The position numbers and the translations under genes were made by a program. A stretch of DNA of 64,000 nucleotides, from contig JAGPYM010000008.1 of NCBI GenBank assembly GCA_020736575.1, positions 868,001 to 932,000 on the forward strand. The letters are read 5' to 3'. A model generated the notes under the pieces. The model made no database searches. It saw nothing but the letters and a program-made list of their open reading frames with translations, and was not told the DNA's origin. Below are positions 1-64,000 of this stretch, in pieces. The first letter of the stretch is position 1; every line of letters begins with the position of its first letter. This DNA is from Thelonectria olida (Eukaryota; Ascomycota; Sordariomycetes; Hypocreales; Nectriaceae).

Positions 1-1103
1 GCTCGACCAGAAGATCCAGATCATCACAACGGACAGCAGGGTGAACAGTGTTTCGAAAAGAGCGCCGTCAATCTTGCCGCTTGTGCCGTCGCAGATGTAT
101 TTGCTGACAGCGTAATTAAAGACTTGGCCAATGGCGAAGAGCAGAGCCGCAGCAGACAGGTAAAGCATAGGGCGAGTCTCGCCCAGCACGCGAATGACCA
201 GAATAGTCTCGAGGATGAAGAAGGCGACCAGCAGAACCAGCGGGACAAGCTGATAGAGAACGTAGAGGGCGTAGTTTCGGTTTGGCAATTCGTAGCTATC
301 ATCCCAGTAGCCCGTGAAGGAAAGGCCAGTGTCGAGAGCAATATAGCCGGTGCCAACAAGGAGAGCCCCAGCAGAAGCAACAATAAGAGCCAAGGAAAGA
401 GGTGTGCCGTCGTCGATAATTTGGTAACCAACCACAGCATTCAGCATAAGAATCCAGGTGGTTGCAATAATCATGCCAATATGAATAGCAGAGAAGGCCT
501 ACATATGATGAGCAAATTGGACTTTGTAGTAGGGTGTGTGGGAGACTTACAACTCGAACTTTCCAAGGAAGAGGGAAACCACCAACAGAAAAGATTTCAC
601 AGATGCTGATTATGATATACCCAATAAGGAACAATTGCATCTCCCTAAAGAACGTGTAAGCCAAACCAAAGTCATGGGAGCTTCAAGCCATGTCAAGACC
701 TACCTGCGGCCAACAGCAGCCCTCTTCTTCTCAGACTTCAACAACAGAAAGACGGCAGCGAGGATAGCAAGACCACAGAGCACAATAGAGCCCAGGTTAG
801 CCAGGTGCCGGTCACCGCTCAAGGAAATACCCGTGAGCTTGCATCCTCCCCATGGTCCAGTCTGGTTGTGGTTATCGCTTAGAAGCTGCATCAGTTCAGT
901 CAGTTGGTGTTCGAAATAGGTCCCATTCTTTGGTATCCACCAAGGGGACGGCGGTGTTTCGGATGGTCAACGCACATTACAGACGGGAAGAGTCGAGTCT
1001 TTGCAGAAATCCTACAGCACGGCATGTTAGAACAAGTGCGATGAAGATGAGAGCAGCATTGAGGAGAACGTACTTGGAACTTGCCAAAGTCGGTGGACCC
1101 CAT
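1..1103 (-). CDS. chs7: Chitin synthase export chaperone Chs7 (5' part; 3' end outside window)
   Basis: Membrane chaperone of the endoplasmic reticulum needed for exit of certain chitin synthases to the cell surface. Five exons read on the minus strand: 1103-1074, 1011-976, 885-704, 644-551 and 498-1, joined by GT-AG introns; the last continues beyond the left edge. About 280 residues are seen of a family usually near 330-340. The ATG at 1103 gives the family-type start MGSTDFGKFQ followed by DFCKDSTLPVC. Several hydrophobic helices follow, with conserved stretches such as GYIIISICEIF, GTGYIALDTG, RPMLYLSAAALLFAIGQVFN and KIDGALFETLFTLLSV near the break. Family identity rests on these blocks and is strong. 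The first three exons are short, so an unspliced reading hides the true N-terminus. Confidence 0.9.
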
Positions 1104-3252
1104 TGTGATTGCGGATGCTCGAGGCTGGCGACTTGGTCAATTTTGCGTCCAGGAGCAACCACGAGAGGTTGAGAGGGGGTCAATGGAGTCGGAGCTTCCG
1201 GCGATTGATGACGTTGTTGCGTTCGTTTTGACGTCGCAAGCACAGATTGAATCGAAGTTGAAGTTTTTCTCTCGATGAGGGGATTTGTTTTGTTGTGTTG
1301 CTGGGTCGTCGTTCAAGGTGGTTGGCTGCAACCAAATCGAGTGCGTAATTTCACAGCCGGATCGTTGATGATTGGGCTTGGCTGGCTGGCTGGCAAATTT
1401 CCCCCTGTGTTTTTCCCGCCTTTCTCTCTCTTCTCAAATTTGTCCTCCGAAATGATGCTTTGATGCGTGCAATTCTTCCGTGCAGTCGCTCGTCGCTCGT
1501 CGTCGCAGTTCGTTCGAGGGCGGTCGAGCGGGAAACCCGTAGACGTCCAGGTCGGGCTTCGTGGAGCAGTATGGAGGTGTGTTGTTGTGGGTGGGTGCAA
1601 AGCAGGAGCTACCTACCTTTTACATGCAGTGCGGGAGCTGCAACAGCAACAGGCTTTGAGCTCTGGCTGGCTGGGGGCCCTTGACCAAGAGCGGCTGGCC
1701 AATATAACGACGGGCATTCAGCACCACTGGAGCCCACCTCACACCAGCACCCCCCTCAGGCCTCCCTGCCCTGTAGCGGCACACCCCCTTGCAACTCTTG
1801 GTGGCCCTTTTTTCGCGTACCTTTCGCCGGTTGCTTGCGGTTGGTTTCGGTGCCCTGGTCTCTTTTGGTGCCTTTTGGTGCCCTGGACTGGGCTGGGCTG
1901 GGGAGATGGTACTTCTGAAAGGCCCAAGCTTGGGAACCTGCCCTGGCTCTGCAAGAAAAGACTGTGGGCCCGTTGAAAAGTGGACCCATCGAACGGACTT
2001 GAATGGAGTCTTTCCCAGGGGCTCTAAAGCAGGAACGAGGGAGCTGAGTGGCTAGGATGGCAAGAATGATGGGCCTTCCGGCCAACGCTAGAATTGCTCA
2101 TGCCCCTGATTGGTGGTTGCCTGTTATTGCGACGGGCCAGAGACGGGCCACGCCTGAAGAAGCCGGCGGCCGGGGAGGGGCGAGTGAGATTGCTTTCGAC
2201 AGCCTCTTTATTTTTCGCTTTTGATTTCGAATTGCAGTGTATCATCCATTTTCACATCACCAAACGAGCGCATCCATAGCAACACCCCAGCATCGCTCCA
2301 TCACTCAACGGGCGGGCCTGTCCGCAACAGCCCATGGGTATTCGTGACTGACAAACGAAGAGTCAATTCGTGCAAAAGGTGGTTGACGATTGTGGCACCA
2401 TTTGTGGCGAGGCTGCATGGCCGTTCAAGGCCCAGGACGACAACGCAACACCGACACTTTCTCTTGTTCCCGAGTAGACGAGATGTGGCGGCGCATCGCC
2501 ATTTCATGATCCGCAGACGGGGCACGTTTCCCCTCGTGGGCGACTGCAGGCCGCTAAGGGTCGATTCCATGGCATCTTCAGTGCCTTTTCTTTCCCTCGC
2601 GTGCCCCCGACCTCCTTTCATCCACCCACAGACGGTGGCCGGGGGGTCCCCAAGCAAGACCAGGGACCGGTTATGCAGGTAATTCTTGGTGTGTTTATGC
2701 ATGATGAGCTGGACGGGGTGAATGGACCATCGTCGTCGTCACAGGCGGCTGGAGGCCAAGGAAGGGTGTGTTGGAGGTCTCGCACAACCCTGCTCCTGAT
2801 GCATCGTGCCTTAACCCGCCTCACCATGGGTGTTCGTGGCCTCTTCCGCGTGTGCCTTGCACCGTACCTTGTGGTCGCTTCAACGGTTGCATAATGCTTA
2901 CCTCTGTACAAATACAATCGTTCTACGGATAGACATGTGCCAAATTGTGCAAACAGCCGACTTCAAGACAGATGACAGAAGACAGACGACACACACAACA
3001 GGCAGGGAAATGGAAGGGCGAGTCGCGCGGGACGCGGCATGGCCGTTTCGTTTCAACATCCCCTTATGGACATGGCCAAATTACACGCTTGGTCTCATGG
3101 GCCTTGGCATGGTGCCGGGTGTTCAATGCGTCTGTGATGTGAGCGAAGGGCTTCTTTTCGTCCGATCCATCATCCCTCATCACTGACTGATCAGCTCGGG
3201 CGGGAACACCAGGGTCTTTGATGAACTGCCCTCCCTCGGCTCCCGTCGCATG

Positions 3253-3277
3253 CAATCAATCAATCAATCAATCAATC
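3253..3277. repeat. (CAAT)6 microsatellite
   Basis: Six perfect tandem copies of CAAT lie inside the gene-poor block. It is a simple repeat with no evident function, and is likely to vary in length between strains. Confidence 0.9.
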
Positions 3278-6200
3278 GAATCACGTCCATTCCTTGACAG
3301 AATGGCCTCGATTGCCTCTCCCGCGTTACATCGCTTCTGCCGTTGAGCGGCAAACCTAGTCTTGCTCCCTCATATGGCCGTGGGAAGGGAAAAGCAATGG
3401 TTGAAATAAAATTGCTTTTCAGATTCCTTCCGAAACGTCCCACTGGGCTTACAACCAAGAGTCCGAGACCAGCGTCTCCCTCAGCAACACCACCAGCACG
3501 GGATGTCCAAGAATGTTGACTTGATGAGACCTGCAGCCAGCTGCTCTTCTCTGAGGCTGGGAACTCCGGCCACAGAAACCTGAACTCGACGGATGCATCG
3601 CCCCGCGACGCCAATGATCTTGGACGCTCTCTCAATACAGAGCATCGCAGTCCCCCTCTCGTCCGCCATGATCACACCAAAGATCGAGGTCACGGCAGCC
3701 GAACACGACCTTGTGCAACCCATATCCATGTCGAGACTGCAATCATTTTACACTGGCACAACATTGAACCATGATCGGCGTCATCAATCACGGCTTGGGC
3801 CCACTTTCTATTTAATTACTTCCAGCCGAGTCCCTGTTTTCGCTGCGAAGCTAGGCCTGTTGCTGAGTAGCATCCTTCGATGTTGTGCACTCTGCCTTGT
3901 GATGCGAGTCGACTCACAGACCTTTCCCGCCTTCAATTTAATGGCTGCCCGATAATTGTAGGGATGCAATGCCGTAACGAATCAATGCATGCACGCAACA
4001 GGGGTGGTTGGATGCGCTGCGGGAGGAAGCAAGATCGTGGAGTGACGCACTTTTGGCTGCTGGTTGTCGATCTTCCATGATCTATCCCAAGACCTTCTCT
4101 TTTCCTGCTTTGGCGGCGCATCAGCTCAGGGCCCTGCATCGTTTCAGCCATGCTCGATGCATCATTCGACGGCTGCTCAGGCAAGTCAGCCAATACCATC
4201 GTCTCTCGCTTGTGTCGGCGCTTATTCTGGCCGCGCTGGCCTTGCGTTGAGACGAACTTGCTGCAGCTATCTCGTATCAGAATTTCGAGTCTCGTTTCGC
4301 CTCCATCATGTAAGAGACGCTGCATCATCTTGGCCTAGCTTTCCGCATAAACCGGTTCTTGGTATTATTTCTACTCTCAGCTAATGTGCTATGGCTTTGG
4401 CCTTTACCGTGGCAACGGCCTCCCTTGGTTATCTTGGCAGCTTCTCCTAAGCCACCGCAAGTTGGAGCAATCTAATGGTGGCAGTTGAGTTGGCAAGTTG
4501 ACAAGCCAAGTTATCTATGGCGCAGATGAGCCAGATTCTTTCCGTTGTTGAACTTGTTGCCATTATTGCATCTCACGTGGCTATGCTGTCCACGTCAATG
4601 TTGTCGAACATGTCAGCTCGCCGATCACTGACGTCCCTGTCTGTCAAAAGGTGAACATGGGACTGACACGTGGAATGGTGGCGACAAGACTGCTGTCCGA
4701 TGTGATACCAAACCTTAGCATCACCCTTTACCATCGCTAAGGAGCTGAGTGATGAGGGCGTGGATGCCTACGATCGCTTGGAAATCTCAAACAAAAGAGA
4801 TGCGCTGTGACGTCGAAACGATTCTACACTCAACCGCCAAAGGCGAGATGAAGTCGATGGCAAGACAGATGATATCATCTCAACTCTTCATGGCCGAGGG
4901 GGTGAGCAATAGGCCCCCCGTTTCACCTAAGACAAGAAATCTGGGGGGGGGCGGGTTTGTTGTCGACGTCGAAGGGTGACTTTCTTATCCATAGACTGGC
5001 ATTCAATGCTAGGTATTAGATCACGAGATGATGGGGACGTTAACCATCAACACACTACCTGCCACCCTAGTGACTCCCGCGTTCCTCTGTGAGACGGGAA
5101 CTGCTTCATTATACTTGTCTAGGGATGATCTTGTTGCTTGTCTCTGGTCGAGTGGCAGGTGATTGAATGGGAAAGTTTCCATCATCGGCACAATGCTCAA
5201 CTCGGATGATGTCTCAGCCTTTCGGAAATTATTGTGATACAGTTTCATTAGCATTGAGATTAACATCCTCTGCTAGCTAGCGGGTACTAGTGGTGACCTC
5301 CCGGGACGAGGGAGGTATTGGCCGAACGTTCCCTGAACAGACCTTAGGATACTCACTTGTGTATCAATACGGTGACGGAAACATTTTCGACGAAGATAGG
5401 GCGCCCTCAAGCTGCTATCTACGTGGCAAATCTAGTTCTCTAGCCCATTTCTATTTCAGCTCAGTATTGCCAGTTTTGAGTCTTCGCGCCTATCCAAGGG
5501 GTAGCATAGAGGTCTATCGCCTCTGTGTTAACAAAGTTCCTTTGGAACTCGCTTGTCTGTATCAATAGTTTCTGTTGGCTCTAGTAACAACTTTTTGCAA
5601 TACAACTCCTTCGCATACTGTTGTTGTTTAGGCTAAAACATGTAGGAATGATTCTGCATAGTTTGACAACAAGACAGAATCGTTCTTGGGGCCTTTGAGT
5701 TTGCTTAATAGTCGGTGCCAGGCCTTTCGCCGGTGTTATTCGCTTTGTCTACGAATCGATAATGAGTCTTGTGCGGCATGCCAGAGGTGTCATGGGATAT
5801 TGATGTGTACATCAAACCAATGATATGCTGGGCTCGACAAGTGCCTGGTGGTGGTAACGTTGGCTAACTGTGAAAAGTAGGGGATTGGATACTGGCTCTA
5901 GCTGTATCTCACACTTGGGCATACAAGCGAAGATATATAGTTAGCTTCTTCTAGTTCGTGTTGATATGGTGCGAGATAATTGAGGCCGGCTGATCATTTA
6001 GTCCAACAAGAGCAGCACGGAAGGAACCTCGAGGACACATTGTCGGTCGCAATGGCGTATAGGAAGAACTGATACCCTTCCTAATAGACCATGGAGACGG
6101 TGGTACGGCTATCTGGAAAGGGACTTCTTACGTTGTTGGTCGGGTCTATGGGAGTTTCTACATCGAGTTTACCGTACGGCCTCGGACAGAATCACGATGG

Positions 6201-7379
6201 GAGAGTTTGAGCTGAGAGTGTAAGCGGTGGGCTCAGTGGCACGCTCGTCTAAGGCCACTAGTCTATGATTGTCGAGTAGTCGCCAGGTAGTATAGTACGT
6301 TCTAGGGAGTGGTGTTGTGAGGAGACGGTGAGTATAGTTATTTGAGCCTCCATTGTCGGGGATGCGTTGAGCGGCAAGTTGGGTATCCTCCCGTCCTTCG
6401 AAAGGTCAACATGGTCGTCCAGGTAGGTAATTCGACTGCTCTTGGGTGAATATCTGGTCCTCCCTGAGACCACGGCTGTATTGATAACTGTTTCTCTCAT
6501 CGTGGGGCGAGGATATCTTTGGCGAACTATCCATGAGGGCTTGTGTAGCATATATTTTTCCATAACATGGATGACAGTGTGACAAGAGTCTCCCGTTTGA
6601 TATGACCAATTTACTGATCTGATAAAAATCACCGCTGGGTTGATCGTATCGGTAATGATGTTATTCCCAGACGGATGTTGTTGACCACATGACACTCCCG
6701 CCTGGTTGTCTAGGGTAAGCACGCAGTGGTCACACTCTGGGGCCGAGCCCCCAAAACAAGGGTCCATGTGAGTCTCGTGAGGACATGAGCTGCATTGAAC
6801 CAACACGCTCTCCGCAATGTGACATGTCGGCCATGCAGACGATTGGTCGTGAGTCTCTCGGGGAGAAGCAGGACACAGAATCTAGATTTGACACGTTGAG
6901 TGGGACCCCGAGGCTTTCCCTGCTGTTCATGATGGACTTTTTGTGCTACTCGTATTCTTGAGTCGATTGGATATGGTCATGAATACCCGAGATAAAATGC
7001 ACCTTGTAGAACACCCATCAGTCATTCACGAGAGCACACAAGGCTTTGTGGCATTCAAATGACTGATTATCGTCAAGTTCATGCAGACCTCTGGTGCAAG
7101 AATATACCGTCATACTGGTCCACAGCGTCATGGGTGAGGTGGAGTCGGACGACCCTGAAGACTTGCCCCCTCTCTCGACCACACACCAAATAAATGTCAC
7201 CGCCCGTGAGTTGAGTTGAGACAATAAATGGGACGATTTATTTTCATCGGCTCGGTTCCAACTATTCCCTCGGCCATCGCCCGCTGCCAAAACAAGGCTC
7301 TGGATCGCTACGGGCGCCTACCAATACATGGAAGCCAATTGAAGGCCCATCATGGCCAAAGCGCCCCGACCACGATCCC

Positions 7380-7709
7380 TTACCCTCTGACGTAGCCGTC
7401 TCCACCGGGAACCAAGAGGCCCCGCCGCGGCCGGTGGCTTCGGGTGCGGCGATAGGCCGAGTACGGGGCGCCGAGTGGATCGATGGCGAGTTGAGACCCG
7501 CTACGGGGGAGTTTGCGACCCCGTGGGAAGGCGCCGTTGAGGGGGGTTCGTTTGTTGCACCTGGAGCGTTTTGTCGGTACTGTACTGCGCACAATGTTGT
7601 GTGAAGATACTCGGTGGATGGGTGGAGGGGACGTACGAGGTGGCAAAGGGTACTTGTGAGTGACTTGTTTACATCCGCGATAGCAGCATCTTAACCCTCC
7701 CGTCCCCAT
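7380..7709 (-). CDS. Weak candidate small ORF, basic protein of 109 residues
   Basis: An ATG at 7709 opens 109 codons rich in arginine, proline and glycine, ending at TAA. The N-terminal part contains CCYRGCK and later RSRCNK. An alternative frame over 7262-7594 is also open, so the G+C-rich composition alone may explain both. I recognise no family, no signal peptide and no splice-supported extension. It is listed because it is the only ATG-started ORF of this size in the gene-poor block that sits in G+C-rich, coding-like sequence. It may well be spurious. Confidence 0.12.
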   Translation of the reverse strand: MGTGGLRCCYRGCKQVTHKYPLPPRTSPPPIHRVSSHNIVRSTVPTKRSRCNKRTPLNGAFPRGRKLPRSGSQLAIDPLGAPYSAYRRTRSHRPRRGLLVPGGDGYVRG

Positions 7710-8482
7710 GGATCTGGGGTTGAAGCCTCGTGTGCATCGAATGTCAGGTAGGATTTCAGGGTCCGAGGGCAGTCATGAGAGGTCGGAAATTGGCACGCGA
7801 CAGATCTGAATTACGGCAAGCCTATTCGTGGGAGTTCCTGGTTACGTAAGGATCAAGAACAGCCGTTGTCGTGAAGAGAAATAAATAGAAGAGGAAGAAG
7901 AAGCCAGGCAGTTATGTATCCGCCAATATGGTGGTATGAGTCGACTTCATCTCAATATCTTCAGAAGAAAGGCCTACCCGAGAAGAACCCCGAGAGGAGA
8001 ACACAGAGGCAGTTCACAACCGCCTCTTATTGTTGTGGTTGTTGACTGTTCTGCACTTTCTTGTCATCCATCAACTGCATGTGATTGAAAATGAATCCAT
8101 GAAGAACACCTCAATCCCCCACACTTTATCTCTGCCGCGCTACCCCCCGGCCCTCCACTGTGAACAGTGAACCCTGTCAGTAAACTTAACGTCCAAGTTA
8201 GTTATCTGGTGCAGTCCGTGGATTACCGTTTCCAGCAGCCCGAAAGCCCGGGCGGGTTGGTTATCAACGTCTCAGCCAAAGCAGCCCCTGAGATGCCGAT
8301 GCCAATGGGATCGAGGTCCTACTACGGAGTAAGAAATTGCGACCGCCCAACCCACACCAAAGAACAGGAAAGAGGGAAAGACTCGGAGGGAGATGGTGCC
8401 CCTGAAGTTTGTGGCTGATTCCTTTCGCTGCAAGTTGACAGTCTCGGGCCTCTGTGGCATTTATCTGGAGAGTCGCCCCATG

Positions 8483-9544
8483 AAGTGGCTGTGACGCGTT
8501 ACAGCCAACCCCTAATCTGAGTCTGACGCGGACGCGGGACTGCTGAGAATCACTAATCCGTGATCCGTACCTTCCAGTCGAACAAAAGTGGTCGACCTGT
8601 CCTGTACTCCCGACGCTCCTTCCATTCCCTTGCGCTGGTTTCTATTCTCGATTTTTCATCTCGCTCTCTCCCTTCGTCGCCATCTTTCGCTTCCCCATCG
8701 CTCTCTCTCTAAAAAACCATCCTCTTCGAATCAATCATTTCCAAAGCCGTGCCGCCCGCCCGCATCTTGCTCTTCTTCGCCCTTTTCAGTCTTCTGACGC
8801 TGTTCCCGCTCCGCTCCGCCTCCTCGGCATCACTTGAGTGCTTCTCCCGGCCCCACGGAGCGTCCGTTCGCTGAGAGTGTCCTGCCTGAGCCTGAGAGTA
8901 GAGTGTCACATTGCGCCAGTGACCATCTGCGTCCCCTTTGCACATTGTTGTCACCCCGTGCCAGCCGCGTCAAGCCATCTTAGATCCCGAGAGAAGGCTC
9001 TGACCCGAGTCTTGTTGTGTGTTTCCCCAGAAGCGACCAGCCTGACCATCTTGCGACCCCAATTGACCTGCGTTGGGTTGCGTTCTAATTATCCATCTCA
9101 ACCCGCATCCCGCATTCCGCGCCCACGACGCCACTACCGCCCGCAAGCCAAACTTAAAGGTCACTATCAAGTACCTTTGGTACCCAGCCTAGGTCGCGAT
9201 TGACGTGAGTGCCTACTAGGCCTATCTCCAGCCCTGGTAACACGCCCGAGCTGAGGCCGTTCAAACACCACAGTCTGGCCTGTCTCATCAACTGACTAAG
9301 GGACCAGGCATCTATCTGTTGTCACTCTCACCCAGGGTTTTTTTTTTGGTGTTGCCAGTCCAGACAGGCAGAGGGCCTCCCCATTTGGCCTTCCCCCCCG
9401 TCCCCCGGTCTGTTACCCGTCACCCGACCCCATCCTTTTGTGCCCGTCCATTGGCATCGAGGCGCTGATGACCTCGCTCTCCTGCCGCCTTTGAACTTCT
9501 TGTACCGGTCTCTCCCCAATTTCGCGGACGGCGCTGCTGCTTAA
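8483..9544 (+). promoter_or_regulatory. Promoter and long ATG-depleted leader of the sugar transporter gene
   Basis: This region is pyrimidine-rich, with CT runs near 8650-8712. It contains only one ATG on the plus strand over its whole length, at 9468. ATG depletion of this kind is expected of a long transcribed 5' leader scanned by ribosomes. A donor-like GTGAGT at 9205 could mark a leader intron. The transcription start cannot be fixed from sequence alone. Confidence 0.45.
9468..9494 (+). promoter_or_regulatory. 8-codon upstream ORF
   Basis: The only ATG between 8483 and 10045 starts an 8-codon ORF ending at TGA 9492-9494. It lies about 550 bases upstream of the first in-frame ATG of the transporter, so re-initiation would be possible. 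Its regulatory role is inferred only from position. Confidence 0.35.
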
Positions 9545-10045
9545 CAGCCCCAGACCTCCAAAATTTCTTCCCAAAAGTCTTCTCGTCTTCCCTCCAACAT
9601 TCCCTTGCGGACATTGCCTCCGAGGCCAGAAACCGACGACCATACCTACGGCCACGAATCTGCGTCGACGTCATTGCTTAGAGATAACGACTACGACCAC
9701 GATCACGATCACCACCACGGCTCCGACGCTCTCTCCCACCATCGACGCCGTCGCTCCGGCTCCGGCTCCGAGTCGTCGTGGACTGACACCGGTGACATCG
9801 GTGAGCAGCTCGACGACCACGATCCTGTGCGCCTCCAGCTCTCCCACGATATCGAGGAGGAGCTGCTAGCTGGCGTTCAGCGTCGACATCCAAAACACGG
9901 CAAAAGGGTGCGCATTCAAGACGACCACCGTCGCCATCGGCAATCCCACTCGCAATCCCCCATCGTCATTGATAAGGAGGCCATCGAGGTCCCCAATATT
10001 TCTGGTCGACGTCCTTCACGCGGCGAACGCTGTATCGGCGCCATC

Positions 10046-12031
10046 ATGTCTGGTCGCTCGGGTTCCATTCACGGCCTCACGGGCAAGGCCCTGTTGTAAG
10101 GACTGGCCTTATCTACTCGACCCCCCATGCCATGATGCTAATTGCCAACGACTTCCAGGTACTTTACCAGCATCTTCGTGTCATTAGGTGTTTTCCTGTT
10201 CGGGTAAGATCCCAAAGATGCTGGGCATCCGTGGCCATGTAGTTGACAATGTACCAGCTATGATCAGGGTGTGATGTCAGGGATTATCACGTACGTTCTC
10301 CAACTCATCTGACAGGAAATCTTTCATTCCCTGCGATTATGATGGCTAATCGATGCTACAGTGGCCCTTTTTTCATTGATTACTTCGGTCACCCCTCCAA
10401 GGCCTATGTCGGAACTATGGTAGCCATCCTCGAGATTGGTGCCTTCATTTCGTCCCTCATCGTCGGTCGCCTCGGAGACATTATTGGGCGAAGGAAAACT
10501 ATTTTCTATGGCTCATGCATCTTCTTCGTAGGAGGAGCGCTTCAGACCCTAGCCACCTCCATGCCCATGATGATGCTCGGTCGTATTATTGCTGGTTTCG
10601 GTGTTGGCATGCTCTCAACCATCGTGCCTGTGTACCAATCCGAGATCTCTCCACCCCACAATCGAGGAAAGCTTGCTTGCATTGAGTTCTCCGGAAACAT
10701 CATTGGTTACGCCACCTCTGTTTGGGTTGACTATGGCTGTGGCTTTATCGAGAGCAACATGTCTTGGCGTATACCGTTGTTCATGCAGTGTATCATGGGC
10801 GCACTCCTGGGCCTTGGCAGCCTTATCATCGTCGAGTCCCCTCGGTTAGTTCCGAACTTCCCAAACATATATAGGACCCACTGACTAACGTGCGCGACAG
10901 ATGGCTTCTTGATAACGATCACGATGAGGAGGGCATGGTTGTCATTGCTAACTTGTATGGTGGTGGAGATATCCACGATCCCAAGGCCAGGGATGAGTAT
11001 CGTGAGATCAAGATGGATGTGCTCCTCCAGCGCCAAGAGGGTGAGCGAACCTACGCCGACATGTTCCGCCGATACAGGACGAGAGTTTTTATTGCCATGT
11101 CTGCCCAAGGTCTGGCTCAGCTCAACGGAATTAACGTTATCTCATACTACGCTCCCTACGTTTTCGAGTCCGCCGGCTGGGTGGGCCACGATGCGGTTCT
11201 CATGACTGGACTAAACGGTATTACCTACCTGATTTCTACGATTCCTCCGTGGTATCTAGTGGATCGATGGGGTCGACGAGCTATCCTGCTGTCAGGTGCT
11301 GTGGCCATGGCCATCTCCTTGTCTTGCATCTCGTACTTCCTCTACCTGGATATCAAATGGACTCCTCGGTTGGTCGTCTTGTTCGTCATGATCTACAACG
11401 CGGCATTTGGCTACTCTTGGGGACCTATCCCCTGGTTGTACCCCCCCGAGATTCTCCCTCTCAGCATTCGATCCAAGGGTGCCAGTCTTTCCACTGCTAC
11501 GAACTGGGCTGCAAACTGGCTGGTTGGTGAGATGACGCCTATTCTTCAAGAATGGATCAAGTGGCGCATGTACCTCGTCCACGCCTTCTTCTGTGTGACA
11601 AGTTTTGTGATTGGTGAGTTGTTATTTCAGCTATGAGTTTATGTGCTCGTCTAACAACTGTAGTCTACTTTATCTACCCCGAGACCTGTGGTGTCCGCCT
11701 CGAGGACATGGATTCCCTCTTTGGCGATGCCAGTACCGTCATGGGCACCCCGTCAATTCATGGAGAGGCGGGATCGCTTATGCGAGTCGGTTCCCCTATC
11801 GGATCATCTCGAGGACTTTTGGGCCCATCGTCTGCCATCCCTGGTCTCTCGCTCGACCCCCCAGCCATTGACGACGACAACAAGTCCGGACTTCAAGAAG
11901 GTGGGGATGAGCGAAGTGTTCGCGGGTGGCTTTCGAGGGTCGTCGGCCGCAACCGCTCTGATAGCGGCAGCAGTGGACAAGGTCGCTATGCCCCATTGGG
12001 CCAGCAAGAGGAGGGCCGCAACGACGACTGA
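10046..12031 (+). CDS. MFS sugar transporter (hexose-type), possible N-terminal extension from about 9545
   Basis: Twelve-helix plasma-membrane sugar/proton transporter of the major facilitator superfamily. Exons: 10046-10095, 10159-10203, 10258-10290, 10362-10844, 10901-11613 and 11664-12031; 563 residues from the first in-frame ATG. Family signatures seen: FGYDQGVMSGIITGP in helix 1, GRLGDIIGRRK, GRIIAGFGVGMLSTIVPVYQSE, ESPRWL, VDRWGRR, GPIPWLYPPEILPLSIRSKG, and PETCG in place of the usual PETKG near the end. A hydrophilic Ser/Gly/Asp tail of about 95 residues follows PETCG. The frame stays open upstream to 9545 without any ATG and encodes His/Asp/Arg-rich, coding-looking sequence. The real protein may therefore be about 150-167 residues longer through non-ATG initiation or an unseen exon. 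Substrate cannot be told from sequence; the long tails recall sugar sensors, but that is only a resemblance. Confidence 0.88.
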
Positions 12032-12573
12032 TGGAATTTCTTTGAATTGGCGTCGAATAGAGAAGAATTTTGCATATAGACGGCACACGCGACCAAAGGT
12101 GTTGCCGCTGTTGGATCAAACCAATCGCAGCGGTAGACTGGTTGTCGATTGTCGATGGACATGAATGGGCGCGCCTAATCACACCGGCGCATGGCGCACT
12201 ACGACAAGACACGGTAGCTTGGGTAAGACGGGAGTGTTATGATTGTTTTGGAGATCGCATTTAGACTGCGTTTGACTCAAACGGAACGGACAGAAGGCGC
12301 TGGCTGGTGTGTATACCAATAATAGGAGATGATACATAGCGGACAAGATATATTTGGTCTAGAGATGGACGTTTTAAATATCGAGTATTTGGAACCACAA
12401 CTACCTACATCGTGTACAATTAATGAATCTTGAAGAGATGTACTTGGGCATGATGGAGGAGCGATTCACAAAACTCGGAGCCGATGGTCCGTGCGTCTTC
12501 AACGTCCTTATTCTCAAGGATGTTTGTTCACCATGTTCACATTCAACTAGACAATTCATGCTGCGATATCGCA
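12032..12573. other. Intergenic, transporter 3' side and LYR gene promoter
   Basis: No supported gene. It holds the 3' flank of the transporter and the leader of the downstream same-strand LYR-motif gene. No clear TATA box. Confidence 0.5.
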
Positions 12574-13053
12574 ATGGCGGCCACACAAGAAGTCGTACAC
12601 GCCTACAGACACCTGTACCGAAGCCTTCTCAAGGCAGTGCAATACACAAACCCCGCACGACAAATCGGGCTCGCCCAGCTTCGCAGCGGCTTCCGAGAAC
12701 AAGGCGCCGTGTTCGACCGAGAAGGGATTAAGCGGACCATCTGGTTCTTCGAATGCGCGGCTAGGGAGCGTGGCATTGAGCACAAGATTCTGAAGAACCT
12801 GCTCAAGGTGCAGCAGAAGAGGATGACGAAAAACTCGTGGAATCTGGTTCTCCATTTTCATAATCATGGGTGAGTTTGGGCGCTTGTGAGACGAGAGGGG
12901 GGTGAGATGATGGGGTTTCGGTGACATGGTAGAAAGAACTGAGCTGAACCAGATCACAGCGTCGGTCCCGACCCCCACGAAAAGACAAAGTATTTGCATT
13001 ATGATATGACGGTTGCGATGCTTAACAAGACGATGGGGCTGTGCCTCCGATGA
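12574..13053 (+). CDS. LYR-motif mitochondrial protein, DUF1763-like
   Basis: Small LYR (Complex1_LYR) family protein; such proteins act in mitochondria as assembly factors or accessory subunits that bind acyl-carrier protein and iron-sulfur machinery. Exons 12574-12869 and 12960-13053, 129 residues. The tripeptide Leu-Tyr-Arg at residues 14-16 sits in AYRHLYRSLLKAV, followed by an arginine-rich helical region with GLAQLRSGFREQG. Splicing at 12870 removes a TGA that directly follows HNHG and adds a conserved-looking tail (VGPDPHEKTKYLHYDMTVAM). Upstream in-frame codons exist but have no ATG, so 12574 is the start. Membership in the LYR superfamily is solid; assignment to DUF1763 is from memory of the pattern. 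Confidence 0.8.
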
Positions 13054-13529
13054 GCGTCTCTTCATTCAACCGTCTTGGAAGATGCGAGCAGAGAGGAAGA
13101 TCATGCAGCCTGACCTCGATACTTGGCCTAGGAAACCATAACCGATTCCGCATTGAGCAAAGATTGGATCGAGGCGGACGACTTGGAACTCAAATCTAGA
13201 TCAGCGCCGTACGCAGCGCCGGTGGCTTAAGCATCCGTTACCAAGGTCGGTTTTGTATATCAACATGTATCACCAATCTTAAGATAAGACAAGGGGAGAA
13301 CGAGGAACTTGGCTCGGCATAGAAGAGATTCATCATTGGCGTCGGAACACAGCTTGAGCCGGGAGTTTCCTTATACTTCCCAGGGCTTTTGTTTGCGCAT
13401 TAAGAGTACATAAATGTTACATCACGGGCCAAAATGAACACAGCAGAATATGCTGTGAAGTCGCATAACGCCCAAAAACCAATTGTACATGCCTGTCTCG
13501 TTCATCACTTGGCCTTGTGCTTGAATAGC
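13054..13529. other. Intergenic between convergent LYR and frataxin genes
   Basis: The 3' flanks of two convergent genes. I see no ORF or RNA structure worth naming. Confidence 0.5.
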
Positions 13530-14251
13530 TCACAACTCTCCAGATGGCTCGTTAACATCAACACCAAGCTCTTCAAGGAAGACCTGACTTAGGCTGCTCC
13601 CGTCCCTACCATAGATCCATGCACCCTCTCCAGTGCCTTCCTTTTCACTCTGGCCCTCGCTGAGGACGCACCAGTCGTAGCGTTTTGGGCCGGAGATGGG
13701 CGACGATAGCCAGATCTGCTTGTTCGGAGGCTGCTTGTTGATGACATAGGTACCGTTGTCAGGCCATGTGATGGTAAGAACGCCAGCCTGTATTAAACCT
13801 TGGTTAGCCGGGGAATGAAATGTATGCAGATGACGTGCCGGGGAAGTAGGAGTCGTGGAAAAAAGGGCAAAGGGTAAAGGGCTTGACGAACCGAGTATTC
13901 AACGTCAACGTCATCTCGGGAATCCTGAAGTTCCTCAAACTTGGCGACGATGTTGTCCAGGTATTCGTCCGCGATCTCGTGATAATCGGCATCGGACAGC
14001 TCCACCGCGGCGAAGCTCGTGGAGTCGTCTGCGGGCTCGGCCTTGGCGGGATTCTCAGAGTCGGGCATGATGCCCTTTCCGCGGACGGGGCTTGTCGAGA
14101 AGCTGCGCACCGAGACGAAGGTAGCTCGGGGGAGCAAGGCGCGCGAGACTGCGGGAGCGAGGCGGGCGGCCAAGGATGTGCGGCATAGGGAAGCTGTTGT
14201 TGAGCTCCGGAGGGCTCGAGAGGCGGCTTCGGATGCGATGCGGCGAGACAT
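13530..14251 (-). CDS. YFH1: Frataxin, mitochondrial iron-sulfur cluster assembly factor
   Basis: Frataxin stimulates sulfur transfer on the Nfs1-Isu complex in the mitochondrial matrix. Exons 14251-13892 and 13787-13530; 205 residues. The first about 80 residues are Arg/Ser/Ala-rich with no acidic residues at the start, as expected of a matrix targeting sequence ([17 protein letters not shown]). The domain begins around [17 protein letters not shown], with the acidic helix 1 used for iron binding. It continues through DVDVEYS and [19 protein letters not shown] to the signature [16 protein letters not shown]. The intron interrupts the domain between VEYS and AGVL. Upstream in-frame codons begin with TTG, so the ATG at 14251 is preferred. 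It is divergent from AP-3 sigma. Confidence 0.95.
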
Positions 14252-14660
14252 GATGGGCGAGAAGAAGATGGGGGATGTTGAAAGAGTCAATTGTTGTGGA
14301 TGGAGGAGCAAGATCGTAGCCAGAGGTTGTTAAATTGCATTCGATGGTTGACGGGTGATGCTTGGTAAGAGGAGAACTGTCGTCACAAGCAGAACCGGAA
14401 TAAGTTGACGGGATAGAATGGAAGCTCCCCCCGCTGGATGGAGCTCGCTGAGGTGCTTGTCATTGCAAACCAGCTCGGCTTTCACTGGTCGAGGTACGTA
14501 CCTATCTAGACCCCGGCAGTCATGTGCGGTGTGGTCATGGCCCGCCGAGCTGGTTGCCCCACCATCTCCATTACGATCGCCATAATCAACCCTTCGTTAG
14601 ACACCTCCTCTCATCCCGATATCGTGTAGGAGGAATGACGCGCCTATTCATTCCTTCACC
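14252..14660. promoter_or_regulatory. Shared divergent promoter, frataxin and AP-3 sigma
   Basis: 409 bases separate the two ATGs of divergently transcribed genes. No TATA box or recognised operator stands out. Confidence 0.5.
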
Positions 14661-15288
14661 ATGATCAACGCTTTCCTGGTTTTCAATGGCCAAGGTCAGC
14701 CTCGCTTGACCAAGTTCTACACCCAGCTGGTGAGCCAACCCCGCTCGATGCTCGATGCTTGCGACGCCTAACCACCTCTGTCCCCAGGAAACCAGCATCC
14801 AGCAGCGCCTCATCTCCGAGATCTTCACCCTCGTCTCGAACCGCCCCGCCGGATCTTGCAACTTCCTCCCTCTTCCTCCGCTGCTCGCCGCATCGGGAAC
14901 CTCACACACCTCATCCGAGGAGCAGAACGATGTTCCCTCGCTTGTGACATATCGCCATTATGCGACACTCTTCTTCATCGTCATCTCGACGTCGACCGAG
15001 TCACCGCTCGCCCTCATTGACTTGATTCAAGTCTACGTCGAGGCCCTAGACAAGCTCTTTGAGAACGTTTGCGAGCTGGACCTCATCTTCAACTTTGAGA
15101 CACTACATTCTACGCTATCGGAAATGATAATAGGCGGCGTCGTGATAGAGACGAATCTAGACCGCATCGTGTCGGGAGTGAGGGCTCAAGGAACTGTCGC
15201 CAAGCGACCTGTTAATGAGGGACGAGGCCCGTCAGGTCTGGGATCCGGTCTCGGTATGGGCGCCAACTTCGCCTGGACGGGCAGGTGA
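14661..15288 (+). CDS. APS3: AP-3 adaptor complex small subunit sigma
   Basis: Sigma subunit of the AP-3 clathrin-type adaptor, which sorts cargo from Golgi/endosome to the vacuole. Exons 14661-14729 and 14788-15288; 189 residues. It opens with the longin-type strand MINAFLVFNGQGQPRLTKFY, continues with ISTSTESPLALIDLIQVYVEALDKLF and ENVCELDLIFNFE, and shows the sigma-3 pattern EMIIGGVVIETNLDRIV. The C-terminal about 40 residues are Gly/Arg-rich, longer than the metazoan form. The presence of VVIETN supports sigma-3 over sigma-1 or sigma-2. Confidence 0.93.
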
Positions 15289-15449
15289 TCGGACTACGAC
15301 ATAGTCATGAAGGACATGAGAGGCTTGGAATGAGGAGGATAAAGATGGCATTGAAGAGAGATATCCATGCATGCTGCGCCATTATGAGTTACAACTCCAG
15401 ACTCCAAATTTTGACATGAAATATACACATAGGTTTTCCTATTTCAAAC

Positions 15450-15980
15450 CTATTCGTCTTTTGTTGGTGGTGGGGGAGGCGCATCCTTTCGTCGCTCGTA
15501 TCGTTGTTCCGGGTCGATCGTTCCGAAGAGGTAGTTTGTCTTTTTCCGGATCTGCCGACTCGTCAGTACATTGCTCAAGTAGTCAAGGGATTAACTGACC
15601 TCTTCAGAGGGCTTATACTTTTGTCCCCACCATTCGAACTCCGAGAAGAATAGAATCCAGATGAGCGCAGCTGCAAATTGTCAGCGCAAAGGACACTCGG
15701 GAAGCTGGTTTTTTTTTGTTAAAGTTGATGACCTACAAACAATGGTTATAAGTTGGGCAAACTTGACTGCCTTTTCCCATCTTGGAGCCCGACTCGCCAG
15801 AGCGATGCGCCGCTTGTACTTCTTCTCGAACCGAAGCTGTTGCTGGTGGGATAGTCCCTTGAAGTTGGGTGGCCAGACCTTTCGCGCCTTGTAGGGGTTG
15901 TTGGCCACGCTCAACGGTGCGCTTCGGAGGAGATTTTGCCTTGGCGCAGCCGCCATTCGTCTGAACAGTGTAGGGAACAT
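15450..15980 (-). CDS. Unrecognised small one-helix protein, probably mitochondrial
   Basis: I do not recognise a family. Exons 15980-15737, 15670-15600 and 15551-15450 give 138 residues. The N-terminus (MFPTLFRRMAAAPRQNLLRS) is basic and hydroxylated with no acidic residue, typical of a mitochondrial presequence. A very basic segment (FEKKYKRRIALASRAPRWEK) then precedes one hydrophobic helix near residues 75-95 containing LITIVSALIWILFF, followed by aromatic FEWWGQKY and a proline-rich tail ending PPPPPTKDE. The donor GTAGGT at 15736 was preferred over an earlier GTTTGT because only it keeps the frame. It is divergent from leucyl-tRNA synthetase. An inner-membrane protein is a reasonable guess. 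Confidence 0.75.
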
Positions 15981-16398
15981 GGTAGCGGCCTTGTGTCCTA
16001 GTCAATGGCAAAGGCTTTGAAGTCGTCGGATCGTCCGTGAGATGGTTCCTGACCATGCTGGACACTAAGGGAAAACTGACCAACGGCGGCAGTCGGGACG
16101 CCACAGTTTCGCCGCATGACAGGGCCACTAGCCACAGGTACGTACACGGTGTTGCCGCGATGCCCCGCGATTTTCACCCCTCCTTCTTCAGGATTCGGAC
16201 CTGACTTTGGACATTGCCAAACGGTGACTCAAAATTTCCCCAAGGCGGAATTCCAAGGTATGTGCACATCATAAGCACTGACTCATTGCCAGTCGCGACT
16301 AGGAGAACCTGGTCGAAGTTAACAGTATAAAACTTATAGCACCGCAGGTTTTGTCGGTTCTTGAAGCAATTCCAACTTACGGCTCACGAGATCCCACC
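15981..16398. promoter_or_regulatory. Shared divergent promoter with TATA box for LeuRS
   Basis: 418 bases between divergent start codons. TATAAAA at 16325-16331 lies about 70 bases upstream of the LeuRS ATG and is in a plausible TATA position. Confidence 0.45.
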
Positions 16399-19300
16399 AT
16401 GGCTACCGACGCAGTTCCCAAGGCCCTGGAAGCCTTGACAATTTCCAAAACCAAGGAACTCAAAGGCGTGAGTATATAGCTCCTTGACGAGATGAGGCGA
16501 ATGGTATGACTAATTTATGTTCAATTACAGACAGAGAAGCGTGACACCCTGATCGCCATCGAGAAAAAGTACCAACAGAAGTGGCAGGAGGATGGCATCT
16601 TCCAGCCCGACGCTCCCACGACTGATGAGGTCCCCCTACACTCCATCTCCGCCGCCGAGCTTCGAGAAAAATACCCCAAGTTCTTCGGATGCATGGCTTA
16701 CCCTTACATGAACGGTACCCTCCATGCTGGCCACTCCTTCTCCGTCAGCAAAGTCGAGTTCGCCGCTGGTGTCGCGCGCATGCAGGGCAAGCGTGCCTTG
16801 TTCCCCATGGGTTTCCACTGCACTGGTATGCCCATCAAGGCTTGTGCCGACAAGCTGGTCAACGAGATCGGGCTGTTTGGTCAGAACTTTGAGAACTACA
16901 ACCCAGACGAAGTCATCGAGGAGAAACCCGTTGAGCAGAAGGTGGCCAAGAAGGAGGATGTTACCAAGTTCACTGCGAAGAAGGGCAAGGCTGCCGCCAA
17001 GACTGTCAAGATGAAGTACCAATTCCAGATCATGCAGGCCATTGGCATTCCCACCGAGGAGATTCACCTGTTCTCCGACCCCCAGCACTGGCTCAAGTAC
17101 TTCCCTCCGCTGGCCCAACGAGATCTGACCAACTTTGGTTGCCGAATCGATTGGCGCCGATCTTTCGTCACCACGGATGCCAACCCCTACTACGACGCAT
17201 TTGTTCGATGGCAGATGAACCGTCTCAAGGAGCTGGACAAGATCAAGTTTGGCAAGCGATACACCATTTACTCCATCAAGGATGCCCAGCCCTGCATGGA
17301 CCACGACCGAGCCGAGGGCGAGGCCGTGAACCCCCAGGAGTACACTGCTCTGAAGCTGAAGGTTCTCGAGTGGGCTCCCAAGGCTGCCGAGGCCCTCCGA
17401 GGCAAGATCCCCGAGGGCGCCAACGTCTACCTGGTTCCCGCTACTCTGCGACCCGAGACCATGTACGGACAGACGTGCTGTTTTGTTGGTCCCAAGATTA
17501 CCTATGGTGTCTTCAAGGTCAACGAGACCGACTACTTTGTGATTACCGACCGAGCTGCCCGCAACATGGCCTACCAGGGCATCTTCGCTACGGAGGGGGT
17601 CATTGAGAAGTCGGCAGAAGTTGCTGGTCCCGACCTGGTTGGCACTCTTGTTAACGCTCCTCTGTCTCTGCACACCGAGGGTGTCCGTGTTCTCCCCATG
17701 GAGACAGTCCTGCCTACTAAGGGTACTGGTGTTGTTACATCTGTGCCCTCGGACAGTCCCGATGATTTCGCGACTGTCACCGACTTGGCCAAGAAGGCCG
17801 ACTACTACGGTATCAAAAAGGAGTGGGCTGAGCTGGAGATCTTCCCCATCATCGAGACCCCCTCTTACGGAGACCTTTGCGCTCCTTTCCTGGTCAAGAA
17901 GCTCAAGATCGCTTCCCCCAAAGATACCAAGCAGCTGGAGGAGGCCAAGGAATTGGCTTACAAGGAGGGCTTCTACCAGGGTGTCCTGAAGGTCGGCGAC
18001 TTCAAGGGCGAAAAGGTCGAGGTTGCCAAGCCCCAAGTCCGTCAACAGCTGGTTGATGCTGGCGAGGCCTTTGCCTACTCTGAGCCTGAGCGCAAGGTTG
18101 TCAGTCGATCTGGCGACGACTGTATCGTTGCTCTCATGGACCAGTGGTACCTGGACTATGGTGAGGAGTCATGGAAGCAGGTTGCTCTGAAGTGGGTTGA
18201 TAACGCCGACGGAAAGGGCCTGAACACGTACTCGGCGGAGACCAAGAACGGCTTTGAGAGTGTCCTGAACTGGCTGAACCAGTGGGCTTGTGCCCGTAGC
18301 TTCGGTCTGGGCTCCAAGTTGCCTTGGGACCCTCAGTTCCTCGTTGAGAGTCTGAGTGACTCCACCGTCTACATGGCCTACTACACCATTGCCCACTACC
18401 TGCACAAGGATCTGTTCGGCCGCACCAAGGGTCTTGGTAACGTTGGCCCCGAGCAGATGACTGACGAGGTCTGGGACTACGTTTTCTGCCGTCGTGAGCT
18501 GAGCGACGACGTTATCAGCGGCAGCAAGATCCCCAAGGAGACCCTGGAGAGCATGCGCCGTGAGTTCGAGTACTTCTACCCTCTGGACGTGCGAGCGTCT
18601 GGCAAGGACCTGATTCCCAACCATCTCACCTTCTTCCTGTACATCCACCTCGCCATCTTCCCTCCCGAATACTGGCCTCGCAGTGTCCGAGCTAACGGTC
18701 ACCTGATGCTGAACGGTGAGAAGATGAGCAAGAGCACCGGCAACTTCATGACCTTAAAGGAAATGGTCGATAAGTATGGTGCTGATGCATCCCGAATTGC
18801 TCTTGCCGATTCTGGTGATGGTGTTACGGACGCCAACTTTGAAGAGGATGTTGCAGACAACAACATTCTGCGTCTGTACAACCTGCGCGAGTGGTGTGAA
18901 GAGATGGTGCGCGACCAAGACGAACTTCGAACCGGGGAGATCAACTCGTTCCAGGACTGTCTGTTCGAGAACGAGCTCAACGCGGTCGCCTATGAGGCCA
19001 TTGAGCAGTACACTAACACTAACTACAAGCTGGCCCTCAAGGCTGGTCTGTACGAGCTGACCAGCGCCCGTGACTTTTACCGCGAGTCTTGCGCGGCGGC
19101 CAACATTAAGATGCACAAGGATCTGGTCCTGCGGTATATCGAGTGGCAAGCTCTGCTGTTGGCCGTTGTGGCTCCTCACTGGTCTGAGTACATTTGGCTT
19201 GAAGTGCTGAAGAAGGAGGGCACGATTCACAATGCTCCGTTCCCCAAGGTTGGGCCTGTCGACCTCTCCCTGACGGCCAAGCGCGACTACGTGCGCAACA

Positions 19301-19824
19301 CGGCGTCGAACGTCAACTCGGCCGAGGCAGTTCAGCTGAAGAAGAAGGCCAAGGGCAAGGAGACGTCGTTTGACCCCAAGAAGCCCAAGAAGCTGACCGT
19401 CTTTGTGAACGACAAGTTCCCTGCTTGGCAGGCCAAGTACATTGACCTGCTGAAGGAGATGTGGAACCCGGAGACGAAGTCGGTCAAAGACAAGGAGCTG
19501 AACGGCAAGATCGGAAAGATGGGCGAGATGAAGAAGGCGATGCCCTTTGTACAGAACCTGAAGAGGCGACTGCAGACTGGGGAGCCTGTCAGCACGGTAC
19601 TGGAGCAGAAGCTGTTGTTCGATGAGAATGAGACGCTCCTGCAGATGCGACCGGGCTTGATTCGAACGGGTGGACTGGTGGGTTGCGAGATTGTAGCCGT
19701 TTCGGAGGGCACCAAGAAGGGCATCAACCTGTCGAGTCAGGAGACGGTCGATGTCACTGCGCAGGCTGCGGAGAATGCGGTCCCTGGAGTGCCGACTTTC
19801 TTGTTTGAGAATGTGGAGGCTTGA
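16399..19824 (+). CDS. LRS1: Cytosolic leucyl-tRNA synthetase
   Basis: Class I synthetase that charges leucine onto tRNA-Leu in the cytosol. Exons 16399-16467 and 16531-19824; 1120 residues, the size normal for the eukaryotic cytosolic enzyme and longer than the mitochondrial one. The HIGH-type motif is HAGH at residues 88-91 in MNGTLHAGHSFS. The large insert with TLRPETMYGQT and VTSVPSDSPDDFAT belongs to the CP1 editing domain, and KMSKS lies at about 754-758 in NGEKMSKSTGNF. A C-terminal lysine-rich extension follows. The ATG at 16399 sits in the good context CCCACCATGG. The opposite strand has a 469-codon open frame that is a shadow of this strongly codon-biased gene. Confidence 0.97.
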
Positions 19825-21571
19825 GATGGGATAGGATGAGATGGACCAGAGGCAGGGGAAGCATGTTAGACGAGGGAGTACTTGGCAGATGAAGGGTTCA
19901 ATGTAGACGAAAACGGAGACTCGCGGTATTAGACCGAGACTAGTTATTGCGTTATGACTTTATGTAGAGAAGAATTTTACAAGATTACAGGATGTGTGTT
20001 TTGTTGATGAGGGTTACGAATTCATGGCGGCAAAGGCGTGATGTGACGAGGGGAGAGGGGGACATGGCTGCTGTCCTGTTCATCTCGCGTCCCCCTGATG
20101 ATCACTTCAAGGATGGATTCCTTTTTTCCCGAGGCTGGTGTTTCGTAATGAGTTTTGGAGTTTTGTCTCTTGGAGGTTGGCACACCCTCAGTTTGTTTCT
20201 CTTCTCCATTGTTCATAGTGTATGATGTCTACATGACACAGACGGATGGGCTCGTATCTGCCGGCGGATCTGCATGCATGCAAGCCAGTCAGACGTGAAG
20301 AAAGGGAAAACAAGCATCACGAAGGATGAGGATCCCCTTTGTTTGGTTCATGTTGTTTTTGTGGCGCTTGTTTTGGTTACAGTGGGAGGAATTGGGGAGG
20401 GCGGGGATCCGGCAGTTGGACGTATCAACTCGGTGTATCTACGGACACGTACGCGAGGTACTTGGCACATTATTAAATCATTGATTAAAGTCAATGGGAT
20501 GACTGCATGTGCATAAAAGTCTACGCACGGGAGAAACAACAAGAACTATTGACGCGGGCTTTTGGTGGCTGGTGGCTGGGGGGAGGGGATGAGGCCTTCT
20601 TTCTAGTTAGCGGCTCTTCGTAAGGCAGTGTTTGAATGTGCATTAAGTTGAGCCTTCTTTCAAGCAGCAGGTTGAAGCGACAACAAAAAGGACGTGCCCG
20701 ATACACTGTTGCATTGCGGTGGACGAAGCATTTGTTATTCATCTCGTACCCTGGCGCTTGTCTTGTCATGACAGGGTGCTCATGACGCAAGCTCTCATGA
20801 AGAAGGGGCCCTTGGAAACCCCCTCCCCCCACGCAGTTGATACTCTGCGACAGCCACAGCAGCAACCGTGAACACTTTGCCCACTGATCTGCAAACCTCC
20901 GAGAAAATAGAATGGAAAACTGGAAACAATGCATCAAAAACTGCACTGTAAAAATAGCAGCATTCCTGCTGGAGGCCTGGGCCCCACGTTGGCCTCGTCG
21001 GCACTGTTCTTCACACTGCCACACAAAGGACCGCGCACGCTCTTCGCCGTCGCCGGGACTCGAAAGGGAGGCTGGTGGGAAGGGGGGGGGAGGCAGCGGG
21101 ATAGCGGTTCGCCACGGGAATTGGCCCAATGGACTCATGGAGTGACGAGTCATTGGCCGCAGCTGCAGCTTTGCGCATGCGTGTGCCACACACCCTCGGA
21201 GGTCGGAGGTCGGAGCCATGATGCAACCTGATCCCTGGCCTAGCTGATGCTGTGCGTGCCCGGGGCCGGCATTGTCGTGCTCTGCTCTACATGGACTTCT
21301 CGATATATAAGAAACACCACATCTCCGTTCCCCTGATATTTCATTTCACATCCCAGATCCATATCGGCTCTTCCATCTTTAAAAGACTCACTCGCCCTCT
21401 TCAAGACTTTGTTCTCATCCAACTCACACCCAAACACTCGCTCTCTTCTTAACCCAAGTCTCTCGTTTCGAGTCACCACCACCTACTGCAATCACTTGAA
21501 AGAACATCTTTGTTCAAACCCATCGAGCCTTTTCATCTTTCACTCAACAAGTCACCTTTTACAACTCCAAA
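19825..21571. other. Intergenic with promoter of a small surface protein gene
   Basis: No supported gene. An open frame of 232 codons on the minus strand (21219-20521) has low-complexity, non-conserved-looking content and was not accepted. TATATAA at about 21304-21310, followed by a CT-rich leader, is probably the promoter of the gene starting at 21572. Confidence 0.45.
21304..21310 (+). promoter_or_regulatory. TATA box of the small surface protein gene
   Basis: TATATAA precedes an approximately 260-base pyrimidine-rich leader that leads to the ATG at 21572. Strong TATA boxes are typical of highly or conditionally expressed secreted-protein genes. Confidence 0.5.
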
Positions 21572-21999
21572 ATGCACGCCTCTTACGTCCTCGCTTTCGT
21601 CGGTGTCGTCGCCGCTGGCTACGCTCCTCCCAAGAACACTTACACCCCCCCGGCCGTCACCCCCGTTGTTCCTCCTTCGAACAACACCGCGACCGGCCAA
21701 CCCATCATCCCTACTCCAGGCAGTAAGTATACCTCGCGTCTCTCCTTCATATACTCCTCCTTGCTAACACTCTGAAAGCCCAACGCCCTGGCAACACCAC
21801 CGTCCCCCTCACTCCCATCAGCACTCCCACCAGCACCGGCGGCGGTGGTCACGGCGCCTCGACTGGCTCTGGCAGCGTGCCCACCGGCACCTCTACTGCT
21901 GAGCCCTCTGGCGTCACTGGCGCTGCTTCTGCCCACAGTGTCCAGGGTTCCGTCGCTGCCCTGTTGGGTCTCGTCGCTGCCGGCATGATTGCTCTGTAA
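21572..21999 (+). CDS. Small secreted Pro/Thr/Ser/Gly-rich protein with GPI-anchor-type tail
   Basis: Probable cell-surface or wall protein; no conserved domain is recognised. Exons 21572-21722 and 21779-21999; 123 residues. A signal peptide covers roughly the first 16 residues (MHASYVLAFVGVVAAG). The mature part is rich in Pro, Thr, Ser and Gly with N-glycosylation sequons NNT and NTT. The C-terminus ends in small residues followed by a hydrophobic stretch (AALLGLVAAGMIAL), the pattern for GPI attachment. The gene has its own TATA box. Proteins of this kind evolve fast, so homologues may be hard to find beyond close relatives. Confidence 0.8.
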
Positions 22000-22875
22000 A
22001 CGGAGCGTTTTGTTTCTTGTGCATTGGATTCGATTCGAACCAGTCGGTGTTGGAATACATGCTTGGAACAGTACAACACTTTTTTGAAAGAAGGGTATAT
22101 ACATCGATGCCAGCGTCTGGCCCCAGGGTTTTGGAATGGTCGGCAAATCGCTTCGATTCGTGAGGCAATGATGCTTCGAATATATTAATGATAATAATAG
22201 ATACCATAATGAACACAAGATTCTAACAATCTCCTGTCCAAGTTGAAACCTGCCTTGACTGTGAACTTGCCTCATCAGTGACGGTTGCATGGACGACCCA
22301 GGGAGCTGAGAGCTCTCCCTGACCGAATTCAACGGGACAACTCCGGAGCCTCTGTAGAGTTCGGGTCCAATGTATTCACCATGCAAGAATGCCGCGCGTC
22401 TCTTGTGGCAATACACCACCATGTTCATTAGCCATCCCAGCTCCATGACGGGGAGTGCCATTTGAGTTGTTGATCATGCGAACTGGATCATCGCTGCGTC
22501 GGACCAACGTGCCATGATCCCGAGCATCTTGCTATCAATAACGGTGACCTCACATGTCGATTGTGTAGGGTCCTCACTTCCACTTGGATGGTCTGTCTCG
22601 TCGATTGGGGCGCCTGCCCCAGCCTGTCTCGAAGCGATTATGGCTGCCTCGTCCTTCCTACGCCTTGTGACATGTGCTCGGCCTGCCTGGGACACTTGAG
22701 TGGGGATGCCTGAGGCTCTTCTGGGGGTCGTGACAGTGAGCGATACCCACCAGACACCTATACACCCAGGCTGTTCTAAGAACTAGGCTGTGGCAGTACT
22801 CGACGAGTGGGCGGTGTGGAAACTTTCACGACGCGGCTTCTTTGGAATCGGTTGTGTGCGTATGCTCTTGCGTAA
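22000..22875. other. Intergenic between convergent genes
   Basis: The 3' flanks of the small surface protein and of Dph3. Open frames on either strand are short and unsupported. Confidence 0.5.
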
Positions 22876-23187
22876 TCAGGCAGCGATGGGAACTTGGCCG
22901 CCCGAGGGACCCGAGGTAGGAGGCTTAGGCAGGTCATCCTGAGCGATGTTAGTTTTCTGATATAGCCCAAGAGATGCTCTTCAACTTACAAGATCAAATA
23001 TAACCCGGATCATGAGGCTGCAGCTGGGGCAGACGGCAATGTCTTGCTCGTCGAGCAGATCGCCGAGGGCGATTTGGAACTTGTCGCCACACGGACAAGG
23101 GTAGAAGTAGGTCTGCATGGCCTCATCAAAGGTCATGTCTTCGATCTCAATCTCATCATAGATGGAGAGGTTCTCGTCGTCAGACAT
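22876..23187 (-). CDS. DPH3: Dph3/Kti11, CSL zinc-finger protein of diphthamide and Elongator pathways
   Basis: Small zinc/iron protein that donates electrons to the radical enzyme Dph1-Dph2 in diphthamide synthesis on eEF2 and also works with Elongator in tRNA wobble-uridine modification. Exons 23187-22990 and 22938-22876; 86 residues. It contains YDEIEIEDM, then the CSL finger [11 protein letters not shown] with a second cysteine pair in [17 protein letters not shown]. The second exon adds a Pro/Gly tail. Length and the four-cysteine pattern match the family fully. It is divergent from the ABC transporter gene. Confidence 0.95.
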
Positions 23188-23831
23188 GGTGGGTAGTTGG
23201 GCGGCGGAGGCGGAGGCGGCGGAATATGTTAGAGTTGGCGAATACTCGGCTGGTTGTGTATGAGTAAATGGAAAAGTTGCCCCGCAATGCGACCAAAAGA
23301 AATTCACGACTCCCCGCTGTTGTGGCTGGTGCGATTGCAGGATAACGAATGTGGCTAATGACATATCAGGGCAAACTCTACAGCTGTGGCTAGTGGATTC
23401 CGGGGTCTGACTCCGTCATGGTTCAGTTCTCAATCACATGCCGACGAGATCGAGTGTGGGGAGGAGCCAGCGGCCAGTGACCTGCCCCGGATTTCGTTCG
23501 ACCGAGGGACCTTCCCAAGTCGAACTCGACTCACAGGTCAGACCCCAACAAGCCAACGACGAACCATCATGTAGCATCTCACCTCCTCGGTACCCCGTAC
23601 ACATTCTGTCTCTGTGTCCCACAATCCTCTCTCAACCAACATCTCCTTGCTCTCTCTCCTCCAACTGCAAAGTACAAAGTACCGGGTGCTCAAATGCGAC
23701 AGCCCGTGACGTGACGTGACGTCGTTTACCTCCCCCCCTGTGACTCGGCTCGATCAATCCTCACCACCAACCATCGCCTCCAACTAGACGTCACGGATTG
23801 AAAAGGCCTTTGCGCCTGCGACGACGCCGCA
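23188..23831. promoter_or_regulatory. Shared divergent promoter of DPH3 and the ABC transporter, with TGACGT repeats
   Basis: 644 bases between divergent ATGs. At 23706-23723 the sequence is three overlapping copies of GTGAC followed by GTC, giving three TGACGT half-sites of the type bound by CRE/ATF bZIP factors. A (GGCGGA)-like tract lies in the Dph3 leader near 23200-23222. Confidence 0.45.
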
Positions 23832-26127
23832 ATGGCAGCGCTCTCGAAACTCGTCCTCCCCGGCGATCGCAAGCTCCGCGCCGTTCTCTCCCGCCTCATC
23901 GGCCTGTACGTCTCCAACCGCTCGCGCATCTCGCGCGCCGTCTGGATCACTCTCTTCCTCGCCCTTGCAAATCGTATCCGCCATGCCATCTCGGAACAAA
24001 AGGCTGCCTCCGCTCGCGAGGCTACTCAGCGCGCCGCCCGTCGCGGTACCACGTCCAGCTCCAGCGGCGAGGAGACGCCCAGGAAAAAGGTCGAGCTGAA
24101 TCGCGAGTTCTTCCGCTCCCTGCTTCGCCTCTTGCGCATTGTCGTCCCGGGCTGGAAAAGCAAAGAGGCCAGGCTATTGATGAGCCATAGCTTCTTCCTG
24201 ATTCTCAGAACCCTCATTAGTTTGCGCGTTGCCGAAATGGACGGCGCAATCGTCAAGGCCCTCGTCAAGGGAAATGGCAAGGAGTTCCTCAAGCGCATTG
24301 TGTGGTGGATGCTCATTGCCGTACCGGCCACCTTTACGAACTCAATGGTGAGCATTATAACGAGCTGCCTACATCAAATTGACGTGTGCTTACATCCAGC
24401 CAGCTGTCCTATCACCAGGCCGAGCTATCGCTCAAGTATCGATCGCGCCTCACGCAATTCATCCACGACAAGTACCTGTCAAACTTGACCTTCTACGGCA
24501 TCTCAGCGCTGGATGATAGAATAAAGAACCCCGACCAGTTGATCGCAGTTGATGTGTCCAAGTTCTCAAACAGTCTTGCCGAGCTCTACAGTAATCTGGC
24601 GAAGCCCATGCTCGACATGGTAAGTTTACCATGTCAAACTGTCTCGCCGATCACCACTGACCCTGACCAGACCATCTACACCTACTCCCTTTCCAAGAGC
24701 GTTGGCGGCGAGGGCGTCGTTTTCATGTCTCTCCTTGTGCAGCTTTCAGCCAATGTTATGAGGGCTCTGACTCCGCCATTCGGCAAGTATGTCGCTGATG
24801 AAGCCCGCCTAGAAGGCGAATTCCGCTTCCAGCATTCGCGCCTCATTGACTATAGCGAAGAGATTGCTCTCTATGCCGGCCACAAGGCCGAAAAGGACAC
24901 CCTTGACAAGGGCTACTTTACTCTGATTAAGCACGTTAACTACATCCTGCGCCGTCGCTTCTATCACGGATTCATGGAGGATTTTGTCATCAAGTATTTC
25001 TGGGGCGCCTTGGGGCTGTTGCTCTGTAGTATGCCCGTCTTCATCAAGATGCCTGGACACATCGCTATGAACATGGGTGACCGAACAGAGGCCTTCGTCA
25101 CGAACCGGCGCATGCTGCTATCTGCATCCGATGCCTTTGGCCGCATTATGTTCTCGTACCGAGAAGTCATGGAATTGGCTGGATACACGTCCCGTGTTGC
25201 GACACTACTGGATGTCATGGAAGATGTGCAGTCGGGCCACTTCGAGAAGAAACTCGTCTCCGCTTCTGGCACAGAGAATAACGAGGCCGTCCTCAAGGGA
25301 CGAGGGACTGTTCACGAGAGCAAAGACATTACCTTCATCGATGTGTAAGTCCCATCTGAACGGAGATACGCTGTGATACCATGCTAATGTTCATCTCTAG
25401 ACCCATCATCTCCCCCAACGGAGATGTCCTTATCAAAGCAATGTCCTTCTCCCTCAAGCACGGCGACCACCTGCTAGTAGTTGGGCCCAATGGCTGCGGT
25501 AAATCCTCCCTCTTCCGTATTCTCGGTGGCCTCTGGCCCGTCTATGGAGGTACTGTCTACAAGCCTCCCTTCCACGCCATTTTTTACATCCCTCAGCGAC
25601 CCTACCTCTCCCGCGGTTCTCTCCGCCAGCAAATCATCTATCCAGACTCCCTGCGCCAGATGCGTGCACGTGGAGTCACCGACGCTGACCTCCTCGATAT
25701 TCTGAAGACGCTGGGTCTCGAGCACCTGGTTGATCTCTATGAAGAAGCCTGGGATGCGGAGGCTGAATGGCGCGATGTCCTCTCTGGCGGTCTTCAGCAG
25801 CGTGTCGCCATGGCCCGCCTCTTCTACCACCGCCCACGCTACGCTATTCTCGACGAGTGCACAAGCAGCGTCACCCTCGACACTGAGAAGGTCATGTATG
25901 ACACGGCAAAATCCCTCGGTATTACCCTCATGACTGTCAGCCATCGCCGCAGTCTGTGGAAGTACCACACCCATATCCTTCAGTTTGACGGACAAGGCAA
26001 CTACGTCTTCACCCGTCTCGACGCCGACCGACGACTCAAGCTTGAGGATGAGCGCGAGGACCTCGAGATTAAGCTTCGGCAAGTCCCTGAGCTCGAGCGT
26101 CGCATTGCCGAGTTGACGGCTGCGTGA
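23832..26127 (+). CDS. PXA2: Peroxisomal long-chain fatty-acyl ABC half-transporter (ALDP/Pxa2-type, subfamily D)
   Basis: Half-size ABC transporter that, with a partner, imports very-long- or long-chain acyl-CoA into peroxisomes for beta-oxidation. Exons 23832-24347, 24404-24619, 24671-25344 and 25401-26127; 710 residues. The N-terminal membrane domain contains [27 protein letters not shown] and the ALD-type loop [14 protein letters not shown]. The nucleotide-binding domain shows Walker [10 protein letters not shown] (497-505), signature LSGGLQQR (596-603), Walker B AILDE (to 621) and the switch histidine in TVSHR. Intron 1 must use the second of two adjacent CAG acceptors; the first breaks the frame. 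Assignment to Pxa2 rather than Pxa1 rests on length and N-terminus and is less certain than the family. Confidence 0.93.
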
Positions 26128-26606
26128 ATAGGCAAGAGGGGAGAGAAGTAGGAGGAGGAGCAGGAGCAGGAGGAAAGGATGAACAGGTTTCATGAAATGG
26201 ATTTTGCAATAGAGAGACGCGGCGTAATGTACCTTGAACCTATCATACCACGTATGTGATTGTAAAATAGCCCTATGATACGAAGTCTTCAGCCAAGAGA
26301 CGTTCTGTCTAAGGTATTCTTCACCCTGACCTCGTACTTGACACCCCTACATCGATTGAAATGTGCATTGTGTAAGTGAGGTTCATTTCGTAACCACCTC
26401 GTATTCCTACTTCAGAATTTTCTGCCATCCTCTCACGTTCACTTGTGGGCACACTCGAGAAATGGAAAAACAGCAAGCCATTTACTAACACCAACAGCGC
26501 CCAGTCCAATATTGAGGGTATCCGAGAAATATCAAAATACAAGTAGCCAGGTATGCGCCCCAACACCACCAACAAATGGAATCGCCCGTCAATTTTGAAC
26601 CTGCCC
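26128..26606. other. Intergenic between convergent ABC transporter and RBR ligase genes
   Basis: The 3' flanks only. A purine-rich GGA/GCA tract lies at about 26148-26177, just after the transporter stop. Confidence 0.5.
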
Positions 26607-29285
26607 TCAATCTGAATCCATATTCTCTGGGTGAAACTTGCACGTCTTGTCGTGGGCCGTGTTGTCACCAGCGACAATATCCCTATGGTTCGCACCACAC
26701 TCGAAGCAAAACTCGTGTCGACATTTGATGCCTGTGGGGAGTTAGCCATTCTTTGTGCTTGCAAGGCTTATCATGGCGACGGCGGCGGCGGCGTGTTGGA
26801 TCAGCGGCCACCATTGCACCTGATGCTATGGTGGCCTGTCCATTTCTGATAGCATCCCCAACAGAATTCGTATCTACATTTGATGCCTGCAAACAGTTGG
26901 CTTAATGCCCTTGTAATCAAGGTGGAAAGATGTTGTCCGCACGCACCAGTTCAGGGGACGGGGGAGACTTCGGGGGGCAGAAAGGGTGATATTAAAGGAA
27001 GCAATAGGGGCAACTTACAAGTCATATGGGAGCTGCAGCAATGTTAGTGCCTGACATATACTCAGATACATATGAGTTCAACATACCATCCGTCGTTCTT
27101 TTCAATGGCCCATCCACATCCTGGGCAAGGTTTTGTCGTTTGGCTGACCATGCGTTCGCTCATCTGCTCTTCGCGCTTGCGTCTCGCAGCAATTTTGCGC
27201 ACTAGCTCTGCGGCTTTCTTCGCCTGCTCCCGCTCTCGCCGAGCCCTCTCTTCTCGGCGCTGCATCTCTGCGTGGTCATCGGCAAGTAAGTTCTGGGCCA
27301 TGGCCCTGTCAGCCTCTAGTTGAGCTCGCTGGGACTCAGACCAGGCCTCATTTTCTATCTCTAGGCGAGAACGGAAGTTGTCTGGGTCGGCAAGCAGTTG
27401 GTCGTACTCTTCGCATGTCAAGTTCTCATGCCAGGGAACAGAATGATGGAAGCAGAAGCGGTGACGACAATGTAGACATGTGACAATTGGCGAGTCGGTG
27501 CCCGACTCGTGGATTTGTCCGGATCCGCACCCAGATGTGCACCAAACGAAGTTGTCGGCTTCTGACATGGCAGCGCGAAGCGCGAGCGTTTCATATCTAA
27601 GGTATCGTAGGGTTAGGTCGAGTTCAATAGAGTAATTCATCAGGGGACATGCCTCATAAATGTTTGCTTGTTAGCATATCGCTGAATGTCAGCATACTCC
27701 AGCACTTCGCGGCATTCGGGACATCTGATATCAGTCCAGAGTTTGCTGTTTATATCAGATTCAATGGATAATTGGATACACTCCAGGCATGTACTTGGAG
27801 CATGGCTGCACGAAGCGGTGATGGAAAATCGGGGGAAGAACTCGACACCCTTTGTTTCGGTGCAAACCACACAGTCAATTTCACCGACGACAGTGCTGAC
27901 TGGCACACGTTGGCGGGTGACAATGACATCTGGGGTATCTGGTGACTTCTGGTATTGCTGACCAAAGCTGTATATAAGAGAGGCAGTCTTAGTATAATCG
28001 AACAAACACGATAGTCATAATCAATGCAACGGTATATGATAAAGCAACGCCACTAATACAGGGGAATAACCAAGACAAGACCACACGGCCAAGAAACGAA
28101 AAGCCTAGGAAAACCTTCCACTAGAAAGTGCCTGGCATAGAGGAAACTGGAACTGGGGGGTTCTCGGAGGACCTACCGGATATCATCAGCTACATCGTCC
28201 GCAGACTGATCCAATTGGCGAAGGTATGCCACAGTCATGGCATTGTCATGCTGCTCAAAGAGGGCAACGTACGGGTTAACAGAGCTCGAGGAAGAGGCTG
28301 GAGGTTCAGCATCGGGCTCGCGGCGAGCCGTCTCGGTTTGTGGCTTGAGAGATTGAGTGGGAGGATCCTCGAAGCCGTCAATACCCAGGTCGGCCAAGTT
28401 GAGGATGGCGGCAGAGAGGGGAGCGTATCCACGTCGAGGCACGACAGTAGGTGTAGGTGGCCGGGGTGAGGTCTCGACAGTCGTACTAGTAGTTAGGCTG
28501 AATGAGGAAAACTCGTCATCGTCCAGGAGAACTGGCTTGTTATAGGCGAAAGCTGGGCGTGCTGATGGTGGAGCAGGGGCATCTGGGATTCGGTCTTGAG
28601 ACGTTGATGGATCCAACATGATGACCACCTCTTGGTTAGACACAGTAGACCTTCGAGAATGATGAGATCTCGTCTCGGCTTGGTCATCAGCATTGTCTTG
28701 GTTCCGAGTTACTGCCAGCAACTCCCGAGGCGCGTCCTCCACAGGAATCTCGCCCACTTCCTCATCTGACTCTTCGTCATCGACCAGCCAAATATCATCG
28801 TCGCTGTCATCCCCAAAGCCACCCATGATATCTGGGTTCACCCTGCCATAGACGCCCGCGGTGACCAACATGTTGTTCCTAAGAGGCGTTGCTTCCACAA
28901 ACGGGACGTATTTGCGAGCATAAGGGTCGGACGCCGGAGCAGGCTCGTCTGTGGTAGCGGCTTCCTCAACTGGGTTCTCTTCCTCGTGGTGACTCGATTC
29001 GGCGCGGGCCAATACGGGTTCTGGAGGGGCGGGTGGTGATGGAGGGGCTGGAGGGGCTGGCGGCGCAGGTGGTGCGGGAGGGGGAAGGGCCCTGTATTCC
29101 CTTGGGTCTGTCTCGGTCGTTGAGGTGGAATATGTGTATCTGAATGGAGGGTTCAAATCGCTTCGGGTGGTGCTGGAGGTAGAGGCGTCGACCGAGCGGT
29201 ATTCCGGGGGTAGGTCCGTTGGGGTATCAGGCGCCTTCTTCTTCCGGAACACAGTGGTCGCCCTCTTTTTGAAGTTCTTGAACAT
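26607..29285 (-). CDS. RBR-type (RING-IBR-RING) E3 ubiquitin ligase
   Basis: RBR ligases accept ubiquitin from E2 on a RING2 cysteine, then pass it to substrate. Exons: 29285-28177, 27967-27653, 27596-27087, 27032-27019 (14 bases) and 26731-26607; 690 residues. The first 370 are disordered, with a PPAPPAPP tract and acidic FGDDSDDD and DDEESDEE. RING1 begins at about Cys402 (CVVC) and includes CSHAPSTC and RCPECREVLEY. IBR contains FVWCTSGCGSGQIH and CRHRFCFHH. A Lys/Arg/Glu coiled coil separates it from RING2: CPGC, IEKNDG, then predicted catalytic Cys645 in GCSHMTC, CIKCRHEFCFEC and a His/Cys tail. Intron 2 is GC-AG (27652-27597). A second candidate last exon at 26886-26801 would give a 677-residue form. 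Splicing is inferred from conserved RING2 spacing. Confidence 0.85.
26801..26886 (-). other. Alternative (or decaying duplicate) terminal exon of the RBR ligase
   Basis: Preceded by acceptor TTTGCAG. It starts with the same 11 bases as the distal exon (GCATCAAATGT) and reads, in the same phase, CIKCRYEFCWGCYQKW then GHHSIRC before TGA. It thus completes RING2 with all the metal ligands but a different tail. Farther along, a stretch near 26775 resembles the distal exon's HDKTCKFH but in another frame, after a GCC-repeat expansion. Either a true alternative last exon or a duplicated exon with a damaged tail fits. Confidence 0.6.
27019..27032 (-). other. 14-base microexon of the RBR ligase
   Basis: Flanked by acceptor GCTGCAG and donor GTAAG. 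It supplies the last base of the predicted catalytic cysteine codon, then Ser-His-Met-Thr, and the first base of the next cysteine. Leaving it out shifts the frame and stops soon after, in either terminal exon. Confidence 0.7.
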
Positions 29286-29926
29286 GTCTCGACAAGGCAG
29301 GTACTAAGATGGAGAGATGATAAGAGGGAAGGACGCGTGAAGGTATGGCCGAGGCCTGTGTAAGTTGGAAAGTAAACAAACCAAAAAAAAAAATTAAGGA
29401 AGGAAGGCAGGAAGGAAGGAAGGTGAGAGGAGGGTAAGGCAAGTACGAAGTGGTGGTTTGGTTGGCGGTTCTCCAGGCAAGCCCAAGCTAAGCTGCCATG
29501 AAGGCTGATGCACGACCAGAGCAGCTTCAGGCGCAGTGAATCGCCCAGGGCGACAAGCAATTAGAGAGGAGCTGGTCTTGGTAGCAGAGTGGCGAAGCCT
29601 GATGAATGGTAAGCACGCGTCAATGATATCCAATCCAGTGCACAAGAATCTTTGTCGATGTTGGAAGAGTCGTTGAGAGAGGGATGACGGGAGGTAACTT
29701 AATGTGTGGGACCTAATATTTTTGGTCGTGGTGGTGGTGACAGGGCAGCTTCCAGGACGTCAGGGTAACTGGGCAGCTGCCTGAGATCACCTCAGTGAGG
29801 TGACCGCCATGACATCGCCATTATCACGAGCTAGCCCAGGCCTTCTTCAGCCTCCAACCTCTTGATCTGGATCTCCTGAAACCTTGCCTTCACTGGACCC
29901 TTTTCCCTCTTTCTTCCTGACCCCGG
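29286..29926. promoter_or_regulatory. RBR ligase promoter and intergenic region
   Basis: A GGAA/GGCA purine repeat (29397-29421) and an A-run lie in the RBR leader. A perfect inverted repeat TCACCTCA-g-TGAGGTGA sits at 29787-29803, upstream of the weak ORF at 29927. No other gene is seen. Confidence 0.4.
29397..29421. repeat. GGAA-type microsatellite
   Basis: A run of AGGA/GGCA units in the probable 5' leader of the RBR gene; imperfect, about six units. Confidence 0.7.
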
Positions 29927-30163
29927 ATGGCGCAACTAGTTATCCCACTAACAACCTCACGGCGGCCACCGACAGGCACCTACCGCAGTCCAACGCCCGG
30001 GGGCACAACACCAAGGCGAACTACTTTCAACCTGCCAACTTCTAGTCCGCATCCCCGCCGCTGGGCTGACTCGGCCTCCGCCCGTCCAATGGTGGAACGC
30101 AATGGCCCAAGGCTATCTCTGAGCTTTGGTCCGTCCTTAAGGCTCACTGAGGACGCCCGGTGA
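29927..30163 (+). CDS. Putative small ORF or frameshifted gene remnant, continued in the +1 frame to 30380
   Basis: The ATG at 29927 follows a pyrimidine-rich leader and opens 78 codons of Pro/Thr/Arg/Ser-rich protein ending CGG TGA. The +1 frame is open from 30141 to TAG at 30380 and would continue the protein for over 70 residues (segments such as DLLRPKRHFGAHLLSPSDVQ). A third frame is open 30337-30502. One explanation is a pseudogene with indels. Another is a programmed +1 shift at the TGA, as in antizyme genes, but the conserved antizyme core is not visible. Chance openness in stop-poor sequence is also possible. No family is recognised. Confidence 0.25.
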   Translation: MAQLVIPLTTSRRPPTGTYRSPTPGGTTPRRTTFNLPTSSPHPRRWADSASARPMVERNGPRLSLSFGPSLRLTEDAR

Positions 30164-30825
30164 AGCTGCCCAAGACCTGCTGCGCCCCAAAAGGCACTTC
30201 GGAGCACACCTCCTTAGCCCCTCCGATGTGCAGATCCCGGAGCTTGAGCCCACATCTCCACAAGCCAGAGCTCTAACTACCTTAGTTGCACGAAGTACCG
30301 ATACCTCGACCCTTTCCGTCCATCCCGTCGTTCTGAGCGGAAGCCCCCACTGTGAACCACCTCACAAGGCGTTCTCCTAGTTTGCCCACGCAGACACAGG
30401 GCCCGGCGGCTCGCCTCGGACACTCGGCCTTCCAACTCTCACGCCATAACCATCGACATAGGGATGATATGGCTCCAGATGGCCTCACTTTGAGTATCTT
30501 GTAAGTCATCACAGACTACTAATTAGGCAAATAAATCACAGAGTTTATAGAAGGAGAGCAACAATCATTCATAACGATATCGCATGTTTCATAGTGTCGA
30601 TATCTGATGGCTTTGGCATCATGTCAATACATCGCCCGTAAACTCCTTTCCCAAGAGCACTACATGCAGCATCATCACCCCATCTATGCGAACCGGGACT
30701 AAACTCCTTCACAAAGCCAGCTTGGTACCTTTAGCCAGCCGCTTCTCTCGGCACGCTTCAAATAACAAGAATCGTGGTCATAAACTTGCAAACACCAGCA
30801 CAGCCAGTAGAAGGACTGGCAACAG
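30164..30825. other. Intergenic; +1-frame open stretch, then 3' flank of coiled-coil gene
   Basis: It contains the open +1 continuation described for 29927-30163 and a well-formed donor GTAAGT at 30500, followed by a branch-like ACTAAT and CAG. From about 30520 it is ordinary A+T-richer flank. Confidence 0.35.
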
Positions 30826-32776
30826 TCAAGCCCAGCGCGCGATCCAACTCTCGCCTGTGCGGTCCGTCTTCGAGTAAAACAGGTGCGAGATGAGCGTTCT
30901 GTCGCCCTTCTCAATGAAAGCACGGCGCTTCTCCTCAGGTCCCCAAGCAACCAGCATCTGCTGCTTTCGAACCACCATAGGTTCTTTAATGGCGTCTCTC
31001 TGTCCGATCTGCCGCATGTACAGGGCCGGAACCACCGTGCACACATTGAGAAGCCTGTGGTAGAGCTCCTTCTTGGTCGGGGGCGGATCAATCTTGTTCA
31101 CGTTGAATCCCTTGCGATTCTGGAGAATGTTGCGACAGTCGAGGTTCTTGATCGAATCGATAAACTCAGGCGACGCGTTGAGCTCGCCGCCGTTGCTCCA
31201 CATGATGAATGGGTTGATGTCCAGGTAGAAGTGATGAGTCGACACTTGCAGCTTCTCGTATAATTTCATCGCCGGGTACACACAGTTGTTATCCATGTTT
31301 TCGTAGAACCAGCTCATCTTTTCCTTCTTGCAGAAAATCCTGAGCATGCTACATAGCTCAATCGTCATGTCCTTGCGTCGGCGCTCTCGAACTGATCGGA
31401 AAGGTGGCGAACTTAATAGAGCATTGAACGCCTCTGCAGTCCAAGTTCTGACAGAAAAGAGATCTAAGATGATTGTGAGCAGCAGAATCTCTATTAAATC
31501 GTGTAAACTAGATAAACGAACCTCTCTTCGGCTCAACCGACATCTGCATCGAGTTCTCGATGAAGCTGACAACTTCCGTGTACTTTGGAATGTCGTTGTA
31601 AAGAATGGCTTGGAAGATGTGGTCATGCAAGAATCGCATAATGATTGATGCGATAACATCCTCGTCTGTCTCGGGGAATTGGGAGGCGTGGACGAGATCG
31701 GGATACTGTTGGAGAATTCGCTTGAATTTATTAGCTTCGGAGGATCGCTTTCGCGCTGAGGTTTGAATGGCTTCAACACCCTCGCTATGGTCCTCGAGCC
31801 AAGGGTCCATGAACTTTTGGACCCAGTCCTGGATGCTCTCCACGAGCTCGTCATATTCCTACACCTAGGATTAGCACTCGGGCGATGATTTTGTTTTCGC
31901 CCGTTGTACACAACGGCCAGGGCGACTTACTCGTCCGATTTCCTCAGAAGTCAGGTCTTTGCGATAGGGCTGCAAGCTAAAAATGTGCGCTTGGGTATCC
32001 TTGAGTTGCTCTCTGAGATGTTGGTTCTCCTCTTTGGCCTTCTGCAGATCTTGTACTAAAGTGTCGGTGGTTCGCTCGATATCGGTCATGCCAGAGTTCA
32101 GGGAAAGCTTCATCTCTGCGATTCGCTCAGCAGCCCGCTCGGCTTTTTCTTCAGCGATTTGTTTTTCGGTAATGAGGTTGGAATTCTTCTTAGAAAGATC
32201 GGTCAAATGACGGCGCAGGCGCATGTTCTCTTCCTGCAGCTCCATCTTGGGATCTTCGCGTTTACGTCGGACAGCGAAGCTCGTCTTCTCGTAGCCTGCG
32301 GGCAGGTCTTCGTCGTCTGGCTCTTCCTCTTCCGTGGTTGGTTGGAGATTGGATTTGGGGCCTGGCGCTGACTGGTAGGAAACGGCGTCACCAAACATCT
32401 CCATTGTCGAGACATCGAGCAGACTGGTGGTTCCTGCCGGATCCAGGTCCATCAACATGCTTGAATCACCCTCTTTATCGGCGCTTGAATCAAAGTCCCG
32501 CTCAGAGCCACCTTTACCTTTGGATTTGGTTCTTGGGGGTGGTGCGGGCGGAGTGTCGGCGTCTTCAATGCTCGTCACAGCTTCGCTATAGCTTGGCTTC
32601 GAGCGCTTTCCGGTGGATTCGGTGGCCATGTCTTCCTTGGGAGGGGAAGAGGGAGAAGTGTCGGCCGTGCTCTTGGTCGTGGTTCCAGTCGCGGGTTTTG
32701 ACTTGTCCTTCTCAATCGGCTCTTTGGAGGGCCGAGTGGGAGGGGAGTCGGTCTTCTTTTTGTCGGATTCAGCCAT
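30826..32776 (-). CDS. Unrecognised coiled-coil protein, 606 residues
   Basis: I do not recognise a family. Exons 32776-31931, 31858-31522 and 31463-30826. Residues 1-160 are disordered (Lys/Ser/Thr/Pro-rich, with PPAPPPRTK and an acidic EEEEPDDEDLP). About 170-265 form a coiled coil (ELQEENMRLRRHL, EEKAERAAERIAEMK, LQKAKEENQHLREQL). A globular, mainly helical C-terminal half follows, with IQDWVQKFMDPWL, IIMRFLHDHIFQAILY, WSNGGELNASPEFIDS and VCTVVPALYMRQ. The globular part looks conserved (few low-complexity tracts, many aromatic residues). A helical bundle regulator or scaffold is possible, but no catalytic motif is visible. The gene model is well supported because the three joins keep phase. 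Confidence 0.8.
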
Positions 32777-35700
32777 GGCTATGTGCGATGGCTATGCGGG
32801 GAGGAGGCAGACTGATGTACGAGGTAGACTTCCAGAGGGTGGATGGAAGGGGGCCCGAAGGTCAAGGACGCGGGACGGGAGCTTTCAGCAGCGGGGTGTG
32901 GGGGGAAAGGAAGGGAGGCTTCCGGTTGTAGCACCCTTACACCAGGCGAACGGGACTTGTGCGAGGGAACGAGACAAGAGGAGGGAGCTTTGGGGTCTGG
33001 GCCAGTTGAAAGAAGCAGAAAAACATGGGTTTGTCTAGGGAGTGTGCTTCAACAAATGGAAGCGTCCCATGTCATATGCACAAGCACAACGACAGGTGGT
33101 GGTAACAAGTATCAACCTTTAGCTGTCATGGAAGCTGCCCCTCATATGCACGGGGCGTGCATTGGCTGAGAAGGCAGACTTAGATTTTAATGGACCTGGA
33201 ATGCATGGAGGATGTGGCAGACGGGAGGCTACCAGGGCTGAGACATAACGAGGCCTCTAGTTACCCTTGGCCAGCACCTTAATAACCGCATAAGCCGCCA
33301 GATAACCGCGGAATGGTGAGAGCCTCGTTCAAGTTGAGGAGGGGCAATGACGGTGGCTGTACAAAGTTATCGATACCCACCTGTGCGTGTAAGTGGAAGT
33401 GGGCTGATGGGACCTGCCACATTTGCTTCGATGGGTTCCATTGGGCAGGCTCCATGGGCGAAGTATTGATCTCTGGAGGGTCCCGTCCCTGACGAACCGC
33501 CAAAGTACTGGTACATTCGTCCAAGGCCATGGAAGTTTGCACATCGCCATGGCTGGTACTAAGAGGTGGGTGCAGGCAGAGAGATGCCTCTGGTTCTTTA
33601 TCATGATCCAATTGAATGCTGGAGATCGCGATACAGGCTGGAACTGAAACAAAGGCAAAATTCTAAAATTATCCCATCCATCATCTGCCGGTGGATTGAG
33701 TTGCGCCAAGCGCTTCGCGGAGGTGTCCATTCTTGACCATGATCTCAGGCAGCCCAGATATCTCAGGTGGCCCATAAAGCGGTCGCCCGGCTGGCGAGGT
33801 GTGGATGCACAATTATGGGAGTGGACTCCAGCTATGTCTGCCCGTGTTTGTGAGAGGAAACTTCCGTCTCCCGTCTCCTGTTTTCCAGCTATCAGACGTC
33901 AAGCAATGAAGAAAGCAATCCCTGGTTGCCAAAATAGAATATCATACTGAAATAAACCCTCCTTCAAACCGGTCAATCCAACGTTCATTTGACTCCGGTC
34001 TAATCTGTAATACGGCAAGTGTTGTTGATGTGCGGCAACCCCTCGTCAGGACGGCACAAGGATACGAGGTTGGGGCCAGTTCAATCAAGCCCGTTTCACC
34101 AGACGAGACAGCATGTCCGTCTGTGAGATGTGTCGGGGCGGGTTAAACGGCATTAGCCTCTGACCATCCAGTCGGGGGCAAGGGAGTCACACCAAGCAGT
34201 CTTACGAATATGTCTTCTCTCTGCCTCTGCTGTGGTTGCCTGCCTGCATGGTCTCATCATGTGCGCTGCAGGCAGCCACAACTTGGCGAAACGCTCCAAC
34301 TGCACCCCTCATCACCAACCCCAGTTATCTCGCGTGTTGAGACTCCTTTTCTGTTTGCCTTCGTTTTTGGTGGCCAAATTTTGTCTTGTCACTGATAACT
34401 ATCTACCTAGCGGTTGTATGCCGCATGCGTCGGCGTTGTCTCGAACCCGATCGAGGTGACACCAGCGAACATGTATGTACAAGATGTGTCTCTCTTTGTG
34501 CCAGTGACGACATTGTTGAGCTCTTGCGTTTCCGCAGCTTTCCGCTTCCCTTGGGGTCCGGTCCAATTCATCCACAATCCCTTGCCTGGGCTGACGCCCC
34601 CCAAAGTCTCCCACACTCTTCAACCCTCTTGAAGCTCAAGCTCAAGCAGACATGGGGTTGATGGGGGGGGTCGAGTGGGCCGTGCTCAGCCGCAGCCGCA
34701 AACCCCAGGCCTCGGTGCGTCTCCCTGATGCGCCTCCTCTGTCCTCCAACGAGCCGGTCCTTCCTCGAGCGAATCGAGCGTCCAATTTCTTTCCTAAGGC
34801 AGTTTCTAAAGTCAGCGTAATGGAAGAGTCCTACTCGGAATAAAAGACTTTCTTTTCTGTCCTACGTCGAAGGGCGAGAGAGAGACAAACCATGTCATGT
34901 CACGTATGAGGGCCGCTTACCAGCTTCGGTAAGGACTGATTCGCTAGCTCGGTAAGGCAGAGAGAGCTGAGGGGCAGCCGATTCGCGATCCTACTACGTA
35001 GTCGTGGGTTAGTGGCTGCGTCGTTGTTAGTGGGCACTGGGCTGTGGTTGCCTTGTTTGGCTTGCTTGCTTCTGATTGTTCCACCGAGGGGCGGGCAGGC
35101 ACGCTCCGCCCCTGCCGGCCTTGGAAGTTACGCCCTGGAACTGTGCTGGAAGGAGCTAACTTACTTACACGCCATCTATGGTCTTGAACATGAGGGAAGT
35201 GCGCCTGGATTAGTACCTAGGTACGAATAGTGCCTCTACATACGAAGAACTCAAGGCTCGCCAGCAACCAAACTGGAGGTGCAAGCCCCCGCGTTTGCGC
35301 CCTCGCAGTGGAGGCCGTCGGTGTTGGTTCGCAGGCAATGGCATATTCCAAGATTTGACGGGCTCTCACTGAAGTGGACGAGTGAGCATAGAGGGGGTTG
35401 GCCTAGGGCTGCCTTGCAGTGCCTCAGTGCCTCCCTCTCCCTCTCCCTCTCCCTCACATCCATTGGAGCTTTTTACTTAAGCACCAGGGGTACCTGCCAC
35501 AATCTGCATCTTTCTCTTCCATCTGTGTTTCTCCTGCCATCCTTCCTTCCATCTAAAGCCAACCTCATCCCTCCTTCTTCAGCTTCTCCATCACCGTCGA
35601 CTCCCACATTCCCTTTTGCCTCTGGCGATTGCTAATCCACCTATTGATTGCTATCTGCCTGCTCAGGGAAAACCGGGACTGAGCTGTCCATTCTTGGGCC

Positions 35701-35816
35701 ATCACAGTAGAAGGAGCTGAGGAGCTTTGAGGCTGCCTAGGTTGATTTCCCCACCTCCCGTCTCGCATCACTCTCACGCCTGTTATACTTGACTTGCCTT
35801 GGATAGCGACATCAAG
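32777..35816. other. Intergenic of about 3 kb between divergent genes
   Basis: Divergent spacing between the coiled-coil gene and the Hsp70-like gene. Open frames (for example 33775-33329 on minus) have no coding character I trust. It contains a perfect palindrome GTACCTAGGTAC (35213-35224) and a CTCCCT repeat (35431-35454) in the likely leader of the Hsp70-like gene. Confidence 0.45.
35431..35454. repeat. CTCCCT/CCCTCT pyrimidine repeat
   Basis: About four 6-base pyrimidine units, roughly 360 bases upstream of the Hsp70-like start codon. Pyrimidine tracts are common near fungal transcription starts. Confidence 0.7.
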
Positions 35817-37707
35817 ATGGATTTTGAGAAGCTCAACATCACCGATCGCAAGATCATCGTCGGTATTGACTTTGGTACCACCTATTCGGGTGTTGCCTGG
35901 GCCGAGACTCAGCGTCCCGACCGTCGAACCGCCATCACCACTTGGCCCGTTAGCAAGACGATTCGCGAAGGTGAATCTTCGGACAAGGTCCCAACCAAGC
36001 TCCGATACAATGGAAACGAGGTTGAATGGGGTTTCTCTATCCCCATCACCGCCCCTCAGGATGAGGTCATTGAGTGGTTCAAGCTGTACGTTCCCATCCA
36101 TGTGTCACCTATCAACTTTAGCTGTATTAACTCCTTTGTAGTGATCTCGATCCTTCTCTAAAGGCCATGGGTCAAGCCGTTGGTGCTGAAGGTGCTCGCG
36201 GTGGCCGAACCGTCGACAAGCTCGTAACCGACTACATCTCGGCCCTTGGTGATCATCTCACATACACTCTGCGGGAGAAGCTCGGCGAGAGCATCGCCAA
36301 GAGCACTCCTCTTGAATTTGTCGTCACCGTCCCGGCCATCTGGAGCGATTTTGCCAAAGACAAGACTAAGAAGGCCTGCCAGGCAGCTTCCGGTCTCTCC
36401 GCTTCCAAACAGCCCGTTCATTTGGTATCAGAGCCCGAGGCCGCCGCTATCTACGCCCTGCATGGCCTTGATCCCCACGGCCTTCAGATCGGCGAGACGG
36501 TCGTTGTCGTCGATGCCGGTGGTGGTACCGTCGATCTCATCTCCTACACCATCACCGGCCTCAAGCCCATTCTCGAGGTTGAGGAAGCTGCCCCCGGTTC
36601 CGGCGCCCTTTGCGGCTCAACCTTCTTGAACATGCGTTTTGCCAAGTACCTTAAGGCGAAGCTCGGAAAGGAGGACGGCTTTGATGAGGAGGTTCTCGCC
36701 GAGGCCATGGAGGTGTTTGAGAAGAAGGTCAAACGCCAGTTTGCTTTGAATGTCCCACCCGACGAGACCTACACGATTCCTGTTCCTGGCCTCGCCAACA
36801 ACAAGGCCCTTGGCATCACCCGTGGTCGCTTTGCCCTTAAGGCCTCCGACCTGCAGACCATCTTCGAGCCAGTAGTACTCGAAGTCATTCGACTAGTCAA
36901 GGAACAGATCACATCTAGTAATGTGGCGATCCGAGCCGTTCTCTTGGTCGGTGGTTTCGGTGCCTCCAACTACCTCAAGGAACGTCTCCGCAATGCCGTC
37001 GACAAGAAGATTCAGATCATGCAGCCCCCCAATGCCTGGCAGGCCGTGGTCCAGGGCGCAGTCATGAAGGGCTTGGCAAACAGCGCGCCAGACGACCTTA
37101 CCATGGTGAAGATCAAGAACCGCAAGGCTCGAAAGCACTATGGTACCGAGTGGCGAACCCGGTTCGACGAAAAGCTGCACGCGCACCTCAAGTCCAAGCG
37201 ACAGTGGTGCGGTCTTGATGGGTGCTACAAGATCCACGCCATGGAATGGTTCATCCAGAGGGTAAGTGTAGAGGCCCCAGTCTAGTCAATGTTTTGCTAA
37301 CATCAATCACAGAGCGATCAAGTTTCGGAGAACGAGCCATTCTACACTTCGTTTGTGTGGACTGGTCTCGTCAGCCAAGGTCGTATTCGCAAGATTAAGA
37401 TGACCATCTACAGCGATCAGACACAGCGTGATGCTCCCATCACTCGCGACGACAACGTCAAGGTGCTGTCCCATGTTGAAGCCGACGTCAGCCACATCCC
37501 CGAGAACTTGCTTGCACGACGACAGGGCTCCGATGGTCAGTGGTACTACGAGCTGAGCTGCAAGATTGAGGCAGTGTACCTCTCTGCGTCAACAACGTAC
37601 ACCCTGCTGTACAACAGTATGTTCCCTTCACGTCGTGTTGAGATGAGACGACGCTAACATGTACTACAGACCAACGATACAACACAGTGACTTGCGAGTA
37701 TGTCTGA
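35817..37707 (+). CDS. Hsp70-like ATPase without a typical substrate-binding domain
   Basis: Actin/Hsp70-fold protein of the divergent HSPA12-like group common in fungi. Exons 35817-36085, 36142-37261, 37313-37616 and 37670-37707; 576 residues. Phosphate-1 motif GIDFGTTYSGVAW at about 16-28, phosphate-2 VVDAGGGTVDLISY around 212-225, adenosine motif LLVGGFGASNYLKERL around 360, and VVTVPAIWSDFAK and SEPEAAAIYAL between. After the ATPase fold comes a short region with KSKRQWCGLDGC and KIEAVYLSAS, not the beta-sandwich plus lid of classical Hsp70, and no EEVD end. The ATG at 35817 is preferred because the upstream in-frame codons start at TTG. In such proteins chaperone function is unproven. 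Confidence 0.9.
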
Positions 37708-38639
37708 ATAGTCATGACATCTAAGAGGCAGTCCGTCGTTGATTTATTGGAGTTTGCGGGTTCTTGTTACATAAATTGACAGCTAAACGGGAGCTTTTAC
37801 GTGTGGTTTTAATGAATGTATTTACGAGCTAAATGATACCAATTCTACCTCAACCTGGTCACTGATGGGAAAGGCGATAAGGGTAACTGGCCCCGCGGTC
37901 AAGACCAACCAGCATGGGCGACCTTTTCTACAGCGTGGGAGGCAGTGCGTAGTAGGTCAGCGTCACGGGCAATGGGGCCACGGGAGAAGACATATAAAAG
38001 AAGGCACACGAACATACGCAAACAGTCCAATTCACTCACGAGTTGATGGTGCAGAGCAGCCTACGGCACACAATAGTCCAAGTTCAAATGTGATCTTTTA
38101 AAGAGAATAAACCCCCTCCAAAGCTACCTAGGTATGGTAGGTATGTATACACAATATCGCAGGTATCCAGAACACCAAGCTACAGGAAGAAGACAGCACG
38201 CATAAAATAAAAGGGGGGTAGAAGAGAAGCAAGAAGCAAAATGAAGGTAGAAAAGCCAACCCCATGTCCCATCGTGCCGGGGCCGGCGAGGTATCAACAC
38301 GTGCCGAAAAAAAAGACAACCTTTCTTCCCTTGTCTCTGAAGGGCAAAAGGGGACAATAAAAGACCAAATTTTCTTGTCAAGTGACGCATCCCACGCTCG
38401 CTCGGTATTGGCCCTCTCTATGGCGCGCTTCGTGCGCAGCAGTACTCAAAGGGTGTGCTTGTCACTTTTGACAATTGGTGATTAGAAAACAAGAAGGAAT
38501 TGAAGAGAGAGTAAGATGGATACTCGGACCCAAGGTAGAAGAAGCGGCAAGTGACCGTCCGTCACTCACTGCCAGAAGCCTTACTGGAATTGGCTTCGAA
38601 GCGAACGTTGTATCGACCAAAGTAAGCCCGGAAGTAGTC
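37708..38639. other. Intergenic between convergent Hsp70-like and DOCK genes
   Basis: The 3' flanks. It contains TACCTAGGTA at 38125-38134, next to further TAGGTA units. No gene is supported. Confidence 0.5.
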
Positions 38640-41600
38640 CTACTCCTCGTCTAGGCTCCCCATCATGGTGTTCTTGCTGGTCTTCCTGCCCAGCTTCAGC
38701 ATGCTGAAGCGCTTGCGCACGCTATTCTTCTTAGTGAGGCCGCCGCCGCCACCGCCAATGTTCTCTTTGCCCGTGGGCTTTTCGTCTACAGGGGAGACAA
38801 CTTCGAGGCTCCGCTTACTTGAGAAGCCGCCGTTGTTCTTGTCTTCTCCGGACTGGGTGCGGAAGAAGCTGTGGCGGTGGTTGTCTCTGCTTTGCGAGTG
38901 ACTCAGAGACCGGCTGTGGTTGCTCGCCGTCTCGGCGTCGCCGGTGATCTCCTCAACCTCAGGGGGCAGATCGAGCTCCTTCTTCTTTCCGCCTAAGAAG
39001 CTGAGTCGAGCACCTCGGTGGCGCACCGACACTGGTCTGATGACGGAAGCCTCCTCGGTGGTGACGCCGGTTATGGGTGACCCCATCTTAGGGCTCTGGT
39101 CGGAATCCCGCGACGAGCGTCTCCAAGTAGGTGACGGGGTAGTCGTTTCGCTTATTGGCTGTGGAGGGGCAAAGTGCGCAATCTCGAGTGCAAAGGTGCT
39201 CTCGAAGTCTGTTCGGTTGATTAGCAAGATGAAAGAGACAGGCGATGAAACATTTCAGACTTACATCTCTGTAGCTCCTCGTGCCGTAGGTTGAGGAGAT
39301 CCATTGGGCTTCGAGAAAAGGTCCCCAGGCACCTCTTGATCATGATAGCATGGTCGACAAGGGCCATCCTGATTGCGCTATCCTGCGGACTCAGCTTGGC
39401 TTCTTCTTCATCGTCTTCGTCTTCATCGTCGTCATCATCAGTGTCTTCTTCCTCATCCTTGGGCTCCGGGAGCAGCTGACGATAGCATGCGACGCTGTTC
39501 TCCGAGGCAGGATTGACCGAGACGGCCACGGCGTCAAGCAGCAGCTGAGCATTCTCATAGTCCCCATCTGCTATCCTACGGTCTAGGGCCGCCATCTCTT
39601 GCGTCTTGCGCACAATTCGCTCCAAGGCCGTCTCGTGAGCAGTGAGTCTGACCTCATGCACGTCCACGATTTCGCTTCGCCGAAGAATCGTGGGGAAGGG
39701 GTCGGCAGTAGTGAAGATGAGCTTCTCGGCGTAGTGTTCCTTCACAGGTCCTGTCGTGCTGCGCCTCGTGGAAACGGAAAAGGTCTGAGGGTGTGACGAC
39801 AGGAGGAAATCGCGGATCACCTGGGGAACCCGTGCTCGCTGGAATACGTGGTGGCTGGGGTCACGATGAGGTGTGATGACTGAGATGACCAAGAACTGGC
39901 CCTCGACATCTTCCACATCGCCGCCAGTGACAATCTGGGCCGCCGGGTATTGCTCTTGCATACGATCGGTGAATGCAGACGCCCTCTCGGTGGGGGATCC
40001 CTCGTAGACGTATTCTTTGTCTCGAACACTAGCGGGGAAGCCCAAGCCCTTGTAGGCAACCTTGAAGTACTTGGGGATAAGCTTGTCGCTCTTTGAGATG
40101 GTCTCGTAGATTGTCGCGATCGCCCGCTCGGTTCTAGCCAACTTCGCAAAATCATAAATGTTGTCCTGGTATTGTGTTTTCAATTCCTTGTAGGCGCCCA
40201 GAGCATTACTCCAAGACTCTCCTTCCTCGAAATGCTTGATCATGTCAAAGTAAATCCTTTCCTTGCGCTCGAACTGGGTTTGCGCAGGGAACTTGGGGTC
40301 GGGAAGAGCTGGAGTCTGGCTCACAGGATCCCACTCGTATAAATCAGCATGAAGACGCAGGGCCAAGCCAGCTTCAGCATGGTTCCTAGACTCTGCTTGC
40401 AGGTCTGCCAGCTGGTGAACGTATCGAACAAAGATCTCTTCCTTTTGCATATCGCGGAGGAACTCCATGAGGCGTAGACGGTTGATGAGATGTGTTGCCT
40501 CGCCGATTCCATCACTGCTATGCACAGCAACCAAAAGATCGAGGAACTCGTCAATAGTACCGATGAGTTGACGCGCTGCAGAAAACAGAGGCTCGCCGGG
40601 AATGTCTGCCAGGGGCTCGAAGCGTTCGAGGAGTTCCCCAATGAAGAGTTTCTGAAGAATGCTCTCTGTCAACGGCTTTTCCTTGAAGAACAGATCCAAG
40701 CAATCTATGGTCTCGGTCTGAATCACGGTCAAGTCTTGACTCAACGTCCACTCGCTGACGATCATTGTCTGGAGAACCTCAACAGCCATCCTGCGGAGGC
40801 CTTCGTGAACGCTCAAACAGAGCTCAACAATTGGGCCAACGAGGGTCGGGACATATTGAACTTGGTAGCCTCCCATCTTGGCGAGGGTGTATCGATTCCG
40901 CTCATCGGCGGTGGTCTCCCAACCGATGGCCTCCCAAGTCCTACGTAGGAGTTCTGCACCGTGTTCTCGGACGTCGCCTGCAATCTTCCACACAGCCCTT
41001 CGCTTCTGCTCTGGGAACGTCTCCAAAGCTAGTGAAGTACTCGCCACAAGCTTGAGAAGTGTTGTGAAGAACAGTTTCCACAGCTCCGTATTAAAGCTTT
41101 CAGCGTCGTCGGGGTCGGGGAGGAACGAATCCAGCATTATGCTGGCGAGGTATTGGAGAGTGCGCATGATAGACTTGTGGTGATGGATGTGCACGCTGAG
41201 CCATTCTGTGGGATACGCCTCTCCTTTCAGAATACTCATTTGCACCCGAAGGAGATTCTCCAACACAGCGGCGAGGTCATCGTCAGCCAATTCAATCTGC
41301 ATTCCCGCAGGTGCGTTGGATATGGCCGACAACACTGCTGACAGTTCCACCAAGGCTTCGTCGGATTCCAGGTCATTGGCAAGCGTTTTGGTGGGGAACG
41401 GATAAGTAGATGGGAAGAGGAGGGATAGGGTATTCCTGCGGCTGGGAGGAACGGCGAGGAGCGCAAGATAGGAGTCGATAATGTTGGGAATGTGGTCGGG
41501 AATATTAGAGCCTAGGTAGTCGATCTGACTTGCTAACACAGAGCAACATAGACGGATCTGGTCTCTCCACTGGTCGGTCATCAAATCAGTGTGGCCCCAG

Positions 41601-44600
41601 TGAGGCGTGATCCATCGGACCGTGTTCGTGCTGAGAGCGGCCTTTTGGTCGGGATGGGCAAACAGGTCCAGTTTGCCGTAGTTGATGATCAAGACCAGTT
41701 TATATAGGATAAGCTTGCCCTTGACTTCAGTACAAGAGTCCATGAAGTCGATGGCGATATGGAGAATCTCTTCGGTTGTCAAGAGGCCTGAAAGTTCCGG
41801 TAGCCATTGGTGGAAGTGTTGCACAGCCAAGGTCTGGCTGCCAACGAGGGCAGGGGCTGGGTTACGCATCATGGCATCAAGAGCCTTAAAAATTGCGCGC
41901 AGGTCACGCGTAAACCCAGTGGTGCTAGAGGTGATTCCAATGCCGGCCTCCTTTGCCTTTTGTTGGCCTCGGGCATGCGTGATGAATTTGAGAATATGCT
42001 TGACGACCTTGAAGGTGGCTCGCAACTTGCGGGCCGTCTCGGAGTGGGTGGGATTCTGGAGCAGCCGAGTGAATGATCGGACCAAGCATGGAGTAGCGAA
42101 GGGGTAGTTGAACTGGGTCTCGGCGTACTGGTCGACCAGGGGCCCAAGGTTGAACCTTCGGTCGTGGACAATGCTCAAGACCCTGACCAGAGCCGTGAAT
42201 ACCAAGTCTTCGTATTCGTCGTTGCCACTAAACTCGACAAGAATGCCAAAGAGGCTGTCGAGCACGTCGCTGAGGAGCTTGACAGCCTCGATCTCGGGAA
42301 CAAAGATTAATTGTCGTAGCAATGCCGGCACATCTTCTCGTGGCGCATCCTTCCACTTCAATAGTCCCAAAATCACCCTGTCCTGAGAGAACCTCGTGCT
42401 GCATAGATATGTTTCCACGCGGAGGATAGCAAGGGGGCCTGTGACCTCGGCCGAATGCTCATCCTTGCCTCGAGGACTCCATTGGAGAGACAGGTAGCCT
42501 CCTTTGCCGGAAGGGCCGGGTAGTGTGGTCGATGTGTTCTCGTCTACCTTATAGAGCAAGAGCCCATGGAGCCCATCGCGTATGAAAGCCTGGTGGTCCC
42601 AAAGTGGGATGTGAGCCACGGCAAAGGGGGGATTCGGCATGTCGGAAAGGAACATGACAACATGACAATTGGGGACATCTGTCGGTGACAAGGATAGCCG
42701 CAGTGTCTGCTCCCAGTTTCCGCCTCTGTCTGTCGCTACCGACTTGAAAGTGGTCAATGCCTCGGTGTTGGACGACGCATGGATGCACTTCTCGATTCGT
42801 TCTCCAGAATCTTTCCTGACCTCCAAAGAAATCTGTAGGTTTCCTCCAAAGAGACTAGAAGGCATTGATGTCGCGCTTCCGCCGTATCGGGATAGTAGGT
42901 TCTGCTTGGCTAGGACTGCATCGTTTAAGGTGAGATATATGTCCGAACGGGGTTTCGTGGGTGCGCCAGAGAACCCCATCTTGTGTGTCTTGGAGATGCC
43001 AGAGAGCAGAGTGGGCGTCGCTTTGATCAAGGCATCCGCGTCACCATGGTTGAATCCTCTCAGCTGAACCTGCAGTCGCTCACCTCTTTGCGACTTCTCG
43101 TAATGTCCTGTGGGACTGCGCAGCAGTTCCTTGACCAAGGGCTCCCAATCGTCGTCTGTATCCCTGTCACGAGCAATACGTGAAGACTCTGACCAGACAT
43201 TCACCACATGTTCAACCTCTTCCTGGTGTTTCATGATCGAGTTGAGTCTCAAGACACCCACTCCAACAGTTCGCTGCGCCGCTTGTGCCGTCTCTGGTGG
43301 GCTACCATTTCGCGAGCCCCCGGTGCTTGGAGGCAACTGTCCATCTCGGCTTTCCCTGTCGTTTGTCGCTGGTCGCTCGTCACCCTCTGATACTGAATCC
43401 ATTCGTGTGATTCCTGGGGAGCCTCTTGAGAAACCAGATCTTGAGCTCTTCCCACCCCACATTAAGCTTCTTCTAGAAGACTTCATGCCGCCAGCAGAAG
43501 ATGTTGGTTTCATGGGCGTACCGGAGAAGGCGCTCGCTGGGGCAGTCCCTGATCGAGATGGGGGTTTGACTGCTATAATGGGTTGAGAGGCCACGACTTT
43601 GATGACCAAATAGAGCTCAGATTCGGCAGCCGGAATATCGCCAACATCCTGTGAGGACAGGTCGGTGAAAAGCATCTTGCTCTGAACGTCATTGGTCAAG
43701 TTTCCAATGGAGCCACCAGGAGGAATCACAATGGTAAAGGATTCTGAGAGCGTAAAGGGCTTGTCATGCTGAGGTTTGCTGACAAGGTAGGCGACCAAGG
43801 TGGTTTCCTCTCCAGAAACTCCTGCAAATCCTTTGACATCCACCAACAAGTGGTGCAGAGCCGTCAGCTCAACCGGTGCTTGGGGAGGTTCGTCCAATAG
43901 GCTCATGACGGATTGCAGCTTGGTAACATTGACGACACAGTCGTCAGCTGTGAGAATTCGACCACGAGCTTCGGGATCTCGCACTATCACCTCGCCTCCG
44001 CAGAGCTTGTTCACTCTGACCAAATCCCAGACGGTCTGCTCTCGCAATCGGTCGTATTCCGCGGCTGTAAGAACATTGTACAGGAATTGTTGGCGGTGGA
44101 GGTTGAGGCGGTTGATGATTTGCGAAATATCGTCTAACCGCGAATATTGTCGAGAGAGCAGGAGCTGGTGTAAATTGGTTGAGTGCCATTCTCGAAGACA
44201 TGATGCGATTTCGTCGACTAGGGGTTCTGATACGGAAGTTGGCGTCTCATCTCCAATCTTTAACATGGGCACGGGCGCGGCAGGCCGTGGCGCATCGGGG
44301 TCTCTCTTGATAGGAATAGACAGGTTTCCTAGGGTTCCGTTTGGAAGCTCCCTGAAGGGTGTCCTGCCTTTGCTTGAGCCTGTTGATCTGTCTCCGTCCT
44401 TGTTCTTCTTGCGGGTCGAGTCGCCAGTAACACCGCTCTTGGCAGAGTCACTCGCGGGACGAACGTCTCCGTTGGATGTGGTGGCACCGTCACTCGCGTC
44501 GTCGTCATCACCGTTCTCAGACTCTCCTAGCATCTCGCGGACTTCGACACAGCTTCTGGGGAAAATGCCACTAAAAACGCGAGCTTCGAGAGTTTGGCCC

Positions 44601-44791
44601 TTGACGGAGGTGAGGCCGGCGAGCAAGCTGGGAGGGGCTACGAGATAGCCACGCAACCAGTTGCCGTCTGGCGTCTCCTCGATGATATAGAGCTCATCGC
44701 CAATCTCGAGCGGGAGGTCGGCCGGACTCGAAGCTGGGAAAGGGAAGGTCGCAACGGCGAAGGCGATGCGGGGGAGAGGCTGCCAGGGCAT
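38640..44791 (-). CDS. DCK1: DOCK-family guanine nucleotide exchange factor
   Basis: Dedicator-of-cytokinesis homologue; in fungi these act with an ELMO-like partner on Rac/Rho-type GTPases in polarity, wall integrity and mitophagy. Exons 44791-39265 and 39208-38640; 2031 residues. The N-terminal SH3 domain (about residues 8-75) has EIGDELYIIEETPDGNWLRGY. A DHR1/C2 region is seen at SDIYLTLNDAVL and QTLRLSLSPTDVPNCHVVMF. A long helical repeat region leads to the catalytic DHR2 part with WSNALGAYKELKTQYQD, IPKYFKVAYKGLGFP, YEGSP and KLIFTTADPFP. An unbroken Asp/Glu tract (EDTDDDDDEDEDDEEE) lies near residue 1780 within or next to DHR2. The last 190 residues are a basic Ser-rich tail ending SLDEE. 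The only intron is 56 bases, close to the 3' end. Confidence 0.93.
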
Positions 44792-47700
44792 TGAGAGGCA
44801 GAGAAGTCGACCTCACTATGACGAGGAAATTCTGTAAGTGGGAGGTTAATTCGATGCAACGTCGAGGTATAGTTTGGCGCAGACGATAAGGCACAGGACG
44901 TTAGGAGATCGGCGAACGGCGCGGGGCGTTGTGGGAGGAATTATGCGAGTCGGAAGTGGTTTGTCGATAATAAGGAGAAGAAACGTGGAGGCGGTATTCG
45001 ACGATGCATCAAGGGTTCGTGGCGCGATGAAGGAGGAGGAGGGGCCGCGACAGCCAATTGCGGGAGCATGGGTTGGGGAATACCGCAGCAGACGACGTAG
45101 AAAAGGAGGGATGTGTATTTAAAAGTAGTAAAAGAGAAAAAAAGAAAGTCGTCAGGCGGAAGGACGGGAAAGGAAACAGGTTGACGGCTGCGGAGATAGA
45201 GAGCGAGAGAGAGAGAGAGCGTCGACTAAAGTTGGATGAAGAATTCCAAAGTCCAACCAAAGAGATGGATGCATTTGGTTGCATCTGGTCGCACTTGGGT
45301 CGCGTCGGCCAGACCAGAGAAAGCAACCCCCCCAGAAAAAAAAAAGAGTGAACCCCCTGAGCCGCAAGCCAAAAAGTTATGTGCCAAACGCGCACCTGGT
45401 GCTAGCAGCTGGCAACAAGCAAGGGTGGTTCTAAGATCAAAGTGGCCTCTGCCTTTCTGGACGAATAACTACCTACCTACGAAGCAGAGGACTGACGGTT
45501 TCAACGGAACAAGAACAGGCCTCCGCTGATGAATCTGATGAATCTAACTCTGATTCTGATACTGATTCAAAACCTCGAGACATTGGTGTCATATCGCATG
45601 GTAAGATCGACAACAAGGGTACCGAGTCCAGACGTTGCAAATACATGCAATTTCGAGGTACTAACGCTGGTATCTGTCTGTCTGTGACAACGGGGGTCGA
45701 GAAAGCGAAATTTCGCATTTCCCGCCCATTCCCAAAAGGGGAAAAAGAAAACAAAAAAGGGCTAGTTGAGTCGGTACGTAGTTACTTGATACCCCGTCCA
45801 ATGTCCACTGCCACCGGTACGCAGTGCATCAGTAGTGAGTGCCTCGAGATTAACACCATCGAACAAATCTGCATCAATTCACGTCCAATAATTGTTTTTC
45901 GTGCCGCCTCCATCATCTGTTGGATGCGTTCAGCGGTAAAGAAGTGGTCAGAAGAAGCACTCGATTTGTGCGTCGATGGCCACTTGTCCTGCGTCTGTAC
46001 GTATGATGATGCTACCCTCCTGCAGCATGCAGCCCAAACGTTCAACGACAACAACAACAACAACATCCATGGATGGGTTCGGTCGTTAATTAAGTTGAGG
46101 GGGCTACGTAGCCGGCTGCTTGCAATGACCTACTCCAATCAGTTAGGTTCGCCTCGATCACATCTCAGCTCCAGATTACCATCAACCACACATAATTCTC
46201 CATCCCTAAAACAAACGGTCATCGAAACCCAAAACACGCCCAAATCTAAAACCTCCGAGAATATCCAAACCCTATCAGCTTTTTACATACCTGACATGCC
46301 TACCCATCACATCACATAAACCATGTTGGCTGGTTGGTCGAGATGGCTCGTGCCAGAAGCCAGCGTGAACGCCAACACATCAAAATGGCCCACGGGTATC
46401 ATTATGGGTCCTCCCCGCCCCCTCCAAAATCGAAGCCAATTCATCCCAAGTGTCCATCCGTTCTCTGTCAACCTCTCTCCCGGAATCGTCCCCGGATGCG
46501 TGCGGTCCCTCTCCCTCTGCACGGCCCAGCCCTGCCAACAAGCAGCTCCCAGCCAGCTAAGTTGCTTCGTCCAGCTGAGAGGGGAAGGGGGAGGCGAGAA
46601 ACGGGAAAACGGGAGGCGGGAAGAGGCGGGAACTTTGTTCATCCTCGCAAGTCGTGCAATCAAACGCAAAGTCGATGATGTTCTCCCCCGTTTCCCGTTT
46701 CCGGCAACGATCCAGCCACAAGCCACACGAACTATGTACGGCCCGGAAACAAAGCAAAGCTTTGCATTCCTCACAAGCACCTCTTTACAAATCGGACACC
46801 TATCATCGCCCCCGCAGGGATTAAGCTGGTTTCACAGCAGCTGACAAACTACGGATATGCGAACTCCCTTACGGATATAATCCCGGCAACGCCCAAGCCC
46901 AAAACCTGCATCAAGCTCAAGGGCTTTTGATGTCGTACATGCCATTAATCGGTATTCGCACGTCAATCACAGCTTGCACAGCCCTATTCCGGGAACTCGG
47001 TGCGCACTGTTGCCCAACATGCCCGGCTTCCACGCTGTCCGAGTTCCGAGTACATTGTCTCAACACTCCTTTGTGCAATCAGACCGTCCAAGCGTGGACG
47101 GACCCAAGTGTGTCTCACTGCAACTTGTCCGGATACTAGTACGAGACCCTTTATCGTCAGACCCTTGAGTCATCTGCCGTCATGGAAATTTCCCGGCACT
47201 TCCCTGCCGACATACGTGACATGCCTCCCTCGTGCTGGCAGTGCAGCATTCTCGAGGAAATCTACTAGGCACCTAGTCATTATCGTCCGGACCTAGCTAT
47301 AACTACATGCGGGGCTGCTCTTTTGTCTACGGCCGCGTTGCACCGTTTTGTCCAGTTTCTTCGGAGAGTTGACTGTTTCAGGGCCACCGGAATAATCGTC
47401 TTCTCTCGTGACTACACCACTCGAGTTAGATTCGCCATGGACCTTTGCAAGGCTCGGAGGACCTTCTTCCACATTTCCAAACTATGAATACCGTTGTCAA
47501 CTGTTTCCTACCGTTTCTAAAAGTCTGGTAGATTTCCCGACTTTCACATGCATGTTTACTATCCTATCGGTAATAAACCACCCGCATTAGGTACACGGTC
47601 CCGTTCGTAATCGTGACAACCCCCCTCGTCTTTACAAATGGAACTTATAGTTCTCCCATCAGTCCATCAACAGACTATCACAGGCCATACATGATATAGT

Positions 47701-48185
47701 CTCCTGGCACTCACGGGGATACCCCACATGCCGCGTGTTACATCGCGGGTCTTGCTACCGGTCCAAGATTCCCCATCAGGGAACTTCCCACCCATCAGGT
47801 CCATCACTTTCAGGTAGCGGCCGGGCCTCGTCCAAGATCCGCCAATCCATGTCCGCGAATGCCTTCACGGCCGACCGTAGTTGATCAGGGGCATAGCATG
47901 GTTGACCCAATCGCACCACGAGATCCCCCCACGGTTCCTCGCTATAAGATGGCCGTTTCTCTCCAGGAGCCGAATAGTTTCTGCTTTTGTTCAGTTTCGT
48001 TCACCGAGATAGACACATATACCGCTCTTTCATTGGAGAACTAGTTGCGACAGCGGGAGGCTTCGAAAACCTATAAATCCTGTCGAGTCGTCGAGCTTTT
48101 AGTACAATCCGAGTCTGAATAGCACCAAGCCACTTGCTCCGGGTTCCTTCTCTCTACATCTCAGCCACAAACCTCCAGCTTCACC
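44792..48185. other. Intergenic of about 3.4 kb, upstream of DOCK and NLP genes
   Basis: Divergent spacing. It contains an AG microsatellite (45196-45219), an A-run near 45336 and a long stop-rich, gene-free stretch. ORFs near 46307-46844 on both strands overlap each other and look like composition artefacts. Confidence 0.45.
48072..48078 (+). promoter_or_regulatory. TATA box of the NLP gene
   Basis: TATAAAT lies 108 bases upstream of the NLP start codon, preceded by mixed sequence and followed by a short leader. Confidence 0.5.
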
Positions 48186-48955
48186 ATGGTTCAGTTCACT
48201 CAACTCCTCTCGGGTCTGGCCCTCGCTGCCACGGCCGTGTCGGGTGCGGCTGTCAAGGTTGACAAGCGCGCCGTCATCTCTCACGATGCAGTCGTCGGCT
48301 TCTCACAGGCCGTTCCCAACAACGTTACTGGCCAGCTGTACTTGAAGTACAAGCCGTACCTCAAGGTCTTCAACGGATGTGTGCCCTTCCCCGCTGTCGA
48401 CGCCGATGGCAACACCAGGTAGCCATCCTCTCGATTCCTATCCGCAGTCAGTGCTAACACGAATCGCGCAGTGGTGGCTTGTCTCCAACTGGGTCATCCA
48501 CAGGAAGCTGCGACTCCAGCACCGGCCAGGTCTACGTCCGCGGAGCCACGTACAACGGCCAGTTCGGCATCATGTACTCGTGGTACATGCCCAAGGACTC
48601 TCCGAGCAGCGGCCTCGGCCACCGTCACGACTGGGAGAACGCCGTCGTCTGGCTCACCGGCGAGAGCACCTCGGCCACCGTCGCCGGCATGGCCGTCTCG
48701 CAGCACGGCGGCTACAGCACCTCGAGCTCGGGAACCTTCTCGGGCAACAGCCCGTTGGTCGGCTACACCAGCTACTGGCCTGCCAACCACCAGTGCATCT
48801 TTACCACTACTGTGGGCGGCCAGCAGCCCCTGATTGCGTGGGAGAGCCTGACGAGTGCGGCACGTACGGCTTTGGAGAACACGGACTTTGGTGATGCCAA
48901 CGTTCCCTTCAAGAACGCGAACTTTGCTTCCAACTTGGCCAAGGCTGTGGTCTAG
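48186..48955 (+). CDS. Secreted necrosis-inducing NPP1/NLP-family protein
   Basis: NLPs are secreted proteins of plant-associated microbes that bind plant sphingolipids and damage dicot membranes; some copies are not toxic. Exons 48186-48418 and 48472-48955; 238 residues, normal for type 1. A signal peptide covers roughly residues 1-20, followed by a Kex2-type Lys-Arg site near residue 28. The conserved block with NGCVPFPAVD and a second cysteine in the next exon forms the expected disulfide. The family heptapeptide (GHRHDWE, about residues 127-133) is intact, so metal-binding residues are present. One additional cysteine lies near the C-terminal third. The reading frame is complete. Activity cannot be judged from sequence. 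Confidence 0.95.
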
Positions 48956-49991
48956 GGGCTGGGTTCGTGAGGAATTATGATCCTGGAAATTGTTTGATGG
49001 GAGGGTTTTTGAGGATATGGCCTTTTTCTGTGTCCAATATTTGACAGGAGGGTCAAGAGTAGAAAAACGCATCCCTTCTCATGACGTTGAGCGATGATGG
49101 CTTCGACTTTGATGACTAGCGGGCGATATACCTTTCAGTGAGAAGCTGGTTTTCTTTCTCTTTCTTTTTTTCTCGGAGTTTGTATCTATAGCGAAGCAGG
49201 CAAGTTAAGTATTCATACATCTGTTTGCTGGTAGTGTCCAGGTCTGTCTTCGTCATGGTGATCTGCGTAATGAGTGTGTAACAGACGTGTGTAAGTGGAA
49301 TGTGGGACCAAGGTGCATAAGTGAGACTCAACTCGTCACCACCTTGCGATCTTAATAGCATTCGACTAGGATTTGGCATTACACAACCTGTACCTTATGG
49401 ATATTACTTTTTTTATGAAGTAAAAACCCCTAGTTAACGAGTGAATGCAGGTGCATTCGGCCAAGGCAGTAATACGATCCGCGAGGGGTCCTACCCTGTA
49501 GGCCTTTTCGACGTCAGGAGGAAAAAAGGTACGTACCTCCGAAGGGCGCGCCCCTCCGAGCACCAGGAAGGCCCACCTCCCGACTCCCATCGCGGTCGCG
49601 GACCTTGAAAATCCACCTGGATCCCGCCCGGCGATATCAACCGGCACCGGTACCACTGTGACTTCACTTCACAACAGCAAACGCGCTTTCACCTCTCTTC
49701 ACACTCTCTGGCTTGTTCGGACCTGACCAACCACTCTATCCCTCTGATCTGCTTGTTACAAGTTGAACAGGCATCTACCCGCCACAGTTTGTCACTTCCC
49801 CTTTTGCATCAAACCCTGCCACATTGCATGAACTCAGCCAACCGAGAGCAGGTTTACTCATATACCCCGCGTGCCCGCGAAGATCTCAGCTTCATCTTCC
49901 CGTTCTATCAGCACAGCAATAAAGCGTCACCTACTTCCATCCTCACGGACAACAATATCACCACATCAAAATCTCCCATTAGATAATAGGT
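48956..49991. other. Intergenic between NLP and GNAT genes
   Basis: NLP 3' flank and GNAT promoter/leader. No gene is supported. Confidence 0.5.
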
Positions 49992-50840
49992 ATGGGTACT
50001 CCGTTCATGCGCTTCCTCGGGCCTAGCAAGCTCGAGGGGTTCCTGCACGGCGCTCCTCGAGATGCTCAGCCACCAACCATCCCGGTAGCCTTCCTCGATG
50101 CCATGGAGGTTCGAGAGAATGTCTTTATCAAGGAGCAGGGCGTCTCAGCCGAACACGAATTCGACGCTGATGACCCGCGATGCTGCCACTGGATCGCCTA
50201 TGCCAGCGTCAACAAGTACGAGACGCTCGAGGTGCGCGACGAAGAAGGCAACGTCATGATGCCGCGGGAGAGCTCGACCGAGACAGTTCCCATCGGAACT
50301 ATACGTCTCGTCCCCTTCCCTCACGAGCCACACCCTGTGAAGAATGGGAAATACTTCAACGGTGTTCTGGAGGGCTCAGAACCCGATAAGAAGCAAAACG
50401 GGAACGGACATGGAAATGGACACGGAAACGGAGATGCCCCAGAAGTCATACCCCAAAAGGTGTTTGGTATCGACCGGGCAACGACAATGCACGACGGCAA
50501 GGAGCCGTACGTCAAGCTAGGCCGCCTGGCCGTCGTCAAAGAGTTCCGAGGCCACCGCATCGCCAACTTGCTCGTCCACACGGTCCTTAGATGGATGAAA
50601 GCGAATCCGTCGTTCTTCGACCCGAGCATCAAAGAGATTGGCCTAGAGCAGCTCGGCGCGTCGAATGACAAGGAGATCCCCCGCTGGAATGGCTTGGTTT
50701 GCGTTCACGCACAAAAACAAGTCGTTTTTGCTTGGAAGAAATGGGGATTCGAGGTCGACGAGGAGATGGGCGAATGGATTGAAGAGGACATCCCACATGT
50801 TGGCATGTTCCAACGTTTGGTCATTGAGAAGAAGGATTAG
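49992..50840 (+). CDS. GNAT-family acyltransferase-like protein
   Basis: Single-exon protein of 282 residues related to acyl-CoA N-acyltransferases. N-terminal VRENVFIKEQGVSAEHEFDADD resembles the YjcF/ElaA-like GNAT subgroup. The acetyl-CoA site is suggested by VKLGRLAVVKEFRGHRIANLL (Arg-Gly-His-Arg in place of the canonical Q/R-x-x-G-x-G/A). It ends with FAWKKWGFEVDEE, the usual strand after the fold. A hydrophilic insert with Asn-Gly-His repeats (about residues 137-147) interrupts the fold. The substrate is not predictable. Confidence 0.85.
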   Translation: MGTPFMRFLGPSKLEGFLHGAPRDAQPPTIPVAFLDAMEVRENVFIKEQGVSAEHEFDADDPRCCHWIAYASVNKYETLEVRDEEGNVMMPRESSTETVPIGTIRLVPFPHEPHPVKNGKYFNGVLEGSEPDKKQNGNGHGNGHGNGDAPEVIPQKVFGIDRATTMHDGKEPYVKLGRLAVVKEFRGHRIANLLVHTVLRWMKANPSFFDPSIKEIGLEQLGASNDKEIPRWNGLVCVHAQKQVVFAWKKWGFEVDEEMGEWIEEDIPHVGMFQRLVIEKKD

Positions 50841-51190
50841 AAACCTCGATATCATTGATGAGTTACGGCGCCATGAATCCTACGACTAGAAAGCAAGCCA
50901 TGATTAATAGAACCAGAGCCACATGCACGGATCCTCCCCCTTCCCTCCCTAGTTGGCACCTTTGTGTGTGATGTGGACTTCCATGTAACGGTCACGCGAG
51001 TAATGAGACGGAAGACATTAACTTGATTGAACTCTCAAGGAGTCTGACTTTTTTTATTGAGACTTTAGAGTCACGTAAGACAATCCATAGCCTCGTTCCC
51101 AGACCCAATGAACGCAAAATGCAATTCTGAAAGATTCCGGAACCACGCCAATGCCGCAACCCCTCCCGTCGTAATCCACATTTGCACCTT
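50841..51190. other. Intergenic between convergent GNAT and uS7 genes
   Basis: 350 bases, the 3' flanks of two convergent genes. No feature seen. Confidence 0.5.
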
Positions 51191-51980
51191 TTATCGGTTG
51201 CTCTTGGCCACACGCTCCAGCTCGTCCTTCTTCTTGATAGCGTAAGAGTTGCTGGAACCCTTGGCAGCGTTGATCAGCTCCTCAGCAAGGCACTCAGCAA
51301 TCGACTTGACGTTGCGGAAAGAGGCCTCGCGGGCACCAGTGGTGAGGAGGGCGATGGCCTGGTTGACTCGGCGGAGAGGGGATACATCGACGGCTTGTCG
51401 TCGGACGGTACCGGCGGAACCAATTCGGGTAGAATCTTCGCGGGGGCCGCAGTTGACAATGGCGTCAACAGCAATCTGGATGGGGTTCTGGTCGGTCATG
51501 AGGTGGATCTAGCCCTAAGTGTCAGCGGTGCTGCCACAGATTCACGAGTTTGTGGTGCGAAGTCGCGGGGGTTTCAACGTACGATCTCGAAGGCGTGGGC
51601 AACGATACGGACAGCCATGAGCTTCTTTCCGTTGTTGCGGCCGTGCATCATGAGCGAGTTGGTCAATCGCTCAATGATGGGGCAGTTGGCCTTGCGGAAT
51701 CGCTTGGTGGCATATCGGCCAGCGGTGTGGGTGACGTAGACGGGGTTTCGCAGGGAAATGTAGTCACTGTCGGGGCGATTCTGATCAGCAAAGGAGGTCC
51801 AGAGTTGAATGGTGTTTTGAGGCAGAGATTCCAAACGTACGTCAGGGAGATGTCGCGGACCTCGACATCGTAGTCCCACTTGTTGAAGAGCTTGACGTTG
51901 CCAACCTCCTTGACAACATCCTTGGGGAGCACCTCGTAGAGGGCGGAGGACTCGACCTCGATCTCGCCGGCGTCAGACAT
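51191..51980 (-). CDS. RPS5: 40S ribosomal protein S5 (uS7)
   Basis: Small-subunit head protein that contacts mRNA and tRNA at the exit site. Exons 51980-51841, 51766-51583 and 51508-51191; 213 residues. Strongly conserved blocks: [84 protein letters not shown] and the ending [14 protein letters not shown]. Two short introns, as is usual for fungal ribosomal genes. It is divergent from eS25. Confidence 0.98.
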
Positions 51981-52295
51981 GTTTGCTGTTGCAGTCGTGG
52001 GTTCTGGGACTGACGGGCACTGCGGTTAGTACTGCGGATTGTCGAGATGGTATTTTCGTGAAGTTGAAGGTGGGCTCGGGTTGGAGAGGTTGAAATTTCG
52101 GTGGGTGGCCCACACGGCGAATCAGAACGCGCAAAAACTTCGGTACGTATCTGCCCTCGACGAATTTTAGGGCTCGCCTGCCCTGGGTGAAGTTCGGCTT
52201 GGGAGGGGCCCCAAGTGGGAGGTTCTCTCAAATCGCATCACCACATTTTCCTGTCTGTCTTCCACACCTCGTCGTCGACAGCATATCAGATCAAA
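51981..52295. promoter_or_regulatory. Shared promoter of ribosomal genes uS7 and eS25 with a Tbf1-like motif
   Basis: 315 bases between divergent start codons of two ribosomal protein genes. TTAGGGCT at 52167-52174 is the reverse complement of AGCCCTAA, which fits the telobox-like site ARCCCTAA bound by Tbf1-type regulators of ribosomal genes in many fungi. A pyrimidine-rich leader precedes eS25. Confidence 0.45.
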
Positions 52296-52779
52296 ATGGT
52301 ATGTGCCAAGAAGCCCTCGTGTGCGCCCGCGATGAACAGATGATTGACATTTTCGCTACAGGCGCCTGCTGCTGGAGCTAAGAAGCAAAAGAAGAAGTGG
52401 TAAGTACGGACGCACCGTTATTGGCGGCTCGCGAAACTCACCAACGATGAAAAAAGGTCCAAGGGCAAGGTCAAGGACAAGGCCCAACACGCCGTCATCC
52501 TCGACAAGACCACCTCCGAGAAGCTCAACAAGGATGTCCAGTCCTATCGCCTCGTCACCGTCGCTACCCTCGTCGACCGACTGAAGATCAACGGTTCTCT
52601 GGCCCGCCAGTGCATTGCCGACCTCGAGGACAAGGGAATCATCAAGCCTGTGGTTACTCACAGCAAGATGAAGATCTACAGTATGCGCGCCTTCCCTTGA
52701 CAAACGAGCGACGACTTATTCTTCTCCCGACCAAATGCTAACTATACACGCAGCCCGTGCCGTCGGTGCTTCGGACTAA
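52296..52779 (+). CDS. RPS25: 40S ribosomal protein S25 (eS25)
   Basis: Small-subunit head protein, also needed for some IRES-driven initiation. Exons 52296-52298, 52362-52399, 52457-52680 and 52754-52779; 96 residues. The first coding exon consists of the ATG alone. The protein reads MAPAAGAKKQKKKW, then SKGKVKDKAQHAV, LDKTTSEKLNKDVQSYRLVT and NGSLARQCIADLEDKGIIKP, the typical eS25 wing. The final exon gives TRAVGASD. All joins keep phase. Confidence 0.97.
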
Positions 52780-55700
52780 ACCCAATAACGAAAAGATTTG
52801 AGTCTCACGATTGTGTGTCTGAGTGGTCTGGACGATAGGCAGACCACAGGGTTGGAGGGTGTTGAAAGGCAAAAACAAAAGCCTGGTTGGGACGCTTTTC
52901 ATGCTCGGTGTAGCATAGGGACCGGATCGCTTTAGCATTTATGGCAATGGAATGATCTTCGAATGACACTAAATATGTGCCTAATCAGTGACCATGATGA
53001 TGTGTTGTGGTGGACGAATGAGGTTCCATGTTCATCTCATGCATATGAAAACGGTCTATATTTTCAAGGTCTTGGGTTAGATTTCTTTGTCATGACACAA
53101 AGACGTTGGCACTATTATCCTGAGGACCGACTGTTGAAGTCCCTGGCTGTATCTATTGTGCACAACTTTCTTGGGCTGAAACGTTAGGTTGTGATGGCAC
53201 TTGATATGACGATCATGGTATGGAGGGAGATACTTCGAGCCATGCAAAAGCGTTCAGCGTAGTAGAGCATCATGTCTCTAGGTCAAGAGGAAGAGGACCG
53301 AGCTGGGTAAATATGAGCGTCGAGTATAGCAAACCATAGTATCTGGCCTTTTGCTCACGAATCGTGGGGTTGTTTAAAACTGATGTTATCACTAAGTCGA
53401 GCATCATGTTCGAATGGAGCTATTGCCACCTCGCACCGGATGTCGATCTGACTTATTTACCTCCAATTCTCTGAGGCGAACGCACTCCTCAAGCTCAGAT
53501 TTGTTAGCCCGTCTGTTCTTTCCTAATTCCACTCTTCCGTCTCATGGGTGTTGAATCTGTTGTGCGCTATGTGAGAGTCTGGCTCGTGAATGTGCATTGC
53601 GCCAGGAGGATACCCTCAAGAAAGGGGGACCTGTCTCCCCGGAACGCAGACAAGTCCTCGCCCAAATCCGAAATCCTATTTAATAAGCGATCAACACTCA
53701 AGCCGTATCAATTCCTTGTCGTTTTCCAAGTTACTGTCGTGGACTTTCACACATGGTCACGTGCCAAACCATGTGAGGGGGTTTCCCAACTTCCCCATGG
53801 TCTGCGCCTCAGGCCGTCCACTTCGGTCAGTCACCGAAGCCACCCTAGGTCAGCCACTTGGCCACCTCACCGAACTGAGCCTCGCACAGGGGTAAATGTC
53901 TCGATGTTTCGAATTTCCTGAAGACTGACAATTGACATTCGTCGCCATTCTTAAATGCCAACGTCGTCTCAAAGGTGGGATTCTGGGCCAAGGCGGTCCA
54001 TTAATACTCTTACATGCCGCCAACGTTGGAACGGAGCCGGGACGCGGCTTCAAGGAAAACGCATGCTTGGGATGCAGGAAATTCGCTCTAGCCCGGGAGA
54101 GGATAGCCGCCCCATTAGCCATGCCCGCGTCTATTATCGGTTATACGGACAACAAACACCTCACCGCAAAGCGCCAAAGGGGGGCAACGTCCAAATACCA
54201 ATGTCAACTGGAGGCGAGGACGCACCAAGATGAATCTGCGTCAAGTCTGGACGCTCAATTGAAATCCTTGGACGTTGGAAAACAGGAAAGTGGACCCTGA
54301 ATTTCCGAGGAGCCCGTACTGTCATAGGCCAATTGGGTCTGGACAGATCGGAGTAATCTTTCTGCAGGGTTTCTCGGAAGCCATTGAGATCCTCAAATGC
54401 GACGTATCAAACAAAAAAAGATTGCTCGCACAGTGCATCTGAGGCAATTGAGCACTTGACTCAATGGCTTTGGGATAAACTCAATTGCATTGAAAAAATC
54501 CTTAGCACATAGGTGGCCAAATAGTTGACTGACGACATCGAGCCGGATGCACCGATACATCCTGGCCCTTTTCGAGATAAGAGTCAAGACAAGGTCGCAA
54601 GCGAAAATGCTTTGCCGATACGTATACTGTACGGCTATCGATAGTGCCACACAGTACCAGACTGCCCGACTCGTACATACGAATTCAGGGCCAGAGCTTT
54701 TCTTGCCGAGGCCAAACACAACGGGCAGATTACGAAGGTCGCAGCTTATTTCTGGAAACACGGAGTGAGGCGGCGTTCGGTGGTGGCGGATTCGACTCGG
54801 TTCAAAGGGTGAGGTGCCATGACAGGGCTATCGCGCGCGTCAAGCACAGTGACAGGCTTCTTGTCAGGGGATAGGCCGCGTCCACCGTGAGATACATATT
54901 CGCAGGAGGTCTCCCCGAACAGCATCCCCCTTGAAGGCTAACGGAGCAGGAAGAGCATTTTAGCTCGGTCCAAGTATCCTCTCCCTTGCCGCTGGTGGAA
55001 CTCAGGGGCCAGGGCGCGGGAGAAGCAAAGTTGCTTCGAAGCGCTAGGCCGGAACGCGGGCATGGGCATCAAATTTTGCGTGTCCATCGATATCCACCAC
55101 CATTGGAGTTGCAAAGCTTTTGGTGACAGCCTGGCGGGAACTGCTTTCTGAGCCATTGACGTTGCAAAAGATTGCAAATACTTATTTTTGCCTGAGCATG
55201 GGACGGGGAAAATACCCAAAACCCTGGTCATCACGGGGACGGGCTAGGCGAGGGATCTTGTTTGGAAAGCTTGCTTTTGTCCAGGTTCGTTGCTTGTTTC
55301 TTGAGAAAAAAAATCAAGTGCCAACGGTGAGGGCCAGTTATTGCCGGGACCAAGATCCAATGACGCACGCACTGTGAAAGAACTCCCCCAAAATGGCAGC
55401 CGCGGGTGGGTGCCATTGCCCAGGGAGGGCGCTGTGACCGCTAAGGCCGCAGTGGCCACAGTGGATTCCTTTGGGAGCAGAGGCCGTGAGACGGGGTGAG
55501 TGTTTGGCTGGGGGAGATTTCTTAGGTAGGACGGGCTGGGGTGTGTCAGCGACGTGGACAAGGTGACATGGATGGGAGAGCTGATATTGCACTGTGCTGT
55601 GTCTTCTTTTTTTTCTCTCTCGCTGTGTCCGAGTGGGATGGGGCAACGTTGAGGGACAATTGACGTGAGAATTGGAAGCTTGAACGCGGTCGTCGTGAAC

Positions 55701-56284
55701 CCTTATCGGAATCTTTTCCCGTTTTGATAGGGAGCCTCACCACGGTGCAATGGCTGTCTCGATCGTCCCTTCCTCCGTTGCCGCTTTCTGTACAGTGCCC
55801 AATCCTCAGGCAGAACGGACGGGTCTAGGTCTCGGCGTGCGACAAAAAATCGGGGTGAACCGGCATCAATCTCGCAGCCGGCTTGCCCAGACTGAGTGGC
55901 TCAGGCTTGTCCGAGACCCGCTTTATATCGATCTAGTGAATTATCATTGGCTCTGGCGGGCCTCGCTGACCTCCTTCAGGTTGCAACTGACTGAGGCGCA
56001 CCCCCTGTGAGGCTACGGCCTCAGGCCGCCATAGCTCTGTTGCCGTGGAAAGATTGGAGAGATGCTGGGGGCCCCAGCTCCCTTTAGCGCGAGCCGGGAA
56101 GATTCGCTCAAAAGCGCTTCTGCTCCAGATCCGCCGCAATTTTTTTCCCTCTCCCCCCCATAAACCTCCTACCCCCCGTCGGCGCAGATTTATTTCGCTC
56201 GACTTCTCACTCCTTCTTTCTTTCTTTTCATCTCTCTCCATCTCCCCTCAATTCTTTCTTCGTCAAGGGAAAGCAATAGTCACC
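52780..56284. other. Intergenic of about 3.5 kb
   Basis: No supported gene on either strand. Open frames such as 53544-53921 or 54761-54393 lack a family pattern. The last few hundred bases before 56285 are rich in pyrimidines and are the leader of the ADP/ATP carrier gene. Confidence 0.45.
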
Positions 56285-57755
56285 ATGGCCGAGCAACAGA
56301 AGGTTCTGGGCATGCCGGTAAGTCTTCAATCCAACTCCTTGCTTCCGTTTCTCGCATCGGCCAGAGGCCACGCCGCCAAATGCCGCGTTCGCGATAGTTG
56401 CTTTCCCATCGACCCGAGACGGCTCGACCCGATTGCAGACCTCAATTGGCTTCTCTCAACTGCTTCTTGGGGATTGCTGCAATGATCGAGCAAGTTTCTG
56501 ATCTGGATTGCCTCTATCGCTTCGACGGCAGTCGGCTTAGCAGAAATGGTGCACCCTCGGTTTTTCGGATCAATGGCTAACGTGTCTTCTCTCATAGCCC
56601 TTCGTGGCCGACTTCCTGAGTATGTCTCATCTCACAATATCGTCACAACATCAGCCGGGGCGATGCACGTCGTCCCGTGCTCGCTGTCGCTGACCACCTC
56701 GACCCCGACACAATACTGACAACCTTGGTAGTGGGTGGTGTCTCCGCCGCCGTCTCGAAGACCGCTGCCGCTCCCATCGAGCGTGTCAAGCTCCTTATCC
56801 AGAACCAGGTTAGTAACAGCACTGTCTAATGTAGCTTTTTGTTGTGTTATCGTCGCCTTGAGAGTTGCTTGAAATTTTCTCGCACCTGTCACGTGCTATG
56901 ATGCACACATTCAGCACCGGAAATCTATTGAGTTTTGCATTCTAATGACGACCACAGGATGAGATGATCAAGCAGGGTCGTCTTGACCGCAAGTATGCCG
57001 GCATTGGTGACTGCTTCAAGCGCACCATCGCTGATGAGGGTTTCATGTCCCTCTGGCGAGGCAACACTGCCAACGTCATCCGATACTTCCCTACCCAGGC
57101 TCTGAACTTCGCTTTCCGTGACAAGTTCAAGAAGATGTTCGGTTACAAGAAGGAGAAGGATGGCTACGCCCTGTGGATGGCCGGTAACCTTGCCTCCGGC
57201 GGTGCTGCTGGTGCCACGTCACTCCTCTTCGTCTACTCTCTGGACTACGCCCGTACTCGTCTTGCCAACGATGCCAAGAACGCCAAGGGTGGTGGTGACC
57301 GTCAGTTCAACGGTCTCGTCGATGTCTACAAGAAGACCCTCGCCTCTGACGGTATTGCCGGTCTCTACCGTGGTTTCATGCCCTCCGTTGCTGGTATCAT
57401 CGTCTACCGTGGTCTCTACTTCGGAATGTACGATTCCATCAAGCCCGTTGTCCTCGTCGGATCTCTTGCCAACAACTTCCTTGCCTCTTTCGCCCTTGGT
57501 TGGATCGTCACCACTGGTGCCGGTATCGCCTCTTACCCTCTCGACACCATTCGTCGTCGTATGATGATGACCTCTGGCCAGGCCGTCAAGTACAAGAACA
57601 CTCTTGACGCTGCCAGCCAGATCGTCGCCAAGGAGGGTGTCAAGTCTCTCTTCAAGGGTGCTGGTGCCAACATTCTCCGTGGTGTCGCCGGTGCTGGTGT
57701 CCTGTCCATCTACGATCAGCTCCAGGTCCTCCTCTTCGGCAAGGCCTTCAAATAG
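56285..57755 (+). CDS. AAC: Mitochondrial ADP/ATP carrier
   Basis: Inner-membrane carrier that exchanges cytosolic ADP for matrix ATP. Exons 56285-56317, 56598-56619, 56732-56808 and 56958-57755; 309 residues, the normal length. The first exon codes for [11 protein letters not shown] and the second for only about seven residues (PFVADFL), so an unspliced reading would miss the start. Three mitochondrial-carrier repeats are seen, with signatures [24 protein letters not shown] and [14 protein letters not shown]; the diagnostic RRRMMM is at about 243-248. The third exon carries [15 protein letters not shown]. The last exon shows strong C-ending codon bias, as expected for a very highly expressed gene. 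Confidence 0.97.
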
Positions 57756-58270
57756 ATACTCACTCAGAAAGAATAGTGATGGGGAAGAATTCGGTCTGTG
57801 GACTGGAAATGATGTCCGCCGGTTGATTAAAAAGGGCGAGATGGACGTGCAGGAAGAGGGAAGTTGTAATGAATACCCAGACGCGTGGTTTTCTGCAACA
57901 GATGCTCTTCGCGGGTTAGACTGGCATAGGCTTGGCGTCTTCTTTCATCTTGCTTTGCCTTCCTCTCTAGGTCGCTGTAATTATACACCTATGCAATTTC
58001 CCTTGATTGTAAACAATCTTCCTAGCCACGTGCTTTATGTGAAGTTTCTCGAATGCACTATTCTCTCCATACCACTTTGATAGCAACGCTGTAGTTGCTG
58101 GCGACCTAGTTTCAATATTCCAACGCGTTGGCTTTGATGACTAAGCTATCTACCTAGGTAGGTAGTGACGGCTCTTCGCACGACCTGACATCAACGCTCT
58201 TCAACGCGCTCACTTTAAATACGAACCCAGGTTGTTCTCTGACGACCAATTCAGCAACCTACCATTTAAT
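57756..58270. other. Intergenic between ADP/ATP carrier and MHF2 genes
   Basis: Contains the palindrome CTACCTAGGTAG (58150-58161) and TTTAAATA at 58213-58220, about 50 bases upstream of the next start codon and a possible TATA element. Confidence 0.45.
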
Positions 58271-58746
58271 ATGCCTCCCAAGCAAACTGCCAAGAAAACG
58301 ACTGGAGCTGGGCGTGGCCGACCAAGTGCCACGACCAAGAAGGCTGCCAAAGCAGTCGAGCCCGAGCCTAGCAATCCCTTTGACTCGTCCGACGACCAGG
58401 AGGTACAGGAGGCCACGCCATCACGAGAAGTACACATGGTGGACGATGAAGAAGAAGCAGAACCGGAAAAGACGATACCGCCAGACCTGCTGACGCGCCT
58501 GCTGCACGAATTCTTTACCAAGGATGCGACGCGGATATCGAAGGATGCGAATGCTGCGGCGGGCAAGTACTTTGACGTGTTTGTGAGGGAAGCGATTGCA
58601 AGAGCGGCGGTTGAGAAGGATGGCGGGTTCTTGGAGGTAAGGCGATGATGTTAGCGTGCCCAGTATGGGACGAGTGTGCACTGATGTGTGGTGACTAGGT
58701 TGAGGACTTGGAGAAGATCTCGCCGCAGTTGCTGCTGGATCTTTGA
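58271..58746 (+). CDS. MHF2: MHF2/CENP-X histone-fold protein
   Basis: Partner of MHF1/CENP-S; the heterotetramer binds branched DNA with the FANCM-type helicase and also sits in the inner kinetochore. Exons 58271-58636 and 58699-58746; 137 residues. An N-terminal disordered region of about 70 residues (Lys/Ala/Thr, then acidic VDDEEEAEPEK) precedes the histone fold: PPDLLTRLLHEFFTKDATRI, AAGKYFDVFVREAIARAAVE, then VEDLEKISPQLLLDL at the end. The C-terminal LEKI-PQLLLDF-like end is diagnostic. Confidence 0.9.
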
Positions 58747-60466
58747 ACACGGTCTGCAGGAAGATGGCATCAGGACTCTGATCCGACTAGGTGCCGATGA
58801 TCGAGGTAGTCACACGAGTATGGAATGCCATTTCATGAGCTACGAGTTGGGGGACTGATGTTGCTTGAGCGATCCTTTCGAAGCACTCTGATTCGCATTG
58901 CGAACGAGATTGAGCAAGCCCAGGAGTTTCTCTCCACGGATAATCAAGACGATCGGACGCATCGAGGGCGAATGGCGTATTGAACACTGCCTCCAGAGCT
59001 GTTAGTCGGCCAGCTTCACGACAGAAGCCAGAAGCATCAAACGAGTTCTTGGACTCGCCCAGGACGACTGGCAAGGCTGGTTCTTATATTGAAAGAGCAA
59101 GAGAATATGGTAGTTGGCCGGTGTTGTCCATGGTTGGTACTTCTGTTTGTTGCATGATACACGGATGAAGCTTCAGACTCTTCACGGAAACATTACGACT
59201 CCTGTTTGATGGCGAGTGTTGAATGCTCAATCGTTGCGTCTCTGGCTAGCATTGTCGCATGTTAGTGGTGTTTCTTGGAGGCCTTAGCTATGTAGCTAGG
59301 CATGCCGCAACCAGTCTCCTGGCCATGAATGAAACGTCGCTATTCGTACATGATACGTAGGTGTTGAGATCCGAAAAAGGGCAGTTCAAGGGTTGCATGT
59401 ACCGATCTAGCGGGTGTTCCGTATCCGAGGACTGCGACCCTACTTGGCCTGTTGGGGGTTGGCGAGGCGCGGAGGCGTGTAAAGTGAAACCCAGGCTGTC
59501 TCGCGCGTGTAGGAGAGGCTGTGGAGCGAAGGACATCCGAAGACCCCTGGTAGGGCTATATTCGACCATCTGCCGTAGGCCAAGGCTATGCACCTTATTT
59601 TTAATTTTTATTTCGGCTGTCATATCGTCCGGACGGGTGGTTGTCAATCCGTCGTGTTTACCATATTCAACCGTGGCTGATGAAGCATTCCAACTATGGG
59701 CGCATAACGAGTGGGAAAACGCTTTCCGAAATTGACATAATAAAAATACATGAATAAGGAAAAACAATTCAATTGAATCAACGTCACACACTGTAATTCA
59801 GTTCGACGCTATATTGCATTTGGAAACAATAGGTACCTGGCTGTGACTGTGTCTGGGGAAGGAGGTTCAGTCGAGTCAGCCATGTGACATTCCCAAACAC
59901 TCAAGCGACAGGACGGAGTCTCGCGCTTCCGTTCCAGAAAGACGCCAAAACACCAAAGACGACGACCAAGAAACTTGACCGCGGTGATCACTCAACACGA
60001 GTTTCAAGATGTCGACTCCGTCTGGTCTCCCAAGCCTCATTGTCGCAGAGTCCAGGCTAGCAGCCGCCCGTCAGTCGCAGCATCGCCGTCGGGTCCTCGC
60101 AGCCGAGACTGCGACATCAGTTTCCGTCCGATGTGTCCTCCTTGCTTCAGAACTGCTTCGAGTGACGGAGGCGGAGAGTCTTGGGAGATGGTGAGGTTTG
60201 TTTAAATGCGCAGTGTTTCCCCCGTTTGTCTCGACCTTTTCTTCTCATTCCCAAAACAACTTCAACTTCCATTCAACGGCTGGCATTTCCTTTGTGTCTG
60301 GTTTCATTCTTGCTGCATAATTCACCACATCATTCTCTACTACTTCTTCTTCTTCTTCTATTCTTCCAAAAGGCTAGTCCTTGAAAGCGCGAGTCGCACT
60401 TTGTTCCATCGTCAACTTTTGTTTCTTCTCCTCAAGATACCCATCACCAACCACACATCAAACACC
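58747..60466. other. Intergenic of about 1.7 kb, cupredoxin promoter
   Basis: No supported gene. A 61-codon ATG-started ORF at 60009-60194 lies in the leader region of the cupredoxin gene; it may be an upstream ORF or chance. CT/TTC-rich tract near 60340-60365. Confidence 0.45.
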
Positions 60467-61328
60467 ATGCAGTTCTCTTCAGTCTTTCTCGCCGCCCTCG
60501 CTGGCGTTGCCCAAGGTATGCCAGACTGAGTCATGACTCCAACCTATACCGCAGCTGACACTCCGAACCAGCCGTCGACGTCCAGGTCGTTTCAGTCGGC
60601 AAGTCTGCCACCAACCAAACAGGCCTCAAGTTCTGGCCCAGCAGCATCAAGGCCGAAGTAGGAACCATGGTGCAGTTTCAGTTCTGGGTCGGAAACCACA
60701 CCGTCACCCAGTCCAACTTCGACAACCCGTGCATCCCCATCAACAACATCAACTCGAGCATCGAGGGCATCTACTCGGGATACCAGCCCGTGGAAGCGAG
60801 CGCCGACAAGTCCATGATTCCCACCTTTTCCGTCACTATCAAGGACGAGAAGCCTCTCTGGATCTTCTGCAGCCAAGGCAAGCACTGCCAGGGCGGCATG
60901 TCCATGGTCATTAACGAGAAGTAAGTTCCGCCACAATACATGACGTCCCTCTCCGGTAGACATGAAGCTGACCTTGTAATAGCACATCTGCCAACGCCTC
61001 TCGCTCCTTGGCCAACTATCAAAAGCTTGCCGAGTCTGCTACCGGCTCCAACATCGTGCCTGGTGATAGCTCAAGCGGCGATGACAACAACTCTGGCGAC
61101 GACAATAACTCTGGCGACGACAACAACTCTGGCGACGACAACAACTCTGGCAACGACGGTTCATCACCAACTGCCAGCACCACCATTGACTCTGGATCTG
61201 GATCCTCAACCTCGGCCCCAACCGGTACCCCAGCATCTACTGAGACGACCATCACTGCTGGCGGTTCGCGAATGATGGTTCCTACCACTGCCCTGTTCGC
61301 TTTGGTGGCAGTCTTTGCGCTTCTGTGA
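60467..61328 (+). CDS. Secreted cupredoxin-like Ser-rich protein with GPI-type tail
   Basis: Extracellular serine-rich cupredoxin, a fungal group found on the cell surface with blue-copper-like fold. Exons 60467-60515, 60572-60920 and 60983-61328; 247 residues. Signal peptide in the first 17 (MQFSSVFLAALAGVAQA). Probable copper ligands: His in GNHTVTQSNF, Cys in FDNPCIP or IFCSQGKHC, His in that segment and Met in GGM; a full type-1 site looks possible. The linker has four tandem Gly-Asp-Asp-Asn-Asn-Ser repeats and a Ser/Thr-rich region. A hydrophobic end (PTTALFALVAVFALL) fits GPI attachment. Confidence 0.92.
61077..61148 (+). repeat. 18-base coding minisatellite, four copies
   Basis: Four tandem units of the form GGC GAY GAC AAY AAC TCT, encoding Gly-Asp-Asp-Asn-Asn-Ser; the next unit decays to Gly-Asn-Asp-Gly. 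It lies in the linker between the cupredoxin domain and the GPI tail, so copy number could change the distance from the wall. Confidence 0.9.
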
Positions 61329-61737
61329 AGTGCATAGCATGTGCCTATGGAGAGACTAATCAGCTCCTGGAAGAGCTACTAATAATGTCTCCGTCTGTAG
61401 GAAACACTGTTTCGAGTTTCCCTCATCATCCTAGAGGTGATGGATGCATTGGCATTCGCGGCAGGAGGGTTGGCAAATCGGAAAACGATATACAGCAATT
61501 CAGATGGAACTGGACGCTCTGATTGCTTGCATTGGATTTAGAACCTTTTATACTGTATCTTATTAAATGAATCACAACGAGATTGGTCGAGTACAATTCC
61601 CAGTGTCACATATGTTTGATCTTCTTCTACCTTGGGAGGACGGAGTATACAATAGAAGAAACAGACTGAGTGGATTGGCCATATACTAAAAAGAAAATCG
61701 CTAAAATGTCCAAAACTTCCATTTACAAACCGGGATA
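61329..61737. other. Intergenic between convergent cupredoxin and MAPR genes
   Basis: 409 bases of 3' flanks; A+T-richer, no gene. Confidence 0.5.
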
Positions 61738-62617
61738 TCAGTTTGTCGGCTCCGAAGGAGCGGGAACAACTCTCTTCTTTCTTCCCCTATGCGCCGGAGC
61801 GCACAATTCCTTCAGCGGCTCCTTCTCGAGCCAGTCATCCTCACGGACAAGGTAGCCGACCTTGTGGTACTTCTTGCTCTTCCCGAAGAAGTTGACCCAG
61901 TGGAGGAGAGCATCGTGAACCTTTTGCTTGGCCACCTCGAGCTCCTTGACCCGAAGAGCAGCGAGCTCCTCCTCAGTCCAGTGAGCGTCCGTCTCCGGGT
62001 CGTCAAGGGGTAGAAACATGAGTTCGACGTTGCGCATGTCAGGGGTACGGTCGTCCTTGAAGCAGCCCGTCACAAAGGCACGCGCAGCGTCGACACCTGC
62101 AAAGACACTGTAAGAACCGCCGGGGCCGTAAATGTGGCGGCCATTGGTAACGTCGTAGACGGTGCCGTTGAGGGCGAGGTAGAGGGGCAGCTCGGCGTCG
62201 GTGCCGTCGTACCGTTGGAGCTCGTCAGGGGTCAGGTAGATGGGCGGATCCTGTGGAAGAGAGCGTGTCAGCTTGCAAAGAACAACCACACATGTTATCG
62301 AAGCCTTTAAGACTCACCGGCCCTTTGATCAAGTCCTTCCAGTACTGAACGGTCAAGACATCTGGCGTGTGCCTCCTCCCCCACCACCAGCTGTCTCCGC
62401 CGGTGATGACGTAGCTGAGGCCGCAAGAGGCCAAGAAGAGGAAGCTCAAGACTCGAAGAACGTCGAGGTAGGGGCTATACGCATCCTCCTCATCTTGGAC
62501 CCGCACGCGGCGGGTCTTCTTCTTCTTGGGTGTGTCGACTGGGGAGTCCGGAGTGGCCTCCTTCTCTGGCTCTTCCGCCTCGACAGGTTTACGCTGTCGC
62601 AGTTCCGAGTCGGCCAT
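61738..62617 (-). CDS. Membrane-anchored cytochrome b5-like (MAPR/Dap1-type) protein
   Basis: Heme-binding membrane-associated progesterone-receptor-like protein; relatives regulate sterol P450 enzymes. Exons 62617-62318 and 62250-61738; 270 residues. N-terminal about 45 residues are charged with a basic KKKKTRRVRV stretch. One membrane helix near 55-72 (VLRVLSFLFLASCGLSYVI) follows. The cytochrome b5-like domain starts at IYLTPDELQRYDGTD and contains LYLALNGTVYDVTNGRHIYGPGGSYSVFAGVDAARA, split here as family blocks; the Tyr in YDV and IYGPGG is where MAPR proteins bind heme, replacing the two histidines of true cytochrome b5. A helical C-terminal region ends in basic RGRKKR. Confidence 0.9.
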
Positions 62618-63173
62618 GGCGTTGAAGCTTTGAATGAAGCGGGAATCGAGAGAACGAGAGTAGAAAAAGAACGTCTATAAAGGAGACGGATCTCGTAATG
62701 CCAAATACAGCAGGGGAGGTGGCGTGTCTGCTGCTCGTGCTCTTAGTCCGACTCTCGTGTTGCCAGTTGTGAACTTCGGTCAAATATTCAACTTGTCAAG
62801 AGCTTATCGGCCCATTGATGTCTTATCAATCCAGACACTCCCATTAAGCGGGGTCATCATATTCAAGAGGCCGTAATTGGCCAGAAGAGGATATATCGAC
62901 GGTTGGGGCGAGGTGCGGAAACTCAGGGGTCCCTCAGATTGACCAGTAGCGTCACATGACGCCTTGTCACCACAGCAACGGGCCATGGTCCCATAATCGT
63001 TAGCGGCGGGACTCTGTAAACAGCCAAACCACCAACATTAGACCCAAATGCGCTTGCACATCTCAACTCCTCCAAGAAACACTAATTCACCATTGCAACC
63101 CTCGACTTGATTCGAGCCTCGCCGTGCATAATCAAATACACCAGCAGCCTTCACTCGATTGATTTCACTCACA
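62618..63173. promoter_or_regulatory. Shared divergent promoter region, MAPR and coiled-coil genes
   Basis: 556 bases between divergent ATGs. No TATA or operator recognised. Confidence 0.45.
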
Positions 63174-64000
63174 ATGTCTCAAACCCCGAGCCTACCTGGT
63201 TCTCCAGGCGGCCCGCTCCAAGCCGTAACGCCAGAGCGCGTGAATCAGCAACGAGAATCCATCTTCTCCCACCTGAGCCGCGGCAGCAGCCGCGATAGTT
63301 CCGTTCACGACAAAATCAGCCAGTTCAACAATCTCAGCGTCTCCATGCAGTCGAAGCAACTCGAACGCAAGACGGCCGACGCTGCCCTCAAGCGGGCCAT
63401 GCTTGGCCGTGAGGAGGCCGAGACAGAGATGCGAAGATACAAGGAAGAAGTCAAAGGCCTACGGAAGTCTATTGAAGAAGGAAAGGAGCGTGAAAGGAGA
63501 GTCGGTGAACGCCTGGAAACCTTGATGGTGAGCTACACTACGGCAAACAGGATCAGTCATTGTGAATGCTAACTTCCTTCAAGGAAAACTATGGACGCGC
63601 CAAGGAGACGCATGCCCATACGCAAGCCCTCTGGGAGAAAGAGATCCGACGAGCCCGAAAAGAGACCTTTAAGACACAATCAACCATTGTCAAGATACAA
63701 GAAGAGCTCAAATCAGCACGAAACACGGCCAAGATGAACGACGAGAACTTCCAGCGCGAGAAGGAGAGAAGCAAAGCCCGCGAGCAAGAGGCGTTTACGG
63801 CGCGCTATCAGATCGTCGGCGTCCAAGAACAGCTTGACCAGGCTCTTGAGCGCATCAAAGTTGTCGAGCAGGAACGTGACGCCTTCAAGACAGCCGCCGC
63901 GAACGAAGAAGTTGCCCGAATCGCCGCCGAGGGTCGAATCCCACTACCTACCCCAGAGGGTGCCGACGACGAGTTCGCCTCGCCCAAGAAGAAGAAACAA
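63174..64000 (+). CDS. Coiled-coil protein, possibly spindle-pole-body associated (5' part)
   Basis: Exons 63174-63527 and 63584-64000, the latter running off the right edge; 257 residues seen. A disordered, Pro/Ser-rich start (MSQTPSLPGSPGGPLQ) precedes long heptad-rich coiled coil: KQLERKTADAALKRAML, RRYKEEVKGLRKSIEE, KEIRRARKETFKTQ, VGVQEQLDQALERIKVVEQE. The visible part ends with DDEFASPKKKKQ, a basic stretch. The pattern recalls fungal Cut12/SnaD-like spindle-pole proteins, but this is from memory only. The start at 63174 is the first ATG in frame. Confidence 0.75.

What the first reader, a model, noticed from the sequence alone, without database searches (positions are those of the whole stretch)
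26607..26886. Two tandem terminal exons, each completing RING2 of an RBR E3 ligase differently
Both exons start in the same phase after good acceptors and share their first 11 bases. The proximal exon encodes CIKCRYEFCWGC with a short tail ending GHHSIRC and NGGR; the distal one encodes CIKCRHEFCFEC with a longer tail and HDKTC. Each gives a complete set of zinc ligands. This would make a ligase that can swap the end of its catalytic domain by choice of acceptor. The proximal copy has a GCC-repeat expansion and a frame change in its tail, so it could also be a duplicated exon in decay. I know of no described RBR that does this.
Basis: partly seen in the sequence, partly recalled or inferred. 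Interest (0 to 1): 0.75.

Follow-up and report, generated by a model that had tools for sequence, protein, structure and literature searches.

The report
Ligase with two swappable catalytic ends
A fungal ubiquitin ligase gene carries two alternative last exons, each supplying a different version of the second half of the enzyme's catalytic zinc domain, and the same pair appears in a second gene of this fungus and, judged from protein records, in distantly related moulds, so it looks like an old and overlooked enzyme switch.

Summary
An RBR ubiquitin-ligase gene (minus strand, 29285-26607) ends in two tandem last exons behind one donor: proximal P (26886-26801) and distal D (26731-26607). Each supplies the second zinc site of RING2; the catalytic Cys is upstream and shared. 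P is not decaying here: its GCC run lies after its stop.

New evidence: (1) a diverged paralogue in the same genome has the same P-then-D pair in the same phase; none of eight other RING2-like loci examined has two. (2) Of 164 homologues fetched, 22 end P-like and 51 D-like by a strict pattern (4 and 9 more by a relaxed one), with different ligand spacing. (3) P- and D-ending proteins can be near-identical otherwise (99.3% in Fusarium, 92-94% in Aspergillus). (4) Two P-ending proteins are unbroken ORFs from what I take to be unspliced gene calls on assembled reads, hence probably spliced RNA.

Best reading: an ancient alternative 3' splice-site switch, exclusive because P carries a stop codon, that swaps one zinc lobe of the catalytic domain. 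Not shown: junction reads here, relatives' DNA, what each form does.

The parts
28177..29285 (-). exon 1 of the RBR ligase gene (Met start, N-terminal region)
   Evidence: translation; homologue N-termini MFRNFKK../MLRSLKN..
27653..27967 (-). exon 2, RING1 (CVVC...CPEC); followed by what looks like a GC-AG intron
27087..27596 (-). exon 3, IBR, long helix region and first RING2 ligands CPGC
   Evidence: PF01485 E 8.1e-21 and 6e-21
27019..27032 (-). 14-nt micro-exon CTCCCATATGACTT; with its split codons it carries the catalytic Cys (GC-S-H) and HMT; shared by both forms
   Evidence: catalytic Cys assigned by alignment to RING2 of solved RBRs
27013..27018 (-). shared 5' splice site GTAAGT
26887..26893 (-). 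proximal 3' splice site (TTTGCAG), intron 132 nt; no CTRAC branch motif seen in the 45 nt upstream (nearest gccaac)
   Evidence: consensus recalled
26801..26886 (-). proximal alternative last exon P: CIKCRYEFCWGCYQKWTGHHSIRCNGGR* (short canonical RING2 end with Trp)
   Evidence: (PF22191 49.9 bits)
26741..26745 (-). CTAAC, likely branch point of the distal acceptor
   Evidence: sequence; consensus recalled
26732..26740 (-). distal 3' splice site (TCCCCACAG), intron 287 nt from the shared donor
26607..26731 (-). distal alternative last exon D: CIKCRHEFCFECGANHRDIVAGDNTAHDKTCKFHPENMDSD* (RING2 end with 14 residues between C6 and H7)
   Evidence: (PF22191 44.8 bits)

Best explanation
It is a pair of old, retained alternative last exons in a fungal RBR E3 ubiquitin ligase, chosen by alternative 3' splice-site use. 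[Shown from sequence] One donor faces two acceptors. Splicing to P gives a stop codon, leaving D in the 3' UTR; splicing to D removes P as intron. The choice is therefore exclusive without any extra mechanism. [Shown] The first two RING2 ligands and the catalytic Cys-x-His are common; the exon supplies C3 (two of three bases), C4 and the entire second zinc site (C5, C6, H7, C8) plus the tail. [Shown across homologues] P has the short ARIH-like spacing and an aromatic, mostly Trp, at C6+4; D has a 14-residue spacer (helical in a homologue's model) and almost always His or Tyr there. [Inferred] Both forms fold and are catalytically competent, but differ in how the second zinc lobe packs against the catalytic loop and in an exposed helix, so they differ in ubiquitin discharge, substrate or partner. 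[Inferred] A weaker-looking proximal and a stronger-looking distal branch point set the ratio.
For: Same-genome paralogue C46 (RING1-IBR pieces 39% and 50% identical) has donor, P (CSQCRHEFCWACKARWNGSHSYDCSG*) and D (CSECHHEFCWDCLSNMKTIFKKGNKFHRATCPWHSDNIKA*) in the same order and phase, introns 84 and 223 nt. Of 10 RING2-like loci examined in this genome (8 others plus these two), two half-RING2 motifs near the match occur only in these 2; 7 have one, 1 has none. Of 164 fetched homologues 22 end P-like, 51 D-like, 7 otherwise by a strict pattern; a relaxed pattern adds 4 P and 9 D; 71 show neither. P spacing C6-x6/7-H in 23 of 23, D C6-x14-H in 51 of 52 (my patterns fixed the length classes 3-9 and 10-18, not these values); Trp at C6+4 in 21 of 23 P and 0 of 52 D. 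Near-identical cores with different ends: P0008/P0039 99.3% over 572 aa, P0146/P0129 93.7% and P0148/P0129 92.4% over 527, P0035/P0022 84.7% over 667, P0067/P0084 (P-like) 99.5% over 581. On a core tree of 75 rows the end label needs 13 changes, 10 forced by starred branches. Logan proteins are Prodigal calls (passage); P0010 (34 members) and P0035 (8 members), both tagged 'lgn', read gap-free through the splice positions to a P end.
Against: No junction reads for this species; no fungal DNA outside this genome was reached (one search says no relatives are held; searches found none), so coexistence of both exons elsewhere rests on protein models from different strains. RNA-derived evidence was found for P only (D forms could be hidden in the same 90% clusters). 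P0130 reaches a D half after 44 intron-derived residues with no P motif flagged on the way, so P is probably not universal. P looks degenerate in the F. oxysporum-type paralogue group. The P end is modelled less well than D: the last nine residues of P0006, which hold H7 and C8, have mean pLDDT 55. The end label is clustered on the core tree compared with shuffles (0 of 500 as low), so it is not random by lineage. The catalytic consequence is untested; the RNA fold is unremarkable (z -0.66). Two-locus codon counts fit constraint only weakly (P vs P: 10, 9, 16 differences at positions 1, 2, 3 over 26 codons).
Confidence: 0.82

Rival explanations
1. Only one end is the working catalytic end; the other is spliced in to make a less active or regulatory (dominant-negative, autoinhibited or unstable) ligase. 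The pair is then an on/off splice switch rather than two working specificities.
For: D lacks the Trp that in HHARI (W379) contacts the catalytic loop (passages of PMC3772753; 0 of 52 D have Trp there); P scores higher on the RING2 profile (49.9 vs 44.8 bits).
Against: D keeps its ligands with rigid spacing (51 of 52) and is modelled with pLDDT block means of 81-89 over RING2 in P0001; D is the commoner end in the fetched set (51 vs 22).
Confidence: 0.3
2. One exon has been lost in each lineage: different species use P or D, and the window and C46 are rare cases with both. The mixed records reflect gain and loss, not alternative splicing.
For: P0130 seems to lack P; DNA of relatives was not seen; the end label is clustered on the core tree.
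Against: Cores 92-99.5% identical with opposite ends in three groups (Fusarium, F. oxysporum-type paralogues, Aspergillus); 13 label changes on the core tree; P0007/P0037 (D) and P0053 (P), all named Fusarium, have near-identical intron-derived residues before the swap.
Confidence: 0.08
3. P is a duplicated exon in decay, with D the only functional end.
For: P acceptor has no obvious CTRAC branch motif; P is degenerate in some F. oxysporum/proliferatum paralogue records.
Against: P ligands are intact here; the GCC run is outside the coding part; P-type homologues keep a narrow spacing and mostly the Trp; P-ending unbroken ORFs in Fusarium- and Trichoderma-like sequences; present in a diverged paralogue.
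Confidence: 0.05
4. Convergence: the two genes of this genome, and different fungal classes, duplicated the last exon independently.
For: Human, fly and worm tropomyosins are said to have non-orthologous tandem 3' exons (passage of PMC9741552).
Against: Same order and phase in both genes; same spacing classes of P and of D across groups.
Confidence: 0.1

Closest known systems
Tandem duplicated exon substitution events (human set of 236; 77 swap C-termini; PMC9741552, passages seen)
   Same: Tandem homologous exons used in place of one another, giving proteins identical except for one homologous region; C-terminal swaps are a known and enriched subtype.
   Different: Here in a filamentous fungus, by two acceptors only 155 nt apart; the swapped region is half of a catalytic zinc domain with ligands retained. 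The words fungi and yeast do not occur in that paper's main text.
RBR E3 ligases (ARIH1/HHARI, ARIH2, CUL9, parkin, RNF31/HOIP; solved structures matched by sequence, RNF31 in 29 only)
   Same: RING1-IBR-RING2 order, catalytic GC-x-H, two zinc sites in RING2; P end has ARIH-like spacing and Trp.
   Different: No RBR with a swappable RING2 end turned up in the listings of the searches made; D end has a long spacer before its last His ligand.
Alternative splicing giving cryptic peroxisomal C-termini in fungi (recalled, not read)
   Same: Fungal C-terminus changed by alternative splicing and conserved across species.
   Different: There a short targeting tag is added; here a zinc lobe of the enzyme is exchanged; neither end of the window gene has an SKL-like tripeptide (NGGR, DSD).

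Membership tests
RBR E3 ubiquitin ligase | RING1-IBR-RING2 with catalytic Cys followed by x-His in RING2 | tested here: met
   Pfam IBR and IBR_1 over cut-off for both forms; RING1 ligands and GCSHMTC by inspection, no separate RING1 profile hit; many homologues named RBR-type E3 by UniRef; homologue models match RBR structures in Foldseek with low TM-scores
RBR E3 ubiquitin ligase | Complete RING2 zinc ligands in each form | tested here: met
   Ligand positions compared with HHARI site II C372/C375/H382/C389 (passages) and spacing tables
RBR E3 ubiquitin ligase | Ubiquitin thioester on RING2 Cys | not testable with these tools
   needs biochemistry
Tandem duplicated exon substitution event | Adjacent homologous exons in the same phase | tested here: met
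Tandem duplicated exon substitution event | Both exons used, one at a time, in mRNA | tested here: inconclusive
   P: unbroken ORFs from contigs in Fusarium/Trichoderma-like sources; D: annotation models only; no reads here
Tandem duplicated exon substitution event | Conserved over long evolutionary time | tested here: met
   both ends in Sordariomycetes and in Aspergillus by protein records, and in the paralogue by DNA; DNA of relatives not seen
Mutually exclusive exons, strict sense | Internal exons (3' and 5' exons excluded, per passage of PMC9741552) | tested here: not met
   both are last exons

The most novel reading that the evidence does not exclude
A splice switch dating from before the split of the main filamentous ascomycete classes, and before the duplication into two paralogous genes, lets one RBR ligase exchange the entire second zinc lobe of its catalytic domain, giving two enzymes with different catalytic behaviour from one gene; annotation pipelines have mostly missed or broken it.
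Probability: 0.6. Interest if true: 0.85.

Novelty: new variant of a known kind. Interest (0 to 1): 0.74.

Why it matters
Alternative splicing in fungi is usually regarded as mostly intron retention with few conserved protein-level outcomes (recalled). An exon pair kept in two paralogues and, by protein records, across classes, and swapping half of a catalytic zinc domain, would be a clear exception. For RBR biology it is a natural domain-swap experiment: the catalytic Cys loop is constant and only the second zinc lobe changes, so the role of that lobe (Trp, inserted helix) in ubiquitin transfer becomes directly testable. It may also explain why many database models of this family end irregularly.

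Tried and rejected
Decaying-duplicate reading: not favoured for this gene because the GCC run is beyond the stop and the coding part is conserved. 'HDKPC' remnant of D in the inter-exon stretch: 81 of 2000 shuffles reach the score, treated as chance. RNA structure enforcing the choice: fold not unusual (27 of 100 shuffles at least as low). Relatives' DNA: one viral contigs and one genome-contig scan found none.

Shifted-frame test for gene models that run into the intron: 15 compatible places in 174,290 scanned; 10 of the 15 fall in the tail behind the RING2 start, 5 elsewhere. Its control was weak: shuffled motifs gave a mean of 1.57 hits on the first 40 proteins, against 3 observed there (2 of those 3 in tails). 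Refined: P-compatible only P0013, P0036, P0088, P0113, P0147; both P0121; D only P0155; no verdict P0092, P0118, P0126 (8, 8 and 4 residues left). This is compatibility, not proof, and I do not lean on it.

Searches were faulty controls (first a pattern that needs the split codon, then the wrong strand for minus-strand loci); one search replaces them. One search was a first classification, replaced. Rows dropped: of 164 homologues, the 7 odd ones, the 13 found only by the relaxed pattern and the 71 with neither were not used in the spacing tables; three of the odd ones (P0084, P0087, P0093) went into the tree as P; rows P0157-P0164 were left out of spacing tables and tree. Core identities are over aligned positions only; P0039 and P0040 lack a stretch of about 80 columns around RING1 that their models skip. 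In one search my exon 1/2 pattern did not fit P0008 and P0010; that junction was read from the alignment.

Papers: PMC3772753, PMC9741552 and PMC12424806 were seen as passages only; the others only as search listings. Ten literature searches were made, nine on the novelty question (one search returned none) and one for Logan; no listing showed a described RBR with alternative RING2 ends. The library is open-access papers only, and listings are not full texts.

Full report
WHAT IS THERE. On the minus strand, 29285-26607, lies a gene for an RBR-type E3 ubiquitin ligase: exon 1 29285-28177, exon 2 27967-27653 (followed by what looks like a GC-AG intron), exon 3 27596-27087, a 14-nt micro-exon 27032-27019, then two candidate last exons, P 26886-26801 and D 26731-26607. 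The exon structure is my reading of the sequence, supported by homologues that read through the same places. Both last exons are entered in the same phase (T|GC, codon of RING2 ligand C3) and share their first 11 bases. The P form has 677 residues, the D form 690. Pfam finds IBR in both and IBR_1 over its cut-off in both, 49.9 bits for P and 44.8 for D; IBR_2 is over its cut-off (27) for P (30.8) and under it for D (23.8).

WHAT THE SWAP CHANGES. In HHARI RING2 the second zinc is held by C372, C375, H382 and C389, and W379 contacts the loop with the catalytic C357 and H359 (passages of PMC3772753). In the window the catalytic Cys, its x-His partner and the first two ligands are upstream and common; the last exon supplies C3 (two of three bases), C4 and the whole second site. 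P keeps the short ARIH-like form with Trp four residues after C6; D has 14 residues between C6 and H7 and His at that place. Over homologues plus the four ends of this genome (23 P, 52 D) the P spacing C6-H is 6 or 7 in 23 of 23 and D is 14 in 51 of 52 (11 in one); Trp at C6+4 is in 21 of 23 P (Tyr in 2) and 0 of 52 D (His 40, Tyr 11, Met 1). The length classes were set by my patterns (3-9 and 10-18), but the tight values inside them were not. AlphaFold models of homologues were made from alignments of 33 and 29 rows. P0006 (P end) has block means of 78-87 over most of RING2 but 55 for its last nine residues, which hold H7 and C8. P0001 (D end) has 81-89 over RING2 and a helix 639-649 between C635 and H650. 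Foldseek finds RBR structures for both, with low TM-scores.

THE PARALOGUE. Searching the window's own genome with the RING1-IBR part finds one more gene of this type, on contig C46, 50% and 39% identical in two pieces. Its DNA (L024) shows HMT|gtaagc, then P at L024 1709-1630 and D at 1570-1449, in the same order and phase; introns are 84 and 223 nt (132 and 287 in the window), and the two exon starts are 139 and 155 nt apart. Of the ten RING2-like loci examined (L001-L009 and L019; L019 is a weak match, E 0.05) two half-RING2 motifs near the match occur only in these two genes; seven have one and L006 has none. So the pair was there before, and was kept through, the divergence of the two genes, unless it arose twice. 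In both genes the distal acceptor has a good branch-point-like motif (CTAAC, CTAAT) and the proximal one does not (consensus recalled). These are two cases only.

OTHER FUNGI. Three protein searches (one search listed the best 120 of 171) brought 164 distinct proteins. By a strict pattern 22 end P-like, 51 D-like and 7 otherwise; a relaxed pattern without C3 adds 4 P (P0045, P0050, P0053, P0076) and 9 D; 71 show neither, often because the gene model runs into an intron or stops at it. Both ends occur among named Fusarium, Colletotrichum, Tolypocladium, Chaetomium and Aspergillus records (Tolypocladium counting the relaxed matches). The strongest pairs have nearly the same protein up to the swap: P0008 (P) and P0039 Fusarium sporotrichioides (D) 99.3% over 572 aa; P0146 Aspergillus foveolatus (P) and P0129 A. 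tetrazonus (D) 93.7%; P0148 A. nidulans var. acristatus (P) and P0129 92.4%; P0035 (P, unnamed) and P0022 Trichoderma atroviride (D) 84.7% over 667 (alignments). In the F. oxysporum-type group P0067 (D) and P0084 (P-like, but with an altered last-ligand spacing) are 99.5% identical over 581 aa. On a quick tree of the shared part (75 rows, 327 columns) the end label needs 13 changes, at least 10 by starred branches; it is nevertheless more clustered than shuffled labels (mean about 20.5, 0 of 500 as low), which could come from one annotation pipeline serving a genus or from real lineage differences.

IS P REALLY SPLICED IN? P0010 (source 'lgn', 34 member sequences) and P0035 ('lgn', 8 members) read without a break through the exon 2/3, 3/4 and 4/P positions (exon 1/2 by pattern for P0035 and by the alignment for P0010). 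I take 'lgn' to be Logan; its proteins were called with Prodigal on assembled SRA contigs (passage of PMC12424806), and Prodigal does not splice (recalled). Seven other 'lgn'-tagged members shown (P0079, P0113, P0121, P0125, P0126, P0130, P0132) run into or stop at an intron position. So the two full-length ones most likely come from RNA contigs, which means the P junction is used in a Fusarium-like and a Trichoderma-like fungus. P0008 ('jgi', 11 members) may be of the same sort. No such evidence was found for D, which could be hidden in the same 90% clusters; D rests on annotated models and on conservation.

AGAINST. I saw no reads and no DNA of relatives (empty). P0130 reaches D after 44 intron-derived residues without a flagged P motif, so some lineages probably lack P. 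The P end is degenerate in some F. oxysporum/proliferatum paralogue records. The two-locus codon counts are small (P 26 codons: 10, 9, 16 differences by position; D 40 codons: 15, 17, 27). What each form does is unknown.

HOW IT MOST LIKELY WORKS. One donor, two acceptors; the proximal choice ends translation in P, the distal choice removes P. Exclusivity is thus built in. I think it likely (about 0.5) that both forms are active with different substrate or discharge behaviour, and less likely (0.3) that one is a weak or inhibitory form. Both are inference.

KNOWN OR NEW. Tandem duplicated exon swaps, including C-terminal ones, are known in animals (77 of 236 human cases; passage of PMC9741552). 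I found no RBR ligase with swappable RING2 ends in the listings of nine searches of the held library. I call it a new variant of a known kind.

Noticed in passing
window 27652-27597: Intron 2 of the ligase gene appears to be a GC-AG intron (AG|GCATGT ... CTTAG|A).
   Followed up: no
window 23832-26127 (+): Convergent neighbour looks (by eye) like an ABC half transporter in three open pieces; it ends about 480 nt from the D stop.
   Followed up: no
P0157 (Adineta vaga): A bdelloid rotifer protein ends with a D-type RING2 very like the fungal one; possible transfer from a fungus or contamination.
   Followed up: no
protein records P0001-P0164: 71 of 164 database proteins of this family show no readable RING2 second half by my patterns, and 13 more only an irregular one; the tiny last exons seem to defeat gene prediction.
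   Followed up: partly
P0084, P0087, P0093: In the Fusarium oxysporum/proliferatum paralogue group the P end has lost or moved its last ligand, so the proximal exon may be decaying there.
   Followed up: partly
window 26792-26775: Short GCC run between the P stop and the D branch point; not coding in either form.
   Followed up: yes
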